Position numbers and translations under genes: made by a program
NCBI RefSeq assembly: GCF_029871235.1
Contig: NZ_SSOM01000079.1
Span: 38,420 to 102,419 of the forward strand
Direction: 5' to 3'
Length of the DNA stretch: 64,000 bases
DNA from: Pseudomonas sp. BN411
Lineage (GTDB): Bacteria > Pseudomonadota > Gammaproteobacteria > Pseudomonadales > Pseudomonadaceae
Notes under the pieces: generated by a model
What the model was told of the DNA's origin: nothing
Database searches by the model: none
What the model saw: the letters and a program-made list of their open reading frames with translations, nothing else
Shown: piece by piece, positions 1 through 64,000 of the stretch
Position numbering within the stretch: position 1 is the first letter of the stretch
How the letters are laid out: each line of letters starts with the position of its first letter

Positions 1-786
1 ATGATCATCCAGGTGGGCGGCTCCATTTCCTTCGCTCCCGAGAGCGAAGGCGAGGCGGCCAAGTGGCTGTCCGACGACACCCGCCACATGCTGGCCGAGC
101 TGACTCCGAAGCCCGACCAGGTCACCGTGGCCATCAACACCACCCAGATGAACATCATGGAACTCCTCTATCCGGAGTACCTGAAGGGCACCTCCCTGGA
201 AAACCCGGTCTACCAGGCTGCCTACAGCGAGATGACCGTGCCGGCCGGCCCGGCCTGGGTCGAGGAACACCTCAAGCGCCTGATGGCCAACGGCATCCAG
301 CCGCACTTCCAGCTCACCGGTATCCATGCCCTGGAAACCCTTGAGCGTCTGGTGCGCAAGGGCGTCTACAAAGGCCCGCTGAACCTGACCTGGATCGGCA
401 TCGGCGGCGGCTTCGACGGCCCCAATCCGTTCAACTTCTTCAACTTCATCCATCGTGCGCCGAACGGCGGCACCCTCACTGCCGAGTCCCTGCTGAAGAA
501 CGTTCTGCCGTTCAACACCATGGCACTCGCCATGGGCCTGCACCCGCGCGTCGGCATCGAGGACACCATCATCGACCAGCACGGCAAGCGCTTCACCTCC
601 GTGCAGCAGATCCAGCAGACCGTGCGCATCGCCCACGAGCTGGGCCGCGAAATCGCCAGTGGCAAGGAAGCACGCGAGATCTACAAGATCGGCGTGGAGT
701 ACAAGGACGTGGAAGAGACCCTGCGCATGAACGGCATGGCGCCGAACCGCCTGCCGGGTCAGAAGCACGTTCCGATGCGTACCTGA
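1..786 (+). CDS. Beta-keto acid cleavage enzyme (BKACE, DUF849 family), 5' end outside window
   Basis: C-terminal 261 residues of a BKACE-type (3-keto-5-aminohexanoate cleavage-like) protein. The family is a zinc-dependent TIM barrel that condenses a beta-keto acid with acetyl-CoA to give acetoacetate and a new CoA thioester. The frame is open from base 1, and the first ATG falls at what looks like an internal strand (IIQVGGSISFAP), so roughly 80-100 N-terminal residues, including the usual early HxH metal site, should lie upstream of the window. Visible family-like segments are the AINTTQMN strand, the HFQLTGIHALE stretch and the glycine-rich IGIGGGFDGPNPF loop. An MFS gene follows 113 bp downstream on the same strand. 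The substrate cannot be read from the sequence; dehydrocarnitine is one known BKACE substrate in pseudomonads. Confidence 0.8.
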   Translation: MIIQVGGSISFAPESEGEAAKWLSDDTRHMLAELTPKPDQVTVAINTTQMNIMELLYPEYLKGTSLENPVYQAAYSEMTVPAGPAWVEEHLKRLMANGIQPHFQLTGIHALETLERLVRKGVYKGPLNLTWIGIGGGFDGPNPFNFFNFIHRAPNGGTLTAESLLKNVLPFNTMALAMGLHPRVGIEDTIIDQHGKRFTSVQQIQQTVRIAHELGREIASGKEAREIYKIGVEYKDVEETLRMNGMAPNRLPGQKHVPMRT

Positions 787-899
787 CCAGCGTAGCCAGA
801 AGGGCCGGCCCATAAGGTCGGCCCCGGCGGGGTGCTAACCGCATACCCGCCAGCTAGCGTGACAAAAACAACTACACGCACAGATTCAAGGTAACCGCG

Positions 900-2201
900 A
901 TGGCCTTTCATTCCGCTGCCACCGCCGATTTCGACCAATCGGCCGTGAACGTCCCCCGCACCTACGCCTGGGTGGTATTCGCCCTGACGTTCGGTCTGCT
1001 GATCTCCGACTACATGTCGCGGCAGGTCCTCAACGCGGTATTCCCGCTGCTCAAGTCCGAATGGACGCTCTCCGACTCCCAGCTTGGCCTGCTCAGCGGC
1101 ATCGTTGCCCTGATGGTGGGGCTGCTGACCTTCCCGTTGTCGCTGCTGGCAGACCGCTGGGGCCGAGTGAAGAGCCTGGTACTGATGGCCATGCTCTGGA
1201 GCCTGGCAACCCTGGGCTGCGGTCTGGCGAAAAACTACGAGCACATGTTCGTCGCGCGCTTCCTGGTGGGTGTGGGTGAAGCAGCCTATGGCAGCGTCGG
1301 CATCGCCGTGGTGCTGTCGGTATTCCCTCGCGAAATGCGCGCCACCATCACTGGCGCCTTCATGGCCGGTGGCATGTTCGGCTCGGTACTGGGCATGGCC
1401 CTGGGCGGCGTCCTGGCGCAACACCTGGGTTGGCGCTGGTCCTTCGCTGGCATGGCGATCTTCGGCCTGGTGCTGGCGCTGGTCTATCCGCTGGTCGTCA
1501 AGCAGTCGCGCATCGGTAGTCCGCTGCCGGCGCGCAGCGCGACGGACGAATCCCCCTGCCGCCGCCCGCTGAAAACCCTGTTCGCCAGCCGCTCGGTGAT
1601 CTGCGCCTACGTCGGCAGCGGCCTGCAGCTGTTCGTTGGTGCAGCGGTGATGGTGTGGTTCCCCAGCTACCTGAATCGTTACTACCACATGGGCACCGAC
1701 CAGGCTGGCGCTGTCTCGGCCATCATCGTGCTCACCGGCGGTGCCGGCATGATCCTCTGCGGCATGCTCAGCGACCGCATGTGCCGCAATTCCCCGGACC
1801 GCAAGATCGCCCTGGCCATCGCCTACTGCCTGATCAGCTGCGTGCTCCTTTCCCTGGCATTCCGCATGGCGCCAGGCGTGCCGCAGCTGGTGGTCATCGC
1901 CATGGCCATGCTGGTGGCGACCGGCACCTCCGGCCCGGCCGGCGCCATGGTCGCCAACCTGACCCACTACTCGATCCACGGTACTGCCTTTGCCACCCTG
2001 ACCCTGGCCAACAACCTGCTTGGCCTGGCGCCCGGACCCTATGTCACTGGCGTGCTGGCCGATCTCTTCGGCCTGGATCGTGCCTTCCAGTTGATTCCGT
2101 TGATCAGCGTCGCCGCGGCCCTGGTGTTCTGGTACGGCAAGCGCCACTACCAGAAGGACATCCAGAAGCTCTCGCCGCTGATGGCAAGTGAGGAACGTTA
2201 A
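900..2201 (+). CDS. MFS transporter
   Basis: 433-residue major facilitator superfamily carrier of the inner membrane, normal length for 12 helices. The N-terminal half has the MFS signature loop between helices 2 and 3 (LLADRWGRVKSL) and a GVGEAAYGS motif in helix 4 resembling sugar-acid and organic-acid carriers; a second copy of the loop (MLSDRMCRNSPDRK) begins the C-terminal half. An AAGG ribosome site lies 8-9 bases before the ATG. The stop codon overlaps the start of the next gene by one base (TAATG), so the two are translationally coupled. Position after the BKACE gene suggests uptake of that enzyme's precursor, which is inference. Confidence 0.85.
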   Translation: MAFHSAATADFDQSAVNVPRTYAWVVFALTFGLLISDYMSRQVLNAVFPLLKSEWTLSDSQLGLLSGIVALMVGLLTFPLSLLADRWGRVKSLVLMAMLWSLATLGCGLAKNYEHMFVARFLVGVGEAAYGSVGIAVVLSVFPREMRATITGAFMAGGMFGSVLGMALGGVLAQHLGWRWSFAGMAIFGLVLALVYPLVVKQSRIGSPLPARSATDESPCRRPLKTLFASRSVICAYVGSGLQLFVGAAVMVWFPSYLNRYYHMGTDQAGAVSAIIVLTGGAGMILCGMLSDRMCRNSPDRKIALAIAYCLISCVLLSLAFRMAPGVPQLVVIAMAMLVATGTSGPAGAMVANLTHYSIHGTAFATLTLANNLLGLAPGPYVTGVLADLFGLDRAFQLIPLISVAAALVFWYGKRHYQKDIQKLSPLMASEER

Positions 2202-2869
2202 TGAAACCGCTGTTGGTCGAAATGACTTTCGACTTCATCTGTCCCTGGTGCCTGATCGGCAAACGCAACCTGGAGAAGGCCGTGCGCACACTCGCGCAGA
2301 GTCGCCCGGATGTGCAGGTGCAAACGCGCTGGCGCGGCGTGCAGCTGCTGCCCCATCTGCCGGCGCAAGGCGTGCCCTTCATGGAGTTCTACGTGCAGCG
2401 TCTCGGTAGCGAAGCCGCGGTACGTGCCCGCCAGGAGCAGGTGCAGGATGCCGCCTACCACGCCGACGTGGATGTGGACCTGCGCCGTATCGAAGTCATG
2501 CCCAATACCGCTAATGCCCATCGCCTCCTGGCTCTGGCCAAGGAGCAGGGCAGTGAGCGGCAGGTGGAAACCCTGCTGGAGCGCCTGTTCGCCGGCTACT
2601 TCCAGTCCGGCGAAGACCTGGGCAACAGCGAGCTGCTGCTGAGCGTGGCCAGGCAGTGTGGTTTCGACCCGCGTCGCCTGGAAGCCGCGCTGTTCGACGA
2701 CGGTCGCCCCTATGTCGGTAGCGAGGCCGTCCCGGCTACCCAGGCAGTGCCGTCTTTTGCGATCGACCAGCGCCTGTCGCTGGCCGGCGCTCAACCGCCG
2801 TGGCTGATGCTGGCCCAGTTGCAACGTGCCCTGGAGCTGCGTGCTGCGGCGGAGGTCTGCACCGCATGA
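2201..2869 (+). CDS. DsbA family oxidoreductase, FrnE / 2-hydroxychromene-2-carboxylate isomerase-like
   Basis: 222 residues, thioredoxin-fold protein of the DsbA/FrnE group. Cys14 and Cys17 form a CPWC active site directly after the first strand (MKPLLVEMTFDFICPWC), and a cis-Pro segment appears near residue 184 (QAVPSFAID), both standard for the fold. There is no signal peptide, so it is cytoplasmic, unlike true DsbA. Members act as disulfide oxidoreductases or glutathione-dependent isomerases. The start overlaps the MFS stop by one base, and the stop overlaps the Rieske start as ATGA, so it is the middle of a tightly coupled operon. Substrate unknown. Confidence 0.85.
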   Translation: MKPLLVEMTFDFICPWCLIGKRNLEKAVRTLAQSRPDVQVQTRWRGVQLLPHLPAQGVPFMEFYVQRLGSEAAVRARQEQVQDAAYHADVDVDLRRIEVMPNTANAHRLLALAKEQGSERQVETLLERLFAGYFQSGEDLGNSELLLSVARQCGFDPRRLEAALFDDGRPYVGSEAVPATQAVPSFAIDQRLSLAGAQPPWLMLAQLQRALELRAAAEVCTA

Positions 2870-3216
2870 CCCGGTTGGTGGAGGTTCCGGCAGCGCAGGT
2901 GCCGCCCGTGGGCGGGCGCAGCCTGTTCCGCCATGAAGAAAAGTCGCTGGTGCTGTTCAACCAGAACGGCGAGCTCTACGCCATCGACGAAGGCTGCCCG
3001 CACAACGGCGCGTCGCTGTTCAGTGGCCGCCTGGACGGGCGCCTGCTGCATTGCCCGGCCCACGGCCTGCGCTTCGATCTCGCCAGCGGCTGCGTGGCCG
3101 GCGTGAAAGGCTTTGGTGTCGCCACCTACGCGGTGGAGCTGCAGCAGGGCCGTTGTTTCATCGATCTGTCGCGGCCGCGTCCGCAGGAATCACTCGTATG
3201 TCTGCAACAGCAATAA
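2866..3216 (+). CDS. Rieske (2Fe-2S) ferredoxin-like protein
   Basis: 116-residue stand-alone Rieske protein. Cluster ligands are Cys44-x-His46 (GCPHNGASL) and Cys63-x-x-His66 (HCPAHGLRFD), with the usual spacing. No membrane segment or oxygenase domain follows, so it is a soluble ferredoxin or the small electron carrier of an oxygenase or nitrite-reductase-like system. The ATG at 2866 is chosen because it makes an ATGA overlap with the DsbA-like gene; an in-frame ATG at 2800 would bury 66 bases in the upstream gene. The 3' end overlaps the next gene by 19 bases. No oxygenase partner is visible in the window; it could lie upstream of base 1. Confidence 0.88.
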   Translation: MTRLVEVPAAQVPPVGGRSLFRHEEKSLVLFNQNGELYAIDEGCPHNGASLFSGRLDGRLLHCPAHGLRFDLASGCVAGVKGFGVATYAVELQQGRCFIDLSRPRPQESLVCLQQQ

Positions 3217-4208
3217 CCGCGCTGGGATCGCGTACCCGGGTATTGATGCCAGGTGTGATCGTCAGCGCCGTGGTCGCCGCGGCGGCCACCTTTCTTTCCG
3301 AGCACTACGGTGCTCCGGTGATGCTCTTCGCCCTTCTGCTGGGCCTTGCAGTGAACTTCCTGGCGACCGACGGTGCGTGCAAGCCCGGTATCGAGTTCAC
3401 CGCCCGCGAAGTATTGCGGGTTGGCGTGGCACTGTTGGGCATTCGCATCACCCTGGAACAGATCGCGTCGCTCGGCTGGCAGCCAGTCGCCATGGTGGTG
3501 GCACTGGTGGTGGTTACCATCCTTGTGTCAGTCGCAGTGGCGCGTCTGCTTGGCTTCAACAGCCTGTTCGGCCTGCTTACCGGTGGCGCCACGGCCATCT
3601 GTGGCGCTTCGGCGGCCCTGGCCCTGGCGGCGGCGCTGCCGAGCCATCCGCAGAAGGAACGCGCGACGCTGTTCACGGTGATCGGCGTATCGGCGCTGTC
3701 CACCCTGGCGATGATTCTCTACCCGATGATCGCCGAGGCCCTTGGGCTCTCGCCGTTGCATGCCGGGTTCTTCATCGGCGGCACCATCCACGACGTGGCC
3801 CAGGTGGTCGGCGCTGGCTACAGCATGGGTCACGAGACCGGCGACAGCGCCACCGTGGTCAAGCTGATGCGCGTGGCGATGCTGCTGCCGGTGATCGTCT
3901 GCGCCGCAATGATCACTCGCATGCGCGGCGCCGAGCCGGGCAGCAAGCGGCCGCCGCTGTTGCCCTGGTTCGCGGTGGGCTTCGTGATCCTGGCTGCGAT
4001 CAACAGCACGGGTGTGATTCCGCCGGTGGTGCAAGAGGCCGGCAATGAACTGTCGCGCTGGTGCCTGGTAATCGCCATCAGCGCTCTGGGCATGAAAACC
4101 CAGCTCAAGGACCTGGCCTCGGTGGGTATCAAGCCCATCCTGCTGATGGTGGGGGAGACCGCCTTCCTCGCCGTCCTGGTACTGGCCATGCTGCATTGGG
4201 GGTTTTGA
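3198..4208 (+). CDS. YeiH/UPF0324 family putative sulfate or sulfite exporter
   Basis: 336-residue polytopic inner-membrane protein of the YeiH (Cons_hypoth698) family, about 10 helices. Typical features are the LLGLAVNFL first motif, LRVGVALLGIRI, the GGATAICGASAALALAAA re-entrant motif near residues 130-148 and GGTIHDVAQVVGAG. Family members have been linked to export of sulfite or sulfate after C-S bond cleavage. The ATG at 3198 was chosen over an earlier in-frame ATG at 3051 because the extra 49 residues are charged, non-family sequence read inside the Rieske gene. It ends the operon; repeats follow. The transported ion here is inferred from family only. Confidence 0.85.
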   Translation: MSATAITALGSRTRVLMPGVIVSAVVAAAATFLSEHYGAPVMLFALLLGLAVNFLATDGACKPGIEFTAREVLRVGVALLGIRITLEQIASLGWQPVAMVVALVVVTILVSVAVARLLGFNSLFGLLTGGATAICGASAALALAAALPSHPQKERATLFTVIGVSALSTLAMILYPMIAEALGLSPLHAGFFIGGTIHDVAQVVGAGYSMGHETGDSATVVKLMRVAMLLPVIVCAAMITRMRGAEPGSKRPPLLPWFAVGFVILAAINSTGVIPPVVQEAGNELSRWCLVIAISALGMKTQLKDLASVGIKPILLMVGETAFLAVLVLAMLHWGF

Positions 4209-4325
4209 AACCCTACTCCTGCTCCCGTAAGGGGGTCATCGACGCCTGCCACAGCGGGCACTTTGCCGCGCGACGAAGCCTCCTGGGACGGGTTTCGTAG
4301 CGCGGTTTTTTTTGCCTTCGTTTTT

Positions 4326-4350
4326 TGTGGGAGCGAATTCGTTCGCGAAA
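4326..4350. repeat. Solo REP-like palindrome
   Basis: TGTGGGAGCGAATTC followed by GTTCGCGAA: a GTGGGAGCG head plus the GCGAAT-N-GTTCGC stem typical of Pseudomonas REP sequences. It resembles one end of the 97-98 bp elements found later in the window but has no partner here. Confidence 0.6.
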
Positions 4351-4497
4351 CGGACCACCGGACCCATGCGGACCGGGCTGATGGGTATCGCAAGCTCAAC
4401 CCATCCTACGGTGCTCTTTCGGGGTGGAAGCCGCAGGCTTCTCGTAGGTTGGTCTGAGCGCAGCGAAGCCCAACATTCGTGCCATCAGCGAACCCGA

Positions 4498-4590
4498 ATG
4501 GTGGATCGGTGAAGCGTGATCCACCCTACGAGAGCACGGCGCTCATGGTTTCGTAGGGAGGATGTCGCCCTTCACATCCACCATCCAATG
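4498..4590. repeat. Dispersed hairpin repeat, copy 1
   Basis: Begins ATGGTGGATCGGTGAAGCG and ends with CTTCACATCCACCAT. The inner GTGGATCGGTGAAGCG/TGATCCACCCTAC part and the outer TGGATGT/ACATCCA arms form nested hairpins. A second copy lies at 34531-34612, so this is a dispersed element rather than a local terminator. Confidence 0.6.
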
Positions 4591-4604
4591 CCGGCCGGCG
4601 CCGC

Positions 4605-5618
4605 TTACTCCTCCGCCTTCACCTGATGATCGCGACGCCAGGCCGCCGGAGCGGTGCCGAACTGGGTGGTGAACCAGCGGGTGAAGGAGCTGGGTACCGA
4701 ATAGCCCAGCAGGTCGGCGATGCGGGAGAGGGAATAGCGGGGATTCTCCATGTAGCGCAGGACCAGGTCGCGGCGCACCTCGTTGATCAGGTCGGAGAAG
4801 GTCAATTCGCTTTCTTCCAGGCGCCGCTGCAGGGTGCGCACGTTCATCCCGAGGGACTGGGCGATCTGCTCAATGGTGGCGCGGCCCATGGGCAGCAGCA
4901 GGTAGATGGCCTTGCGCACGTCGTTCAGGGTCGACTGCTGGGCAGCGCCGGGCAGGGACTCCACCAGGCGCCGCGCATGTCGGGCCATGGCGGGGTCGGC
5001 CAGGGGGTTGGCCTTGTCCAGGTCGGCGGCCTGGCAAACGATGCCGTTGAATTCGCTACCGAATTCCACCTTGCAGCCGAACACCCGCCGATGCAGTTGC
5101 AGGTCGGGCGGCGCGTCGTGGGAGAAGTTCACAGCCAGCGGACGCCAGCCCGAGCCGAGGAGGGCGCTGCACATGCGGAACAGCACGCCGATGGCCAACT
5201 CGATGCCCTGGCGCACGGCCACCGGCGGGTCGGTGATGATCTCTTCCCGCAGCACCACCGTCTTGCCCACCTCGTCCACGAACAGCGCAAGGGATTCGTT
5301 GAGCAGGTGACGGTACTGGACGATGGTCTCCAGCGCGTCGCGCAGTGTCGGCTGGTGCGACAGCAGCAGGCTGATGGCGCCGAAGTCAGAAAGCTGGCGG
5401 GACTCGGCCATGCGCAGGCCGAAGGTGAGGCAGCCGCTGGCGCGGGCGGAGTCTTCCAGGAGAGTAGCGGCCGCCGAGGTGGGCAGGCGTTGGTCGGGGT
5501 TTTCTATCAGTGCCTGGCTGAGGCCAGCCTGGCGCAGCATCTGTTGCGGGTTGAGACCGAGGTGTTGGGCCACTTCCATGTAGTTGGTAAGGGCCGCCGC
5601 GCGAACCATTGGGGTCAT
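4605..5618 (-). CDS. AraC family transcriptional regulator
   Basis: About 337 residues with an N-terminal arabinose-binding-like sensor domain (MTPMVRAAALTNYMEVAQHLG onward, the OruR/ArgR-like AraC subgroup) and a C-terminal double helix-turn-helix: IEQIAQSLGMNVRTLQRRL for the first HTH and LSRIADLLGYSVPSSFTRWF for the second. The frame is open to an ATG at 5735; 5618 is preferred because the family match starts at MTPM, while the preceding 39 residues are polar and unlike the family. Neither start has a strong ribosome site. It is divergent from the hydrolase gene at 5985, the obvious candidate target. Effector unknown. Confidence 0.85.
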   Translation of the reverse strand: MTPMVRAAALTNYMEVAQHLGLNPQQMLRQAGLSQALIENPDQRLPTSAAATLLEDSARASGCLTFGLRMAESRQLSDFGAISLLLSHQPTLRDALETIVQYRHLLNESLALFVDEVGKTVVLREEIITDPPVAVRQGIELAIGVLFRMCSALLGSGWRPLAVNFSHDAPPDLQLHRRVFGCKVEFGSEFNGIVCQAADLDKANPLADPAMARHARRLVESLPGAAQQSTLNDVRKAIYLLLPMGRATIEQIAQSLGMNVRTLQRRLEESELTFSDLINEVRRDLVLRYMENPRYSLSRIADLLGYSVPSSFTRWFTTQFGTAPAAWRRDHQVKAEE

Positions 5619-5984
5619 GTTGATCGCCACGCTGTCGTTGTACCGGAGCTTGCCTGTAGGCATGCGCCGATTGTTCTTGTCAGATAAAGCGAAGTGAGTC
5701 TGTCGTCGCGGATAGTCTTTGAATTTGTCTTTCATGACAACGCCGGCATTTTTCCCTGTTCCGGCCAGATGGAAGTAAAGCCAATCCGTGGAATTTGGCC
5801 CAGGCCACGGACGGCGGGCATGGCCCTCGAACGAACCGTCAGGCGGGGCAAAATCGCGCTGTCATGAAATGCGAAGCACCTGACGTTCTATGCAAAGCGG
5901 CTACCCCCTTGCATCTCTACTGTTTGCATCACGAAGTTCCTTCCGCCGCGATGGCGATCCCATCAGACGCAACAGGTTAATGAC
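5619..5984. promoter_or_regulatory. Divergent promoter region, AraC gene and hydrolase
   Basis: 366 bp between the divergent starts. The part from 5619 to 5735 can still be read as an upstream extension of the AraC frame. The remainder is less GC-rich (for example around 5840-5950) and must hold the promoters for both genes. No clear operator repeat was recognised. Confidence 0.4.
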
Positions 5985-6554
5985 GTGAACGACAACGATA
6001 AAAACAGCACAACCATCCTCATCGTCCCGGGCCTACGGGACCATGTGCCGGAGCACTGGCAGACCCTGTTGGCAGAACAACTGCCCAAGGTCCGCAGCGT
6101 ACCGCCGCTGGAGCAGGACAAGCTGAGCCTGCCGGCACGGGTCGAGGCCATCCAGCGTGAGCTGGAGCAGATCGACGGCCCGGTGATCCTGGTGGCCCAC
6201 AGCGCCGGCGCACTCATGGTGGTGCACTGGGCAGCCCGCTACAGCCGGCCGATCAAAGGCGCGCTGCTGGCGACCCCGCCGGATCTCGACGCCACCTGGC
6301 CCGAGAACTATCCGAGCCCGGCGTCCCTGCATGCCAATGGCTGGACCCCGTTGCCGCGCGAGCCGTTGCCGTTCCCAACCCTCGTTTGCGCCAGCGACGA
6401 CGACCACCTCGCCAGTCTGGAAGCGGTACGCCGCATGGCCAGCGACTGGGAAAGCAGTCTCGTCGAACTGGGCGAAGTAGGGCACCTCAACCCGGCATCG
6501 GGTTACGGCGAATGGCCCTACGCTCATGAACTGATCCAGATGCTGGATCGCTGA
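5985..6554 (+). CDS. RBBP9/YdeN family alpha/beta hydrolase
   Basis: 189-residue small serine hydrolase of the RBBP9/YdeN type. It has the strand TTILIVPGLRDHVPEHW, a nucleophile elbow at Ser73 (VAHSAGALM), an acidic loop (CASDDDH) and a C-terminal His in VGHLNPASGYG, a complete Ser-Asp-His triad in family order. The start is GTG, preceded by ACAGG about 9 bases upstream; an ATG five bases earlier is out of frame. No signal peptide, so cytoplasmic. It is divergent from the AraC regulator. Natural substrates of this family are unknown. Confidence 0.85.
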   Translation: MNDNDKNSTTILIVPGLRDHVPEHWQTLLAEQLPKVRSVPPLEQDKLSLPARVEAIQRELEQIDGPVILVAHSAGALMVVHWAARYSRPIKGALLATPPDLDATWPENYPSPASLHANGWTPLPREPLPFPTLVCASDDDHLASLEAVRRMASDWESSLVELGEVGHLNPASGYGEWPYAHELIQMLDR

Positions 6555-6686
6555 AGCACAAATCAATCGAAGTCCGCCGGGGAGTCCGGCGAGATGGCAC
6601 GCAGCCAAGCAACCGGCTGCGCGCTGAAAAGCAAGGAGCACGGAAAGGGTTGCGGTAGCCACTACAACAAGAAGCGGAGCCAACGC

Positions 6687-8609
6687 ATGAACAACAAGAA
6701 TAATCACAACCTCAACTTGCGCAGGTGCCTGCTCGCCTCGGCCATTGCTGCCGGATTGGGCGTGCCGGCCGTGGTGCAGGCCTTCGAGGTCAACACCGGG
6801 AATCCGGACTGGTCGGTTCGCTTCGACAATACCGTGAAGTACAACTACGGCGTTCGCACCGAGAGCGCGGACAAGCGCATGCTGGCCACGCCGAACAACA
6901 ACGACGGCGACTACAACTTCCGTCGTTCCGGCACCAACATCACCAACCGCGTCGACCTGTTGACTGAGCTGGACGTGATCCACCAGGGCAACAAGGGCTT
7001 CCGCGTCAGTGCCGCCAGCTGGTACGACAAGGCCTACGACAACACCGGCTCCAACTCGAACCCGTTCGTCAACGGCAACGAGGCCTTCTCCCGCATTGCC
7101 GGCCAGCCCGGCACCAACAATGCGGTTCTGGGCAGTCCGCACCTTTCCAACTACGCCCAGCGCTATTACAGCGGCCCGTCCGGCGAAATCCTCGACGCCT
7201 TCGTGTTCTACAGCACTGAAGTTGGCGAAGAGTCGATGTTCAGCGTCAAGGCCGGCCAGCACAACGTGTACTGGGGCGAGACCATCCTGAACCCGGTGCA
7301 TGGCATCAGCTACGGCCAGTCCGGCCTGGACCTGGCCAAGCTCGCCGCCGCGCCGGGCACCGAGGCCAAGGAACTGTTCGTTCCGCGTAACCAGGTTTCC
7401 GCGTCCTTCACCATCAACCCCGAGCTGACCGTTGCCGCCCAGTACTTCCTGGACTGGGACGAAGCACGCCTGCCCGAGGCCGGCACCTACTACGGCAGCT
7501 CCGACCTGGTGGGCACCGGCGCCCAGTCCTTCATCCTCGGCCACACCGGCGGTCCGGGCCTGGCGGGTCCGAACGGCACCCTCACCAGCATCGCCCGTGG
7601 CCACGACATCACCCCGGACAAGCGCGGTGACTGGGGCCTGATGCTGAAGTGGTCGCCGGAGTGGCTGGACGGCACCCTTGGCGCCTACTACCGCAATACT
7701 GCGGAAATCCTGCCGCAGGCGGTGCTCGATGGTACCGGGCTGACGGCGCGCGGCGCGGGCGGTCCCATCGCCAACGTGCGCAACTCCATCAGCACCACCA
7801 ACTACAAGTTCGCCTATGGCGACGACATCGACATCTTCGGCCTGAGCCTGTCGAAGGACGTCGGTGGCGTCAGCGTGGCCAGTGACCTGAACGTCCGCCA
7901 CAACATGCCCCTGGCGAGCATCCCGGCCATCGTCAGCGCCTCCGGCCGCGGCGGCCTGGCGGGGGGGCTCGGCCTGCTGCCGCCCCGCGTTCCGGGTACC
8001 GGCGTGGTCACCGATATTCCGAGCAGCGGCGACAGCATGAGCGCCACCGGCGACACGCTGCACTGGACCGTCAACGGCCTGATGACCATCGGCGACACGC
8101 CGCTGTTCGACTCGGCGTCTCTGCTGGGCGAGCTCTACTACAGCAACCTGCTGAAGCTCGATAGCAAGAACGAGGCCCTCTACAAGGGCAAGGACACCTA
8201 CCGCGGCATCGACAAGCCGACCCGCGACAACTGGGGCGTCGCGGTGAACTTCACCCCCACCTGGTACCAGGTGTTCCCGGGCGTGGACCTGTCCACCCCG
8301 ATGTCCGTCAACGTTGGTCTGGACGGCGTATCTCCGGTCCAAGGCGGCGGCGCCGAAGACACCGGCACCTACTCGGTCGGCATCGGCGCGGCCATCTACA
8401 ACCAGTACTTCGTGGACCTGAAGTACGTGGACTCTTTCGGCGATGCCGATAAGTGTGAAAACGGAGCCACCGACGGCTCGACACCTAACGCATTGGACGC
8501 CACGCAGCGCTACACCTGCTTTGCCGGGGGTTACTCCTCCTTCTCCGGCGGCGGGGCTACCACGGAAGACCGTGGCGCGGTGTACCTGACTTTGAAGACC
8601 ACCTTCTGA
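6687..8609 (+). CDS. DUF1302 family outer-membrane beta-barrel protein
   Basis: 640 residues. A signal peptide (about residues 1-34, basic start, hydrophobic core LLASAIAAGLGVPAVVQA, then FEVNTG) exports it. The mature chain alternates polar and hydrophobic residues, is rich in Gly, Asn and Tyr, and ends in aromatic Phe (LTLKTTF), the C-terminal signature of BAM-inserted barrels. The ATG at 6687 has a GAAGCGGAG ribosome site; an upstream in-frame ATG at 6594 would put charged sequence before the signal peptide. It is first in a same-strand cluster with DUF1329, Ycf48-like and RND genes, a combination that recurs in proteobacteria. Role unknown; an outer-membrane channel for a hydrophobic compound is plausible. 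Confidence 0.85.
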   Translation: MNNKNNHNLNLRRCLLASAIAAGLGVPAVVQAFEVNTGNPDWSVRFDNTVKYNYGVRTESADKRMLATPNNNDGDYNFRRSGTNITNRVDLLTELDVIHQGNKGFRVSAASWYDKAYDNTGSNSNPFVNGNEAFSRIAGQPGTNNAVLGSPHLSNYAQRYYSGPSGEILDAFVFYSTEVGEESMFSVKAGQHNVYWGETILNPVHGISYGQSGLDLAKLAAAPGTEAKELFVPRNQVSASFTINPELTVAAQYFLDWDEARLPEAGTYYGSSDLVGTGAQSFILGHTGGPGLAGPNGTLTSIARGHDITPDKRGDWGLMLKWSPEWLDGTLGAYYRNTAEILPQAVLDGTGLTARGAGGPIANVRNSISTTNYKFAYGDDIDIFGLSLSKDVGGVSVASDLNVRHNMPLASIPAIVSASGRGGLAGGLGLLPPRVPGTGVVTDIPSSGDSMSATGDTLHWTVNGLMTIGDTPLFDSASLLGELYYSNLLKLDSKNEALYKGKDTYRGIDKPTRDNWGVAVNFTPTWYQVFPGVDLSTPMSVNVGLDGVSPVQGGGAEDTGTYSVGIGAAIYNQYFVDLKYVDSFGDADKCENGATDGSTPNALDATQRYTCFAGGYSSFSGGGATTEDRGAVYLTLKTTF

Positions 8610-8650
8610 CATTCCGCATAGCTCAAAAAATAGAGCAGGAGAACAACGAG

Positions 8651-10009
8651 ATGAAATTCGTGAAAACTCTGATGGCGGCTTCCCTCGCGGTGGCCTTCGC
8701 TGGTTCCGTCCATGCCGCCGTTTCGCCCGCCGAAGCCGCAAAGCTGGGCAACAACCTGACCCTGGTAGGGGCCGAGAAAGCGGCCAGTGCCGATGGTTCG
8801 ATTCCGGCCTATGACGGTGGCCTGACCACCGCTCCGGCTGGCTTCAAGGCCGGCGACAGCATGCGCCCCGATCCCTTCGCCAGCGAAAAGCCGGTGATGT
8901 CGATCGACGGCAAGAACGTCGACCAGTACAAGAACCTGCTCAGCGCCACTACCGTGGAACTGGCCAAGCGTTACCCGGACTTCCGCGTTGATGTCTACCC
9001 GACCCACCGTACCGTGGCCATGCCGCAGCCGGTGCTGGACAACGCGGTGAAGAACGCCACCGGCGCCAAGACCGCCAATGACGGCCTGGCTCTGGAAAAC
9101 GTCCTGCCGGGCGTACCGTTCCCGATCCCGCAGTCGGGCGCCGAAGCCATGTGGAACCACCTGCTGCGTTACCAGGGTGTGACCATCAACTCCAAGTACG
9201 ACTCCTGGAACGTTGACGCCGCGGGCGTGGCTACCCTGGCCACCACCGGCCAGGCCTTCATCAACTACCCGATCTACGAAGACCTGAACAAGCCCATCGC
9301 CAATACCGACGTGTATTACCAGATGAAGCTGTACTACTCGGGTCCGGCCCGCCGCGCCGGCGAGGCGATCATGCTCAAGGACGCCGCCAACGCCGTCGAG
9401 CAGCCGCGCCGCGCCTGGCAGTACCTGCCCGGCCAGCGCCGCGTGAAGCTCGCGCCGAGCCTGGCTTACGACACCCCGAACCCGGGTACCGCCGGTGCCG
9501 GCACCTACGATGACGTGTTCGTCTTCAACGGCGCCCTGGACCGCTATGACTGGAAACTGGTTGGCAAGCAGGAACTCATCGTTCCCTACAACACCTACAA
9601 GCTGACCTACGCCCAGGACCCGAAGGCCCTGACCACCGCCAACCACCTGGCACCCGACTACGTGCGCTGGGAGAAGCACCGCGTCTGGGTTGTGGAAGGC
9701 ACGCTGAAGGCCGGCGCCCGTCACATCTACGCCAAGCGCCGCTTCTACCTGGATGAGGACAGCTGGGTCGCTCTGGCTTCCGACCAGTACGACGCCCGTG
9801 GGCAGATCTACCGTGGCTCCTTCGCCTTCCTCAGCCAGAGCTACGACAAGCAAGTACCGGACACCACCCCGTTCGTGATCTACGACCTGGTGGGTAACTC
9901 CTACAACATCAACGGCATCGTTGGCCCGTACGGCGGCATCCGTTATATCGACCCGCTGACCAAGGCTCAGTGGGCAGCAGAGTCCCTGGCTGGCGCCGGC
10001 ATTCGCTAA
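8651..10009 (+). CDS. DUF1329 family periplasmic protein
   Basis: 452 residues with a clean signal peptide (MKFVKTLMAASLAVAFAGSVHA, cleavage after AxA) and no lipobox. The mature protein begins VSPAEAAKLGNNLTLVGAEK, a typical DUF1329 start, and includes the conserved RRAWQYLPGQRRVKLAPSLAYDTPNP region and YDWKLVGKQELIVPYN. DUF1329 proteins are thought to have a LolA/LolB-like fold able to hold lipidic ligands, which is family knowledge only. It starts 41 bp after the DUF1302 gene, with an AGCAGGAG ribosome site, and a perfect hairpin with a T-rich tail follows its stop. Confidence 0.87.
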   Translation: MKFVKTLMAASLAVAFAGSVHAAVSPAEAAKLGNNLTLVGAEKAASADGSIPAYDGGLTTAPAGFKAGDSMRPDPFASEKPVMSIDGKNVDQYKNLLSATTVELAKRYPDFRVDVYPTHRTVAMPQPVLDNAVKNATGAKTANDGLALENVLPGVPFPIPQSGAEAMWNHLLRYQGVTINSKYDSWNVDAAGVATLATTGQAFINYPIYEDLNKPIANTDVYYQMKLYYSGPARRAGEAIMLKDAANAVEQPRRAWQYLPGQRRVKLAPSLAYDTPNPGTAGAGTYDDVFVFNGALDRYDWKLVGKQELIVPYNTYKLTYAQDPKALTTANHLAPDYVRWEKHRVWVVEGTLKAGARHIYAKRRFYLDEDSWVALASDQYDARGQIYRGSFAFLSQSYDKQVPDTTPFVIYDLVGNSYNINGIVGPYGGIRYIDPLTKAQWAAESLAGAGIR

Positions 10010-10017
10010 GCCAGGTT

Positions 10018-10067
10018 GGTTGCCGCTCCCTTTGAGTGTGGGGGAGCGGCAACCGCTTTCTTTTTCA
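10018..10067 (+). terminator. Rho-independent terminator inside the DUF1302-RND cluster
   Basis: 13-bp perfect stem: GGTTGCCGCTCCC (10018-10030) pairs with GGGAGCGGCAACC (10042-10054), 11-base loop, followed by GCTTTCTTTTT. It sits 8 bases after the DUF1329 stop and 14 bases before the next gene. It should uncouple expression of the two envelope proteins from the downstream genes. Confidence 0.85.
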
Positions 10068-10080
10068 GAGGACAGTCCCG

Positions 10081-11133
10081 ATGTTTTCTTTCAAGTTCAT
10101 CGCCCTGGGCATGGCCCTCATGGCGGGTAATGCCCAAGCCGCGTCCCTGGTCGATGTGCTCGACCTGCCGGCACAGCGCAGCGAACTGGCGGTACGCAGC
10201 CCCCTGCTGGACCTGGCCCAGGCCGGTCAGCGGCTGGTTGCCGTAGGCCAGCGTGGCCATATCCTTTATTCCGACGATCAGGGCGGCACCTGGACCCAGG
10301 CCAGCGTTCCGGTCAGCTCCGATCTCAATGCCGTACAGTTCCCCACGGCCAGCGATGGCTGGGCGGTAGGGCACGACGGCGTCGTGCTGCACAGCCGTGA
10401 CGGCGGCGCCAGCTGGGAGAAACAGCTCGATGGCCGCCAGCTCGGCCGCCTGATGCAGGACTACTACGCAACCCAGCCCGACGCCGCGCAATGGCTCGAC
10501 GAAGGCAAGCGCATCGAAACCGAAGGCGCCGACAAGCCCTTTCTCGATGTCTGGTTCAGTGATGCGCAAAACGGCTTCGTGGTCGGCGCCTTCAACCTGA
10601 TCTTCCGCACCCGCGACGGTGGCCAGAGCTGGCAGCCCTGGGCCGACCGCACCGACAACCCCTCCGGCTACCACCTCGCCGCCATTGCTGGCGATGGCAA
10701 GCAGGTATTCATCGCCGGGGAACAAGGCCTGCTGCTGCGCCTCGACGACAGCGGCGAGCGCTTCCAGGCCCTGACGTCGCCCTACCAGGGCAGCTTCTTC
10801 GGGCTCAGCGTCCAGCCTGACGTGGTCCTGGCCTACGGCCTGCGCGGCCACGCCTACCGTAGCGTCGATGGCGGTGCAAGCTGGAGCCAGGTCGAGACCG
10901 GGCTTAACGCCAGCATCACCGCGTCCGCTCGCGATGCGCGCGGCCAGATCTACCTGTTCGGCCAGACCGGCCAGGCCCTGGCCAGCACCGATCAGGGCAG
11001 CAGCTTCCATCACCTGGACATCGGCCAGCCGGTACCGGTCTACGGCGCCCTGGCGTCAACCGACAACGGCCTGCTGCTGGTGGGCGCGCGGGGCATTGCC
11101 CAGCGCACCGTGGCTACTGGAAAACAAGAATAA
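10081..11133 (+). CDS. Ycf48-like BNR/beta-propeller protein, exported
   Basis: 350 residues. A signal peptide (MFSFKFIALGMALMAGNAQA) precedes a propeller with repeated Asp-box-like blades: SDDQGGTWTQ, SRDGGASWEK, TRDGGQSWQP, SVDGGASWSQ, STDQGSSF. It resembles Ycf48/HCF136, assembly factors in phototrophs, but this family is also common next to RND genes in non-phototrophs. The ATG at 10081 has an AGAGGAC ribosome site and gives the signal peptide; an earlier in-frame ATG at 10036 lies inside the terminator hairpin and is rejected. The RND gene starts 18 bp downstream. A periplasmic scaffold or partner role for the pump is inference. Confidence 0.85.
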   Translation: MFSFKFIALGMALMAGNAQAASLVDVLDLPAQRSELAVRSPLLDLAQAGQRLVAVGQRGHILYSDDQGGTWTQASVPVSSDLNAVQFPTASDGWAVGHDGVVLHSRDGGASWEKQLDGRQLGRLMQDYYATQPDAAQWLDEGKRIETEGADKPFLDVWFSDAQNGFVVGAFNLIFRTRDGGQSWQPWADRTDNPSGYHLAAIAGDGKQVFIAGEQGLLLRLDDSGERFQALTSPYQGSFFGLSVQPDVVLAYGLRGHAYRSVDGGASWSQVETGLNASITASARDARGQIYLFGQTGQALASTDQGSSFHHLDIGQPVPVYGALASTDNGLLLVGARGIAQRTVATGKQE

Positions 11134-11151
11134 GAGCGAGGCGACCCCATC

Positions 11152-13680
11152 ATGGGCGGCATTAAACAAACCGCGATGCCGGTAATCCGGGATCTGAAAG
11201 ACTTCGATGCGCGAAGCGGCAACCTGCTCGAGCGCATGGTGTTCAACAACCGGCTGTCGTTCGTGGCCGGCATCCTCCTGGTGACCCTGCTGCTGGGCTA
11301 CATGGCCATTACCCGCCTGGAGCTCAAGCCCAGTTTCGAGAAGATGATTCCCCAGGGGCATCCGTACATCCAGAACTTCCTGGACAATCGCAAGGCCCTG
11401 CGCGGCCTGGGTAACAGCGTGCGGGTCGTGGTGGAGAACACCAAGGGCGACATTTTCGACCCGGCCTACCTCGACGCCCTCAAGCAGGTGCATGACGAGC
11501 TGTTCCTCACCCCCGGCGTCGACCGCGCCTGGATGAAGTCCCTCTGGGCTCCCGGTGTGCGCTGGACCGAAGTGACCGAGGAAGGCTTCCAGGGCGGCCC
11601 GGTCATGCCTGATGGCTACGACGGCTCGCCAGCCAGCATCGAGCAGCTGCGGCAGAACATCGCCCGCGCCGGCATCGTCGGCAGCCTGGTGGCCAACGAC
11701 TTCAAATCCACCATGCTGGTGGTTCCGCTGCTGGACCAGGCCACTGCCGGCGGCCAAGGCGTGGACTACCACCAGTTCTCCCGCACCCTGGAAGACAAGT
11801 TCCGCCTGCGCTTCGAATACGCCGGCGATACCAGGGCCCAGGCTTCGGGCGAAGAAGGGCAGGGCGCGATCAAGATCCGCGTCATCGGCTTCGCCAAGCT
11901 GGTGGGTGACCTGATCGACGGCCTGATGCGCGTCATGGCCTTCTTCGGCCTGGCCGTGGTCACCGCCTTCTTCATCATCCTGGCCTACACCCGCTGCCTG
12001 CGCAGCAGCCTGCTGGTGATCGTCTGCTCGCTGCTGGCGGTGGTCTGGCAGCTCGGCATCGTCGCCTGGCTGGGCTACGCGCTGGACCCGTACTCGATCC
12101 TGGTGCCGTTCCTGATCTTCGCCATCGGCGTGTCCCACGCGGCGCAGAAGATGAACGGCATCATGCAGGACATCGCCCTGGGCACCCATCGCCTGGTGGC
12201 GGCACGCTACACCTTCCGCCGCCTGTTCCTGGCCGGCGTCACCGCGCTGCTGGCCGACGCGGTGGGCTTTGCGGTGCTGATGCTGATCGACATCCCGGTG
12301 ATCCAGGACCTGGCCATCACCGCCAGCATCGGCGTGGCTGTACTGATTCTCACGACCCTGCTGATGATGCCGGTGGCGCTGTCCTACGTTGGCGTGGGCA
12401 AGAAAGCCGCCGAGCGCGCCCTGCGCATCGACACCAACGCCGCCGCGCACAAGGGCTTCGGCCATGTCTGGGACTTCCTCGACCGTTTCACCGAGAAGCG
12501 CTGGGCCCTGACCACCGTCGCCCTGGCCTCGGTGCTGGGCGTGGCGGGCTTCATGGTCAGCCTGCACCTGCAGATCGGCGACCTGGATGCCGGCGCACCG
12601 GAACTGCGTCCGGAGTCCCGCTACAACCGTGACAACGCCTACATCACCAGTCATTACGCACTGTCCAGCGACCTGTTCGCGGTCATGGTGAAGACGGCGC
12701 CCGAGGGCTGCCTGAACTACCAGACCCTGATCCAGGCCGACCGTCTGGCCTGGGCCCTGCAACAGCACCCGAACGTGCAGGCCACGACATCCCTGGCCAA
12801 CGCGGTTCGGCAGATCACCGCCGGCACCTACGAGGGCAACCCGAAGTTCCTCAGCCTGCAGCGCAACCAGGACGTGCTCAACTACGCCGCCCAACAGGCG
12901 TCGGTGAACACCCCCGAGTTGTTCAACACCGACTGCTCGCTGATGCCGGTGATCGCGTTCCTGAAGGATCACAAGGCCCAGACCCTGGACGAGGTGGTGG
13001 CCATCGCCGACCGCTTTGCCGCTGAAAACAGCAGCGAAGATCGCCAGTTCCTGCTGGCGGCGGGCAGCGCCGGTATCGAGGCGGCGACCAACATCGTCGT
13101 GCGCGAAGCCAACCGCACCATGCTGCTCTACGTCTACCTGGCGGTAACCCTGTTCTGCCTGGTCACCTTCCGCAGCTGGCGGGCGACCCTGGTGGCGCTG
13201 CTGCCGCTGGTGCTCACTTCGGTGCTCTGCGAGGCGCTGATGGTGGTGATGGGTATTGGCGTGAAGGTCGCCACCCTGCCGGTGATTGCGCTTGGCGTGG
13301 GCATCGGCGTCGACTATGCGTTGTACCTGCTCAGCGTGCAGCTGCAGTTCCAGCGCCAGGGCCTTTCGCTGGCGGAGTCCTACAAAAAGGCGGTGTCGTT
13401 CACTGGACGGGTCGTCGGGCTGGTGGGCATTACCCTGGCCGCCGGCGTGGTGTGCTGGGCCTGGTCGCCGATCAAGTTCCAGGCCGACATGGGCATCCTG
13501 CTCACCTTCATGTTCGTCTGGAACATGATCGGCGCGCTGATCCTGATTCCGGCGCTGTCGTACTTCCTGCTGCGCGAACGCGGCGAAGCGACGCGTCCGG
13601 TCACCCCGGCCGATGAACCGGTCGCAAACTCGACCACCGAGGCCGCGCAAAGCAGCCGGATGGAGTCCGTGCAACCCTGA
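11152..13680 (+). CDS. RND/MMPL superfamily transporter
   Basis: 842 residues with the two-fold RND layout: helix 1 near residues 36-55, a periplasmic domain, helices 2-6 near 255-420, a second single helix near 455, a second periplasmic domain, and a last helix bundle from about 660 to 830. The second sterol-sensing-like bundle contains ALGVGIGVDYALYLL, with the Asp expected in proton relay; the equivalent place in the first bundle reads FAIGVSHAAQKMNG, without an acidic residue, typical of this subfamily. At about 840 residues it is shorter than AcrB-type pumps and fits MMPL/lipid-type exporters. Substrate unknown. Confidence 0.88.
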   Translation: MGGIKQTAMPVIRDLKDFDARSGNLLERMVFNNRLSFVAGILLVTLLLGYMAITRLELKPSFEKMIPQGHPYIQNFLDNRKALRGLGNSVRVVVENTKGDIFDPAYLDALKQVHDELFLTPGVDRAWMKSLWAPGVRWTEVTEEGFQGGPVMPDGYDGSPASIEQLRQNIARAGIVGSLVANDFKSTMLVVPLLDQATAGGQGVDYHQFSRTLEDKFRLRFEYAGDTRAQASGEEGQGAIKIRVIGFAKLVGDLIDGLMRVMAFFGLAVVTAFFIILAYTRCLRSSLLVIVCSLLAVVWQLGIVAWLGYALDPYSILVPFLIFAIGVSHAAQKMNGIMQDIALGTHRLVAARYTFRRLFLAGVTALLADAVGFAVLMLIDIPVIQDLAITASIGVAVLILTTLLMMPVALSYVGVGKKAAERALRIDTNAAAHKGFGHVWDFLDRFTEKRWALTTVALASVLGVAGFMVSLHLQIGDLDAGAPELRPESRYNRDNAYITSHYALSSDLFAVMVKTAPEGCLNYQTLIQADRLAWALQQHPNVQATTSLANAVRQITAGTYEGNPKFLSLQRNQDVLNYAAQQASVNTPELFNTDCSLMPVIAFLKDHKAQTLDEVVAIADRFAAENSSEDRQFLLAAGSAGIEAATNIVVREANRTMLLYVYLAVTLFCLVTFRSWRATLVALLPLVLTSVLCEALMVVMGIGVKVATLPVIALGVGIGVDYALYLLSVQLQFQRQGLSLAESYKKAVSFTGRVVGLVGITLAAGVVCWAWSPIKFQADMGILLTFMFVWNMIGALILIPALSYFLLRERGEATRPVTPADEPVANSTTEAAQSSRMESVQP

Positions 13681-13710
13681 CCCGCAAGCGAAGGAACTTG
13701 GACTAATCTG

Positions 13711-13763
13711 GAAAACGGGGGATCGCCGCCGGTCGCTTTGCGGCAGGCGGCGATACCGTTTTC
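13711..13763. promoter_or_regulatory. Large imperfect inverted repeat after the RND gene
   Basis: GAAAACGG (13711-13718) pairs with CCGTTTTC (13756-13763), and inside it ATCGCCGCC (13722-13730) pairs with GGCGGCGAT (13746-13754). The 17 paired bases are separated by a small GGG/A bulge. There is no run of T after it, so it is not a classic terminator; it lies 31 bp after the RND stop and 58 bp before the DUF3302 gene. It may be a Rho-dependent boundary, an mRNA stabiliser or an operator. Confidence 0.6.
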
Positions 13764-13821
13764 GGATTCGTCGACGTGCCTGCTTCCATGTTGTGAAGGC
13801 CGTCTCCAAGGACATAACAAC

Positions 13822-14172
13822 ATGCTTGATTACTTCGCGCTGGGCGTACTCTTCTTCGTGGGGATCGTGCTGTTCTACGGCATCATCGTCCTCCACGACA
13901 TTCCCTACGAAATTGCCGTACACCGTAACCATCCCCACCAGGACGCTATCCATGCCGCCGGCTGGGTGAGCCTGTTCACCCTCCATGCGCTGTGGCCCTT
14001 CCTGTGGATCTGGGCCATGTTGTACCGCGAGGACCGTGGATGGGGCTTCGACCACGGCAAGCCCGGCGCCACCCAGGACGCTGAGTTGGCAAAGGAACTG
14101 GCGGAGCTGCGCCAGCGCATCGAACAGCTCGAAGGACGCACGCCGGCCTCCCCGGGCGAGAAGAAGGATTAA
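13822..14172 (+). CDS. DUF3302 small membrane protein, YiaW-like
   Basis: 116 residues. Two hydrophobic helices (MLDYFALGVLFFVGIVLFYG and LFTLHALWPFLWIWAML) flank a conserved HDIPYEIAVHRNHPHQDAIHAAGWVSL segment; a charged coiled-coil tail (ELAKELAELRQRIEQLE) follows. It matches the YiaW-type DUF3302 proteins, which are encoded next to a YiaV-type membrane fusion protein, as here with a 3 bp gap. AAGGACA 8 bases before the ATG is the ribosome site; this fixes the start over an in-frame ATG at 13738. Function unknown; a partner subunit of the HlyD-like protein is likely. Confidence 0.82.
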   Translation: MLDYFALGVLFFVGIVLFYGIIVLHDIPYEIAVHRNHPHQDAIHAAGWVSLFTLHALWPFLWIWAMLYREDRGWGFDHGKPGATQDAELAKELAELRQRIEQLEGRTPASPGEKKD

Positions 14173-14175
14173 GCC

Positions 14176-15135
14176 ATGGATCTGTTACTAGTCCTCACCT
14201 ATACGGCGTTCTGCGTTGCCATCTTCAAGATCTTCAAGATCCCGTTGAACAAGTGGAGCGTGCCCACCGCCGTGCTGGGCGGCATCGTGCTGATCGGCGC
14301 GCTGATCTTCCTGATGAACTACAACCACCCCTATTCGGAAGTGGCGCGGACCTACTTCGTTTCGGTGCCCATCGTGCCGGAGGTGTCCGGCCAGGTGATC
14401 GAAGTACCAGTCAAGGCCAACCAGCCCCTGGAAAAGGGTGATGTGCTGTTCCGCATCGACCCGACGCCATTCGAGAACAAGTTGAAGTCCATCCAGGCGC
14501 AATTGATCTCGGCCCGTGCCGACCAGTCCCGCGCCCGTGAACTGGCCGCACGCAATGTCGGCAACCGCCGCGACGTGGACCTCACCACGGCGCGGGTGGA
14601 TGACCTGCAGGCGCAACTCAATATCGCCAAGTTCGATCTCGACAACACCGTGGTGCGCGCGCCGAGCAAGGGCTTCGTCTCCCATGTGTCCCTGCGTCCG
14701 GGCGTGCGTGCGGTGAAGTTGCCGCTGCGTCCCTCCATGGTCTTCATCCCTGACGAAGGGTTCTATTTCATCGCCTGGATGCGGCAGAACAGCCAGCTGC
14801 GTCTGAGCACTGGCGATGAGGCGGAAGTGGCCTTCGACGGCATTCCCGGCCGCGTCTTCAAGGGTGAGGTGAAGCAGGTGATTCCCGTTATCGGCGAAGG
14901 CCAGGTGCAACCGTCCGGCACGCTGATCAGCTTCACCGGGTCGCCACCACCGGGCCGCGTGCCGGTGTTCATCGAAATCACCGATCCGGAATACGCCCAG
15001 TACGCGGCCCTGATGCCCGGAGGTTCCTATGGCCAGGCGGCGCTCTACAGCAAGCACTTCCACCATGTGGCGATCATGCGCAAGATCCTCCTGCGCATGG
15101 CAGCCTGGATGAACTACATCTTCCCGTTCCACTAG
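14176..15135 (+). CDS. HlyD/YiaV-type membrane fusion protein
   Basis: 319 residues. Two N-terminal hydrophobic helices (residues 1-22 and about 29-50) are followed by the biotinyl-lipoyl half motif (VPIVPEVSGQVIEVPVKANQPLEKGDVLFRIDP), a short coiled coil (about 95-150), the second lipoyl half (NTVVRAPSKGFVSHVSLRPG) and a beta-barrel. Having two N-terminal helices rather than one is typical of YiaV/AaeA-like proteins. No dedicated outer-membrane channel or AaeB-type pump is adjacent, so it is either an orphan adaptor working with DUF3302 or serves the RND transporter upstream. A strong terminator follows. Confidence 0.87.
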   Translation: MDLLLVLTYTAFCVAIFKIFKIPLNKWSVPTAVLGGIVLIGALIFLMNYNHPYSEVARTYFVSVPIVPEVSGQVIEVPVKANQPLEKGDVLFRIDPTPFENKLKSIQAQLISARADQSRARELAARNVGNRRDVDLTTARVDDLQAQLNIAKFDLDNTVVRAPSKGFVSHVSLRPGVRAVKLPLRPSMVFIPDEGFYFIAWMRQNSQLRLSTGDEAEVAFDGIPGRVFKGEVKQVIPVIGEGQVQPSGTLISFTGSPPPGRVPVFIEITDPEYAQYAALMPGGSYGQAALYSKHFHHVAIMRKILLRMAAWMNYIFPFH

Positions 15136-15147
15136 GTTCGGGTGAGG

Positions 15148-15184
15148 GGCCGCCATGGAACGCTGTAGGCCATGGCGGCCTTTC
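15148..15184 (+). terminator. Terminator after the HlyD-like gene
   Basis: 11-bp perfect stem GGCCGCCATGG (15148-15158) with CCATGGCGGCC (15170-15180), an 11-base loop, and a short TTT tail. It lies 12 bp after the stop. Confidence 0.75.
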
Positions 15185-15319
15185 CTGGGTGTTTCCGCGT
15201 CAGCCCGCCATTGCTGAGTGCCCGGTCAAGGCCTGCATCGCTTCGGACCGGGGCACGCTTGCTGCCATAAAAGGTGCGGACATTCCGCGGGCGGGGAAAC
15301 TCGCCTAGCAGCTCCGCAC

Positions 15320-17278
15320 CTAGAGTTGGAACTGCGCCACCAATTGCTCCTGGCTTCCGGCCACCCTTCGCAAGTGCTCGCCGCATTCGCGGGTGTGAGC
15401 AGCGGTGCGACGGTTCTCGACGGTCATGTCACTGAGTCTGTGCATGTGCTGATTGACCGACTGAGTGCTGGCCGCCTGCTGTTCGGCCGCAGCAGCGATC
15501 TGGAATGCCAGGGCGTGGACGTCCTTCAGCGAGTCGTCCAAGTGAGCGAGCGAGGCGAGCACGGCCTGGGTTTCCAGCTCGAGCGCGCGCGCCTGTTCGC
15601 TTGAGGCTCCCATGCGCGACTGCGCCTCGCCGGAGGAGTCGCCGAGGGCGGCGACGATCGCGACTATCTCCTCGGTGGCCCGCTGGGTCTTCTGCGCCAG
15701 ATTGCGTACCTCGTCGGCCACCACGGCGAAGCCGCGGCCCTGATCGCCGGCACGGGCCGCTTCAATGGCCGCATTGAGGGCAAGCAGGTTGGTCTGCTCG
15801 GCGATGGCGCGGATCACTTCCAGCACCGAGCCGATCTGCCGGCTGTCGGTTGCCAGGGCTTGCACCACCTGGTCAGCGCCGCGCAGGCCGGCGAGCAGCC
15901 GGTCCTGCTGGCCGATCATGCGTTGCAGGCTGCCCTGCACGGTCGCGAATGCGTCGCGTGCGGCGGCACTTCCATCGGCGCTCTGGCTGGCATTGTCGGC
16001 AATTCCCTGGACGGTGATGGCCATCTGGTCGACGGCGCTGACCACCATCTCCAGGGCTTCCTGTTGCTGGTCCAGGCTGCTGCTGGTGTGTCCGGCGGCC
16101 CCGAGGATGTCACCACTGGCGGCGTCCACCGCATGGCTGGCCTGGTGCATTCGCTCGACCACCTGACGCCAGGCCCGGGCCATCTCGTGCAGGGCCTGCA
16201 TCAGGCCACTGTGCCCGCTGGTATCGGTGCCGAGGCGCAGCTCGCCAGCGGCCAGGCGTTGGGCCAACTCAGCCATGCGTCGTGGCTCACCGCCCAGCGG
16301 GCGCATCACACTGCGGCTGACCAGCCAGGTGGCCACGGCCACTGCGGCCATGGTCAGTGCCACCAGCAGCAGGACCCGCCACATCAATGCACGTACCGGG
16401 GCGAAGGCTTGCTCCTGATCCATCTCGGCAATCAGTGCCCAGCGCTGGCCGTCCAGTTGCAGGGGAACGAAGGCCTTGAGCACGGGCTGGCCGTTGAGAC
16501 CGGCTTCTGCCAGGCGTCCCTGCTCGCCATTCAGGGCGCGGCCGATCGCCTCGCCGGGCAGGGGGACAGCCTGTTCGTCGGCGCGCTGAACCCGGTGCTC
16601 GGCAAAGCGCGCCGAGTCGGAACGCATGTGACCGTCGGTACCCACCAGGTAGGTTTCGCCGGCTTCGCCCAGGCCCTGGCGAGCCTGCATCACCCGGTTC
16701 AATTCGGACAGCGGCAGCTCAAGCACCAGCAGTGCTTTGAGTTCTTCTTCGCCGCGGATCGGCGTGGCAAGGAACTGGCTGGGTTCACTGCTCGTTGCGT
16801 TCACGGCCAGGTCTCCGATTTGCACCTGACCACTGTCCAAGGCGCTGCGCACGACCCGACCCAGCGACGTGTCGCGCCAGGCGGCATCGCCCAGGTTCTG
16901 CTGGTAGTCGGCACCGCGCTGCAGGCTGAAAAGCACCTGTCCGTCAGGGGAAACCAGTTTGAGTTCGCGATAGCCGAACGTGGCGACGAAATTCTCGAAG
17001 ATCGGCCGGTCGTAGTTGGCGCTGGTGATCAAGGATGTGGCGTCCAGTCCGGCGTAGCTGGTACCGAGGTTGCTCGCCAGGGCAGCGAGTTGGTTGCGCC
17101 GCGCTTGCCAGCTGTCTTGCAGTTGCTGTTGTTTGATATTCGCTACGGCTTCCAGCGCATCAAGCGCCTGCTCGCGCAGGGCCTGGCTGGCCTGCTGATA
17201 CACCGTGAAAGCCATGATCAACACTGGTATCAGGCCGATCAGCAGAAAGCTGACGGCCAGTTTTACGCGCAACGGCAT
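15320..17278 (-). CDS. Methyl-accepting chemotaxis protein
   Basis: 652 residues, class with a large Cache-type periplasmic sensor. Helix 1 is near residues 8-28, the ligand domain runs to about 290, and helix 2 is [23 protein letters not shown] follows ([22 protein letters not shown]), then the signalling domain with the hairpin core ([36 protein letters not shown]). No C-terminal CheR-binding pentapeptide is seen. The ATG at 17278 places the basic [11 protein letters not shown] start before helix 1; an in-frame ATG at 17338 adds 20 unlikely residues. No che genes are nearby. Ligand unknown. Confidence 0.92.
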
Positions 17279-17511
17279 GTCGTGAGACTCCGCGTGTAGA
17301 TGGGTGACAGAGAGGTAGACGCGTAAAAAATTCTGCAAGAAGCGTGCAAATTGTTTGACGTAGTGTCAATAAAATTGAGCGATGGACGGGCGAGGCCGTG
17401 ATTCCGGCCGCCAGAGCAGCATGCTGGCGGCGTAGCGGCTGCCGTAACGCCTGGCAAAAAAGGCGCCTGGGACAGCGCAGGTGAATAGTCCGGTAACGGA
17501 CAGGGATAGTT

Positions 17512-18423
17512 TCACGCCGACCGGCCGTGAGGCGTGCTCTGTTCGGCGGCCCAGTGGCGGGCGATCTCTTCCCGCCGGCAAACCCACACCCCCTCATGTC
17601 GCTGCACATGGTCCAGAAAACGCACCAGGGCCATGGCGCGCGCGGGGTGGCCGCTGATCCTGCCGTGCAGGCCGATGCTCATCATCTTCGGTTGCCGTGC
17701 GCCCTCCAGCCAGAGGTAGTCGAAGGCATCCTTGAGCTGCTGGAAGAAGTCCTCTCCCGACGCGAAGCCGTGGGGCATCAGGTAGCGCGCATCGTTGTTG
17801 ACCAACGTATAGGGAATCACCAGATGTGGCGGCGCGCCGGGGAGCCAGTAGGGCAGGTCGTCGTTGTAGGCATCCGAGCTGTAGAGGAAGCCGCCTTCCT
17901 CACGCAGAAGCCGGCGCGTGTTGGCGCTGACCCGGCCGGTGTACCAGCCCAGCGGGCGACGGCCGCAGATGCGCTCGATCAGTTCGATGGTCAGGCGGAT
18001 GTGGAGCCGCTCCTCGTCTTCGGGAATTTCCCGGTAGTCCAGCCAGCGATAGCCGTGCCCGGCTACCTCATGGCCGCCAGCACGCAGGGCGTGGCCGATC
18101 TGCGGGGTCAGCTCCAGGGCGCGTCCCACGGCAAAGGCGGTCAGCGGCAGGCCGCGTTCGGCGAAGAGGTCGAGGATGCGCCAGACGCCTGCGCGCGACC
18201 CGTATTCGTACAGGCCTTCCACGCTCAGGTCGCGTTCGCCGATGCGCGCCGGCCGTCCCGGCAGTTCATGCAGGTAGGCCTCGGACTGGGCGTCGCCATT
18301 GAGCACGCAGGATTCGGCGCCTTCCTCGACGTTGAGCACGAACTGCAGCGCCACCCGCGCATCGCCCGGCCAGTGTGGGTGGGGCGGCTTGCCGCTGTAG
18401 CCGGCGAGGTCGCGCTCGGCCAT
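17512..18423 (-). CDS. Polysaccharide deacetylase family protein, PuuE (allantoinase)-like
   Basis: 303 residues of the NodB-homology carbohydrate esterase 4 fold, subgroup resembling PuuE: RDLAGYSGKPPHPHWPGDARVALQFVLNVEEGAE at the start, GLPLTAFAVGRALE, GHEVAGHGYRWLDY and SIGLHGRISGHPARAMAL near the end. PuuE-type proteins hydrolyse allantoin in purine breakdown, but the subgroup also contains uncharacterised deacetylases, and no other purine genes are near. The start overlaps the upstream GNAT stop as ATGA, fixing it at 18423 and showing translational coupling. The pairing with a GNAT acyltransferase hints at acyl-group removal and addition on one small molecule. Confidence 0.8.
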   Translation of the reverse strand: MAERDLAGYSGKPPHPHWPGDARVALQFVLNVEEGAESCVLNGDAQSEAYLHELPGRPARIGERDLSVEGLYEYGSRAGVWRILDLFAERGLPLTAFAVGRALELTPQIGHALRAGGHEVAGHGYRWLDYREIPEDEERLHIRLTIELIERICGRRPLGWYTGRVSANTRRLLREEGGFLYSSDAYNDDLPYWLPGAPPHLVIPYTLVNNDARYLMPHGFASGEDFFQQLKDAFDYLWLEGARQPKMMSIGLHGRISGHPARAMALVRFLDHVQRHEGVWVCRREEIARHWAAEQSTPHGRSA

Positions 18424-19289
18424 CAGCCCAGCTCGAAAGTGGTGACACCGAAGACCCGATTCTGGGCGACGGCGGGGACTGCGCCGAGGTACATCCGGGC
18501 GCAACCGAAGACTTCGGTCATGCCGTGGCTTTGCACCAGCGCCATGGCGTCGGGGTTGTTCTCCGGGGCATCGAGGTACAGCGGGCCGCCCGTGGCGAAA
18601 CCGGCCAGGTCCGCAAAGAGGGCTTCGGCCACCTCGGCATCATCGGCGAACAGCGGGCCGATCTTGCAGCCCTTCAGGCAGCGCCTGGCAACGCCGAAGC
18701 CTGCTAGCCGGCCATTGCGCCGGCAGCCCAGGGCCAGTGCGTCGGGCTGGTTGATCCAACCCTGGAGAAAGCGGGGGCGTGGTGCGGGAAAGCAGGTGCG
18801 GTCGTAAGCCTGAACTTCGTCAAACGCGAATTCGGCGAGGGGAATGATTTCTTCGCCGGATGTCCATTCCGGCGGTTCGGCAATATCGACCTGAAAGCGC
18901 AGGTTGCGGTGGGAAAAGACGAATCCGCCCTTGGCGTAGTAGTCCTGCATGGCGAACACGCCGTCCATCCCGATGCTGGCGCCCGGCCGCAGGCGCGCCA
19001 GCAGGCGATCACGACGGGCGTTCCAGAGGATGTCGCCGAGGCCCCGGCCACGGAACTCCGGGCGGATGATGAAAAAGCCCATGAAGCCGAATTCGCCGCC
19101 GTAGGAGGTAATGGCGCCGCCGCCAATCAACTGGCCGTCCAGGTCCGCTGCGATGTAAGCCTCTGAATCGGTGGCCCAGAACAGCCCGGCGTCGTGCAGG
19201 CCCGGATTCCAGCCCTCGCGCGCGGCCCAGTGGACCAGCTCGTCCAGTTCGGGGCGGAGCATGTTGCGGATCACCAGCGGGATGGACAT
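18423..19289 (-). CDS. GNAT family N-acetyltransferase, two-domain type
   Basis: 288 residues. The first half is a canonical GNAT domain: IIRPEFRGRGLGDILW (acetyl-CoA loop, near residues 73-89) followed by MQDYYAKGGFVFSHRNLRFQ. The second half (from about 140) reads as a degenerate acetyltransferase domain ending with YLDAPENNPDAMALVQSHGM, as in YitH-type double-domain proteins. Substrate unknown. It is the first gene of a two-gene operon with the PuuE-like deacetylase. Confidence 0.83.
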   Translation of the reverse strand: MSIPLVIRNMLRPELDELVHWAAREGWNPGLHDAGLFWATDSEAYIAADLDGQLIGGGAITSYGGEFGFMGFFIIRPEFRGRGLGDILWNARRDRLLARLRPGASIGMDGVFAMQDYYAKGGFVFSHRNLRFQVDIAEPPEWTSGEEIIPLAEFAFDEVQAYDRTCFPAPRPRFLQGWINQPDALALGCRRNGRLAGFGVARRCLKGCKIGPLFADDAEVAEALFADLAGFATGGPLYLDAPENNPDAMALVQSHGMTEVFGCARMYLGAVPAVAQNRVFGVTTFELG

Positions 19290-19367
19290 GGCAGAGCACT
19301 CCTGGGCCAGGGCGGACGCTTTCGGTATAGCGCCAACCGGGGAGGGCGGCCAGGCCGTCGGGCGGCG

Positions 19368-19769
19368 TCAGGCGTCGCGCAGGAGGTCGTAGGAGTCCAG
19401 AAGCCGCCAGGCGATTTCCGGGTGATTCTCCAGGCCCCGGCGGATGGCGGCAGGGATCGACTGGCGGGTCTTGCGGCAAAGGCCCGGCAATTCGTCGATC
19501 TCGATCTCGATGCCTCGCATGCTGCGCACTTCGTTGAAACCCGGCGCGATATGCAGGCGCAACCCAATCTGCTCGAACATGCGCCGCTGCATGTGCTCCA
19601 GGTCTTCAAGGCTCTGGATGTTCTCCAGCCGGTCCAGCAGGCGCTTCTCCTCCTGCCGGGTCAGCAAGAGGATGCGTACGTCAGCGCCGGGCTGTTCCAT
19701 CAGCTCATCACGCCCGCAGTTGCAGGCGCCGGGCGGGCAGGGTTGGCGGTTGGGGAGAGTGGGCGTCAT
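19368..19769 (-). CDS. Conserved hypothetical protein, Cys-motif N-terminus
   Basis: 133 residues, family not recognised. Visible features are an N-terminal CPPGACNCGRDEL motif (three Cys within eight residues, a possible metal site), a charged helical middle (TRQEEKRLLDRLENIQSLEDLEHMQRRMFEQ) and a compact C-terminal half. No signal peptide or membrane helix. Codon use is strongly GC3-biased, which supports a real gene. It lies between the GNAT and hydrolase genes on the same strand, with no overlap. Confidence 0.65.
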   Translation of the reverse strand: MTPTLPNRQPCPPGACNCGRDELMEQPGADVRILLLTRQEEKRLLDRLENIQSLEDLEHMQRRMFEQIGLRLHIAPGFNEVRSMRGIEIEIDELPGLCRKTRQSIPAAIRRGLENHPEIAWRLLDSYDLLRDA

Positions 19770-19825
19770 GGCTTCCGATCATAGTCAGCCGATCGCCGGG
19801 GTGCCAACGGCAGCCCGGCTGGGGT

Positions 19826-20623
19826 TCATCGCAGCAGTTCCGCCACAGCCTGAAGCACGACTTCCGGCTTTTCGCGATGGGGAACATGGCCGCAGGCTTC
19901 GATCAGCAGCACTTGCGAAGGCCCGTCAGTGAGCCGCGCGATCTGCTGCGGGTGCAGTTCGGAGCCGAACTCGTCCTGATCGCCGTGGATGGCCAGCACG
20001 GGGCAGTCCAGCCGTTCGATTCCGGTTTCCAGGCTCCAGTCGGCGAAGTCGGGGGAGAGCCAGGTTTCGGTCCAGGCGTCGAGCACCCAGCGGGCCTTGT
20101 CGCCGTGGTACTTGGCGAGCCGGTCGATCTGGCCGTCTTGCTGGAAGCCCAGCTTGGCTTCACGGATGCCTTGCAGCGTGCGGTCTTCGACGAAGGCCTG
20201 GGCCGATTCGGTGATCAGCGCCAGGCAGTGCTCGCGGTGGCGCGCCGCGCAATGGGTGGCCATGCCGCCGCCGACGCTGTGGCCGAAGGCGATGAACTCA
20301 GTAATGCCCAGACGGTCCTTCACGGTGGCGAAATCGTATTCGGCCTCATCACCGACAAAGCCGACCGACAGCTGGCCCGGGTGCGCTTCCGAGCGACCGA
20401 AGCCGAGGCGGTCATAGGCCACCACTGTCTTGCCGGTGATCGCGGCCAGCTTGGCGGGAAACTCACGCCACAGCTCCACGCATCCAAGGGAGTCGTGGAA
20501 CAGGATGATGGGTGCTTCGTCGAACGACGGGCTGAGGTGGGCGGGGCTCCAGATGCGGACGAACAGCCGGCCATGGAGGCTGTCGATCCGCAGGTCCTGT
20601 GTGTGGTGGCTGGGGCTAGGCAC
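19826..20623 (-). CDS. Alpha/beta hydrolase
   Basis: 265 residues. The nucleophile elbow is GHSVGGGMA, the acid is in HGDQDEFGSE, and the base is in EACGHVPHREKPEVVL, all in standard fold order, plus an oxyanion region at ILFHDSLGCVELWREFP. The frame stays open far upstream, but the start is taken as GTG at 20623, which is preceded by CTGGAG 8 bases away and begins the family-like sequence. It is divergent from the isochorismatase-like gene. Substrate unknown. Confidence 0.82.
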   Translation of the reverse strand: MPSPSHHTQDLRIDSLHGRLFVRIWSPAHLSPSFDEAPIILFHDSLGCVELWREFPAKLAAITGKTVVAYDRLGFGRSEAHPGQLSVGFVGDEAEYDFATVKDRLGITEFIAFGHSVGGGMATHCAARHREHCLALITESAQAFVEDRTLQGIREAKLGFQQDGQIDRLAKYHGDKARWVLDAWTETWLSPDFADWSLETGIERLDCPVLAIHGDQDEFGSELHPQQIARLTDGPSQVLLIEACGHVPHREKPEVVLQAVAELLR

Positions 20624-20755
20624 GGCGTGCTCCAGGTTGGGAAATGCTGCCAAGGCTGCCAGAAAATGCCGCGTTCGTAACGATGCAGAGTGCGCTGGCG
20701 TCGGCGGAGGAGGCGTCTTAATCTCCCTGCTTTCCCTCCTCAAGGATGATTCGTC

Positions 20756-21295
20756 ATGAGCACTGCACTTCTGATCATCGATGTCCAGCGCGCCATCAGC
20801 GTCGGCCAGTACGCCGCATTCGAAATCGACCGGGTGATCGCCACCATCAACGGCCTCAGCAGCAGGGCGCGAGCTGCTGGCATTGCCGTTGTGCTGGTCC
20901 AGCATGAAGAGCCCAGCGGCGAGTTTGAGTACGACACCGAGAGCTGGCAGTTGGCGGATGACTTGGCCGTTGCCGAGAGCGACATCCGGGTTCGCAAGAC
21001 CACGCCGGATTCCTTCCACCGCACCAACCTGCAGGATGTGCTGCAGTCGCGCGATATCCAGCGCTTGATCGTCTGCGGCCTGCAGACCGACTACTGCGTC
21101 GATACCACGGTGCGCCGAGCCCTGGCGCTGGGCTACCAGGTGGTGCTGCCGGAGGATGCGCACTCGACGCTGGACAACGCCGCTATCTCCGCGCCGCAGA
21201 TCATCGCCCACCACAATGCGGTGCTCGGCAGCATGTCCAGCTTCGGCGTGCGGGCGCATGTGATTCCGGCCGCGTCAGTCGGCATCGAGGGCTGA
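20756..21295 (+). CDS. Isochorismatase-like cysteine hydrolase
   Basis: 179 residues. The catalytic triad of the family is complete: Asp9 (LIIDVQ), Lys81 (RVRKTTPDSF) and Cys114 (CGLQTDYCVDTT). The non-prolyl cis-peptide region before the Cys is also present. The family includes nicotinamidases, biuret hydrolases and N-carbamoyl hydrolases; this short form is closest to generic stand-alone amidohydrolases. AAGGA precedes the ATG by 10 bases. It is convergent with the DUF3313 gene. Confidence 0.88.
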   Translation: MSTALLIIDVQRAISVGQYAAFEIDRVIATINGLSSRARAAGIAVVLVQHEEPSGEFEYDTESWQLADDLAVAESDIRVRKTTPDSFHRTNLQDVLQSRDIQRLIVCGLQTDYCVDTTVRRALALGYQVVLPEDAHSTLDNAAISAPQIIAHHNAVLGSMSSFGVRAHVIPAASVGIEG

Positions 21296-21351
21296 AGTCG
21301 TACCCGCCAGGGCTGGACGGGGCGATAACCGGCGGTGTCTGAGGGATGGAT

Positions 21352-21374
21352 ACTGCCCTCCGGCGGAGGGCAGT
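21352..21374. terminator. Bidirectional hairpin between convergent genes
   Basis: ACTGCCCTCC (21352-21361) pairs perfectly with GGAGGGCAGT (21365-21374) around a three-base loop. The T tracts are poor on both sides. It sits between the isochorismatase and DUF3313 stops. Confidence 0.55.
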
Positions 21375-21396
21375 TGTCACGATAGCGGTGGAGGGG

Positions 21397-22068
21397 TCAG
21401 CGCTTGTTCTTGATCTGCTCGTAGCTCAGCCGCATGTCCTTCGCCCAGCCGTCGATCACCGGCTTGATGTTCTGGACGGTCAGCGCGGTTTCCTTGTTTT
21501 CCAGGGCGGTGCCGGTGCCCTTGCGCACGACCTCTGCAACGACCTTGGACGTACCGCCGTCAAGCACCATGGCTTCGGTGGCGATCTGCACTTCCTGGTC
21601 CCGTGTGCCAATTGCCGTCGTGGTGGCGGCGACCACCAGGGCAATGGGAATTACTTCGTAGGGCTTGAGGCCCTCGGTCGAAGCGGACACGGCGGTAATC
21701 GCCGGACGCAGGACCAGGCTGTCTGCCGTCGGCGAGTCGGTGATCTTGACTACCGAGCCCATCTCGCGGCGAAGCGCGGTGTCGTAGTAACGGGTGATCT
21801 CATCAAGGGTCGCCTGGGAGATCTGCTGGCTCGGCTGAGGCTTGGGGTGGAACTGGCTGGGCTCGATATACAGGCTGTTGTAACGCGACAGGTCCAGGGA
21901 TGGATCAACCCAGCGTGCCACCTTGGCGCCGCTGGCGGTCTCCTGTTCCTGGAGGACGCTGTAGTTCGGAAGGAATCCCGAATAGTGGCTGGGTTCGACC
22001 ATGGTGCTGGAGCAGCCGCCAAGGGTCAGGATTGCGCTGAACGATACGACGAGAGGGTTGAGTCGCAT
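21397..22068 (-). CDS. DUF3313 domain lipoprotein
   Basis: 223 residues. A lipoprotein signal (MRLNPLVVSFSAILTLGGC, Cys19 acylated, then SST) directs it to the envelope; Ser after Cys favours the outer membrane. The mature part has the DUF3313 pattern: YSGFLPNYSVL, YNSLYIEPSQF, DSLVLRPAITAVSAS and ATEAMVLDGGTSKVVAEVVRKGTG. Function of the family is unknown. It is transcribed alone. Confidence 0.88.
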   Translation of the reverse strand: MRLNPLVVSFSAILTLGGCSSTMVEPSHYSGFLPNYSVLQEQETASGAKVARWVDPSLDLSRYNSLYIEPSQFHPKPQPSQQISQATLDEITRYYDTALRREMGSVVKITDSPTADSLVLRPAITAVSASTEGLKPYEVIPIALVVAATTTAIGTRDQEVQIATEAMVLDGGTSKVVAEVVRKGTGTALENKETALTVQNIKPVIDGWAKDMRLSYEQIKNKR

Positions 22069-22399
22069 GATTTCGCCTTACCAGTAATGGCTTGTATGGG
22101 GGAACTTCCGGGGGAGTACCAAATGCTGTCTGTCTCGCCCTTTTCCGGCCGGAGGGCGGCGACAGCAGAAGCGTAGTTGGTCGCATGGCGGATGCCAGTG
22201 CGTTGCGCAAAGGAAAGGGCGCCTGCGGTTCAACTCAGGTGCGCGAAGAGTCGTAGACGGCGAGTGGTATGCAAGTAATTGGAAGCACTCGCATTCTTCA
22301 AGACTGCTCTTGGTGTGAAATGGGGCCTGCCGCCGACCCTCTCCACGCCGCGCACCTGGCTGCTCTCGGCCACCCTGGGGTTCTGAGGCCCCCGACTAG
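22069..22399. other. Intergenic region with a possible gene remnant
   Basis: 331 bp between the DUF3313 gene start and the ICMT-like gene stop. The first part must contain the DUF3313 promoter. The last ~110 bp carry a C-terminal-like coding remnant (see 22279-22386). Nothing else was recognised. Confidence 0.5.
22279..22386 (+). pseudogene. Possible 3' remnant of an outer-membrane receptor gene
   Basis: A short open stretch without a start ends in frame with ...STPRTWLLSATLGF and a TGA. The pattern PRTW-L-S-A-x-L-x-F-stop is typical of the last strand of TonB-dependent receptors and other barrels. A stop codon at 22276 and the absence of any upstream match suggest that only a tail is left. 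Chance cannot be excluded for so short a fragment. Confidence 0.3.
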
Positions 22400-22861
22400 C
22401 TAGAGCCACCTACGCACGCGGCCCCGGTAGGCGCTGAAGGCGTCCCCGAACAGGGTCGCCAGCGCCTGCTCTTCGGGGCCGATCTGGAAGCGGTTCATGT
22501 AGAGCACGAACCCGGCCACGCCCAGCAGCGCGACGGGGGACGCGAGGTAGATCGACCAGGCGACCAGGGCGATGGCGAAGCCGAGGTACATAGGGTTGCG
22601 GGTGTAGCGGTAGATGCCGGAGCTGACCAGCGAGGACGCGGTTTCCGGCTGCAGCGGGTTGACTGTGGTTCCGGCGTGGCGGAAAGACAGGACGCCGCTC
22701 AGGCAGACCGCAACGCCGGCTGCGAGCACCAGCAGCGCAAGGGCGATGCGCCAGCCGGCGGCCGCGTCGATGCCGGGCACCCAGCGGGCGAGCAGCCACA
22801 TCAGGACGCCGAACAGTACGGCAACCAGGGGTGGCGGTATGCGGTGTTCCATCCAGTTCAT
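22400..22861 (-). CDS. Isoprenylcysteine carboxyl methyltransferase-like membrane protein
   Basis: 153 residues, four to five membrane helices. The C-terminal half has the ICMT/PEMT signature: GIYRYTRNPMYLG, a hydrophobic stretch, then IGPEEQALATLFGDAFSAYRGRVRRWL, where EEQAL...YRGRVRRW forms the SAM-binding end. Bacterial members methylate unknown lipid or thiol substrates. The ATG at 22861 is preceded by AAAAGGA; an in-frame ATG at 22909 is less likely. Confidence 0.85.
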   Translation of the reverse strand: MNWMEHRIPPPLVAVLFGVLMWLLARWVPGIDAAAGWRIALALLVLAAGVAVCLSGVLSFRHAGTTVNPLQPETASSLVSSGIYRYTRNPMYLGFAIALVAWSIYLASPVALLGVAGFVLYMNRFQIGPEEQALATLFGDAFSAYRGRVRRWL

Positions 22862-22950
22862 GGTTCGATTCCTTTTCTGTCTGTGCTCGCTCGGGCCGGG
22901 TGGCGCCAACCCGGGACTTTAGCAGCGATCGGCCGCCGCGCCATTGCGCG

Positions 22951-23853
22951 TCAATCCGCGAAGAGTTCGAACATCAACTGCCTGAGCCAGCGCGTGGCGG
23001 GGTCCCGATGGTACTTGGCGTGCCAGAACAGGTTGATGTCGATCTCCGGCAGCTGGACTGGGTGGGGCAGGGCAACCAGGCCGAAGGGTTCGACGCAGGA
23101 CGCGGCGAAGCGCTCCGGCACGGTGGCCAGCAGTTCGGTGCGCTGGAGAATGTGACCCACCGCGACGAAGTGCGGCACGTCCAGACGGATATCGCGCTCG
23201 ATGCCCAGGCGCGCCATGTGCGTGTCGACCTCGCCATGGCCGGTAGTCGCGGCTACCACCCTCACGTGGCCATAGGCGCAGAAGCGCTCCAGGGTCAGCG
23301 GCTCGGCGGTGGCCGGGTGGCCCTTGCGGCACATGCAGACGTAGCGATGGTTGAACAGGTGGCGTTTGTAGAAGCCTGCCTGCAGGTTCGGGAGCAAGCC
23401 CACGGCGAGATCGACGGTGCCGTTCTGCAGGGCCTCGGTCAACGTCACCGCGTTGTTGCGCACGGTGCTGATGCGGCACCTGGGCGCCAGGTGGGTGAGG
23501 GCGTCCATCAGGCGCGGGGTGAAGTAGATCTCGCCGATGTCGGTCATGGCGATGGTGAAGGTGCGCTCGCTGGTGAGCGGGTCGAAGCTGTCCTGCCGGC
23601 TCAGGGCGTCGCGCAGGGTGTGAATCGCCAGTGAGACGGGTTCCGCCAGTTGCTCGGCGTAGGGCGTGGGTTCCATGCCCTGGTAAGTGCGCACGAAAAG
23701 GTCGTCCTGCAGGGTGGTGCGCAGGCGCTTGAGGGCGTTGCTGACGGCGGGCTGGGTCAGTCCCAGGTTGTCGGCGGCCGTGGAGACGCGCCGGTCGACG
23801 AGCAATTGGTTGAACACCACCAGCAGATTCAGGTCCAGGTCGCGCAAGTCCAT
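22951..23853 (-). CDS. nahR: LysR family regulator, NahR-like (salicylate-responsive)
   Basis: 300 residues, the same length as NahR of the naphthalene/salicylate system. From memory it follows NahR closely throughout: MDLRDLDLNLLVVFNQLLVDRRVS, the HTH in ENLGLTQPAVSNALKRLR-like form (here DNLGLTQPAVSNALKRLR), SERTFTIAMTDIGEIYFTPRLMDAL, GTVDLAVGLLPNLQ and the NLFWHAKYHRD end. NahR binds salicylate and activates salicylate catabolism genes. It is divergent from a salicylate monooxygenase gene, the expected arrangement. It probably activates that gene and represses itself. Confidence 0.88.
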   Translation of the reverse strand: MDLRDLDLNLLVVFNQLLVDRRVSTAADNLGLTQPAVSNALKRLRTTLQDDLFVRTYQGMEPTPYAEQLAEPVSLAIHTLRDALSRQDSFDPLTSERTFTIAMTDIGEIYFTPRLMDALTHLAPRCRISTVRNNAVTLTEALQNGTVDLAVGLLPNLQAGFYKRHLFNHRYVCMCRKGHPATAEPLTLERFCAYGHVRVVAATTGHGEVDTHMARLGIERDIRLDVPHFVAVGHILQRTELLATVPERFAASCVEPFGLVALPHPVQLPEIDINLFWHAKYHRDPATRWLRQLMFELFAD

Positions 23854-23886
23854 GGGCGTCTCTCATGGGAGTGGGGTGAGAGGAAT

Positions 23887-23901
23887 ATTCATACCTGAAA
23901 T
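23887..23901. promoter_or_regulatory. Putative NahR/LysR-type binding site
   Basis: ATTCATACCTGAAAT, a LysR-type T-N11-A motif, lies 34 bp upstream of nahR and 90 bp upstream of nahG. It resembles the NahR recognition element of the nah and sal promoters (ATTCA...TGAT pattern). It sits inside a region of lower GC content. Confidence 0.5.
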
Positions 23902-23990
23902 AGTCTGTATGCGAGTTGGTGCATTTATCAATATTCCAGGCTTGGCCATGATGGTTCCACTCCAACAACAACACCATCATGGGTACGAAC

Positions 23991-25280
23991 ATGAGCACGA
24001 AGCCTGCCTTGCGCGTCGGCATCATCGGCGGCGGAATTTCCGGCGTCGCCCTGGCACTGGACCTGTGCCGCCACTCCCATCTCGATGTCCAGCTCTTCGA
24101 ATCTGCAGCGGCCTTCGGTGAAGTGGGGGCAGGCGTTTCCTTCGGCGCCAATGCGGTCCGCGCCATCGCCGGCCTCGGCCTGGCGGAGCCTTACGGGCTC
24201 GCCGCCGACCGCACGCCGGAGCCTTGGCAGGACGTCTGGTTCGAATGGCGCCGCAGCGACGATGCCGGCTACATCGGCGCCAGCGTGGCCCCTGGCGTGG
24301 GGCAGTCTTCGGTGCACCGCGCGGACTTCCTCGACGTGCTGGCCAGCCGTCTGCCCGAAGGCGTGGCCCGCTTCAACAAGCGCGCCGTGGACGTGGAGCA
24401 GCAGGATGGTGAGGTTCGCGTGCGGTTCACCGACGGCAGCGACTACGTGGGTGACCTGCTGGTCGCCGCTGATGGCATCAAGTCCGCCATTCGCGGCCAT
24501 GTGCTGGAAGGTATCGGCGCCGCGCCCGCCGCACCCCGCTTCAGTGGCACCTGCGCCTACCGTGGCCTGATCGACAGCCAGCACCTGCGGGAGGCCTATC
24601 GCGCTGCCGGCGTCGACGAGCATCTGGTGGACGTGCCGCAGATGTATCTGGGCCTCGACGCCCATATCCTCACCTTCCCGGTGAAGCAGGGGCGCATCAT
24701 CAACGTGGTGGCCTTCGTGTCAGACCGCAGTCGGCCCGATCCCCAATGGTCCCAGGACGCACCCTGGGTGCGCGAGGCGAGCCAGGAGGAGATGCTTCGC
24801 GCCTTCACGGGTTGGGGCGATGCCGCACGCATCCTGCTGGAGTGCATCCCGAAGCCGACCTACTGGGCGCTGCACGACCTGGCGGAACTGCCCGGCTACG
24901 TACATGGCCGCGTGGCCCTGATCGGCGATGCCGCCCACGCCATGCTGCCGCACCAGGGCGCCGGGGCGGGGCAGGGGCTGGAGGACGCGTACTTCCTGGC
25001 CCGCCTGCTGGGCGACCCGCAAGTGAGTCAGGACAACCTCGGCGAACTGCTGGCGGCCTACGACGCACTGCGCCGCCCCAGGGCCTGCCGCGTGCAGCGC
25101 ACCTCCTGGGAGGCTGGCGAACTCTACGAACTGCGCGACCCTGCCGTGGGCGATGACGAACAGGCCCTGGGGGCGACCCTGGCCAGCCGCTTCGACTGGC
25201 TGTGGAACCATGACCTGGAGGCCGACGTGGGTGAGGCCCGCGCGCGCCTGGGCTGGCAGGCCCTCAGCCACTGCGCCTGA
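23991..25280 (+). CDS. nahG: Salicylate 1-monooxygenase (salicylate hydroxylase)
   Basis: 429 residues. This FAD-dependent, NADH-using enzyme converts salicylate to catechol with loss of CO2. It has the FAD dinucleotide motif GIIGGGISGVALALDL (residues 10-25), the middle LLVAADGIKSAIR (DG motif) and the GD motif VALIGDAAHAMLPHQGAGAGQGLEDA. From memory the sequence tracks NahG of plasmid NAH7 along its length (FGEVGAGVSFGANAVRAI, GQSSVHRADFLD, PRFSGTCAYRG, LRRPRACRVQ, FDWLWNHDL). ATG 23991 gives the same N-terminal spacing as NahG; an ATG at 23979 is possible. No meta- or ortho-cleavage genes for catechol are in the window, so they must be elsewhere. Confidence 0.92.
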   Translation: MSTKPALRVGIIGGGISGVALALDLCRHSHLDVQLFESAAAFGEVGAGVSFGANAVRAIAGLGLAEPYGLAADRTPEPWQDVWFEWRRSDDAGYIGASVAPGVGQSSVHRADFLDVLASRLPEGVARFNKRAVDVEQQDGEVRVRFTDGSDYVGDLLVAADGIKSAIRGHVLEGIGAAPAAPRFSGTCAYRGLIDSQHLREAYRAAGVDEHLVDVPQMYLGLDAHILTFPVKQGRIINVVAFVSDRSRPDPQWSQDAPWVREASQEEMLRAFTGWGDAARILLECIPKPTYWALHDLAELPGYVHGRVALIGDAAHAMLPHQGAGAGQGLEDAYFLARLLGDPQVSQDNLGELLAAYDALRRPRACRVQRTSWEAGELYELRDPAVGDDEQALGATLASRFDWLWNHDLEADVGEARARLGWQALSHCA

Positions 25281-25353
25281 TTCCACGCCCTTTCACCGGG
25301 GCGGACCCAGGCGGCCGCCCCGGCTCTATAACAATGACAAGAAGAGCCATGCC

Positions 25354-26697
25354 ATGCGTACCATCGATGTTTCCGCCCTGCTCGACGGGGCCCGCTTCAA
25401 TGCCTTCCACGCGCGCGTGCTGTTCTGGTGCGCGCTGATCATCATCTTCGACGGCTATGACCTGGTCATCTACGGCGTGGTGCTGCCCGCGCTGATGCAG
25501 ACCTGGAACCTCACCGCATTGCAGGCCGGCCTGCTCGGCAGCTGCGCGCTGGTGGGGATGATGCTCGGCGCGCTGTTCTTCGGCCCGCTGTCGGACCGCA
25601 TCGGACGGCGCAAGACCATCATGACCTGCGTGATGTTGTTCAGCGGCTTCACCGTGATCAATGGGTTTGCGCGCACGCCCGAGGAGTTCGCAGTCTGCCG
25701 CTTCATCGCCGGGCTTGGCATCGGTGGCGTCATGCCCAACGTCGTGGCGTTGATGAACGAATACGCGCCGAAGAAAATCCGCAGCACCCTGGTGGCGGTC
25801 ATGTTCAGCGGCTATTCCGTGGGCGGCATGTTGTCCGCCGGACTGGGCATGGCACTGATGCCCGCCTGGGGCTGGCAGTCGGTGTTCTTCGTGGCCGTGG
25901 TGCCGCTGCTGGTACTGCCGCTGCTGGTGCGCCAGTTGCCCGAGTCGATCAACTTCCTGGTGCGCCAGGGCGAGGTCGAACGCGCCCGGGAACTGCTGGC
26001 CAATGCCGTCCCCGACTATCGACCAGTCGAGGGGGATCAGTTGCAACTGGCGGGCGGACAAGCGGGCAAGGTCGCCATTTCCCAGCTCTTCCACGACGGC
26101 CGTGCACTGAACACCCTGATGCTCTGGGTGGCGTTCTTCTGTTGCCTGCTGATGGTCTACGCCCTGAGCTCCTGGTTGCCGAAACTAATGAATGCCGCGG
26201 GATATGGGCTCAATTCCAGCCTGGCGTTCCTGCTGGTGCTGAACTTCGGCGCCATCTTCGGGGCCATTGGCGGTGGCTGGCTCGGGGACCGCATCGGCCT
26301 CGGCCGCGTGCTGTTCGCCTTCTTCACCCTGGGCGCGTTGTCCCTCAGCCTGCTGGCGCTGAAATCCCCGCTCCCGGTGCTGTATCTCCTGATCGGCATC
26401 GCCGGCGCCTGCACCATCGGTACGCAGATTCTGGCCAACGCCTGCACCGTGCAGTTCTACCCCGCGCATATCCGCTCCACGGGACTTGGCTGGGCCATGG
26501 GCGTGGGCCGCATTGGCGCCATCATCGGCCCGCTGCTGGGCGGCGCGCTGCATGCCGCGCAGGTGCCGATCCAGGCGAGCTTCCTTGCCTTTGCACTGCC
26601 GGGCCTGGTCGGCGCCGCTGCCATCCTGGTGTTCCTCTGGCAGCGGCCGGTGATAGCCGTACAGGCCGACGTGGCGCTGGAGAAACCGCTCAGTTGA
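25354..26697 (+). CDS. MFS aromatic acid:H+ symporter (AAHS family)
   Basis: 447 residues, 12 helices. The first helix has DGYDLVIYGVVLPALM, the AAHS hallmark (DGxD) of PcaK/BenK-type carriers, followed by the loop FGPLSDRIGRRKTI. The C-terminal half has a second motif, GGGWLGDRIGLGRVL. It starts 73 bp after nahG on the same strand, so it is probably the salicylate importer of this module, co-induced by NahR. An upstream in-frame ATG at 25153 lies inside nahG and is rejected. The end overlaps the convergent cupin gene by 8 bp. Confidence 0.88.
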   Translation: MRTIDVSALLDGARFNAFHARVLFWCALIIIFDGYDLVIYGVVLPALMQTWNLTALQAGLLGSCALVGMMLGALFFGPLSDRIGRRKTIMTCVMLFSGFTVINGFARTPEEFAVCRFIAGLGIGGVMPNVVALMNEYAPKKIRSTLVAVMFSGYSVGGMLSAGLGMALMPAWGWQSVFFVAVVPLLVLPLLVRQLPESINFLVRQGEVERARELLANAVPDYRPVEGDQLQLAGGQAGKVAISQLFHDGRALNTLMLWVAFFCCLLMVYALSSWLPKLMNAAGYGLNSSLAFLLVLNFGAIFGAIGGGWLGDRIGLGRVLFAFFTLGALSLSLLALKSPLPVLYLLIGIAGACTIGTQILANACTVQFYPAHIRSTGLGWAMGVGRIGAIIGPLLGGALHAAQVPIQASFLAFALPGLVGAAAILVFLWQRPVIAVQADVALEKPLS

Positions 26698-27100
26698 CCG
26701 GTATCACCGGTGGCTTGCCGATGTCTTTCAGGAGGAAGACCAGGAACTTGGCGGGCTTCTCCTTGCTCGCGTTACGGCCCACCGTGTGCAGGTCCTTGGG
26801 CCCTTCATGGAAGCTCTGACCGGGCGTCAGCGTGACTTCCTTGCCGCCCGCCACGCCCATGACCACGGAGCCTTCGAGCACGTAGATGAAACCATGGGCG
26901 TCGTGGCGGTGGAGCGGATCGGCGCTGCCGGGCGGATATTCCACCGTGAGCATCAGCACTTCCTTGCCGGGGTAGTCGGGAAGCTCCTTGAGCATCACCT
27001 GTTCGACGATTGGAGGTGGAGCAGGGGCGACCTTGTCCTCGGCTAGTACGGCTGCGCTGCAGCACAGCAAGAGCAGGGCGGAGAGAGGCTGGTTCTGCAT
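26690..27100 (-). CDS. Exported cupin-domain protein
   Basis: 136 residues. Signal peptide MQNQPLSALLLLCCSAAVLA is followed by a single cupin: metal-site motif 1 in PLHRHDAHGFIYVLEGS (HxH...E-like) and motif 2 in GQSFHEGPKDLHTVGRNAS with its His. Such small periplasmic cupins are uncharacterised. The ATG at 27100 gives the signal peptide; the frame extends to 27187 with non-signal sequence. It is convergent with the MFS gene, overlapping by 8 bp. Confidence 0.82.
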   Translation of the reverse strand: MQNQPLSALLLLCCSAAVLAEDKVAPAPPPIVEQVMLKELPDYPGKEVLMLTVEYPPGSADPLHRHDAHGFIYVLEGSVVMGVAGGKEVTLTPGQSFHEGPKDLHTVGRNASKEKPAKFLVFLLKDIGKPPVIPVN

Positions 27101-27204
27101 GGGGGATTCCTCATCCGGAGTTCCTGGACACGCCGGGTACGCCATGGGAAGGCGGTGGGCGGAGAGGTGGCTACCCGCCGCCGGCAATGGCGTTGGCCCG
27201 CCCG

Positions 27205-27960
27205 CTAGCGAGGTGCGGAGGCGTTCTTGAGCCAGTCAGTGAAGTGGACGCTGCCGACGAGAGGGTTATCGCCAGGCGTCAGCGAGCGGTCGTCGATCGG
27301 CGCGCCGAAGTAGGTGGCCTTGTCGTCGGCGATGGCCTCCCGTGGGTCCTCGTTGTGCTGGAGGTAGGCCTTGATGAAGGCGACCATCGGCAAGCGATCT
27401 GGCCCGGCGACCTCTGTCATCCGGTTGCTGGGTGCCTGCTCGGCGACATTGGCCAGCGCCGCGACGACGTCGGCCGATGCGATCGGCTGGAATTCGGCTG
27501 CTGGCAGGCGGATGACATTGCCCTCGGCGCCGGAGTGGGCGATGGCGCCGATGAACTCGAAGAACTGGGTGGCGCGGAGGATGGAGTAGGGCACGTCCGC
27601 TTTCTCGATCAGCTTCTCCTGGGCCATCTTGGCGCGGAAGTAACCGCTGGCGAGCATGCGCTCCGTGCCCACGACGGAAAGGGCGACATGGTGTTTCACG
27701 CCGGCGGCCTTTTCCGCAGCGGAAAGATTGCGTCCGGATTTTTCAAAGAATTCCAGTACGGCGGCGTCTTCGAACGACGGCGAGTTGGCGACGTCGACCA
27801 CCACCTCGGCACCCTGCAGCGCTACCTGCAAACCTTCGCCGGTCATGGCGTTGACGCCGGTTCTGGGGGAGGCCGGCAGGACATCATGCCCCCGCTGGCG
27901 AAGCAGGCTGCAGAGTTGGGTTCCGATAAGGCCTGTTCCTCCGATAACGACGATTTTCAT
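27205..27960 (-). CDS. NAD(P)-binding NmrA/SDR-like protein
   Basis: 251 residues of the atypical SDR group. The N-terminal Rossmann motif is MKIVVIGGTGLIGTQL. There is VVVDVANSPSFED after the fourth strand and HHVALSVVGTERMLASGYFRAKMAQEKLIE in place of the classic Tyr-x-x-x-Lys. This pattern is common in NmrA-like sensors and putative NAD(P)H:quinone reductases. It is divergent from a GlxA-type regulator, which probably controls it. Confidence 0.85.
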   Translation of the reverse strand: MKIVVIGGTGLIGTQLCSLLRQRGHDVLPASPRTGVNAMTGEGLQVALQGAEVVVDVANSPSFEDAAVLEFFEKSGRNLSAAEKAAGVKHHVALSVVGTERMLASGYFRAKMAQEKLIEKADVPYSILRATQFFEFIGAIAHSGAEGNVIRLPAAEFQPIASADVVAALANVAEQAPSNRMTEVAGPDRLPMVAFIKAYLQHNEDPREAIADDKATYFGAPIDDRSLTPGDNPLVGSVHFTDWLKNASAPR

Positions 27961-28181
27961 GCGGATGCCTCCAGGTGTTCGGGCACCGGTAGGTGCACTT
28001 GTCGGCACGGGGCGAGCGCGCTTCGCGGTGGGGCTACACTCGCGGTTGGTTGGCTGGCGGGAACCTTCAGGGTCGTAGGGTGGCGCTTCGGGCGCCAACC
28101 AATCGACAGTGATTCGCATTGATGACCACGTTAGGACCGCCGCTGGTATCCGCCTAGGACATTGATCGTGGGAATTCAGCC

Positions 28182-29147
28182 ATGAACCGTCGCGTCGGCA
28201 TTCTGGTCTATCCGGGCTTCGTACTGCTGGATCTGAGCGGGCCGCTCGAAGCCTTTTCCAACGCCAACCAGCTCGCATCCGCCGATTACGCGCTGACGGT
28301 CGTCTCCATGAACGGCGGGATGGTGCGCAGTGCCTGTGGGCTTCCCGTGTTCACCGAACCCTTGTGGCCGATTGCCTTCGACACCTTCATGGTGGTGGGT
28401 GCCCCTGAACCGCCGGAGGGCGACTGGGTGGCCGACGTGGCGGCGGCCATTGGCCAGGTCGCCAGGCGTTCGCGCCGGACCGCCAGCGTCTGCACGGGTG
28501 CCTTCCTGCTGGCCGCCAGCGGCCTGCTCGACGGCCGGGTCGCCACCACCCACTGGTACTACGCGGCGCAGCTGCAGGCGCGCTATCCCGCACTGCGGGT
28601 CGATGGCGACCGGATGTGGAGCGAAGATGGCGACATATGGACGTCAGCCGGCATGTCCGCCGGCATCGACATGACCCTGGCGATGATCGAGCAGGATCTG
28701 GGCAAGGAAACCGCTTTGGCGGTCGCGCGGATGCTGGTGGTTTACTTCCGGCGACCGGGTCGCCAGTACCAGTTCTCCTCGCTGCTGGATTTCGATCCAG
28801 GCTCCGATCGCATTCGCGCGGCGCTGAGCTTCGCGCGCGAACACCTGGGGGACAACCTGTCGGTCGAGCGCCTCGCCGGGGTGGCGAACCTCAGCGTCAG
28901 GCAGTTCGGGCGGGCCTTCGCATCGTCCACCGGCACCACACCGGCCCGGGCGGTGGAGCGCCTGCGGGTGGAAGCGGCCCGACCGCAGGTGGAGGATGGC
29001 CGGCAGACCTTCGAGGAAATCGCCCGTCTGAACGGCTTCATCGACGCCGGTCGCATGTGCCAGAGCTTCCTGCGGGTCGTCGGATGCACACCGCAGGAGC
29101 TGCGACGCTGCGCGCGCCGGGTCGACACCCTGCGCCAGGCCTTGTAA
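28182..29147 (+). CDS. GlxA family transcriptional regulator (DJ-1/PfpI + AraC HTH)
   Basis: 321 residues. The N-terminal half is a DJ-1/PfpI glutamine-amidotransferase-like domain (VGILVYPGFVLLDLSGPLEAF, then the nucleophile-elbow region ASVCTGAFLLAASGLLDGR). The C-terminal 100 residues are an AraC double HTH (LSVERLAGVANLSVRQFGRAF and TFEEIARLNGFIDAGRMCQSFLR). Related proteins sense small metabolites such as amines or carnitine. It is divergent from the SDR gene across 221 bp. Confidence 0.9.
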   Translation: MNRRVGILVYPGFVLLDLSGPLEAFSNANQLASADYALTVVSMNGGMVRSACGLPVFTEPLWPIAFDTFMVVGAPEPPEGDWVADVAAAIGQVARRSRRTASVCTGAFLLAASGLLDGRVATTHWYYAAQLQARYPALRVDGDRMWSEDGDIWTSAGMSAGIDMTLAMIEQDLGKETALAVARMLVVYFRRPGRQYQFSSLLDFDPGSDRIRAALSFAREHLGDNLSVERLAGVANLSVRQFGRAFASSTGTTPARAVERLRVEAARPQVEDGRQTFEEIARLNGFIDAGRMCQSFLRVVGCTPQELRRCARRVDTLRQAL

Positions 29148-29252
29148 GCCGCGGCCCATTGCTGGAAGGTAGGCGCCCTCAGCCCCCAACCTTCCACCCC
29201 TGTTCGGGCGCCGTGGGGCACAGTCGCCCCGGACACCAGAGAGAAAATCTGC

Positions 29253-29759
29253 ATGAACATCAGTGTTCGCAATGAACGCGTCGACGATATCGAGACCATT
29301 TCCCGACTCACCGAAGCTGCCTTCCGGAACGAGGCGCACTCGAGCCACACCGAGCAGTTCATCGTCAACGCGCTGCGGCGTGCCGGGCGCCTGACGATTT
29401 CCCTGGTGGCGGAAGAGGGTGATGCCATCGTCGGCCACGTCGCGATTTCGCCGGTGACCCTGTCGTCCGGTGCGACGGGCTGGTACGGCCTCGGGCCGAT
29501 CTCCGTATGGCCCGACCGCCATGGCCAGGGCATCGGTTCGACCTTGATGCGGGCGGCGCTTGCGGAACTACATCGCCTGGGCGGAACCGGCTGCGTGTTG
29601 CTGGGGGACCCCGGCTACTACGGGCGCTTCGGTTTCGAGGTGCGTCCCGGCCTGGAGCTGCCGGGTGTTCCCCCCGAATACTTCCAGGCGCTCTCTTTCG
29701 GCGGCGAATTCCCGACTGGCAGCGTGAGCTACCACGAGGCCTTCGACGCCACGGAGTAG
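29253..29759 (+). CDS. GNAT family N-acetyltransferase, YhbS-like
   Basis: 168 residues. The acetyl-CoA loop is ISVWPDRHGQGIGSTLMRAAL (RxxGxG/A form), followed by VLLGDPGYYGRFGFEV, the characteristic GDPxYYxRFGF motif of the YhbS subgroup. Cytoplasmic. It follows the GlxA-type gene by 105 bp on the same strand; no ribosome site better than AGAGAGAAAA is seen. Substrate unknown. Confidence 0.87.
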   Translation: MNISVRNERVDDIETISRLTEAAFRNEAHSSHTEQFIVNALRRAGRLTISLVAEEGDAIVGHVAISPVTLSSGATGWYGLGPISVWPDRHGQGIGSTLMRAALAELHRLGGTGCVLLGDPGYYGRFGFEVRPGLELPGVPPEYFQALSFGGEFPTGSVSYHEAFDATE

Positions 29760-29788
29760 GTCCGCCGCGAGCGGAAGGAGGGTGGGGC

Positions 29789-30706
29789 TCAGTAGGCCTC
29801 GGGAACGATCAGGTCCGTGGGCGTGGGAACCCGCACGTAGTCCTTGTGGCGCATGCGCTGCGGCAGTTCCACCACGGGCTGTTCCACTTCCTCGTAGGGC
29901 ATCTGGCTGAGCAGGTGCTGGATGCAGTTCAGCCGTGCCTTCTTCTTGTCATTGGCCTGCACGACCCACCAGCGCGCTTCGTCGATGTGGGTGCGCTCCA
30001 GCATGATTTCCTTGGCCTTGGTGTAGGCCTCCCAGCGCCGCCGGGACTCCAGGTCCATGGGGCTGAGCTTCCACTGCTTGAGCGGGTCGTGGATGCGGCT
30101 GAGGAAGCGCAGGTGCTGCTCCTGGTCGGAGATGGAGAACCAGTACTTGATCAGTTGGATACCGGAGCGCACCAGCATGCGTTCGAACTCCGGCACGGTG
30201 CGGAAGAACTCTTCGTACTGTTCGTCGTTGCAGAAGCCCATGACGCGCTCGACGCCGGCGCGGTTGTACCAACTGCGGTCGAAGAGGACGATCTCACCGG
30301 CGGCGGGCAGGTGTGAAACGTAGCGCTGGAAGTACCACTGGGTACGCTCGCGGTCGTTGGGGGCGGGTAGCGCGGCCACCCGGCAGACGCGGGGGTTCAG
30401 GCGCTGGGTGATGCGCTTGATGACGCCACCCTTGCCGGCGGCGTCGCGGCCCTCGAAGAGGATCACCACCTTGTGTCCGCTCTTGACCACCCAGCTCTGC
30501 AGTTTCACCAGCTCGCCCTGGAGGCGGAACAGCTCGCGGAAGTAATGCCGGCGTGCAGCCTTTTCCGGGCTTTCCGGGGTGTTTTCGTCGAACAGCTCGT
30601 CGAGGTTCTCCGCGTCTTCGGCCAGTTCCAGTTCGAGCTCTTCGTCACTGTGGTCGATCAGTTCGCGATGGATACGCTGGATCAGGGTGTCGTTGGTCAG
30701 GATCAT
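29789..30706 (-). CDS. ppk2: Polyphosphate kinase 2
   Basis: 305 residues, normal for a single-domain PPK2. The Walker A motif is EGRDAAGKGG (residues 85-94) and the Walker B/lid region is LFDRSWYNRAGVERVMGFC (from 141). The KYWFSISDQEQHLRF and KQWKLSPMDLESRRRWEAYTKAK segments complete the P-loop kinase core. PPK2 enzymes use polyphosphate to phosphorylate nucleoside diphosphates or monophosphates. The acidic N-terminal region (residues 20-50) is typical of the class with GDP or ADP preference, though this cannot be settled here. Transcribed alone; convergent with the GNAT gene. Confidence 0.92.
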   Translation of the reverse strand: MILTNDTLIQRIHRELIDHSDEELELELAEDAENLDELFDENTPESPEKAARRHYFRELFRLQGELVKLQSWVVKSGHKVVILFEGRDAAGKGGVIKRITQRLNPRVCRVAALPAPNDRERTQWYFQRYVSHLPAAGEIVLFDRSWYNRAGVERVMGFCNDEQYEEFFRTVPEFERMLVRSGIQLIKYWFSISDQEQHLRFLSRIHDPLKQWKLSPMDLESRRRWEAYTKAKEIMLERTHIDEARWWVVQANDKKKARLNCIQHLLSQMPYEEVEQPVVELPQRMRHKDYVRVPTPTDLIVPEAY

Positions 30707-30786
30707 GGCGGGCCTCGGAAACCGTTTTGCCGCCGATGTTATGACTGTTGCATGGCAGTCCCGTGACAGCCGGCGGCAGGCGCGCG

Positions 30787-33267
30787 CTAGTTCTCGGCCA
30801 TCACCCGTTCATGCACGTACTGCCTGAACTGCTCGGGCGCCAGCGGGCGGGAGAACAGGTAGCCCTGGAATGCCTGGCAGCCGTGGCTGACGAGGAAGCT
30901 GCGCTGGGCTTCGGTTTCCACGCCTTCGGCCATGACCGATAGGCCGAGGATATGGCTCAGGCTGACGATCGCGCAGGCGATGGCGGCGTCGTTGGGGTCG
31001 ATCAGGACGTCGCGGATGAAGGACTGGTCGATCTTGAGCTGGTCCAGCGGCAGGCTCTTCAGGTAGGAGAGCGACGAGTAGCCGGTGCCGAAGTCGTCCA
31101 GCGACAGGCCGATGCCGATTTCCTTCAGCTCGACCATCTTGGCGACCGTGCCTTCCATGTCCTCCACCAGCATGCCTTCGGTCAGCTCCAGCTTGAGCTT
31201 CTTCGGGTCGGCGCCGGTGTACCTCAGCACGGTCAGCACCTCTTCCACGAAGTCGGGGTGGTGGAACTGGCGCGCGCTGACATTCACCGCCATGACCAGC
31301 CGGGCGGTATCCGGGTGCCTGGCCCAGGCCACCAGTTGGGCACAGGCGGCCTGGAGGGCCCAGCGGCCCAGCGGCAGGATCAGGCCGGTTTCCTCGGCCA
31401 GGGGAATGAACTCGGCGGGGAACACGATGCCGCGCTCAGGGTGCTGCCAGCGCATGAGCGCTTCCGCACCGATGATGCGCCCGGCGCTGTTCACCTGCGG
31501 CTGGAAATGCAGCAGCAGGTCCTTGTCCTGCAGGCCCTGGCGCAGGTCGGCTTCCAGCCGCGCCCTTGCGGTGGCGACCGCCTGCATTTCCGGATCGAAG
31601 AAGCGCATGGTGTTGCGGCCCGCCGCCTTGGCGCGATACATCGCCAGGTCAGCGCGCTTCATGATGTCGTCCACCGTGTTCAGCTGTCCCTGGAACAGGG
31701 CGATGCCGAGACTGGGCGTGCTGTGGTGCTCGTAGCCGTCCAGGTGGTAGGAGATGTTCAGCGAGCTCAGGATCTTCTCGCAGATGGCCTTGGCCTGGAT
31801 GGCGGCGTCCGGCGGGTTCTCGCTGAGCCCCTCCAGCAGCACCACGAATTCGTCACCGCCCAGGCGCGCCACGGTGTCGCTTTCGCGAATGCAGGTGGAG
31901 AGGCGCTGGGCTACTTGTTGCAGCAGCAGGTCGCCACGGTCATGGCCAAGCGTGTCGTTTAGCGCCTTGAAGTTGTCCAGGTCGATCAGGATCACCGCAC
32001 TGGTGTGCGGGTTGCGCATGCCGCCGGCGAGCACGTGCTGCAGGCGGTCCAGCATGAGGCGGCGGTTGGCCAGGCCCGTCAGCTGGTCGTAGAAGGCCAG
32101 GCGATTGACCTCCCGTTCGGCCGCCTTGCGATGGCTGATGTCGGTATTGATCGACAGCACCGACTGCGGCTCGGCGTTTTCGTCGCGCACCAGGGTGCGG
32201 TGGCTTTCAAAGGTGATGGTGGTGCCATCCCGGCGCCGCAAGGTCACTTCGCCCGACCAGTCTCCCGTCTCGATCAGACTCTGGGTGGCCGCATCGATGG
32301 CGGCGTGATCCTGGTAGATCAGTTCTGCGGCCGACTGGCCGAGGGCTTCCTCTCGGGTCATCCCGTAGAGGCGCTCGGCGCTCTTGTTCCAGTAGAGGAT
32401 GCGGTGCTCCATGTCGTGGACGACGATGGCGTCCTGGGCCTTGTCCAGCAGCGATGCCTGCTGGCGGAACTGCCGCTCGCTGGCACGAAGGACGGCGAGG
32501 TAGCCATCACGTTCGGCGGCGTGGCCCTCCATTTCCCGCTTGATTCGCCGGCCATAGAACACCGCTGCGCTGACCATCATCAGCACGAACACCATGATCG
32601 CGTACTCGATCCGGCGGAGCTCTTCCACCGACTCCAGTTCTTCTTCAAGCAGCCGGCTCTGGATCTGTCCGACACGCTCGCGCACCGTGGCGAGGGATGC
32701 GAGCAGCATGGCGTACTTCCTGTCCATGGTCGCCATGCGCTTGCCGGCGTCGTCCGATTTGCCTTGCCGGAAGAACGAGAAGATCAGCGAGGCTTCCTTC
32801 ACCATTTCCACCATCGCGGCGTCCACTTCGGCGACTTCGTCCTTCAGCGCGATGGTGTAGGCCTGGATGTCGACGCTGTGATCGGCCTGGTTGGCGATCC
32901 GGGCCTCCAGCTGCTGCTTGGCCATCGCCAGGTGATGGTTGAAGGTGTCCAGCGCGGCGGTCATGTTCCGCGATTCGGACTCGACGTCATGGGTATCGAA
33001 CACGTTGTTGCCGGGGGCGTTGACGTCCGATGCCAGGCTGCCCAGGGTCGAGTAGGACGACAGTTGCTGGACCCAGGACTGGTTGGCCTTGATGGAGCGG
33101 TGGTAGGTGTCGACGATCAGGTGGTTCAGCAGCACGCTCAGCACGACGACCAGTACATCGAAGCCGGCGAGGAAGAAGTACATGCGATGCCAGCGGGTCG
33201 TACGCGGGGTGTTCGATTGGGCGGAGATTGCTTGATTTGCGGCGCTTTCGCCTTCGAAAGAGTCCAT
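30787..33267 (-). CDS. Membrane PAS-GGDEF-EAL c-di-GMP protein
   Basis: About 826 residues. Helix 1 (MYFFLAGFDVLVVVLSVLL), a periplasmic helical sensor of about 170 residues, and helix 2 (YAIMVFVLMMVSAAVFYG) are followed by a PAS domain (AQDAIVVHDMEHRILYWNKSAERL), a GGDEF domain with intact LGGDEFVVL and an upstream RESD inhibitory site, and an EAL domain with EALMRW, NVSARQF, ELTEGML, DDFGTGYSSL and EGVETE. Both catalytic sets look intact, so it could make and break c-di-GMP. The second ATG (33267) is preferred for its GGAG 8 bases upstream; the first is at 33285. Confidence 0.9.
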   Translation of the reverse strand: MDSFEGESAANQAISAQSNTPRTTRWHRMYFFLAGFDVLVVVLSVLLNHLIVDTYHRSIKANQSWVQQLSSYSTLGSLASDVNAPGNNVFDTHDVESESRNMTAALDTFNHHLAMAKQQLEARIANQADHSVDIQAYTIALKDEVAEVDAAMVEMVKEASLIFSFFRQGKSDDAGKRMATMDRKYAMLLASLATVRERVGQIQSRLLEEELESVEELRRIEYAIMVFVLMMVSAAVFYGRRIKREMEGHAAERDGYLAVLRASERQFRQQASLLDKAQDAIVVHDMEHRILYWNKSAERLYGMTREEALGQSAAELIYQDHAAIDAATQSLIETGDWSGEVTLRRRDGTTITFESHRTLVRDENAEPQSVLSINTDISHRKAAEREVNRLAFYDQLTGLANRRLMLDRLQHVLAGGMRNPHTSAVILIDLDNFKALNDTLGHDRGDLLLQQVAQRLSTCIRESDTVARLGGDEFVVLLEGLSENPPDAAIQAKAICEKILSSLNISYHLDGYEHHSTPSLGIALFQGQLNTVDDIMKRADLAMYRAKAAGRNTMRFFDPEMQAVATARARLEADLRQGLQDKDLLLHFQPQVNSAGRIIGAEALMRWQHPERGIVFPAEFIPLAEETGLILPLGRWALQAACAQLVAWARHPDTARLVMAVNVSARQFHHPDFVEEVLTVLRYTGADPKKLKLELTEGMLVEDMEGTVAKMVELKEIGIGLSLDDFGTGYSSLSYLKSLPLDQLKIDQSFIRDVLIDPNDAAIACAIVSLSHILGLSVMAEGVETEAQRSFLVSHGCQAFQGYLFSRPLAPEQFRQYVHERVMAEN

Positions 33268-33923
33268 TTCACGATCTCCAGCCATCGTCCTTATGTTCGG
33301 GCTTGATAAGCGACGCTACAAACGCCAGACGTCCCGTTCTCTCAACGTCTGTGCCGGAACTCCCTCGGGTCGGGTGCCGGAGATCGTTTTCCGTTCGGTA
33401 TGGCGACACTCAAAGCATAGCCATGGATTAGCCATTATTGAGTGGGCGCGACTGTTGGTGCGCGGGCGGCGACGGGCTGTCGTCGGGACGGAGATCAGTT
33501 GCCGGATACCCTCACGGCGTAGTCTCGCGCAAACCACCTGTTGCCTCGACCGCGTCTGCGGAGGCTGGCGGCAACTGATGCGGAGCAGCGGCGGGGCGCT
33601 CAAGCTCGGGCTCTTCCGGCTTCGTATGGGCGAGCGGCTGAAACGAAAAAAACTGCCCGGCCGTTAGATTGAATATTCACTAGGGTTATTTGCTAATTCC
33701 TGATTCGAATATCCATTGCGCCGGTAAAGCTGTTGTCGAGGCCTTTATGTTCGCGATAGCGCGAAGCTCGCAGTCATCACGAACGGAGGCGCTGTCATGG
33801 ATGAGGAAATCGCAGGCCGGACGTAACTGGCCGACGCTGTCTCGCCATCTTGTTCGCCGGATTCGCGCTCCTAGAATCGGCCCCCATCCGGTTACTCATT
33901 CCATCCTTTGAGGGAGCTCCACC
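33268..33923. other. Long intergenic region between the GGDEF-EAL gene and the Met-rich gene
   Basis: 656 bp (including 18 bp of an alternative start for the GGDEF-EAL gene). The two genes are divergent. Short frames here lack ribosome sites and GC3 bias. An AT-rich stretch near 33670-33720 holds GAATATTC and TTCGAATATCC half-palindromes. The distal part holds a plausible promoter for the Met-rich gene. Confidence 0.5.
33850..33877 (+). promoter_or_regulatory. Putative sigma-70 promoter of the Met-rich gene
   Basis: TTGTTC (33850-33855), 16-base spacer, TAGAAT (33872-33877). It ends 46 bp before the ATG. The fit is fair, not strong. Confidence 0.45.
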
Positions 33924-34421
33924 ATGATGAATGCCATGCAGATGCCGATGTCCGCCAATACCATGATGCCGATGATGGGCATGCCCATGATGATGGCCAC
34001 CATGCAGTGCGACATGCAGGACGACGGCATGATGTGCAAGATGATGCCGGCCATGGGCATGGACATGGCGATGTTCCGCAACAGTGCGGACATGATGGCG
34101 ATGATGATGAGCTGCGGCATGCCGATGATGATGCACTGCGGCAACATGTCGATGATGTGCATGTCCCAGTCCGGCATGGCGATGATGCCGATGATGAACA
34201 TGATGCCGATGATGGGTATGGGCATGCCCATGCCGTCCATGAAGTGCATGATGGAGTGCTCCATGCAGGGCGACGCCATGATGTGCAAGATGATGCCGAT
34301 GCAGGGCATGAACATGGAGATGTTCAAGAACTGCTGCGCCCTGATGATGAAAATGATGGAGTGCGGCATGCCGATGATGATGAGCTGCAACGGCATGCCG
34401 ATGATGTGCTGCACCTGCTGA
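33924..34421 (+). CDS. Extremely Met/Cys-rich protein, tandemly duplicated
   Basis: 165 residues of which, by hand count, 71 are Met and 15 are Cys, over half the chain. Residues 27-80 and 110-163 align as a duplication: DGMMCKMMPAMGMDMAMF with DAMMCKMMPMQGMNMEMF, and CGMPMMMHCGN with CGMPMMMSCNG. The preceding Met-Pro-rich tracts also repeat. Cys positions are largely conserved, with extra Cys in the second copy (NCC, MCCTC end). No signal peptide or membrane helix. A GAGGGAG ribosome site precedes the ATG, and a strong terminator follows 13 bases after the stop, so it is a real single-gene unit. No family recognised. Soft-metal (Cu(I), Ag(I)) binding or an oxidant sink are possible roles; both are inference. 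Confidence 0.85.
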   Translation: MMNAMQMPMSANTMMPMMGMPMMMATMQCDMQDDGMMCKMMPAMGMDMAMFRNSADMMAMMMSCGMPMMMHCGNMSMMCMSQSGMAMMPMMNMMPMMGMGMPMPSMKCMMECSMQGDAMMCKMMPMQGMNMEMFKNCCALMMKMMECGMPMMMSCNGMPMMCCTC

Positions 34422-34434
34422 TCGGCAGGACGTG

Positions 34435-34469
34435 AAAAAGCCCGGCCGGGAAACCCGCCGGGCTTTTTT
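34435..34469 (+). terminator. Rho-independent terminator of the Met-rich gene
   Basis: AAAAAGCCCGGC (34435-34446) pairs with GCCGGGCTTTTT (34457-34468), and the loop itself can extend the stem (CGGG/CCCG region). It ends in six T. A and T runs on both sides make it usable from either strand. Confidence 0.93.
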
Positions 34470-34530
34470 GTGCTCGCTCGAACGTTCTGGCACGGCGCCC
34501 GGGTCACACTCGTGGCTCGGCTGGGCTCCG

Positions 34531-34612
34531 ATGGTGGATCGGTGAAGCGTGATTCACCCTCCGCGGTCGTGTAGGGGGGTAGGGTGGATGTCGCTCTTCA
34601 CATCCACCGTCG
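34531..34612. repeat. Dispersed hairpin repeat, copy 2
   Basis: Begins ATGGTGGATCGGTGAAGCGTG and ends CTTCACATCCACCGT, matching the element at 4498-4590 at both ends with divergence in the middle. It lies between the Met-rich gene and the XRE gene, which are convergent. Confidence 0.6.
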
Positions 34613-34663
34613 AGGTCCGGGTTGGCACCGATGGTGGAGCCGGTACTCCGCGAGCCCTGCGGC

Positions 34664-35290
34664 TCAGTCGAGCCGCTCGGCGTAGGTGGTGACCAGATAC
34701 GCCACCGCTTCGCTGTTGGAGGGGTTGCGGTAGGCGTGGGGTTGGTCGGCGTAGAACAGGATCGAATCGCCGGTGGCGAGCAGGAAGCGTTCCTCGTTCA
34801 CGCTAATTTCCAGCACGCCCTGAGCGACCACGAGGTTTTCCTGGGTGCCGGGGGCATGGCCGGTAGAGTCCTCGGTGGCCAGGCCTGCCAGGCGCAGTTC
34901 ATAGAATTCCACCTGGCGCGAGCAATCGAAGGGGAACAGCGCGCGGCTGACGAAACTGCCGTCGCTGTTCACCAGGCGCTTGCTCTGGCGCGCCGGCAAT
35001 ACCGCGACACCGTCGAAGGCACGGTCATCAAGAAAGGCCGCCACCGAGACCTTGAGGCCCTGAGCAATCTTGCACAGCACCTTGATGGACGGAACACTGC
35101 GCCCGGACTCGATCTGCGCCAGCATGGCGCGGCTCACGCCGGAAGCGCGGGCAAGGCCGTCCAGCGACAGGTTGCGCTTGCTGCGCAGGCGCAACAGATT
35201 GCTGGCAACGCGCTGGCTGATCGGGTCGTCTACGCCGGTTGCCGGCAGCAACACCTGCTCATGGGCGTCCAGAGGTAGTGACTGGCCCAT
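34664..35290 (-). CDS. XRE family regulator with C-terminal cupin
   Basis: 208 residues. The N-terminal HTH is VASNLLRLRSKRNLSLDGLARASGVSRAMLAQIESGRSVPSIKVLCKIAQGL (about residues 28-80), followed by a cupin sensor with SGHAPGTQENLVVAQGVLEISV and GDSILFYADQPHAYRNPSN. HTH-cupin regulators of this shape sense small metabolites and often autoregulate. It starts 3 bp after a 53-residue gene and is probably co-transcribed with it. Confidence 0.9.
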   Translation of the reverse strand: MGQSLPLDAHEQVLLPATGVDDPISQRVASNLLRLRSKRNLSLDGLARASGVSRAMLAQIESGRSVPSIKVLCKIAQGLKVSVAAFLDDRAFDGVAVLPARQSKRLVNSDGSFVSRALFPFDCSRQVEFYELRLAGLATEDSTGHAPGTQENLVVAQGVLEISVNEERFLLATGDSILFYADQPHAYRNPSNSEAVAYLVTTYAERLD

Positions 35291-35293
35291 GAT

Positions 35294-35455
35294 TCACGCC
35301 TCACGAATGCCAGTGTTCCGCTGCTGCTGGGTGAGCTGGAAAGCCCCGAATCCCGCCCGGCAGGCGTACATCGTCCACATCAGCTCGGCCATGCGGCGTG
35401 CCTGACGGCGCGTGCGATAGCGGGCGAGGTCAATGACGTTGTCGGTACGGTCCAT
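35294..35455 (-). CDS. Small basic protein upstream of the XRE regulator
   Basis: 53 residues starting MDRTDNVIDLARYRTRRQAR. It is rich in Arg, with a short aromatic stretch (MAELMWTMYACRAGFGAFQL) that could form one amphipathic helix. AGGAG lies 8 bases before the ATG, and the stop is 3 bp from the next gene's start, strong signs of a real coupled gene despite its size. Family not recognised. Confidence 0.72.
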   Translation of the reverse strand: MDRTDNVIDLARYRTRRQARRMAELMWTMYACRAGFGAFQLTQQQRNTGIREA

Positions 35456-35770
35456 GATGCAGCTCCTGCGGGAGTCCTGAGGGGTGACGGAGCTAGACTA
35501 GCCTTTGTGTTCTTAGGCCAATAAATACTTAATTAATATTTTGTAATTCTATTTGGTTATTTAAACCCAAGGGCTCATTTCGCCCTTGCGGCGCACTGGG
35601 ACGCGCTGTGGCGCGGTGACTGTCTGATCCGAAAGATGCCGGCTGACGTGTTGCCGTCGGGAACGGGCAGGCCGGTGACTTCAGTGGGGTAAGGCTCGGC
35701 CTGTTGCGGGCCGAGCCATCGGGACTGGATGAAACCAGGGCGTCAGCAGTAGCGCTGCGCCAGGCTGGTC
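35456..35770. other. AT-rich intergenic region downstream of kup
   Basis: 315 bp. The stretch 35510-35567 is unusually AT-rich for this genome (TAAATACTTAATTAATATT core) and should contain the promoter of the 53-residue/XRE operon. A 7-bp stem hairpin CAAGGGC/GCCCTTG is at 35568-35588, and the kup terminator candidate is at 35693-35717. No gene seen. Confidence 0.5.
35693..35717 (-). terminator. Hairpin downstream of kup
   Basis: GGCTCGGCC (35693-35701) pairs with GGCCGAGCC (35709-35717) around a short loop, 54 bp past the kup stop. The T tract is weak. Confidence 0.5.
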
Positions 35771-37672
35771 TCAGATCTCGACCTGCGTACCCAGCTCGAT
35801 CACCCGGTTAACCGGCAGCTGGAAGTAGCGCATGCTGCTGTTGGCGTTCTTGTGCAGGAAGGCGAACAGCCCTTCGCGCCAGAGCGACATGCCCAGGCCA
35901 CGGGTTGGAATCACCGTTTCGCGGCTGAGGAAGTAGGTGGTGCGCATGGGGGTGAAATCCAGCCCCTCGACGCGGCAGCTTTGCAGGGCTTCCGGCACGT
36001 TGGGCTCTTCCATGAAGCCGAAGTGCAGCAGGACGCGATAGAAGCCGCCGTCGTAGCGGCTGACTTCGAAGCGCTGGTGATCGTCGATGCGCGGCGTGTC
36101 GCGGGTCACCACGGTCAGCAGCACCACCTGCTGGTGCAGCACCTGGTTGTGCAGCAGGTTGTGCAGCAGCGCGTGGGGGACGGCATCGGGACTTGCGCTG
36201 AGGAAGATGGCGGTGCCCTCGACGCGGTGCGGCGGTTGCAGGCAGATGCTGTCGACGAAGCCGCGCAGGGGCAGGGCGGTTTCGTCCAGGCGATCGATGA
36301 GGATGCGCTTACCGCTCTTCCAGGTGGTCATCAGCACGAACAGGATCACCCCGGCAATCACCGGGAAGGCACCGCCCTGGAAGATTTTCGGCACGTTGGC
36401 GGTGAAGAACAGCGAGTCCACGAAGAGGAACCCGAGCAGCAGCGGCACCGCCAGCCAGCGCGGTACGCGCCACAGCAGGAGCATCACCGACGAGACCAGC
36501 AAGGTGTCGATCAGCATGGTGGTGGTCACCGCCACGCCGTAGGCGGCAGCCAGGGCGCCGGAGGAGCCGAAGCCGATCACCAGCAGGACCACGCAGGTCA
36601 TCAGGGCCCAGTTCACCACGCCGACGTAGATCTGGCCCTGGGCGGCGCTGGAGGTGTGCTGGATCTGCATGCGCGGGATGTAGCCGAGCTGGATGGCCTG
36701 CTGGCTCAGGGAGAAAGCCCCGGAGATCACCGCCTGGGAGGCAATGATGGTGGCCAGGGTGGCCAGGCCGATCATGGGGATCAACGCCCATTCCGGCGCC
36801 AGCAGGTAGAAGGGGTTGCGCGCGGCCGCCGGGTTGGACAGCAGCAGCGCGCCCTGGCCGAAGTAGTTCAGTACCAGGCCCGGGAGGACCAGGCTGAACC
36901 AGGCGCGGGCGATGGGTTTTCGGCCGAAGTGGCCCATGTCGGCGTAGAGCGCTTCTGCACCGGTCAGCGCCAGTACCACGGCGCCGAGGATGGTGACGCC
37001 GATGCCGGGATGGGCCAGGAAGAAGTTGAACGCCCACCAGGGATTCACCGCCTGGAGCACTTCGGGGCGCTGGACGATGCCGTGGATGCCGAGGATGCCC
37101 AGCACCACGAACCAGATCACCATCACCGGGCCGAAGAGAATGCCGATGCGCGCCGTGCCGTGCTTCTGGATCAGGAACAGGCCGATCAGCAGCACCACGG
37201 TGACCGGCACGACCCAGTGGCCGAGGCCAGGCAGGGCGACGTCCAGGCCTTCCACCGCCGAGAGCACGGAAATGGCCGGGGTGATCATGCTGTCGCCGTA
37301 GAACAGCGCCGTGCCGAACAGGCCCAGCAACACCAGCAGTCCGCTCAGCCTCGGGTAGGCCGCAGTGGCACGGCGCGCCAGTGCGGTCAGGGCCATGACG
37401 CCGCCTTCGCCGTCGTTGTCGGCGCGCAGCATGAACAGTACGTACTTGAGCGACACCACCCAGAGCAGGGACCAGAGCACCAGCGAGAGGATGCCGAGCA
37501 CGCCTTCGGCGTTGACCTGCACGCCGTAGTGGCCGGCAAATACTTCCTTGAGGGTGTACAGCGGGCTGGTGCCGATATCGCCGTAGACCACGCCGGCTGC
37601 TGCCACGAGCAGGCCGAATGAGGACGAATGGGCGCGAGAATGGGCCTGTGGCTCCAGGGTGCTGGAACTCAT
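35771..37672 (-). CDS. kup: Kup (TrkD) low-affinity potassium uptake protein
   Basis: 633 residues, normal for Kup. The signature [19 protein letters not shown] is in helix 1, then [59 protein letters not shown] and the cytoplasmic C-terminal domain with its [13 protein letters not shown] motif and [11 protein letters not shown]. It is a K+/H+ symporter of the inner membrane. The ATG at 37672 is chosen; a frame extension to 37765 is Pro/Ser-rich and non-family. It is divergent from a tiny His-rich membrane protein. Confidence 0.93.
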
Positions 37673-37906
37673 CGAGTCACTCCGGGGGATGGGGCGCGGT
37701 GCGGATGGTGTGGGAGACACGGCATTCGGCGGGGAATTCGAGGTGTTGCCACGGAAGGGCGCCAAGTATCCGTTCTGGCCGTGGGGCTCGGCGTAAAGAA
37801 TGCGTAAAAAGTGACGGATTCGACCGGCTGGCGCCCGCCGCTACCAGTTGGCCAGACGCCTTGTAAGCTGAATGATGTACCCGGTCCACAAGTGCGGAGG
37901 TTTGCG

Positions 37907-38044
37907 ATGAGCGTCAACGCAATCGGGCTGACCGTGATGGCCTGCCTGTTCCTCGGCTGCATCGGCATGGTGTTCTGGACCAACCGCCCGTTCATCAAGG
38001 ACTGGTTCGAACATCACCATTGGCACTGGCCACATTTCCACTGA
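37907..38044 (+). CDS. 45-residue membrane protein with His/Trp-rich tail
   Basis: One membrane helix (IGLTVMACLFLGCIGMVFW, residues 6-24) and a short tail ending WFEHHHWHWPHFH, six His within the last 11 residues. A GCGGAGG ribosome site sits 6 bases before the ATG, so it is very likely translated; an in-frame ATG at 37811 has no such site. The tail is a strong candidate for Zn, Ni or Cu binding, or for pH sensing next to kup. No family recognised. Confidence 0.72.
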   Translation: MSVNAIGLTVMACLFLGCIGMVFWTNRPFIKDWFEHHHWHWPHFH

Positions 38045-38280
38045 GTTGCCGCACCGCCTCTTGCGAATCGAGCGCAAAAAGGACCGCCACGGTGCCAAGG
38101 CGCAATTCGGCACTTCATCCCGTGACGGTCAAGCTCGATAAGTTCGAGCGCTATTAAAATGCATCCTTTTCGCATCTGGCGGTGTGCCACTAGGGCCGAA
38201 CATTCGACCGTACGGGCTGAACGCGGCACCTGGATTCCGAGGGCGCCGGTCCAGCCCGGGTTGTGAAAAGGGCGGGCCGA

Positions 38281-39255
38281 TCAGCGACCTTCGCCCTGTT
38301 CCTCCACTATGCAGGTGCTGTCGAAGCGCGCCGACTCCAGGCGGTTGCGGCCTTTCTGCTTGGCGCGGTAGAGCAGCCGGTCGACGGCCTGGATGAAGGG
38401 CAGGGACTGGTCCCCGTGCCGGGGCACCACAGTGCCGACGCCCAGGCTGATGGTGAGCAGCGAGGCAACGCCGGATTTTTCGTGGGGGATGCATTGTTCG
38501 CGGATCAGCTTGCGGCAGCGTTCGGCCACCTGGCAGGCGGCGGCCTCATCGGTGGCGGGGAGGATCAGCACGAACTCTTCGCCGCCGAAGCGGGCGACGA
38601 AATCGCGGGGGCGGATGGCGGCGTTGATCAGCGCGCGGCCCACGTTCTTCAGGCAGTCGTCGCCCTGGATGTGGCCGTAATGGTCGTTGTACTGCTTGAA
38701 GTAGTCGATATCGAGGAGGATCAACGACAGCGGCTCGCTGGTGCGCTGGGCATTGGCCCATTCCACGTCCAGCATCGAGTCGAACATGCGCCGGTTGGCC
38801 ACGCCGGTCAGCCCGTCCTTATAGGAGTACTCCTCCAGCTGCTTCTGCAGGTCGATCAGCTGCTGCTCGGCCTTCTTCCGCTCGCTGATGTCGAACATGA
38901 AGCCGATCAGCGCTTCCACCTCGCCATCGGGGTTGCGCATCACGTGCACCACATCGCGGATCCACACGTAGTCGCCGGTCGTGGTCAGGGCGCGGTAGTC
39001 CGCCTCGTGGTCGGTGCCGGCCTGGGACTGGGAGACGCAGAAGGCGACGACCGCGTCGCGGTCATCCGGGTGCATGCGCTCGGCCCAGTCATTCACGCTT
39101 ACCCAGCTGGACTGGCTCCAGCCCAGCAATTCTTCGATCTGTGGGCCGATGTAGGCGAAGGTCATGGTCTTCCAGTCGATCTTCCATGGGATCGCCCGGG
39201 TGGATTCCAGCAGGGCCTTGTAGACCTCCTGGGTAGGTTCTGCGTCGTCTCTCAT
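38281..39255 (-). CDS. PAS-GGDEF diguanylate cyclase
   Basis: 324 residues, no membrane helix. The N-terminal PAS (PAS_3 type: WKTMTFAYIGPQIEELLGW to GFMFDISERKKAEQQL) is joined by a coiled coil to a GGDEF domain (YKDGLTGVANRRMFD, DIDYFKQYND, active-site FGGEEFVLIL). A RPRD motif five residues before GGEEF is a product-inhibition I-site. It therefore makes c-di-GMP in response to a cytoplasmic signal, and is the second c-di-GMP enzyme in this window. Confidence 0.92.
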   Translation of the reverse strand: MRDDAEPTQEVYKALLESTRAIPWKIDWKTMTFAYIGPQIEELLGWSQSSWVSVNDWAERMHPDDRDAVVAFCVSQSQAGTDHEADYRALTTTGDYVWIRDVVHVMRNPDGEVEALIGFMFDISERKKAEQQLIDLQKQLEEYSYKDGLTGVANRRMFDSMLDVEWANAQRTSEPLSLILLDIDYFKQYNDHYGHIQGDDCLKNVGRALINAAIRPRDFVARFGGEEFVLILPATDEAAACQVAERCRKLIREQCIPHEKSGVASLLTISLGVGTVVPRHGDQSLPFIQAVDRLLYRAKQKGRNRLESARFDSTCIVEEQGEGR

Positions 39256-39398
39256 GGTGCCCCCGTACTGGCCGAATCGGTTGGCGCCGTCCTTTGCGCG
39301 AAGCCTCCTTATACCTAATCGGATCGGGTTTCAGGCAGTGGCTTCGTGAGCCAGGTGATGGCTCGCGTCGGCCGTTCGGGGGGTGAGAAGGTCCGGAC

Positions 39399-40580
39399 TC
39401 AGGACTTGCTGGCCTGGACCTGAGCCGGTGCGGCCACGGCGGGCAAGGGGATGCCCTTGGGCCAGAGCAGCCAGATCTGGCCCTGCTGCTTCATGTTGCC
39501 GGCCAGCTCGCCGGCCTCCGCGCCAGTGCCCCAGAACAGGTCGGCACGCACTTCGCCGGCGATGGCGCCGCCGGTGTCCTGGGCTGCGACCGGGCGGATT
39601 ACCGGGCTGCCGTCAGGGCGGGTGGTCGAGAGCCAGAGCAGGCTGCCCAGCGGGATCACCTTGCGGTCGATGGCCACGCTGTAGCCGGCGGTGAGCGGCA
39701 CGTTGAGGGAGCCTCGCGGCCCTTCGTTGCTGTCAGGGTTCAGGCCGAAGAAGACGAAGCTCGGGTTGCTCGCCAGCAGTTCCGGTACTCGCTGCGGGTT
39801 GGCGCTGGCCCAGTCGCGAATCTTGCCCATGCTGACTTCTTCCTGCTTGAGCTGGCCCTGTTCCACCAGCCAGCGGCCTACCGGCCGATACGGGTGGCCA
39901 TTCTGGTCGGCGTAACCGATACGCAGCTGGCGGCCGCTGTCCAGCTGGATGCGGCCGGAACCCTGGATCTGCAGGAACTGCAGGTCCATCGGGTTGGTGA
40001 GCCAGGCCAGCACCGGCGCCTTGACCCCCTGGCTGCGAATGGTGGCGGCATCGTCATAGGGCTTGAGCACGCGGCCTTCCAGGCGGCCGCGCAGGCGCTT
40101 GCCCTTGAGTTCCGGGTAGAGGCCGTCCAGGGCGACCACGATCATGTCCTCGGGTACGCCGTAGACCGGCACCGGCGTCTGCTCGCTGCGCTCCAGGCTG
40201 CCGGCGTACACCGGCTCGTAGTAACCGGTGATCAGGCCCTGGGGGCTGTTGCGTGCGTTGCGCAGGCTGTAGACCTCCAGTTGCGCCTTGAGCCAGGCGC
40301 GAACGGCGGCCGGGTCTTCCTGCACCTGGGCTGCGCTGGTGCAGGTGGCGGACCAGATCGGGTCCTTGGCCAGGCGTGCGCAGGCGGAGCGCCAGGCCGT
40401 GAAGCCGGCAATCACATCGGCGTCGCTGCTGGCGGGGAGTTCTTCCCAGCTCGCCCGGGTGTAGGTATCGACCTTGGGCTGCTCGGGCTTGGTGGGCTCC
40501 TTGTCGCAACCGGCGATCAGGGAGAGCAGGGCGGCGACGCACAGCGCCAGCCGGCCTCGGCGGAAGAGGGGGGCAATCAC
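39399..40580 (-). CDS. mltA: Membrane-bound lytic murein transglycosylase A
   Basis: 393 residues, a lipoprotein (LALCVAALLSLIAGC, then DKEP) anchored in the outer membrane. Family motifs are GLITGYYEPVYAGS, LTNPMDLQFLQIQGSGRIQL, RIGYADQNGHPYRPVGRWLV, NPSFVFFGL and the C-terminal 3D-type region with catalytic Asp (VIRPVAAQDTGGAIAGEVRADLFWGTG). It cleaves peptidoglycan to 1,6-anhydromuropeptides. Start taken as GTG at 40580, with AGGAA upstream; the frame extends to 40664 with residues outside the lipoprotein signal. Confidence 0.92.
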   Translation of the reverse strand: MIAPLFRRGRLALCVAALLSLIAGCDKEPTKPEQPKVDTYTRASWEELPASSDADVIAGFTAWRSACARLAKDPIWSATCTSAAQVQEDPAAVRAWLKAQLEVYSLRNARNSPQGLITGYYEPVYAGSLERSEQTPVPVYGVPEDMIVVALDGLYPELKGKRLRGRLEGRVLKPYDDAATIRSQGVKAPVLAWLTNPMDLQFLQIQGSGRIQLDSGRQLRIGYADQNGHPYRPVGRWLVEQGQLKQEEVSMGKIRDWASANPQRVPELLASNPSFVFFGLNPDSNEGPRGSLNVPLTAGYSVAIDRKVIPLGSLLWLSTTRPDGSPVIRPVAAQDTGGAIAGEVRADLFWGTGAEAGELAGNMKQQGQIWLLWPKGIPLPAVAAPAQVQASKS

Positions 40581-40663
40581 GTCTTGCGGTTCCTGATGGG
40601 ACGAATCGAGGTCGGTAGCTTGGTGAATGGTGTGCGCAACGTCAAATTTGCCCGACGGTTTCA

Positions 40664-40933
40664 TTGATCCAAGCCACTGAAATCAAAAGGAAATATTCAT
40701 TCAATAAGGTGCTCCCAGCTTTGACAGAGGCCTTTGGTGTGACTCGCAACATTAGAAACTTCCGCAAGACCCTGGACGCCGTGGCCATGAACAACGAGGC
40801 GGCCGCCCTGGCGGTGATGCGCGCGGCTGACCGAATCGGCGACGCCGCGCTGAAAGAACAGCTGTTCAACGTGATCCAGCGCATGAACCAGGATGCCGCC
40901 GAGCTGCGTGTGGTTCGCGATCACGTCGCCTGA
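40664..40933 (+). CDS. Small helical hypothetical protein
   Basis: At most 89 residues, from a TTG at 40664; a GTG at 40709 would give 74. The core FNKVLPALTEAFGVTRNIRNFRKTLDAVAMNNEAAALAVMRAADRIGDAALKEQLFNVIQRMNQDAAELRVVRDHVA is predicted all-helical. Third positions are almost all G or C, so it is coding, but the start is uncertain. Family not recognised; it is divergent from mltA. Confidence 0.6.
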   Translation: MIQATEIKRKYSFNKVLPALTEAFGVTRNIRNFRKTLDAVAMNNEAAALAVMRAADRIGDAALKEQLFNVIQRMNQDAAELRVVRDHVA

Positions 40934-40980
40934 ACGCAGTCCAGCGCGATTCTTCCATTTGTGTTGAATGAAATTGCTGC

Positions 40981-41010
40981 TTGACCTGAAGGCCAATGGC
41001 CCTCTAGATT
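40981..41010 (+). promoter_or_regulatory. Putative sigma-70 promoter of the ilvA leader
   Basis: TTGACC (40981-40986), 18-base spacer, TAGATT (41005-41010). Transcription would start at about 41016-41018, essentially at the leader peptide ATG. Confidence 0.55.
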
Positions 41011-41017
41011 GCCCGCC

Positions 41018-41083
41018 ATGACTAAATCCCCTTGGTTGTCCGGCCCCGCGATTATTACCGCCATTCCAGCAGTGGCGGGTTAG
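41018..41083 (+). CDS. Leader peptide of ilvA, Ile/Ala-rich
   Basis: 21 codons: the peptide begins MTKSPWLSGP and ends AIITAIPAVAG, followed by TAG at 41081. The cluster of Ile (ATT ATT ... ATT), Thr and Val codons lies where a stalled ribosome would cover the first hairpin arm. There is no Shine-Dalgarno; the promoter places the start at or next to the mRNA 5' end, so it may be leaderless. The length and codon content fit attenuation leader peptides for branched-chain amino acid genes. Too short to be supported by homology here. Confidence 0.6.
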   Translation: MTKSPWLSGPAIITAIPAVAG

Positions 41084-41121
41084 CCGACGACCAAACAGAA
41101 ACCCGCCCTCGAGGCGGGTTT
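41058..41121 (+). promoter_or_regulatory. Transcription attenuator of ilvA (competing hairpins)
   Basis: Three mutually exclusive pairings. Segment 1:2 is CCGCCA (41058-41063) with TGGCGG (41073-41078). Segment 2:3 is GGCGGGTT (41074-41081) with AACCCGCC (41100-41107). Segment 3:4, the terminator, is AAACCCGCC (41099-41107) with GGCGGGTTT (41113-41121). Segment 1 lies within the Ile-rich end of the leader peptide. Ribosome stalling at scarce isoleucine codons would free segment 2 to pair with 3 and prevent termination. Confidence 0.68.
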
Positions 41122-41124
41122 TTT
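41099..41124 (+). terminator. Rho-independent terminator of the ilvA leader
   Basis: 9-bp stem with CTCGA loop followed by six T (41119-41124). It lies 44 bp before the ilvA ATG, the place expected for an attenuator. Confidence 0.9.
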
Positions 41125-41167
41125 CCTTCTGTCTCCTGGGCGCCGAAATCAAGACCAGGAGCCCTGC

Positions 41168-42745
41168 ATGACCACCTTCACTTCCCAAACCGGACACCTC
41201 ACCGAGCGCCCGCTGGATGAGCGCGAGGCGCTGCTCAAGCACTACGTGCGCAAGATCCTCGCGGCGCCGGTGTACGACGTGGCCATCGAGACGCCCCTGC
41301 AGCCGGCGCGCCAGCTCAGCGAACGCCTGGGCAACCAGGTGCTGCTCAAGCGCGAGGACCTGCAGCCGGTCTACTCCTTCAAGATCCGTGGCGCCTACAA
41401 CCGCGTGGTGCAGTTGAGCGCGGAAGAGCGTGCGCGGGGCGTGATCGCCGCGTCGGCTGGCAACCATGCCCAGGGGCTGGCACTGGCGGCGCGGGAGCTG
41501 GGCATTGAAGCGACCATCGTGATGCCGCGCACCACCCCGGAGCTCAAGGTCCACGGCGTGCGTTCCCGCGGTGGCAAGGTGGTGCTGCATGGCGATGCCT
41601 TCCCCGACGCCCTGGCCCATGCCCTGAAGCTGGCAGCGGAGCAGGGCCTGACCTTCGTGCCGCCCTACGACGACCCGGACGTGATCGCCGGTCAGGGTAC
41701 CGTGGCGATGGAAATCCTCCGCCAGCACGCCGGCCGCCTGGATGCCATCTTCGTGCCGGTGGGCGGTGGCAGCCTGATCGCGGGTATTGCCGCCTATGTG
41801 AAGTACCTGCGCCCGGACGTGAAGGTGATCGGCGTCGAGCCAGAAGACTCCAACTGTCTGCAGGCCGCGATGGCCGCTGGTGAGCGCGTGGTGCTGGGGC
41901 AGGTCGGGCTGTTCGCCGATGGCGTGGCGGTGGCGCAGATCGGCGCGCACAACTTCGAGGTCTGCCGGCATTTCGTCGATGAAGTGCTGACGGTGAGCGC
42001 GGACGAAATCTGCGCGGCGATCAAGGACATCTACGACGACACCCGTTCCATCACCGAACCCGCCGGCGCGCTCGCCGTGGCCGGGATCAAGAAGTATGTG
42101 GAGCGCGACGGCGCCAGCGGCCAGACCCTGGTGGCCATCGACTCCGGCGCCAACATCAACTTCGATCGCCTGCGCCACGTGGCCGAGCGCGCCGAACTGG
42201 GGGAGAAGCGCGAGGCGATCATCGCCGTGACCCTGCCCGAGCGTCCGGGCGCCTTCAAGGCGTTCTGCGAGGCTCTCGGACGGCGGCAGATCACCGAGTT
42301 CAACTACCGCTACAACTCGGGGGACGAGGCACACATCTTCGTCGGCGTGCAGACCCATCCGCTCACCGACCCGCGCGCGGCACTGGTGCAGAACCTGCAA
42401 GAACAGGGCTTCCCAGTGCTCGACCTGACCGAGAACGAGCTGGCCAAGGTGCATATCCGCCACATGGTGGGTGGTCGCGCTGCGTACATTGGCGAAGAGC
42501 GGCTGTTCCGCTTCGAGTTCCCCGAGCGTCCGGGGGCGCTGTTCAACTTCCTCAACAAACTGGGCGGGCGCTGGAACATCACCCTGTTCCACTACCGCAA
42601 CCACGGCGCCGCTGACGGTCGCGTGCTGGCCGGGCTGCAAGTGCCTGAGGATGAGAACCACCTGATCTTTGAGGCACTGGACGAGATCGGTTATCCGTAC
42701 TGGGAAGAAAGCGACAACCCGGCCTGCAAGCTGTTCCTGGGCTGA
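41168..42745 (+). CDS. ilvA: Biosynthetic threonine ammonia-lyase
   Basis: 525 residues, long biosynthetic form. The PLP lysine is in PVYSFKIRGAYN (near residue 72), the phosphate loop is VPVGGGSLIAG, and SAGNHAQGLA is typical of the family. The C-terminal third holds two ACT-like regulatory domains (EFNYRYNSGDEAHIFVGVQ and NITLFHYRNHGAADGRVLAGLQV) that bind isoleucine or valine. It makes 2-oxobutanoate from threonine, the first committed step to isoleucine. AGGAG 6 bases before the ATG. Its upstream leader adds transcriptional control by charged tRNA, in addition to allosteric feedback. Confidence 0.95.
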   Translation: MTTFTSQTGHLTERPLDEREALLKHYVRKILAAPVYDVAIETPLQPARQLSERLGNQVLLKREDLQPVYSFKIRGAYNRVVQLSAEERARGVIAASAGNHAQGLALAARELGIEATIVMPRTTPELKVHGVRSRGGKVVLHGDAFPDALAHALKLAAEQGLTFVPPYDDPDVIAGQGTVAMEILRQHAGRLDAIFVPVGGGSLIAGIAAYVKYLRPDVKVIGVEPEDSNCLQAAMAAGERVVLGQVGLFADGVAVAQIGAHNFEVCRHFVDEVLTVSADEICAAIKDIYDDTRSITEPAGALAVAGIKKYVERDGASGQTLVAIDSGANINFDRLRHVAERAELGEKREAIIAVTLPERPGAFKAFCEALGRRQITEFNYRYNSGDEAHIFVGVQTHPLTDPRAALVQNLQEQGFPVLDLTENELAKVHIRHMVGGRAAYIGEERLFRFEFPERPGALFNFLNKLGGRWNITLFHYRNHGAADGRVLAGLQVPEDENHLIFEALDEIGYPYWEESDNPACKLFLG

Positions 42746-42767
42746 CGCACAGTCGCCCTCCACACCC

Positions 42768-42865
42768 TGTGGGGGCGATTTCAATCGCCAAGCAGGCCGC
42801 AGGTCTGCCCTGAGATGTTCAAGGGGGCAACGTCGTTGCCCTTGGCGAATGAATTCGCCCCCACA
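42768..42865. repeat. REPIN-like element, copy A (98 bp)
   Basis: TGTGGGGGCGATTTCAATCGC at one end and GCGAATGAATTCGCCCCCACA (reading inward from the other) in inverted orientation, each end with its own small palindrome and a variable middle. Confidence 0.8.
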
Positions 42866-42919
42866 ACCCAGTTCCCCTCTCAGCAGAAAGACCTCGTCAG
42901 ACAATTCCGACAAAAGCGA

Positions 42920-42933
42920 TGTTAACGCTAACA
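42920..42933. promoter_or_regulatory. Putative LacI-family operator
   Basis: TGTTAACGCTAACA, a near-perfect palindrome with central CG, the hallmark of LacI/GalR operators. It lies in the promoter region 54 bp before the decarboxylase gene; a LacI-family regulator is encoded directly downstream of that gene. Confidence 0.5.
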
Positions 42934-42986
42934 ATCTGGTGTTAGAGTGCGCTCCATTCGTTGATCAATCCTTTGGAGGACTGCCC

Positions 42987-44597
42987 ATGTTGACCTGCGG
43001 AGAACTGCTGGTTGAGCTGCTGGAAGGCTTTGGCGTGGATACCGTGTTCGGTATCCCTGGCGTGCACACGGTAGAGCTGTATCGCGGCCTGCCCAATACC
43101 GCTATCCGTCACGTAACGCCGCGCCACGAGCAGGGCGCGGGCTTTATGGCCGACGGCTATGCCCGCGTCTCCGGCAAGCCGGGCGTGTGCTTCATCATCA
43201 CCGGCCCGGGCATGACCAACATCACCACCGCCATGGGCCAGGCCTACGCCGACTCCATCCCCATGCTGGTGATCTCCAGCGTCAACAACACCGAACAACT
43301 GGGCATGGGCGGCGGCCGCCTGCACGAGCTGCCGTCCCAACGCAACCTGGTGTCCGGCGTTGCGGCCTTCAGCCACACCCTGATGCGCCCGGACGAACTG
43401 CCGGACGTACTGACCCGCGCCTTCGCCGTATTCAACGGCGCCCGTCCGCGCCCGGTACACATCGAGATTCCGATCGACGTGATCACCGCGCCGGCCGATC
43501 ACGTACGCCGCAAGCTGGGCGCGCTGCCGAGCCGTCCCGGCCCTTGCTCGGACGCCATCGCGCGTGCCGCCGAAATGCTCAAGGGCGCCAAGCGTCCGCT
43601 GGTACTGCTGGGTGGCGGCTGTGCCGATGCCGGCGCCGAGGCCCAGCGTCTGGTGGAAGCCCTGGACGCGCCCACCGCCTACACCATCAACGCCAAGGGC
43701 GTGCTGCCCAAGGGCCACCCGCTGGCCCTGGGCTGCAACCAGGCCTGGGTTCCGGTGCGCAAGATGGTGCTGGAGTCGGACGTGGTGCTGGCCATCGGCA
43801 CTGAGCTGGGCGAGACCGACTATGACGTGGTGTTCGACGGCAATTTCCGTATCGAGAGCCAACTGATCCGCATCGACATCGACGCTGAGCAGCTGAACCG
43901 CAACTACCCGGCCGATATCGCCATCCTCAGCGACTCCCGCAAGGCCATGGCTGCCCTGGCTGATGCGCTGGGCGCGACCGCGGCCTTCAATGCCGACAGC
44001 GTGGGCTCGCAGCGCGCCGCCGCCGTGCGTGCCGAGCTGGATGCCCAGTGGCCGGAGACCTGGAACGGCCAGCGCAAGGTCCTGGAGACCCTGCAGCAGA
44101 CCCTGCCGGACCTGATCGTGGCGGGTGACTCGACGCAGCCGGTGTACTCCGGCAACCACCTGTTCGAAGCCACCCGCACCCGCAGCTGGTTCAACTCCGC
44201 CACCGGCTACGGCACTCTCGGCTACGGCCTGCCGGCCGCTGTCGGCGCCAAGCTGGCTGCGCCGGATCGTCCAGTGATCGCGCTGATCGGCGACGGTGGC
44301 ATCCAGTTCACCCTGCCGGAACTGGCCTCGGCCGTGGAAGCCGGCGCGCCGATCATCGTGCTGCTGTGGAACAACAGCGGTTACGGCGAGATCAAGCGTT
44401 ACATGAAAAACCGCGACATCCCCACCATCGGTGTCGACATCTACACCCCGGACTTCCAGGGCCTGGCCCGTGCCTTCGGTTGCAACGCCGAGAAGGCCGA
44501 GAACCTGGAGCACCTGGCCGAGCTGCTGAAGACCGCCGCCAAGGCCGACCGCCCGACGGTGATCGAGGTGTGGGAGCACGCGGAGTTCCTGCAATAA
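42987..44597 (+). CDS. TPP-dependent 2-oxo acid decarboxylase, acetolactate synthase-like
   Basis: 536 residues. The catalytic Glu is in RHEQGAGFMADGYAR, the TPP motif is GDGGIQFTLPELASAVEAG...LLWNNSGYGE, and the middle domain is VLLGGGCADAGAEAQRLVE. The MLTCGELLVELLEGFGVDTVFGIPGVHTVELYRGL start matches pseudomonad proteins annotated as 5-guanidino-2-oxopentanoate decarboxylases (AruI type, arginine transaminase pathway) rather than biosynthetic IlvB. GGAGGA ribosome site 7 bases upstream. The exact 2-oxo acid is unsettled; no AruH-like transaminase is adjacent. Confidence 0.82.
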   Translation: MLTCGELLVELLEGFGVDTVFGIPGVHTVELYRGLPNTAIRHVTPRHEQGAGFMADGYARVSGKPGVCFIITGPGMTNITTAMGQAYADSIPMLVISSVNNTEQLGMGGGRLHELPSQRNLVSGVAAFSHTLMRPDELPDVLTRAFAVFNGARPRPVHIEIPIDVITAPADHVRRKLGALPSRPGPCSDAIARAAEMLKGAKRPLVLLGGGCADAGAEAQRLVEALDAPTAYTINAKGVLPKGHPLALGCNQAWVPVRKMVLESDVVLAIGTELGETDYDVVFDGNFRIESQLIRIDIDAEQLNRNYPADIAILSDSRKAMAALADALGATAAFNADSVGSQRAAAVRAELDAQWPETWNGQRKVLETLQQTLPDLIVAGDSTQPVYSGNHLFEATRTRSWFNSATGYGTLGYGLPAAVGAKLAAPDRPVIALIGDGGIQFTLPELASAVEAGAPIIVLLWNNSGYGEIKRYMKNRDIPTIGVDIYTPDFQGLARAFGCNAEKAENLEHLAELLKTAAKADRPTVIEVWEHAEFLQ

Positions 44598-44611
44598 GGG
44601 AGCGGGGGTTC

Positions 44612-44708
44612 TGTGGGGGCGATTTCAATCGCTAAGCGGACCGCAGGTTCGCCCTTCGAATTCCGGAGGGCAACTGCGTTGCCCTTCGCGAATGAATTCG
44701 CCCCCACA
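44612..44708. repeat. REPIN-like element, copy B (97 bp)
   Basis: Same orientation as copy A: ...GGGGGCGATTTCAATCGCT to GCGAATGAATTCGCCCCCACA. It separates the decarboxylase and LacI genes. Confidence 0.8.
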
Positions 44709-44775
44709 GCGATTTGCGCACACCCGTGACTGTTCAGGGATAATGCGCCTCCCCAAAACGGCGCCAGAGGCCAGG

Positions 44776-45804
44776 ATGTCGACCAGGAACAAACCCGCCA
44801 CCCTGCACGACGTCGCCCAATTGGCCGGGGTTTCCGGCATGACGGTGTCGCGGGCGCTGAGCAAGCCGGACATGGTTTCCCAGCGAACTCGCGAGAAGGT
44901 CGAGCAGGCGGTTCGCGAACTGGGTTACGTCCCCAACCTGGCGGCCAGCCAACTGGTCACGCGCCGCAGCGGCATCATCGGTGCGCTGATCACCACCATC
45001 ACCAACCCCATCCTCGCGGCCACCATCGAGATCCTCCAGCAAGGACTGGCACGAGCCGGTTACCACCTGCTGATCGGTGAAACCCGCTTCTCCCAGGAAG
45101 AGGAAGGCAAGCTGCTGCGTGCTTTTCTCGGGCGCCAGCTGGACGGGCTGATCCTCGCCTACGGCTACCACGCCCCCGAAACACTGGAGCTGTTGCAATC
45201 CACGGATATCCCGCTTATCGAGCTCTGGGACCTGCCGGAAGGCGACGCTCCGCGCACGCCCGTGGGGCAGGTCGTGGGCTTCTCCAACTGGGCAGCGGGT
45301 GCCGCGGCCGGTCGCCACCTGGTGGAATGTGGTTATCGCAAGCCGGCGTTCTTCGGCTTCGATGACGAGCGGGAGAACCTGCGCTTCGCCGGGTTCCGCC
45401 AGGCCGTGGTCGATGGCCTGGGCATCGAACCCCTGCGTCTCAACACCTCGCCCGTGCCGCATATCGATGACGGCGTGGACGTGATCCAGCGCTTCGCGCG
45501 TGGCGAAGTCGACTGCGACGGAGCCTTCTTCACCAACGACATGCCGGCGATCGGCGCGATCTTCACCTGCCAGCGCCTCGGCATCCGGGTTCCGGACGAA
45601 CTCGGTATCTGCGGCTTCGGCGACCTGCCCATCGCCCGAGTGGCCACGCCGTCACTTACCAGCGTGCGGATTCCCGCCGAGCGCGTAGCCAATGCCACCG
45701 TGGAGTTGCTCTGCCAGCGTATTCGCGGCGAAGGCGAATGGGATGCCCTGGTGGACGTGGGCAGCGAACTGGTTGCGAGGGAGTCGACAGCGCTGAGTCG
45801 CTGA
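44776..45804 (+). CDS. LacI family transcriptional regulator
   Basis: 342 residues. N-terminal HTH and hinge: ATLHDVAQLAGVSGMTVSRAL, then VRELGYVPNLAASQLVTRRSGI, followed by a periplasmic-binding-protein-like effector domain (GFDDERENLRFAGFRQAVVDGLG, FTNDMPAIGAIFTCQRLGIRVP, TSVRIPAERVANATVELL). It resembles the GntR/GalR subgroup that responds to sugar acids. Start at 44776 has GAGG upstream. Probably regulates the preceding decarboxylase through the operator-like palindrome at 42920, which is inference. Confidence 0.92.
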   Translation: MSTRNKPATLHDVAQLAGVSGMTVSRALSKPDMVSQRTREKVEQAVRELGYVPNLAASQLVTRRSGIIGALITTITNPILAATIEILQQGLARAGYHLLIGETRFSQEEEGKLLRAFLGRQLDGLILAYGYHAPETLELLQSTDIPLIELWDLPEGDAPRTPVGQVVGFSNWAAGAAAGRHLVECGYRKPAFFGFDDERENLRFAGFRQAVVDGLGIEPLRLNTSPVPHIDDGVDVIQRFARGEVDCDGAFFTNDMPAIGAIFTCQRLGIRVPDELGICGFGDLPIARVATPSLTSVRIPAERVANATVELLCQRIRGEGEWDALVDVGSELVARESTALSR

Positions 45805-45821
45805 AGCGCGCAGTGCCTTTC

Positions 45822-45918
45822 TGTGGGGGCGAATTTATTCGCTTAGGGTGGCGAAGCCGCCCCCGTATGTCTCAAGGGCGAACCTGCGGTCCGCTTAGCG
45901 ATTGAAATCGCCCCCACA
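45822..45918. repeat. REPIN-like element, copy C (97 bp, inverted)
   Basis: Opposite orientation to A and B: TGTGGGGGCGAATTTATTCGC at the left end and GCGATTGAAATCGCCCCCACA at the right. It lies between convergent LacI and LysR genes. Confidence 0.8.
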
Positions 45919-45923
45919 GGGCG

Positions 45924-46808
45924 TCAGCGCAACAGCCAGTCGGCGAACGCCTGAACCTTGGCATCCCGACATCCCTCCGGCACCACCAGGTAGTAGTCGC
46001 CACACTCGAGCGGCTCCTGGCTTGCGATCACCAGCCGACCGGCCTTCACCTCAGGCGCCACGAAGTAGCGCGGCAGTACCGTGATGCCGAGGCCGTGCAA
46101 GGCGGCGTCCAGCACGAACTGGAAATGCTCCAGGCGCTGGCCGGGGAGGGCGTCGATTTCCCTGGGCGACAGGCCAGCGCTCTGCAGCCAGATCTGGGTG
46201 GAGGACTTGCCCTGGTCGGCCAGGGCGCTGTGGTGGAGCAGGGGGTAGCGCAGGATGTCCCGGCGCTCGATAACCGGGCCGTGACGCTGGAGCAGTTCCG
46301 CCGTGCAGACCGCCACCATCTCCCCGCCCATCAGCCGTGTGGCCTCGAACCCCGGCCAGTGGCCGTCGCCGAACAGCACAGCGAGGTCGAAGCCCTCCAG
46401 TAGCCCGTAGAGCCTATGCAGGTCGTTCATCACCTGTAGTTCGATTTCGGGGTGCAACTGTCCGTAGGCCTTCAGTTTCGGCAAGAGCCAGCGAGTGGTG
46501 AGCGAGGGTTCGGCGCCAACCCGCAGGCGCCCCGAGTTGGTGGCGCTGATGCGCTGGGTGGCGGCTTCCAATTGGTCCAGCAGCGGGCTGATTTCCTCGA
46601 CGTAGCGGCGGCCGTATTCGGTCAGCAGCAGGCGTTGGCGCACCTTCTCCACCAGGGGGCGTCCCAGCAGGTCTTCAAGGTTCTTGATCTGTCGGCTCAC
46701 GGCACTTTGGGTGAGGCTGAGTTCTTCTGCCGCGCGGGTGACGCTCATGTGCCGGGCGAAGGCGGCGAAGCAGGTGAGGGAGATCATGCTGGGCAGCTGT
46801 CGGCGCAT
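45924..46808 (-). CDS. LysR family regulator, GcvA/AmpR-type
   Basis: 294 residues. HTH: MISLTCFAAFARHMSVTRAAEELSLTQSAVSRQIKNLEDLLGRPL, with the GcvA-subgroup features (VSRQIKNLE, TTRWLLPKL, FDLAVLFGDGHWPG). It is divergent from a class II aldolase gene, with about 115 bp between starts, and is the likely regulator of that gene. Its 3' end abuts REPIN copy C. Confidence 0.9.
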   Translation of the reverse strand: MRRQLPSMISLTCFAAFARHMSVTRAAEELSLTQSAVSRQIKNLEDLLGRPLVEKVRQRLLLTEYGRRYVEEISPLLDQLEAATQRISATNSGRLRVGAEPSLTTRWLLPKLKAYGQLHPEIELQVMNDLHRLYGLLEGFDLAVLFGDGHWPGFEATRLMGGEMVAVCTAELLQRHGPVIERRDILRYPLLHHSALADQGKSSTQIWLQSAGLSPREIDALPGQRLEHFQFVLDAALHGLGITVLPRYFVAPEVKAGRLVIASQEPLECGDYYLVVPEGCRDAKVQAFADWLLR

Positions 46809-46922
46809 GGGAGTTCATTACGATTTGGAATGAATCTGCGGAAGATAAATCGATATCCCGTGACCAGCAAGCGGCCCTAGGCTGGCCGCTTTCGACCACG
46901 CCATTTGCCTGCGGGAGAACCG

Positions 46923-47657
46923 ATGAACACGACAGAACAACAACTGCGCACCGACCTTGCCGCTGCCTATCGCCTGCTGGACCTCAACGGCTGGAGCGAT
47001 CAGGTCTTCACCCACATTTCCGTGCGTCTGCCGGGGGATGAGCCGGCCTTCCTGATCAATCAGTACGGCCTGCGTCCGGAGGAGGTCAGCGCCTCCAACC
47101 TGGTGGCCATCGACGTCGACGGCAACAAGCTCGAAGCCGGTTCGCCAGACGTGAACCCGGCCGGTTTCACCATCCATAGTGCCGTCCACATGAATCGCCA
47201 CGACGCGGTGTGCGTGATGCATACCCACACCATGGCTGGCATGGCCGTGGCGGCGCTGGAGGAAGGGCTGCTGCCGCTGAACCAGACCAACATGACCTTC
47301 TATAACCGGCTGGCCTACTACGACTACGAAGGCGTGCCGCTGGACCTGGAAGTCCGTGCCCGCATCGTCGCCGCCCTGGGCGACAGCAAGGCAATGATCC
47401 TGCGCAACCACGGCCTGCTCACCGTCGGCCGCAGCGTGGCCGAGGCCTACTTCCTGATGTACTACCTGAACCAGGCTTGCGAGATTCAACTGGAGGCGAT
47501 GAAAGCGGGCCGGCCGCTGATCGTGCCAGACCACGATGCCTGCGAATACACCGCGCGCCAGCTGAACAACGAGCGCTATCACCTGGAGAGCGTCGACCTG
47601 GTCTGGCAGGCGGAGTTGCGCAGGCTGGATCGGCTTGATTCGTCGTTCCGCAGCTGA
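46923..47657 (+). CDS. Class II aldolase/adducin family protein
   Basis: 244 residues. The zinc ligands are the HxH in VCVMHTHTMAG and the third His in LRNHGLLTVG; WSDQVFTHISVRLP is the phosphate-site region with the catalytic-type acid further on (EEGLLPLNQTN). The family includes fuculose- and ribulose-phosphate aldolases/epimerases and many decarboxylase-like enzymes of unknown substrate. GGGAGA precedes the ATG; start 46923 is preferred over 46905. Divergent from the LysR gene. Confidence 0.88.
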   Translation: MNTTEQQLRTDLAAAYRLLDLNGWSDQVFTHISVRLPGDEPAFLINQYGLRPEEVSASNLVAIDVDGNKLEAGSPDVNPAGFTIHSAVHMNRHDAVCVMHTHTMAGMAVAALEEGLLPLNQTNMTFYNRLAYYDYEGVPLDLEVRARIVAALGDSKAMILRNHGLLTVGRSVAEAYFLMYYLNQACEIQLEAMKAGRPLIVPDHDACEYTARQLNNERYHLESVDLVWQAELRRLDRLDSSFRS

Positions 47658-47674
47658 GGGCTGGTTTTGCTCTT

Positions 47675-47772
47675 TGTGGGGGCGAATATATTCGCTGAGC
47701 GGACCGAAGGTTCGCCCCTGGAGGGCCAGTGGGGCAGCTGCGCTCCCCTTAGCGATTGAAATCGCCCCTACA
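47675..47772. repeat. REPIN-like element, copy D (98 bp)
   Basis: Left end TGTGGGGGCGAATATATTCGC, right end GCGATTGAAATCGCCCCTACA. Orientation as copy C. Confidence 0.78.
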
Positions 47773-47892
47773 GGGTTTGGAGATCGCCGGGTTGCATCGT
47801 GCATCCGGCGCGAGTCACCCCTCTCCCTTTGGGAGAGGGGCTGGGGGTGAGGAAGCTAGCCGGCCGGCTCCGACCCTCGGATGCAGGCCAGT

Positions 47893-47915
47893 TTCGCGAG
47901 CAAGCTCGCTCCTAC
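47893..47915. repeat. Solo REP of the GTAGGAGCGAGCTTGCTCGC family
   Basis: TTCGCGAGCAAGCTCGCTCC plus TAC: one arm of the element seen as a full inverted pair at 52462-52524. Confidence 0.7.
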
Positions 47916-47927
47916 GGTTGGATTCCT

Positions 47928-48025
47928 TGTAGGGGCGAATTCATTCGCCAAGGGCGGCGAAGCTGCCCCATCGGGGGTTGAAGGGCGAACCTGCGGTTCG
48001 CTTGGCGATTGAAATCGCCCCTACA
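47928..48025. repeat. REPIN-like element, copy E (98 bp)
   Basis: Left end TGTAGGGGCGAATTCATTCGC, right end GCGATTGAAATCGCCCCTACA. Orientation as copy C. Confidence 0.78.
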
Positions 48026-48146
48026 GGGTTCGGCCTCACAGGGTGGCATGGCGTCGCCGGCGCGAGTCACCCCTCTCCTCTTCAGGGAGAGGGGCCGGGG
48101 GGGTGAGGGGGCCGTCAGGCCGGCTCCGCCTTCCAGATCCACTCCT

Positions 48147-48243
48147 TGTAGGGGCGAATTCATTCGCCAAGGGCGGCGCAGCTGCCCCGAAAAGTCCGAA
48201 GGGCGAACCTGCGGTTCGCTTGGCGATTGAAATCGCCCCTACA
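48147..48243. repeat. REPIN-like element, copy F (97 bp)
   Basis: Left and right ends as copy E, with a related middle (GGGCGGCG.AGCTGCCCC...GAAGGGCGAACCTGCGGTTCGC). Confidence 0.78.
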
Positions 48244-48268
48244 GACTTACAACCTTTCATCCCCAACA

Positions 48269-48298
48269 AAAAAGCCCGGGCATTGGCCCGGGCTTTTT
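48269..48298. terminator. Bidirectional Rho-independent terminator
   Basis: AAAAAGCCCGGGC (48269-48281) pairs with GCCCGGGCTTTTT (48286-48298), a 13-bp stem with a four-base loop. It lies 4 bp past the stop of the ABC permease on the minus strand. Confidence 0.92.
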
Positions 48299-48302
48299 CG
48301 TA

Positions 48303-49148
48303 TCAGGCCGGCGCGGTCGCCGCCCTGGTTGTGGCCTCCCTGGCCTTGCGCTCTGCCAGGTACTGCAGCAGTAGCCGCGCGCAGAGCACCAGCAGCGTCA
48401 CCCCGATCAGCAGCACGGAGATGGCCGCCACGCTCGGGTCGACGTTGTCCCGCAGTCCGCCCCAGATGCGGCGGGGCAGGGTGTTGACGTCGACGCTGGT
48501 GATGAACAGGGTCACCGCCACTTCCTCCCAGGACAGCGCAAAGCTGAGCAGGGCGGTGGAGGCGATACCCAGCTTGAGGTTCGGCATCACCACCAGGAAG
48601 GTGGTCTGCATCAGGCTCGCGCCGAGGTTGCGCGAGGCCAGTTCGATGCGGCGGTCGATCTGGCTGAGCGCTACCAGCATGGTCACTACGCCGTAGGGCA
48701 CCACCATCACCACGTGGGCGATGATCACGCCGGGAATGGTGTCGTAGCCGAAGCCGGGAGCGATGCGGCCGAGGTTGGTTTCCATGAAGTAGAGCACCAG
48801 CGCCGAGATCACCGGCGGAATCGCCATGGGCAGCAGCACCAGGCCGATCAGCACGGTTGCCAGGCGCGAGCGCAGGTACCAGATGCCGAGGCTGAAGCTC
48901 ACCGCCAGGGCGGTGGCGATGATGCTGGTGGCGAAGGCGATTCCCAGGCTCTGGAGGATGCTCGCCATCCACTCCGGGTTGCCCAGCAGGGCTTCGTAGT
49001 GGCGCAGCGACCAGTTGCCGTTGGGCATCGACAGGTAGCGCTTGCTGGTGAACGAAACCGGAATGACCGTCAGCAGCGGAAACAGCATGAAGGCCATGGC
49101 CACGGTAGCCAGCAGGCGGGTGGAAAGGCCCGTTTTATGAGTATTCAT
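48303..49148 (-). CDS. ABC transporter permease, PotC-like
   Basis: 281 residues, six membrane helices. The EAA loop that contacts the ATPase is ELASRNLGASLMQTTFLVVMPNLKLGI. It has the PotC/YdcV-type start (LFPLLTVIPVSFTSKRYLSMPNGNWSLRHYEALL). Last gene of a four-gene importer operon (ATPase, binding protein, permease, permease), 6 bp after the preceding permease, and ends at a strong terminator. Type I importer of polyamine-like or amine/amide solutes. Confidence 0.9.
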   Translation of the reverse strand: MNTHKTGLSTRLLATVAMAFMLFPLLTVIPVSFTSKRYLSMPNGNWSLRHYEALLGNPEWMASILQSLGIAFATSIIATALAVSFSLGIWYLRSRLATVLIGLVLLPMAIPPVISALVLYFMETNLGRIAPGFGYDTIPGVIIAHVVMVVPYGVVTMLVALSQIDRRIELASRNLGASLMQTTFLVVMPNLKLGIASTALLSFALSWEEVAVTLFITSVDVNTLPRRIWGGLRDNVDPSVAAISVLLIGVTLLVLCARLLLQYLAERKAREATTRAATAPA

Positions 49149-49154
49149 GTTCGA

Positions 49155-49991
49155 TCAGCCCACCAGTCGGTTGACACGTGTTATGCGCAGCAGCAGCCAG
49201 ATCAGGGCGCTGACCAGGGCCAGCAGCACCACGCTGAGTGCGGCTCCCAGACCCCAGTTGCTGGTCTGGAACATCTGCAGGAAGACGTACTCGGCGATCA
49301 TTACGGTCTGGCCACCGCCCAGCAGTACCGGCGTGATGAAGAAGCCCAGGCAGAACACGAAGACCATGATGAAGGCGCCCAGCAGGCCCGGTACGGTCTG
49401 CGGCAGCAACACCTGCCAGAAGGTGCGCAGGGCACCTGCGCCGAGGCCGCGGGATGCCAGCAGCACGCGCTGGTCGAGCTGGCGCATGCTGGAAAGCAGC
49501 GGGAACAGGGCGTACGGCACCATGAAGTGGAGCATGCCGATGACCACGCCTGTCTCGTTGCGGGTCAGCTGCAGCGGCGAGTCGATGAGGCCGAGGCCCA
49601 TCAAGCCACCGTTCAGCACACCGTTGCTGCGCAGGGCGATCAGCCAGCCGAAGGCCCGAACCAGTACCGAAATCCAGAACGGGATGAAGATGCAGATCTC
49701 CACCATGCGTTGCCAGAACGGCGGGCTGAACACCCAGCAATAGGCCAGCAGGTAGCCGATGACCAGCGCCAGGGTGCTGACCGTCAGGCACAGGCGCAGG
49801 GTGCGCCAGAGCATGTCGTGGATCGCGGGATCGGTGGCGATGCGCTGGTACTGCTCGATGCCGGGCTCCGGCAGGGTGAAGCTCCAACCCACCACGCCGA
49901 GGAACGGCAGCAGGTAGAAGACCACCAGCAGCAGGGGCAGAGGGATCAGCAGCAGGCTGCGCTCCAGGTTGGCGGAGTGGGTTGTGCTCAT
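49155..49991 (-). CDS. ABC transporter permease, PotB-like
   Basis: 278 residues, six helices. EAA loop: LLASRGLGAGALRTFWQVLLPQTVPGL. The N-terminal segment (LLLIPLPLLLVVFYLLPFLGVVGWSF) is the standard first helix of PotB/YdcU-type subunits. It lies between the binding protein (10 bp gap) and the second permease (6 bp gap), in the expected operon order. Confidence 0.9.
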   Translation of the reverse strand: MSTTHSANLERSLLLIPLPLLLVVFYLLPFLGVVGWSFTLPEPGIEQYQRIATDPAIHDMLWRTLRLCLTVSTLALVIGYLLAYCWVFSPPFWQRMVEICIFIPFWISVLVRAFGWLIALRSNGVLNGGLMGLGLIDSPLQLTRNETGVVIGMLHFMVPYALFPLLSSMRQLDQRVLLASRGLGAGALRTFWQVLLPQTVPGLLGAFIMVFVFCLGFFITPVLLGGGQTVMIAEYVFLQMFQTSNWGLGAALSVVLLALVSALIWLLLRITRVNRLVG

Positions 49992-50001
49992 GCGCGGCGG
50001 C

Positions 50002-51117
50002 TCACTTGGAAAGGTGGGTCAGGTACTGTTCCAGGGTGGTGGCGTAGTTGTCGGCATACCACTCCACGTTGAGGAAGATCTGCTTTTTGAAGTTCTCCTC
50101 GGACGCGCAATCCGCCTCGCGTTGCTCGGCACTCATGAGCTTCTGGGTGGCGCCGTTGGACGGGCCGTTGCCCAGCAGTTCGAAGAGCTTGAGCTGGCCT
50201 TCCGGCTGCAGGGCGTGTTGGATGAAACGCATGGCTTCCTGGCTGCCGGCCGGGTTGTCCGAAAGCACCGCCCAGCTGCTGGCATTGAGGAAGGCATTGT
50301 CGTAGCCCCAGCGGATGCGGCCTTCGCTGTCTTCGGCGAGCAGCTTGGCGCGAGTGCTCCAGATGGCGCCCATCGAGACTTCGCCTTCGATCATCAGCTG
50401 CTGGCTTTCCGCACCGGAACTCCAGAACGACAGGACGTGGGGCTTGAGCTCGTCGATCTTGCGCAGGGCGCGCGGGACATCCAGCGGGTAGAGCTGCTCG
50501 GCCGGTACGCCGTCGGCCAGCAGGGCGGCTTCCAACATGCCGTTCATCCACTTGTAGAGGGTGCGCTTGCCGGGGAATTTCTCCACGTTCCAGAAATCGG
50601 CCCAGCTGGTCGGCCCCTGGTCACCGAACTGCTCGCTGTCCCAGGCCATCACGTAGCTGAACAGGTAGCCGGCGATGCCGTGGTCGTGGGACAAGCCGGG
50701 GGCGACCTGGCCACGCTGGATGACGCTGTAGTCCAGCGGCTGGAGAATCTTGTCGCGGCCGAGGGTCATGGCGCTGTAGCTGTCCACGTCCACCACGTCC
50801 CAGCTCGGCTTGCCGCTGGCCAGCTGCGAGCGGATGGCGCCTTCTGTGGGGCCGGCGCCGTCGATGCGCACCTGGATGCCGGTGGCCTTGCTGAAACTGT
50901 CGGTCCAGGCGCGGCGGAAGGCGTCCAGGGCGTCGCCGCCCCAGTTCACCACCACCAGCGGCTTGCTGTCGGCCGCCCAGCTGATGCCGCTGCGCATCGC
51001 CAGCGGTGCGGCCGCCAGCAGGCCCATGGCCTGCATGAAGGTACGGCGGTTGATCTGGCCGTTACGGGCCTTCTCGATGAGGACTTCGATGCAGTCGCGC
51101 TGATGTTCCTGGCTCAT
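50002..51117 (-). CDS. ABC transporter solute-binding protein, polyamine type, Tat-exported
   Basis: 371 residues. The leader carries a twin-arginine motif (NRRTFMQAMGLLAAAPLAM) about residue 25, an unusually long N-region (MSQEHQRDCIEVLIEKARNG), then mature KPLVVVNWGGDALDAFRRAW, the PotD/PotF-like lobe start. YKWMNGMLEAALLADGV and SWAVLSDNPAGSQEAMRFI are typical of type I extracellular binding proteins. The Tat rather than Sec route suggests folding, perhaps with a cofactor or metal, before export. The ATG at 51117 has GAGGA upstream. Ligand unknown. Confidence 0.88.
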   Translation of the reverse strand: MSQEHQRDCIEVLIEKARNGQINRRTFMQAMGLLAAAPLAMRSGISWAADSKPLVVVNWGGDALDAFRRAWTDSFSKATGIQVRIDGAGPTEGAIRSQLASGKPSWDVVDVDSYSAMTLGRDKILQPLDYSVIQRGQVAPGLSHDHGIAGYLFSYVMAWDSEQFGDQGPTSWADFWNVEKFPGKRTLYKWMNGMLEAALLADGVPAEQLYPLDVPRALRKIDELKPHVLSFWSSGAESQQLMIEGEVSMGAIWSTRAKLLAEDSEGRIRWGYDNAFLNASSWAVLSDNPAGSQEAMRFIQHALQPEGQLKLFELLGNGPSNGATQKLMSAEQREADCASEENFKKQIFLNVEWYADNYATTLEQYLTHLSK

Positions 51118-51201
51118 GGGCAATTCCTCGCGTGGCCCGCCCAATGGGGCGCGGCCGATTGTTGTTGTAGGGAGGCAGTCGAATTAATGGGTTTCGCGGG
51201 T

Positions 51202-52293
51202 TCAGGCATCCAGCAGGAAGCTGCGCTGTACCGGCCAGCTCAGCCATACCGGTGTACCGCTGGCCAACTGGGCACCGGGGTGGTTACCGGGTACTGCCAG
51301 GTTGATGGCCGGGGCGTCCTGGCCCAGCTTCAGGGCGAGGTGCGTGCTGGCGCCCTGGTAGACCTTTTCGGTGAGGTGTGCGGCGACGATGTTGTGGCCG
51401 GAGAGATCGGGGCGTTCGATGTGCAGGTCCATGTGCTCGGGGCGAACCGCCAGCAGCTTCGGCTGGTCGCCCAGCGCCTGCGGTGCGGCGGCATGCAGAT
51501 GGTTGTCACCGCAGTGGCCGCTGGCGTTGCTGCCGTTGCGGGTCACGTTGGCCAGGGGGAAGAGGTTCATCTTGCCGAGGAACTCGGCGACGAAGCGGCT
51601 GTTGGGCCGGTCGTAGATGTCTTCCGGGCTGTCGACCTGGGCCAGGCGACCCTGATTGAAGATGGCGATGCGGGTGGAGAGGGCCAGCGCTTCGCCCTGG
51701 TCATGGGTGACGAAGACGAAGCTGGTGCCGACCTGGCGGTGGATGCGTTGCAGCTCGGCCTGGAGTTGTTCGCGCAGGTTCTTGTCCAGCGCCGAGAGGG
51801 GTTCGTCGAGCAGCAGCAGGTCCGGCTCGAAGACCAGGGCGCGGGCGATGGCGACGCGTTGTTGCTGGCCACCGGAAAGCTCGGCCGGTTTCTTCTTCAT
51901 GTGGGCGCCCAGGCCCACCACTTCGAGGATGTGCTTGACCCGGCGCTGGCGTTCCTCGGCCTTTACGCCACGGATGCGCAGCGGATAGGCGACGTTGTCT
52001 TCCACCGACATGTGGGGGAACAGGGCGTAGCCCTGGAATACCATGCCGAAGTTGCGCTTTTCCGCCGGTCGGCGGCTGATGTCGACGCCGTTCTCCATCA
52101 GCGTGCCTGAGGTGGCTTCGAGGAAACCGGCGAGGATCATCAGGAGGGTGGTCTTGCCTGAACCCGACGGGCCGAGAAGGGTGAGGAACTCACCCTGGCG
52201 GATGTCCAGGTCGATGCCGTCCAGGGCGGTGAAATGTCCGTACTGCTTCCTGATCCCCTGGGCGCTGAGCTGGATGGCCTGACTGCTTGGCAC
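51202..52293 (-). CDS. ABC transporter ATP-binding protein, PotA-like
   Basis: 363 residues. Walker A is LLGPSGSGKTTLLMIL, signature LSGGQQQRVAIARAL, Walker B LLLLDEPLSALD, H-loop FVTHDQGEAL. A C-terminal TOBE-type regulatory region of about 120 residues follows. First gene of the importer operon on the minus strand. Its promoter region (52294-52460) lies upstream, next to the LysR gene on the same strand. Confidence 0.93.
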   Translation of the reverse strand: MPSSQAIQLSAQGIRKQYGHFTALDGIDLDIRQGEFLTLLGPSGSGKTTLLMILAGFLEATSGTLMENGVDISRRPAEKRNFGMVFQGYALFPHMSVEDNVAYPLRIRGVKAEERQRRVKHILEVVGLGAHMKKKPAELSGGQQQRVAIARALVFEPDLLLLDEPLSALDKNLREQLQAELQRIHRQVGTSFVFVTHDQGEALALSTRIAIFNQGRLAQVDSPEDIYDRPNSRFVAEFLGKMNLFPLANVTRNGSNASGHCGDNHLHAAAPQALGDQPKLLAVRPEHMDLHIERPDLSGHNIVAAHLTEKVYQGASTHLALKLGQDAPAINLAVPGNHPGAQLASGTPVWLSWPVQRSFLLDA

Positions 52294-52461
52294 GCTGGTT
52301 ACTCCCCTTGTTGTGCTGGGACTCGCGGATGGGTCCCGGATTGGGCGTTTTGGCCATTATTGTCAAAGGGAGCGCTACATCAATGGAATTATTTCTCCCT
52401 TAATGTTTAGTTTTTTTGGACATTCAAGATCCCGAAATTTCCCGCTCACAGGGCGCCTCCC

Positions 52462-52524
52462 GTAGGAGCGAGCTTGCTCGCGAACGGGCCAGCACCGAGG
52501 CTTCGCGAGCAAGCTCGCTCCTAC
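52462..52524. repeat. REPIN of the GTAGGAGCG family (63 bp)
   Basis: GTAGGAGCGAGCTTGCTCGC...GCGAGCAAGCTCGCTCCTAC: two REP arms in perfect inverted orientation around GAACGGGCCAGCACCGAGGC. It lies 10 bp past the LysR stop and can also act as a transcription end. Confidence 0.82.
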
Positions 52525-52534
52525 AAAAGCAGGC

Positions 52535-53440
52535 TCAGCGGTGTTCGTGCCAGATCTGTGTAGAGGCTTGCAGCTGCGTCTTCACCCAGTTGCTGAAGGC
52601 CTGCACGGCCGGGCGTTCGGCCTTCTGCGGGTCGGCCACAAGGTAGTAGCCGCGATGGGAATCGATGGCGATTTCGAAGGGGCGCACCAGCAGGCCGCGG
52701 GCCAGGGCGTCGCCGCTGATCAGGTTGTCGCCCATGCCGACTCCCTGGGCGGCGATACAGGCGGACTGCGCGCAGTGGGCATCGGAGAAGACGATACCGG
52801 TGCCGGCGTCCACGCTCGATGCCCCGGCGGCGGCGAGCCATACCCGCCAGTCGCTGTAGTCGCTCATGTGCAGCAGCGGGAATCCGGCCAGTTCCTGCGG
52901 GGTCTTGAGGCCGCCCATAGCGTTGATCAGACGCGGGCTGCACACCGGGAAGAAGCGCAGGGCGACGATCTGCTCCACCGCCATGTCGGGCCAGTCGCCG
53001 ATGCCATAGGCGACGAAGAGGTCGACGTTGGCGTTGCTGACATCATCCGGCGTGCGCGGCGAGATCAGCTGCAGTTGGACCTGCGGGTACTCGCGCAGGA
53101 AACCGCCGATGTGGTGGCACAACCAATAGGTGGCGAAGCCGGGGTTGCAGCTCACGCTCAGGCGTCCGGAGATTTCCTGGTCATCCAGGCGGCGGCTGGC
53201 TTCTTCCAGGTTGGAAAGGATGCGGTGCACTTCGCGGGCGTAGCGTTCGCCCCGATAGGTGAGGCCGATGCCCCGCCCGATGCGCTCAGTCAGTGGGAAT
53301 CCGAGGCTTTCCTCCAGGCTGCTGATCTGGTGGCTGATGGCGCTGCGGGTCAGGTTGAGCTCATGGGCGGCGGCGGACACGCTGCCCAGGCGGGCGACGG
53401 CGTCCAGGGCACGCAGCGCGGTCATCGAGGGGAAGCGCAT
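52535..53440 (-). CDS. LysR family regulator, GcvA-type
   Basis: 301 residues. HTH: MTALRALDAVARLGSVSAAAHELNLTRSAISHQISSLEESLGFPL, GcvA/BetI-like spacing (IGRGIGLTYRGERYA, GFATYWLCHHIGGFLREYP). It is divergent from the M20 hydrolase operon (153 bp gap) and lies upstream of the ABC importer on the same strand, so it could control both. Effector unknown. Confidence 0.9.
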   Translation of the reverse strand: MRFPSMTALRALDAVARLGSVSAAAHELNLTRSAISHQISSLEESLGFPLTERIGRGIGLTYRGERYAREVHRILSNLEEASRRLDDQEISGRLSVSCNPGFATYWLCHHIGGFLREYPQVQLQLISPRTPDDVSNANVDLFVAYGIGDWPDMAVEQIVALRFFPVCSPRLINAMGGLKTPQELAGFPLLHMSDYSDWRVWLAAAGASSVDAGTGIVFSDAHCAQSACIAAQGVGMGDNLISGDALARGLLVRPFEIAIDSHRGYYLVADPQKAERPAVQAFSNWVKTQLQASTQIWHEHR

Positions 53441-53593
53441 GGAGGGCTCCGGCGGGTATGAGGTGAAAATATCTAAACATTAGTGGCGAAATAAATCGAT
53501 TGTTGTATTGCTCCACTCAACAATACTAAGGCCAGCCCGCCGCTGGCCGACCTGCGCGGACGGGCCTTGTCACCCCATCAAGGAATCCCTTTC

Positions 53594-55177
53594 ATGCACG
53601 AGCCCAAGCAATTCGCCCTGGACTGGGTGGAGCAGCAGCACAAGACCCTGTCGGACTGGCACCAGGTGATCTGGCATTACGCCGAACCCGCGTTCCGTGA
53701 GTACAAGTCCTGTGCCTGGTACGTGGAGCTGCTGCGCAAGGAAGGGTTCGAAGTGGAGGAGGGCAGCGGTGGCATGCCCACGGCCTTCTGCGCCACTTTC
53801 AAGAATGGCGAAGGCCCGGTCGTGGCGACCTACGGCGAATACGACGCGGTACCCGGCAACTGCCAGGCGGCGGCGACCCGAAAGATGCCGCGTGAAGGCC
53901 TGTCGCGCTTCGCTCCCGGTCATACCGACCCGCATTCGGCACTGGGCATCAGCGCCCTCGGTGGTCTGCTGGCGGCCAAGGCAGCGATGCTCGAACACGG
54001 CATCCAGGGCACCCTGAAGTTCTTCGGCGAACCGGCGGAAAAACTGCGCGCCTCCAAGCCGGTGCACGCGGCCAAGGGGTACTACGATGACCTCGACGCG
54101 GCCATCAGCTTCCACCCCACCTACATGCTGCCGCTGAACAACACCACCACCTGGGATACCCACTGCGGCATCGCCTACGCGTACATCTACACCTTCACCT
54201 GCGATGAACCGCAGAACTGGATCGCCTCGGACAAATACAGCCCGATCCCGCAGAACCACCTGGCCGCCCGCGCACCGGGCGCCAACGATGCGCTGGTGCA
54301 CTTCTACACCCTGAACGAAAGCTTGCGCCGTTCCACGCTGCCGTTCACCGGCCTGTGGAGCTATAACGAGGCCATTCTCACTGCCGGCCAGGCGACCGCC
54401 GACAACCTGCCGCCGCACATTTCGCAGATCCAGTACCTGCTGCGCTGCGACTCCATCGAGCAGGCCGAGACCATCGCCCAGGTGATGGACAACAACGCCG
54501 CGGCCGCCGCCCTGGCCACCGGCTGCCAATGGAAGAAGACCTGGGTGTGCAAGTCCCGTGGTGGCTTGCCCAACCACGTGATGGCGCAGGCTACCTACGA
54601 CAACCTGGCCCTGGTCGGCGCGCCGCGCTGGGGCTTTGAGGCCATCGAAATCGCCCAGGAAATCCAGGCCAACCTGGGCCTGGAGCCGATGGAGAAACCC
54701 TTCCTGCCGGCCACCGAAGAACTGATCGAGCCGCAGGAGTGCGAACGCCAGATGCGCCTGCAGATGCCGGCCTGGCAGAAGCACCTGACCTCCGACGACT
54801 ACCCGGAATACACCTGGCACTGCCCGACCGTGCGCCTGCTGGTGGCGCGACCGATGCTCTCGGCGCCGGCTGGCTACACCTATCCGGACTGGGTCGCCAA
54901 CGCCCTGGGCGGCATTCGCCAGGCCATCGATCCGATGATCCAGGTGGCGGCCAAGACTATCGCCGCGACCCTGGTGGACCTACTCACCCGTCCCGAGCTG
55001 CTGGCTGCCGCCCGCGCCGAGTTCGTCGAGCGCACCGGCGGCGGCATCGGTGGCAGCCGCTGGCAGGCGCCGCTGCTGCCGAAGGACTTCCAGGCACCTC
55101 ATCGCTACCGCTGGCCGGAGTACATCCGCACCGTGCGCGGTGAGGAATGGTGGATTCCGGCTCGCGACGACGAATGA
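53594..55177 (+). CDS. M20 family metallo-amidohydrolase, AbgB-like, atypical metal site
   Basis: 527 residues, similar in layout to AbgB-type amidohydrolases: FALDWVEQQHKTLSDWHQVIWHYAEPAFREYKS, then YGEYDAVPG, metal-region GHTDPHSALG, FFGEPAEKLRASKP, DLDAAISFHPT. In AbgB the corresponding places read CGHN and PGEE, so here a Cys ligand appears as Asp and one of the catalytic Glu pair as Lys. This subfamily may use a different metal set or substrate. AAGGA sits about 9 bases before the ATG at 53594. First gene of an operon with an amidohydrolase and a CobW-type GTPase. Confidence 0.82.
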   Translation: MHEPKQFALDWVEQQHKTLSDWHQVIWHYAEPAFREYKSCAWYVELLRKEGFEVEEGSGGMPTAFCATFKNGEGPVVATYGEYDAVPGNCQAAATRKMPREGLSRFAPGHTDPHSALGISALGGLLAAKAAMLEHGIQGTLKFFGEPAEKLRASKPVHAAKGYYDDLDAAISFHPTYMLPLNNTTTWDTHCGIAYAYIYTFTCDEPQNWIASDKYSPIPQNHLAARAPGANDALVHFYTLNESLRRSTLPFTGLWSYNEAILTAGQATADNLPPHISQIQYLLRCDSIEQAETIAQVMDNNAAAAALATGCQWKKTWVCKSRGGLPNHVMAQATYDNLALVGAPRWGFEAIEIAQEIQANLGLEPMEKPFLPATEELIEPQECERQMRLQMPAWQKHLTSDDYPEYTWHCPTVRLLVARPMLSAPAGYTYPDWVANALGGIRQAIDPMIQVAAKTIAATLVDLLTRPELLAAARAEFVERTGGGIGGSRWQAPLLPKDFQAPHRYRWPEYIRTVRGEEWWIPARDDE

Positions 55178-55287
55178 GCCCGAGGCGGGCCACTCGACCC
55201 GCTTTTCCAACCTTTCCAGCGATTCACGACTGACTCTGCCAAGACGGGCGTCAAGCCCGCGATCAATTCGAAGAAGGTGTCACCGCC

Positions 55288-57024
55288 ATGGGTAACTCCA
55301 CCGACTACCGCTCCAGCAATGTCCCCGGTCCGTCCGGCGCCGCCGACCTGGTGTTGACCAATGGCCGCATCTACACCGTGGATGCCGCCAACCCCTGGGC
55401 CGAAGCCGTGGCCATTCGCGGAGGGCGCTTCGTTGCAGTCGGTGGCAACGGAGACATGGAGAGCCTGATCGGTCCCCGTACCCGCGTGCTGGACCTGAAA
55501 GGGCGCTTCGCCATGCCGGGCCTCTACGACATGCACACGCACCCGGACCTGAAGCTGGCCCCCGGCTACGCGGGCTATCTGGAAGTGGGAGTGGAAGACC
55601 CGACGCCGGAGCAGGTCAGGCAGGCCATCCTCGACTATGCAGCCGCCCATCCCGGCGATGGCTGGGTCTACGGCCAGTACTTCGTGCGCTACACCTTCAA
55701 GCAGGCTGGCCTGGTACCGGACCGCTACTGGCTGGACAGCGTCCTGCCGGACCGTCCGGTGGCCATCCTCGACCGCTCCTGGGGCTGCATGATGGTCAAC
55801 TCCCGTGCGCTGGAGCTGGCTGGCATCGATGCGGACACCATGGACCCGCGCCACGGCTACATCGAGCGCGACAGCGTCACCGGCGAGCCCACCGGCATCC
55901 TGGTGGACGGCGCCTATGCGCTGATGCACGCGGCCATGCCGCCGACCCCGCAGCACGCACTGAAGCGCGCTTACCGCGAGGGCGTGTGGTTCCAGAGCGG
56001 CCACGGCGTGGTGGGCACCAAGTACGTGCACGTCTGCGAACACCGTCTGAACGCGCTGAAGTCCATCGACCAGGCCGGCGAACTCTCGGTACGGGTGGAA
56101 GCCGCCATCAGTTGGCAGGACGACATCTTCCCGGTGAAGCGCCGCTGGGAACTGCTGGCCGGCGAGCGGCACTACTACCGCAGCGCCCGCCTCAACGCCA
56201 ACGCGGTGAAGTTCCACTTCGACGGCACCCACGAATCCCGTTCGTCCTACCTGTCCAGCGCCTGGCCGGGTGAGGCCAGCTGGCGTGGTCACCTCAACCT
56301 GACTCCCGAGCACATCACCGACATGGTGGTGGACATGGACCGCAGGGGCATCCGCGTGATCGCCCACTGCACCGGCGATGGCGCCTCCGACCTGTTCCTC
56401 GATGCCGTGGCCGAGGCCCGCCGTCGCAACGGCTACAGCGGCGTGCGCCACCAGTGCGCCCACAGCACCACGCTGCTGGACGGCAACCTGCCGCGCTTCG
56501 CCGAACTGAACGTCACCGCCGAATTCTCCCCGGTGGGCTGGTTCCCGTCGTCCTTCGCCTATGCCCGCGCCGTCTTTGGCGAGGACCGCATGCAGCGCGC
56601 CTACAACTTCAAGGGCGTGCTGGAGCACGGCGGTGTAGCGGTGATGGGCACCGACTGGCCGGTGTCCAGCATCAACCCCTGGATCGGCTTCGAGGCGATG
56701 GTCACCCGCGAGAACCCCTTCGGCGACGAGGAAGGCTGCTTCTACGGCAACCCCATCAGCCTGGAGCAGGCCATCCGCGTGATGACCCTCAATGGCGCCT
56801 GGTGCATGGGTATCGAGGACAAGGCCGGTTCCATCGAAGTCGGCAAGTCCGCTGACCTCATCGTGCTCGACCGCAACCTCTTCGACGTGGCGCCCAAGGG
56901 CAACATCCACGACACCCAGGTGCAGCTGACCCTGCTGGAAGGCGAGGTGACCTGGGACCGCCATGGCGAGTTCGACGGCACCGAGCATGCCGCCGTCTGG
57001 CAGGGCGAACTGCCGAACTTCTGA
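55288..57024 (+). CDS. Amidohydrolase family protein, YtcJ-like
   Basis: 578 residues, metal-dependent TIM barrel. MPGLYDMHTHPD gives the first HxH, AVKFHFDG has the usual carboxylated-Lys place, RVIAHCTGDGAS and HQCAHST supply the later His ligands, and MGTDWPVS the catalytic Asp. This is Amidohydro_3/YtcJ, whose known activities include N-acyl amino acid and formamide-like hydrolysis. Cytoplasmic. It follows the M20 gene by 110 bp on the same strand. Substrate unknown. Confidence 0.87.
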   Translation: MGNSTDYRSSNVPGPSGAADLVLTNGRIYTVDAANPWAEAVAIRGGRFVAVGGNGDMESLIGPRTRVLDLKGRFAMPGLYDMHTHPDLKLAPGYAGYLEVGVEDPTPEQVRQAILDYAAAHPGDGWVYGQYFVRYTFKQAGLVPDRYWLDSVLPDRPVAILDRSWGCMMVNSRALELAGIDADTMDPRHGYIERDSVTGEPTGILVDGAYALMHAAMPPTPQHALKRAYREGVWFQSGHGVVGTKYVHVCEHRLNALKSIDQAGELSVRVEAAISWQDDIFPVKRRWELLAGERHYYRSARLNANAVKFHFDGTHESRSSYLSSAWPGEASWRGHLNLTPEHITDMVVDMDRRGIRVIAHCTGDGASDLFLDAVAEARRRNGYSGVRHQCAHSTTLLDGNLPRFAELNVTAEFSPVGWFPSSFAYARAVFGEDRMQRAYNFKGVLEHGGVAVMGTDWPVSSINPWIGFEAMVTRENPFGDEEGCFYGNPISLEQAIRVMTLNGAWCMGIEDKAGSIEVGKSADLIVLDRNLFDVAPKGNIHDTQVQLTLLEGEVTWDRHGEFDGTEHAAVWQGELPNF

Positions 57025-57041
57025 TCCAGCCACCAGGAAAC

Positions 57042-58019
57042 ATGCCCATGAGCAGACTCGCCCCCATTCCCGTGACCCTGGTGTCGGGCTTTCTCGGCGC
57101 CGGCAAGACCACCTTGCTGAACCGGATCCTCAACAGCGACCACGGCCTGCGCATGGCGGTGATGGTCAACGACTTCGGCGCCATCAATATCGACAGCCAA
57201 TTGATCGTCAGCCAGACCCAGACCACGGTGAGCTTGGCCAACGGTTGCATCTGCTGCACCGTCGAGAGCGACCTGATCGAACAGCTCGGCCGCCTGCTGG
57301 ATGATCGCGCCAATCGACCCGAGTACATCGTGATCGAGGCGAGCGGGGTGTCGAATCCGGCGAAGATCGCCAACACCCTGCGCTATCCGCAATTCCGCGA
57401 CGCGCTGGCCATCGACAGCATCCTCACGGTGGTGGATGCCGAGCAGTTCGAGCGGCTGGATGGGGAGATGGCGCAGCTGGCGATGGAACAACTGGATGTG
57501 GCTGACATCATCGTGCTGAACAAGGTGGATCGGGTTAGCCGCGACCAGCTCGATGCCCTCAAGGCACGCTGGCTCTATCCCAACGCGCGGTTGCTGGAGT
57601 GCGAATACGGCGAGGTTCCGCTGGAACTGGTGCTGGGCGTCGGTCGCTTCAAGTCCGGCTGGAGCTTGCGGCCGGCGACCATGGCGGCGGCGCCGGTGTT
57701 AGCGTCGGTGAAGGAGGAAGATCATTCGGCGATCTTCGAGACCTGGAGTTTTTCCAGTGAGCGTCCGCTATCCCTGAAAGCCCTGCGCCAGGCGCTGGCG
57801 ACCCTGCCAGCCGATATCTACCGCGCCAAGGGCGTTTGCCAGATAGCTGAAGCAGTGGGTAAGCGTTGCATCCTGCATCTGGTGGGCAGTCGCAGTGAAA
57901 TCAGGCCGGAAGAGGGCTGGGATGGCCGAACGCCGCAAACCCAACTGATCTTCATCGGCCGGCGCGGGACCATCGATGCGGCCAAGATGCAAGCGACCTT
58001 CGAGAAGTGCGTGGCCTGA
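57042..58019 (+). CDS. CobW/COG0523 family GTPase, putative metallochaperone
   Basis: 325 residues. Walker A is GFLGAGKTT (residues 16-24), switch NDFGAIN, metal-binding CICC at Cys69, Cys71 and Cys72 (NGCICC), and NKVDR as the base motif; a CobW_C domain fills the last 100 residues (FETWSFSSERPLSLKALRQAL). This family delivers Zn or other metals to client enzymes using GTP. Position 18 bp after a metallo-amidohydrolase suggests its client is one of the two hydrolases upstream. Followed by REPIN copy G. Confidence 0.9.
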   Translation: MPMSRLAPIPVTLVSGFLGAGKTTLLNRILNSDHGLRMAVMVNDFGAINIDSQLIVSQTQTTVSLANGCICCTVESDLIEQLGRLLDDRANRPEYIVIEASGVSNPAKIANTLRYPQFRDALAIDSILTVVDAEQFERLDGEMAQLAMEQLDVADIIVLNKVDRVSRDQLDALKARWLYPNARLLECEYGEVPLELVLGVGRFKSGWSLRPATMAAAPVLASVKEEDHSAIFETWSFSSERPLSLKALRQALATLPADIYRAKGVCQIAEAVGKRCILHLVGSRSEIRPEEGWDGRTPQTQLIFIGRRGTIDAAKMQATFEKCVA

Positions 58020-58027
58020 GGCTTGGT

Positions 58028-58125
58028 TGTGGGGGCGAATTCATTCGCTAGGCGGACCGGAGGCCACCGCGGCGACGTAGGATGGGGCAGCCGCGCCGCC
58101 CTTAGCGATTGAAATCGCCCCCACA
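58028..58125. repeat. REPIN-like element, copy G (98 bp)
   Basis: Left end TGTGGGGGCGAATTCATTCGC, right end GCGATTGAAATCGCCCCCACA, orientation as C-F. It lies 9 bp past the CobW gene stop. Confidence 0.8.
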
Positions 58126-58157
58126 GGTAGATCGGTTTTTCGTTCCGCAAAAATGAA

Positions 58158-58181
58158 GAAGGCGCCACAAGTGGCGCCTTC
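58158..58181 (-). terminator. Rho-independent terminator of the repeat protein gene
   Basis: GAAGGCGCCAC (58158-58168) pairs with GTGGCGCCTTC (58171-58181). On the minus strand it is followed by TTCATTTTTGC. It lies 57 bp past the stop of the gene at 58239. Confidence 0.8.
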
Positions 58182-58238
58182 TGCCTTTCGAGGGGTTGCA
58201 TACATCGTGATTGCCTGCCTCTGAACGGTGCTCCGGGA

Positions 58239-58610
58239 TCAGCTGATGCGGTTGGCACCGGTACGGTCAGCACCGCCTTCAGCGATACGGTTGGCGCCAG
58301 TGCGGTCGGCACCACCTTCAGCGATGCGGTCGGCACCACCTTCGGCGATACGGTTGGCGCCAGTACGGTTAGCACCACCTTCAGCGACACGGTTGGCACC
58401 AGTACGGTCGGCACCGCCTTCAGCGATACGGTTGGCACCGGTACGGTCAGCGCCGCCTTCGGCTACGCGGTGGATGCTGGTGCGGTCGGCGCCGCCTTCG
58501 GCTACGCGGTAGATGCTGGTGCGATCGGCGCCACCCTCAGCGACGGACAGGGCGAAAGCGGAAGCGGACAGGCTGGCGATGAACAGGCTGGCAAGGATTT
58601 GCTTTTTCAT
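58239..58610 (-). CDS. Secreted 13-residue tandem repeat protein (VAEGGADR type)
   Basis: 123 residues. Signal peptide MKKQILASLFIASLSASAFA is followed by eight units of the form R-[VI]-AEGGADRT-[SG]-x-x, one of them (sixth) cut to eight residues and one with Asn for Asp (AEGGANR). The exported part is nearly all repeat, so it is low in complexity, with acidic and Arg residues alternating. A family of such AEGGxxR repeat proteins is known to me from Pseudomonas under loose names, without a known function. The ATG at 58610 starts the signal; a frame extension to 58655 is rejected. Terminator on the same strand. Confidence 0.82.
   Translation of the reverse strand: MKKQILASLFIASLSASAFALSVAEGGADRTSIYRVAEGGADRTSIHRVAEGGADRTGANRIAEGGADRTGANRVAEGGANRTGANRIAEGGADRIAEGGADRTGANRIAEGGADRTGANRIS
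58242..58547 (-). repeat. 39-bp tandem coding repeats
   Basis: The repeat region of the gene above; each unit is 39 bp, except one of 24 bp. Neighbouring units are almost identical in DNA (ACGGTTGGCACCAGTACGGTC-like blocks), so copy number probably varies between strains. Confidence 0.82.
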
Positions 58611-58985
58611 TTTCGGGCACCTCGGTGAGGGTTGGAATTGGTCTACGGGGCCCATGTTACTGATGTGATTTCGATGAAGAAGTGATGCTGCGTGATGGTT
58701 ACCATCGACGTCAGTGATAGTTATATGTGTGCTAATAAAAACAAAGAGTTAAGTGGGTGTTTTTAACGCTGTTACGCCACCTGGAAAGGCTTTTCCCTGG
58801 AGCTGGAATAATCGAATCTATCGATGTAAAGATCGAATCGCTCCCAGGCAGAGGCTGGAAACTGGCCTGGATGGCCCATTCCAGAGCGGCTGCTGGCGTG
58901 ATTCAGGGGAGGAGGGAGGGGAACTCAGCTGCAAGCCGGAGCGAATGCACTCGCTCCGGCTTGCCAATGGCGATGTCGCTGGAAA
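58611..58985. other. Intergenic region with AT-rich promoter
   Basis: 375 bp. The AT-rich stretch 58655-58760 should carry the repeat protein promoter. Reading frames here have no coding bias. A hairpin is at 58931-58964. Confidence 0.5.
58931..58964 (-). terminator. Hairpin past the 60-residue gene
   Basis: GCAAGCCGGAGCGA (58931-58944) pairs with TCGCTCCGGCTTGC (58951-58964), a perfect 14-bp stem with a six-base loop. The T tract is weak on the minus strand, where the 58986 gene ends. Confidence 0.65.
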
Positions 58986-59168
58986 TCAGCGCTTGCCCAT
59001 GGAGCGGCGGGAGCCGCGGGGCGGCGGATGCAGGCGCGAACCGCGATCATGCCCCTTCAGGGTCTGGTGGTAAGGGATGTTCGGCTTCTTCGGCTTGGCG
59101 GGCGCGTCCGGAGTGGCCGCGGTTTCCTGGGGCTGGGCTTCGGCCTGGTCGAGGTCTTCGCTGTTCAT
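58986..59168 (-). CDS. Small hypothetical protein with basic C-terminus
   Basis: 60 residues: an acidic, Ala/Pro-rich N-terminus (MNSEDLDQAEAQPQETAATPDAP) and a basic tail (KKPNIPYHQTLKGHDRGSRLHPPPRGSRRSMGKR). It looks conserved in kind with short pseudomonad proteins ending RRSMGKR, recalled only loosely. No clear ribosome site. It follows the SCO gene on the same strand after a GGCCCGCTAGCGGGCC palindrome (59193-59208). Confidence 0.55.
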   Translation of the reverse strand: MNSEDLDQAEAQPQETAATPDAPAKPKKPNIPYHQTLKGHDRGSRLHPPPRGSRRSMGKR

Positions 59169-59272
59169 GGTGCTTCTGCTCTGTGCGGGCTTGGCCCGCT
59201 AGCGGGCCGGAGGCGCGCATCATACACCAACTGCCCGCAGGCCGGCCCCTGGGCGGGCCCACGGGCATCGGT

Positions 59273-59911
59273 TCAACTGGGCTGCTCCATCTGCCATCCG
59301 GTGAGCCGGACGCGATGGTCCACGTGGTTGATCGCCGCCAGGATGTGCTCGGGGTCGGTCAGTGCCGGCGACATGGTCCAGCGGCCGATGGGCTCGTTGC
59401 CGATCCGCACCATGCCGGTATGGGTGAGCTGGTTGCCGTCCACCAGCGGGTCCACGTCATAGAAGCCGAGGGCATAGCGCAGATCGAGAATGTCCTGCGG
59501 ATCGCCGGTGAGGTATTCCCAGCCGGGGCCGATATCGAACTTGTCGACGTACTCCAGCAGGTGGCGGGGCTGGTCCAGTTCCGGCTGCAGGGTGATGGAG
59601 TACATGAAGATGTCCCTTCCCACGCGCTCGCCGAGCATCCGCTGCACCTTGCGCAGGTTGGCGGTGGCGGTCGGGCAATTGCGGCCGCAGCTTGCGTACA
59701 TCATGTTCAGGACTACCACCTTGCCGCGCAGCAGGTCGTCGTAGAAGCGGACCTTTCTGCCCAGATGGGTGAGGAGCGTGGGGTTGGGGAACCTGTCATC
59801 GCCCTGGTGAACGTTCGGCCGGCGTTCCGCGGCGGCGCCCAGCGAACCCAGGGCGGCCAGCCCCAGTACGCCGGCACCGAGGCCGCCGATCAGGTTTCTG
59901 CGTGTATTCAT
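59273..59911 (-). CDS. SCO1/SenC family copper chaperone-like protein
   Basis: 212 residues with a thioredoxin fold. The copper-binding CxxxC is Cys75/Cys79 (SCGRNCP) and the conserved partner His is in NQLTHTGMVRI. The leader MNTRRNLIGGLGAGVLGLAALG has a twin-Arg motif, so it may go out folded by Tat. SCO proteins deliver copper to cupredoxin-type centres. It starts 19 bp after the multicopper oxidase gene on the same strand, so it probably loads that enzyme. KVVVLNMMYASC is typical of the family. Confidence 0.88.
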   Translation of the reverse strand: MNTRRNLIGGLGAGVLGLAALGSLGAAAERRPNVHQGDDRFPNPTLLTHLGRKVRFYDDLLRGKVVVLNMMYASCGRNCPTATANLRKVQRMLGERVGRDIFMYSITLQPELDQPRHLLEYVDKFDIGPGWEYLTGDPQDILDLRYALGFYDVDPLVDGNQLTHTGMVRIGNEPIGRWTMSPALTDPEHILAAINHVDHRVRLTGWQMEQPS

Positions 59912-59930
59912 GGCATACCTCCGGCCGGCG

Positions 59931-61703
59931 TCATTCGACGTCGAAGCGCAGCATCATCGCGTGGTCTTCGTGGATCAGGTTGTGGCAGTGCATCACGTAC
60001 TTGCCGACGTAGTCGCGGAAGCGGATGAGCACGCGCACGGTTTCGGCCTCGTTGATCACGTACACGTCCTTGCGCCCCTGTTCATGGGCGGGGATGGGGA
60101 TCGAAACGCCATTCTTGATGCGCGCGAGGATGCGGCCTTCCTCCAGGTGGATATGGATGGGGTGCGACCAGCCGTTGTCGATGTTCATCAGCTCCCAGAT
60201 TTCGTAGCGCCCCTTGGGCACCTTGAAGCGCGGGGCGTTGACGTTCACGAACTGGCCATTGATGGCCCACATGTTGTTGGAGCGCTCGAAGACGAAGCGG
60301 CGCACCGGCGCGCTCGCGACCACCGCCGGATCTATCGGGGGCAGCGGGCGCAGGTTGGCCGGCACCTGGCTGAGGTCCTGGGCGCTGGGCCAGCGGTCCA
60401 CCACTATCTTCAGCACGCGCACGCCGGGTTCCTTGATGTCCTTGGGACGACGGGTTTCTTCCTGGCGCATGCGGTTGACCAGATAGAGCGTGGTGCCCAC
60501 CAGGTACTTGGAGAAATCCACCACTATGTCGGCGCGTTCGGCCATCCCGATGGTCACGCTCTGCTGGTTGAGCAGGGGCTTGGGCAGCAGGTTTCCGTCG
60601 TTGCCGATATAGGTGAAGTTCTGCCGCACGTTGTTGGGATTCACCAGCGCGAGGTTGTAGAACCGGCCCGGTCCCCCGTTGAGCATCCGGAAGCGATAGC
60701 GGCGCGCGGCCACCTTGAGCACTGGCTCGATCATCCCGTTGACCAGCACCTTGTCACCCAGCACGCCCTCGGGGTTGATCTCGTCGTAGAAGAGCTTGCC
60801 GGCGGCGTCGAAACGGCGATCGTTGAACACCAGCGGGTAGTCGTAGGGATGGCTTGGCAAGCGCAGCGCACTCGGGTTCGAGTCGGCTTCGTTGCCGGAG
60901 TCCAGGTGGTCGTAGAGCAGGTAGAACCCCACCAGTCCGCGATAGAGGTTGGGTGATGTGAAGTCCAGTGTGTGGTCGTGGTAGAAGAGCGTCCCCAGCG
61001 CCTCGCGATAGTCGCCGACGTTGTTCTGCAGGTCCTCGAACCCGGCATAGACGTTGGGATACAGATGGTCCTTGAAGCGGCCCGGGGCGGTCAGGTTAGG
61101 GCCGGCCTTGGTCCTGCTGTAGTAGTCGCCGGGGAAGCCGTCGCTCTCCGAACCATCGTGCAAGTTGTGCAGGTGGGTGGAGATTTCCGGTGTGCCGAAA
61201 CCGGTGTGATTGGCCGGTAGCTCATTGTGGATGCGGCAGATCATCGGGTGGCCATAGTGGGTCATGACCGTGGCGCTGAATTCATTGGCCGGTGTGTTGG
61301 CGGCGCGGTAGCTCCAGATTTTCTGCTGCGGGTAAGCCGGGTTGAATACCCAGTTGTGTTCCTTTGCCCGTAGCTCGTAGTACTCGGCATTGGGACGGAA
61401 CTGTGCCCAGCGCTGGTGGCGGCCACGTCCGGCCTCGCCGCCGGCCACATTGGCCAGTTCGGTGGGCGCGGGGGACAGATAGGCGACGCTGGTAGCGGGT
61501 GTTATCTGCGTGGGCAGCTCCATTACCCAGGGTGTGGTTGCCGGGCTTGGGGGCAGTATGGGCACCGTGGCATGGCTGGCCGGAGCGCGTAGCAGCGCAG
61601 GCGTGGCCACGGCGGCGGCCGAAAGCTTGAGGAAGCTCCGGCGCGCGGTATCTACCTGCCTGTCTTTCTTGTTCTTGGCGGTTCGAGGGTTCTTGCCTTT
61701 CAT
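59931..61703 (-). CDS. Multicopper oxidase, Tat-exported
   Basis: 590 residues. The leader has RRSFLKL with AAAVATPALLRAPASHA, a strong Tat signal. The four copper segments are complete: THLHN (first HxH), YHDHT (second), HPIHIHLEEG (third) and the C-terminal MHCHNLIHEDHAMM (HCHxxxHxxxxM), which gives the type 1, 2 and 3 sites with an axial Met. This places it among CotA/bilirubin-oxidase-like enzymes rather than copA-type. Substrate could be a phenol, bilirubin-like dye or Mn(II)/Cu(I); unresolved. The ATG at 61703 has GGAG 8 bases upstream. Confidence 0.92.
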   Translation of the reverse strand: MKGKNPRTAKNKKDRQVDTARRSFLKLSAAAVATPALLRAPASHATVPILPPSPATTPWVMELPTQITPATSVAYLSPAPTELANVAGGEAGRGRHQRWAQFRPNAEYYELRAKEHNWVFNPAYPQQKIWSYRAANTPANEFSATVMTHYGHPMICRIHNELPANHTGFGTPEISTHLHNLHDGSESDGFPGDYYSRTKAGPNLTAPGRFKDHLYPNVYAGFEDLQNNVGDYREALGTLFYHDHTLDFTSPNLYRGLVGFYLLYDHLDSGNEADSNPSALRLPSHPYDYPLVFNDRRFDAAGKLFYDEINPEGVLGDKVLVNGMIEPVLKVAARRYRFRMLNGGPGRFYNLALVNPNNVRQNFTYIGNDGNLLPKPLLNQQSVTIGMAERADIVVDFSKYLVGTTLYLVNRMRQEETRRPKDIKEPGVRVLKIVVDRWPSAQDLSQVPANLRPLPPIDPAVVASAPVRRFVFERSNNMWAINGQFVNVNAPRFKVPKGRYEIWELMNIDNGWSHPIHIHLEEGRILARIKNGVSIPIPAHEQGRKDVYVINEAETVRVLIRFRDYVGKYVMHCHNLIHEDHAMMLRFDVE

Positions 61704-62056
61704 GGATGTACTCCACCTCCCCACAGCGAACTCGCGCCAACGTCCTGTCCTGGATGCAGTGCTCCAGGGCTCGTTGTCCCCATACGTTCACGCGAAGGTG
61801 CAGGCCGCCAGTTATTGGCTCGCGCGGCCAAAGCGCCAATAAGCCGACTAAAGACTTCTCATTTAGTGAGTGCAATTGGCGAAAAGCCAAAAAAATGCCG
61901 AAAGCCCTGGTCAGTCGCTTCTGGCTCTAGGCGCGGCGCTGAGTGTTTCGGGATGTGTCACGAAGACGGGCGGCAGGGAAAGGAGGGCAGGCGGTAGAGC
62001 GGTTGGAGGGGGTGAAGGCGGCCGGAAAGATGGGGAATCCGGCCGCCTCCGGGGAA
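61704..62056. other. Intergenic region between lipoprotein and multicopper oxidase genes
   Basis: 353 bp. It contains the oxidase promoter (AT-richer part 61825-61895) and, near the lipoprotein stop, a GGCGGCCGG/CCGGCCGCC hairpin (62017-62025, 62039-62047). A short frame at 61925-61960 encodes a lipobox-like string but has no start signal or continuation; see rejected items. Confidence 0.5.
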
Positions 62057-62611
62057 TCACTTGTACTTGTCGTGGAACAGGGCGATCTGCTTCACCGGCT
62101 TCGGCTCTTCCTTGGTCAGGACGTAGACCACGCGCTGGCCGTCCGGGCCCCCGCCGATGTCGACGTAGCTGAAGGTGGGTTCGCCGATGCGATACATGTC
62201 CATCATGTCGCCGTAACGGCTGAACACGTAGATGATGCCTTCTTCGTCGCGCAGCTCGCCGTAGAAGGGCTGTGCCGGCGGCATGCTGATGTCGAGGAAG
62301 CGCTGGGCGGACAGGGCCTTCACGTCCTTGCCCTGGTCAGCGGACTTGAGCACCAGGACGATATCGCGGCCGAAGCCGTCTTTCTTGCCGACGCTGTGCT
62401 TGACCGGCGTGGTGCCGCTCTTCACGTACTCGCGGTAGGTGGCGTAGTCGTCGAAGACGAAGAGTTCTTTCTCGGTGCGGATCTGGTACCAGTCTTCGTT
62501 ATCCAGGGCTACCGGCTTGGCGGGAGCCGGGGCCTGCATGGCGCAGCCACCGAGCATGGCGGCCAGCAGCGCGGCGGCCAGGGGCTTGATCAGGTTCTTC
62601 TTGTGGTTCAT
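62057..62611 (-). CDS. Hypothetical lipoprotein
   Basis: 184 residues. The lipoprotein signal is MNHKKNLIKPLAAALLAAMLGGC, acylated Cys23, with Ala at +2, so probably outer membrane. The mature part starts with a Pro/Ala linker (APAPAKPVA) and continues with DWYQIRTEKELFVFDDYATYREYVKSGTTPVKHSVGKKDGFGRDIVLVLKSADQGK and later FSYVDIGGGPDGQRVVYVL. No family recognised. It is transcribed alone between oxidase and gcvT. Confidence 0.72.
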   Translation of the reverse strand: MNHKKNLIKPLAAALLAAMLGGCAMQAPAPAKPVALDNEDWYQIRTEKELFVFDDYATYREYVKSGTTPVKHSVGKKDGFGRDIVLVLKSADQGKDVKALSAQRFLDISMPPAQPFYGELRDEEGIIYVFSRYGDMMDMYRIGEPTFSYVDIGGGPDGQRVVYVLTKEEPKPVKQIALFHDKYK

Positions 62612-62828
62612 CGGAGGTCCTCCCCAGGAAAGTTGAGCAGAGAATCTGCCTGCGACTGATGACCGGCTGATGACGGGATTGTGTCGTTGAGATGAATAGG
62701 GGAAGGCTTTGTATTTCAGTGAGTTAGAGTTACTTCTTTAAGTTGGCTGAGTTCCGCGATCGCCCGGTAGGGTGCGCCGCGCGCACCGAAGCAGCTGCAC
62801 GGTTACGCTGTCCTCCCAGAAAAAGAAA

Positions 62829-62854
62829 AGGGTGAAGACTTGCGTCTTCACCCT
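62829..62854 (-). terminator. Rho-independent terminator of gcvT
   Basis: AGGGTGAAGAC (62829-62839) pairs with GTCTTCACCCT (62844-62854), a four-base loop, and on the minus strand a TTTCTTTTTC tail. It is 42 bp past the gcvT stop. Confidence 0.9.
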
Positions 62855-62895
62855 GCAAGGCCCCGCCGGGGCGGGGCAGTCGAGGGGACTCTGTA

Positions 62896-64000
62896 TCAGC
62901 CGCGGTAGTAACGCTGCGGCACGAAGGGGGTCTTGGCGACTTTCATCGCCACGCGCTTGCCGCGCACCAGGGCCCAGACCTCGCTGTCCAGGGCGGCGTG
63001 GCTGGCGTTCACGTAGCCCATGGCCACCGGGGCACCCAGGCTGGGGCCGAAGCCGCCGCTGGAGACGCGGCCAATCACCGTGCCCTCGGCATCGACGATC
63101 TCGGCACCTTCGCGGACCGGCACACGCTCCAGTGGCAGCAGGCCGACACGCTTGCTCGGCACGCCGTCGCGCTGCTGGGCGAAGACCTGGCCGGCGCCGG
63201 GGAAGTTGCCGGCACGCAGGCCATCGGCGCGGCGGGCCTTGGAAATGGCCCAGGCCAGGCTGGCCTCGATGGGCGTGGTGGCGGTGCTCATGTCGTGGCC
63301 ATAGAGGCACAGGCCGGCTTCCAGGCGCAGCGAGTCGCGCGCGCCGAGGCCGATCGGCTGGACTTCCGGCTGGGCCAGCAGGGCGCGCGCCAGGGCTTCG
63401 GCCTGGGCCACCGGGACGGAGATCTCGTAGCCGTCTTCGCCGGTGTAGCCGGAGCGGCTGACGTAGCAGGCCACACCTTGCAGGTTCACGCTGGCGAACT
63501 GCATGAAGGTCATTGCCTGCACTTCCGGGGCGAGGCGGCCGAGCACTGCGGCGGCGGCCGGGCCTTGCAGCGCGAGCAGGGCACGGGACTCGAACAGCGA
63601 CTCGATTTCGCACTGCTCGCCGAGGTGCTTGCGCAGGTGCGCCAGGTCCTGGTCCTTGCAGGCGGCGTTGACCACCAGGAACAGGGTGTCGTCCGCCAGG
63701 CGGGCGACCATCAGGTCGTCGAGGATGCCGCCGTTTTCATCGGTGAACAGCGCGTAGCGCTGGGTGCCCAGCGGCAGGTCGAGGATGTCCACCGGCACCA
63801 GGCTTTCCAGGGCGCGGGCGGCGTTGTCGCCACGCAGGAGGACCTGGCCCATGTGCGAGACGTCGAACAGGCCGGCCTGCTCGCGGGTGTGCAGGTGTTC
63901 CTTGAGCACGCCGAGCGGGTACTGCACCGGCATGTCATAGCCGGCGAAGGGCACCATGCGGGCGCCGAGTTCGAGGTGCAGGGCGTGCAGCGGGGTTTTG
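62896..64000 (-). CDS. gcvT: Aminomethyltransferase (glycine cleavage T protein), 5' end outside window
   Basis: T protein of the glycine cleavage system; transfers the aminomethyl carbon to tetrahydrofolate. At least 368 residues are visible, reading KTPLHALHLELGARMVPFAGYDMPVQYP at the window end, so only a few N-terminal residues are missing. Conserved GLFDVSHMGQV, GGILDDLMV, SRSGYTGEDGYE, RLEAGLCLYGHD and a GYV-type C-terminal domain are present. The neighbouring gcv genes are outside. The first ATG inside the window (63957) is internal to the protein. Confidence 0.94.
   Translation of the reverse strand, partial: KTPLHALHLELGARMVPFAGYDMPVQYPLGVLKEHLHTREQAGLFDVSHMGQVLLRGDNAARALESLVPVDILDLPLGTQRYALFTDENGGILDDLMVARLADDTLFLVVNAACKDQDLAHLRKHLGEQCEIESLFESRALLALQGPAAAAVLGRLAPEVQAMTFMQFASVNLQGVACYVSRSGYTGEDGYEISVPVAQAEALARALLAQPEVQPIGLGARDSLRLEAGLCLYGHDMSTATTPIEASLAWAISKARRADGLRAGNFPGAGQVFAQQRDGVPSKRVGLLPLERVPVREGAEIVDAEGTVIGRVSSGGFGPSLGAPVAMGYVNASHAALDSEVWALVRGKRVAMKVAKTPFVPQRYYRG

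Follow-up and report, generated by a model that had tools for sequence, protein, structure and literature searches.

The gene at 33924 to 34421 of the window (the whole stretch of DNA that was analysed, 64,000 nucleotides from Pseudomonas sp. BN411) encodes a protein in which methionine and cysteine together account for 52% of the residues. It is a genuine gene under purifying selection, and it makes up one third of a conserved three-gene cassette whose other members are an XRE-cupin regulator and a microprotein. The link between this Met-rich gene and the regulator is the strongest fact shown by the analysis, and we infer that the former is controlled by the latter. As to function, the best candidate, although one that may well turn out to be wrong, is that the Met-rich protein serves as a cytosolic reserve or sink of sulfur amino acids under a sulfur-sensing regulator. 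The features on which the following sections draw are these:

33850 to 33877, plus strand: predicted promoter of the Met-rich gene (-35 box TTGTTC at 33850 to 33855, 16-base spacer, -10 box TAGAAT at 33872 to 33877)
33910 to 33916, plus strand: ribosome-binding site GAGGGAG, recognised by its sequence, 7 bases 5' of the ATG
33924 to 34421, plus strand: Met/Cys-rich protein gene, 165 amino acids, 71 Met and 15 Cys
33987 to 34163, plus strand: domain copy 1, residues 22-80 (HMM E 9.6e-16; AlphaFold strands 23-31 and 36-42, helix 48-63, strands 68-72 and 75-80)
34239 to 34415, plus strand: domain copy 2, residues 106-164 (HMM E 5.7e-24; AlphaFold strands 107-115 and 118-125, helix 131-146, strands 151-155 and 158-164)
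34434 to 34471, plus strand: intrinsic terminator hairpin and T run (minimum free energy of 34422 to 34480, -32.2 kcal/mol; z -3.7 against shuffles)
34664 to 35290, minus strand: XRE-cupin regulator, 208 amino acids, convergent with and directly downstream of the Met-rich gene (Pfam HTH_3 and Cupin_2; PDB 1y9q, E 1.9e-24)
35294 to 35455, minus strand: microprotein of 53 amino acids (MDRTDNVIDLARYRTRRQARR...), 3 bases upstream of the regulator and in the same direction

The methionine-rich gene and its protein family

Methionine makes up 43.0% (71/165) and cysteine 9.1% (15/165) of the protein, in agreement with the hand count given in an earlier note on this DNA, and the mean Met content of the 176 window ORFs of at least 100 amino acids is 2.4%. 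The only other of these ORFs above 9% is the runner-up (14.3%), which lies antisense to the Met-rich gene. A long antisense ORF on the minus strand (33795 to 34493), which is His-rich because ATG read backwards is a His codon, constitutes a trap for gene finders. That the sense strand is the coding one is settled by the dN/dS ratio among relatives, a measurement proposed by the earlier note, the median of which is 0.28 in the Met-rich frame vs. 0.96 in the antisense frame (78 pairs from 13 sequences chosen out of the 67 loci with the Pseudomonas start motif, within L001-L087, L001 being the window's own gene). The earlier note had also called the gene real on account of its own promoter, ribosome site and terminator, and these signals hold up: TAGAAT is present upstream in 68 of 68 relatives' sequences and, when the 65 sequences left after merging identical ones are aligned on it, TCTTG is conserved in at least 80% of them, which gives the pattern TCTTG...TAGAATC. 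A chance or repeat-driven ORF, at a locus whose true product is a His-rich protein from the other strand, could find support in the overlapping antisense ORFs, in the antisense CDS annotated in four plasmid records and in the low complexity of the DNA. This explanation is ruled out, to the point that we give it practically no credence, by the dN/dS values and by the conservation of the domain across phyla, and the promoter, ribosome site and terminator are all found on the sense strand.

The protein is internally duplicated. Alignment of one half against the other scores 228, a value reached by none of 2000 shuffles (mean 80.8, sd 9.9, maximum 122), and a domain HMM built from relatives matches residues 22-80 and 106-164, the best of 1000 shuffled versions of the protein reaching only -59 bits. 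The duplication proposed by the earlier note is thus upheld, but not its bounds (residues 1-80 and 81-165), the copies defined by the HMM being slightly narrower. In a sample of 179 proteins the domain was found in 177, of which 35 carry two domains and the remainder a single one, some of these being fragments (the antisense protein P0002 was excluded from family counts); the single-domain forms in other lineages support the duplication. The N-terminal tails of the Met-rich proteins are low-complexity stretches of Met, Pro and Gly that vary in length and still contain 43% Met, which suggests that the Met content itself is selected. Residues 1-38 of the window protein contain neither Lys nor Arg, and therefore no classical n-region or signal peptide is apparent by inspection.

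AlphaFold2 (30-row alignment) models the protein with a mean pLDDT of 79.4 and a pTM of 0.69 as two ββαββ units with pLDDT of about 90, residues 1-19 and 94-101 being disordered. For the single-domain relative P0034 the same order of elements is obtained with a core of about 80, in a model of low overall confidence (mean pLDDT 59.1, pTM 0.36). The prediction for each copy is thus a β-β-α-β-β fold in which Met fills the majority of the hydrophobic positions, preceded by a disordered tail of Met, Pro and Gly. Searches of the predicted domain with Foldseek against the PDB and viral models, and with VIA-align, gave no match above background. Whatever its function, the protein is a test case for whether methionine can form the core of a soluble domain.

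Relatives were collected in three overlapping protein searches (E <= 1e-3), which yielded 56, 302 and 327 of them, the best 120 of about 7990 scored candidates being listed for the last two. The family is present in Pseudomonas, Massilia, Alphaproteobacteria (also on plasmids), Myxococcota and one acidobacterial MAG, and named holders include Pseudomonas tohonis, Sorangium, Polyangium, Pyxidicoccus, Anaeromyxobacter, Kofleriaceae, Devosia, Tianweitania and a Pyrinomonadaceae MAG (the lineage of four holders was checked). Many further Pseudomonas, Massilia and Myxococcus holders come from a genome scan (80 of 133 loci kept), and the plasmid carriers are Rhizobium, Shinella, Mesorhizobium and Microvirga. 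The earlier note recognised no family, and indeed the window protein is matched by none of the Pfam or NCBIfam models, nor does the family profile hit any PDB sequence at E <= 10. It had also made its claim depend on homologues with conserved Met and Cys; such homologues were found, and the claim stands. In 212 family domains (matches spanning 46 model positions or fewer left out) Met ranges from 15 to 49%, with a median of 36% and a 5th percentile of 22%, Cys from 5 to 17%, and Met and Cys together have a median of 46%. Among the 161 of 170 domain matches that are 54-62 residues long, Cys is kept at columns 18 (158/161), 35 (143/161) and 53 (146/161), i.e., in 89-98%, and Met occupies most hydrophobic columns, where it is replaced mainly by Leu, Ile, Val and Phe. 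The third protein search reached domains with 15% Met, yet no ordinary Met-poor family that could represent a low-Met ancestor. Residues 41-75 of the relative P0095, a helix-turn-CGG stretch, give a weak match to Pfam GATase_3 (E 5e-4); this lies below the cut-off, and the relation was taken as chance.

No paper on this family was identifiable among those listed in searches of the open-licence PMC literature. Since neither the libraries nor the papers searched gave a match, the family and the cassette are considered new, although what the protein does biochemically may yet prove to be a variation on something familiar.

The cassette and its genomic context

The regulator and the microprotein were overlooked by the earlier note, and they constitute the strongest functional lead. 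The regulator combines an N-terminal HTH domain (HTH_3, 47.2 bits for a cut-off of 23) with a C-terminal cupin (Cupin_2, 42.0 bits for a cut-off of 27.2), and its closest PDB relative is 1y9q. In PMC7901475, the 1y9q structure is reported with D-methionine in the cupin pocket, and XRE-cupin proteins are described as local, specialised metabolic regulators. The presence of this D-methionine may be incidental. The microprotein, for which Pfam gave no match above cut-off, could, as a guess, modulate the regulator. The myxobacterial and alphaproteobacterial microproteins have a hydrophobic C-terminus rich in V, P and W.

The regulator and the Met-rich gene occur in the identical 37 of the 298 genomes of the family sample. 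Their starts are within 1.3 kb of each other in 31 of these genomes, 2.7-10.3 kb apart in four and on separate contigs in two, the regulator being retained even at 2.7-10 kb from the Met-rich gene (4/37). In a sample of the genus, 7 of 18 genomes have both the Met-rich gene and an orthologue of the regulator (>=82% identity), and the other 11 have neither. By tblastn, 71 of the 80 named loci, taken with up to 7 kb of flanking DNA, match the regulator, and these include loci from both Myxococcota and Pseudomonas. Microprotein homologues convergent to the Met-rich gene are present in 73 of the 80 (E <= 0.05; eight of the 80 loci supplied the HMM seeds, and a single match, at 0.049, is borderline). 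A regulator is missing from nine loci, which belong to Polyangium (three), Massilia (two), a Myxococcaceae MAG (one) and Pseudomonas (three, of which two stop no more than 0.5 kb from the Met-rich gene). In the three Polyangium loci (L009, L012 and L018) the microprotein stands beside the Met-rich gene (at about 7220-7400, minus strand) and there is no XRE-cupin gene within 7 kb. All three parts are found in the distant proteobacterial loci L157 and L158, the microprotein having been identified there by eye.

The association was also examined from the side of the regulator. In a phylum-level sample of 398 genomes the regulator (E <= 1e-35) is present in 11, of which eight contain the Met-rich gene; genomes G538, G607 and G609 (loci L164, L162 and L163) have a sister XRE-cupin clade that is 57-60% identical and have no Met-rich gene. 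A ribB-like gene, named by eye, adjoins the sister regulator in L162 and L163. When plasmids were searched with the regulator alone, 55 records were obtained, all below 60% identity, and 12 loci chosen for variety were read. Nine of these (regulator 44-55% identical across the 12) hold both the Met-rich gene and the microprotein (Rhizobium four, Shinella two, Mesorhizobium one, Microvirga two), and the three from Azospirillum (L172, L173 and L174; regulator 44-46% identical) hold neither. A putative sulfate exporter gene lies nearby in L172 and L173, and L174 has msrB and a transsulfuration-type PLP enzyme. The plasmid search with the Met-rich protein itself under a low-complexity filter gave no matches; the filter hides most of the query and reduces the score of the protein against its own gene from 274 to 53 bits.

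The gene appears to be largely unannotated or annotated on the wrong strand, as its composition defeats gene finders. Among the protein-database hits, a match with at least 90% identity and at least 80% length coverage exists for one of 67 copies from Pseudomonas-type loci, and the P. tohonis entry (P0013) is a 90-residue piece that starts inside the Met-rich protein. In the seven annotated plasmid cassettes, the CDS that covers the Met-rich gene is antisense to it in four (L165, L168, L169 and L171) and on the right strand in three (L166, L167 and L170), that of L167 being shortened.

The genes flanking the cassette in the window, which encode a GGDEF/EAL protein, Kup and PPK2, are not sulfur genes. 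Further along the window, 41048 to 41122 (plus strand) matches Rfam P9, a Pseudomonas sRNA (77.9 bits). The neighbours of the cassette vary from lineage to lineage, but sulfur genes accompany it repeatedly elsewhere. In P. chlororaphis (L036) MetQ-MetN-MetI-like genes end 0.3 kb upstream of the Met-rich gene, and among the 80 loci, in which each cluster of sulfur genes was named from one representative, SsuA-like genes occur in 18, SsuC-like in nine, SsuD-like in seven and MetQ-like in seven. A cystine-transporter-like operon is found about 2-4 kb upstream of the Met-rich gene in L157, and SsuA-like, 3-mercaptopyruvate sulfurtransferase-like, YedE-like, DmoA-like and MetQ genes within 8 kb in L158, several of the names in these two loci resting on scores below curated cut-offs. 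According to the existing annotation, sulfur genes lie no more than 6 kb away in four of the nine plasmid cassettes (L175 and L176 have no annotation). Shinella L171 has ssuD, cysE, msuE and genes for a sulfonate transporter and a sulfur transferase, Shinella L166 has a sulfur transferase gene, and Rhizobium L165 and L169 have msuE, an LLM monooxygenase and ABC transporters, to which L169 adds tauA. At least 5 of 37 genomes have SsuA or MetQ no more than 6 kb from the Met-rich gene, for an expectation of at most 0.99 (P ~0.003; near sites picked by eye among the matches listed, expectations from full counts). This enrichment is supportive and not decisive, because it takes no account of shared ancestry and because some of the loci had already been seen when the two families were chosen.

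An operator common to the promoter of the Met-rich gene and that of the microprotein and regulator was sought by eye and with regular expressions, and no shared motif was found. In the upstream regions of the Pseudomonas Met-rich genes, only the -35 and -10 boxes and a block just 5' of them stand out. The block, immediately 5' of the -35 box, reads CG-N-CatCTTG and is preceded in many species by GCTGcT. It may be a site for a regulator.

Functional readings of the cassette

A regulator of the type that responds to metabolites, sulfur genes as neighbours in several lineages and a protein of which half the residues contain sulfur together favour the reserve or sink reading. A more specific form of it, a possibility that we hold with rather less confidence, is a dedicated reserve, i.e., a folded protein with Met at nearly all core positions that would be made and reclaimed under a methionine-sensing XRE-cupin regulator and a microprotein, encoded by a three-gene cassette that at least two phyla carry, chromosomally as well as on plasmids, and that gene finders often overlook or read on the wrong strand. 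In the proposed mechanism the cupin domain would sense methionine or a related sulfur metabolite, and the regulator would act on the promoter of the Met-rich gene, switching it on when sulfur amino acids are plentiful. The Met-rich protein would then accumulate during this excess and, once the supply falls, would be degraded to return Met and Cys. However, several observations speak against a reserve. The flanks of the window's own cassette lack a sulfur gene, such genes are evident in only four of the nine plasmid cassettes and their enrichment is modest (>=5/37). The regulator type is not always tied to the Met-rich gene, as the sister clade and the three Azospirillum plasmids show, and the three Polyangium loci lack a regulator within 7 kb. 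In addition, a SCO-family gene lies near the L170 cassette, and simple storage would require neither well-kept cysteines nor an ordered fold.

Among the rival readings, buffering of soft metals in the cytosol, with thioether and thiolate ligands holding Cu(I) or Ag(I), is kept alive by the well-kept cysteines and the ordered domain, and it is unlikely but deserves to be taken seriously. Cu(I) is classically bound through Met and Cys, the three Cys columns are retained in 158, 143 and 146 of 161 domains, AlphaFold predicts an ordered domain, and in the Microvirga plasmid L170, one of the nine plasmid cassettes, a gene of the SCO family, whose members are often copper-related, lies 3.6 kb from the Met-rich gene. 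Against it, none of the 39 genomes with the Met-rich gene shows a copper P-type ATPase on the same contig at a distance of up to 25 kb (nearest 47 kb; contig ends could hide some copper genes), and the linked regulator is of the XRE-cupin type and not of the CueR, CsoR or CopRS types. An intracellular oxidant sink, in which Met residues would be spent on hypochlorite or other oxidants and regenerated by Msr enzymes as in the periplasmic MrpX and BcrX, is less probable still. It remains alive through the very high Met content, and Met-rich sinks with such a role do exist according to PMC4623255 and PMC8315932. Yet MsrA is within 25 kb on the same contig in none of the 39 genomes (nearest 82 kb), the examined window flanks contain no Msr gene, as the earlier note had said of the immediate surroundings, and the annotated ones no ECF sigma or anti-sigma gene. 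The lack of basic residues in the first 38 positions argues against a classical signal peptide, MXKDX repeats are not seen by eye and the regulator is of a different kind. The genomic context thus gives no support to the two functions put forward by the earlier note, Cu(I)/Ag(I) buffer and oxidant sink.

A toxin-antitoxin-like or regulatory element, in which the regulator and the microprotein would control or bind the Met-rich protein and its composition would be incidental, we consider improbable. Pairs of XRE genes with small proteins are known (XRE-DUF397), and the hydrophobic ends of the myxobacterial and alphaproteobacterial microproteins fit such a role. The retention of Met across phyla, with the domain median and 5th percentile given above, and in the low-complexity tails indicates instead that the composition is not incidental.

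The reserve reading, if true, would make the Met-rich protein a protein counterpart of cyanophycin. We know of no earlier bacterial protein recognised as a sulfur-amino-acid reserve. If instead a metal or oxidant sink is the true function, the Met-rich protein would represent a new protein family for the job, with an unusual regulator. Because the cassette presents one regulator, one predicted target promoter and one candidate class of ligand, the question is directly testable. In either case a conserved family, apparently largely unannotated or annotated on the wrong strand, is present in common soil Pseudomonas (P. protegens, P. chlororaphis and the P. fluorescens group), in rhizobia and in myxobacteria.

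Comparison with known systems

MrpX of Azospira suillum and BcrX of Brucella resemble the protein described here in being small, Met-rich and bacterial. They are periplasmic oxidant scavengers that, as described in PMC4623255 and PMC8315932, are linked to hypochlorite and accompanied by methionine sulfoxide reductase genes and by an ECF sigma factor with its anti-sigma factor. The Met-rich protein differs from them in its XRE-cupin partner, in the lack of a detected link to Msr and of an evident signal peptide, in its predicted ββαββ fold and in its 9% Cys. Dense ligands for soft metals are also shared with the bacterial copper storage protein Csp, which in its cytosolic form stores Cu(I), and with Met-rich copper proteins such as CopM. 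However, Csp is a four-helix bundle lined with cysteines, whereas the Met-rich protein is modelled as two ββαββ domains (pLDDT about 90) and has no copper ATPase within 25 kb. The Met-rich 2S albumins of plants are sulfur-rich seed storage proteins, and the likeness to them, which exists only under the reserve reading, is one of role, that of a sulfur-amino-acid reserve; the protein described here is bacterial, predicted to be cytosolic and different in fold. The linked regulator, with its HTH_3 and Cupin_2 domains and 1y9q of V. cholerae as the closest solved relative, is of the same build as the XRE-cupin regulators PA0535, PsdR, PauR and ErfA. In the accessible part of PMC7901475 no Met-rich target of these regulators is named, whereas the clade described here is accompanied by a microprotein and a Met-rich gene.
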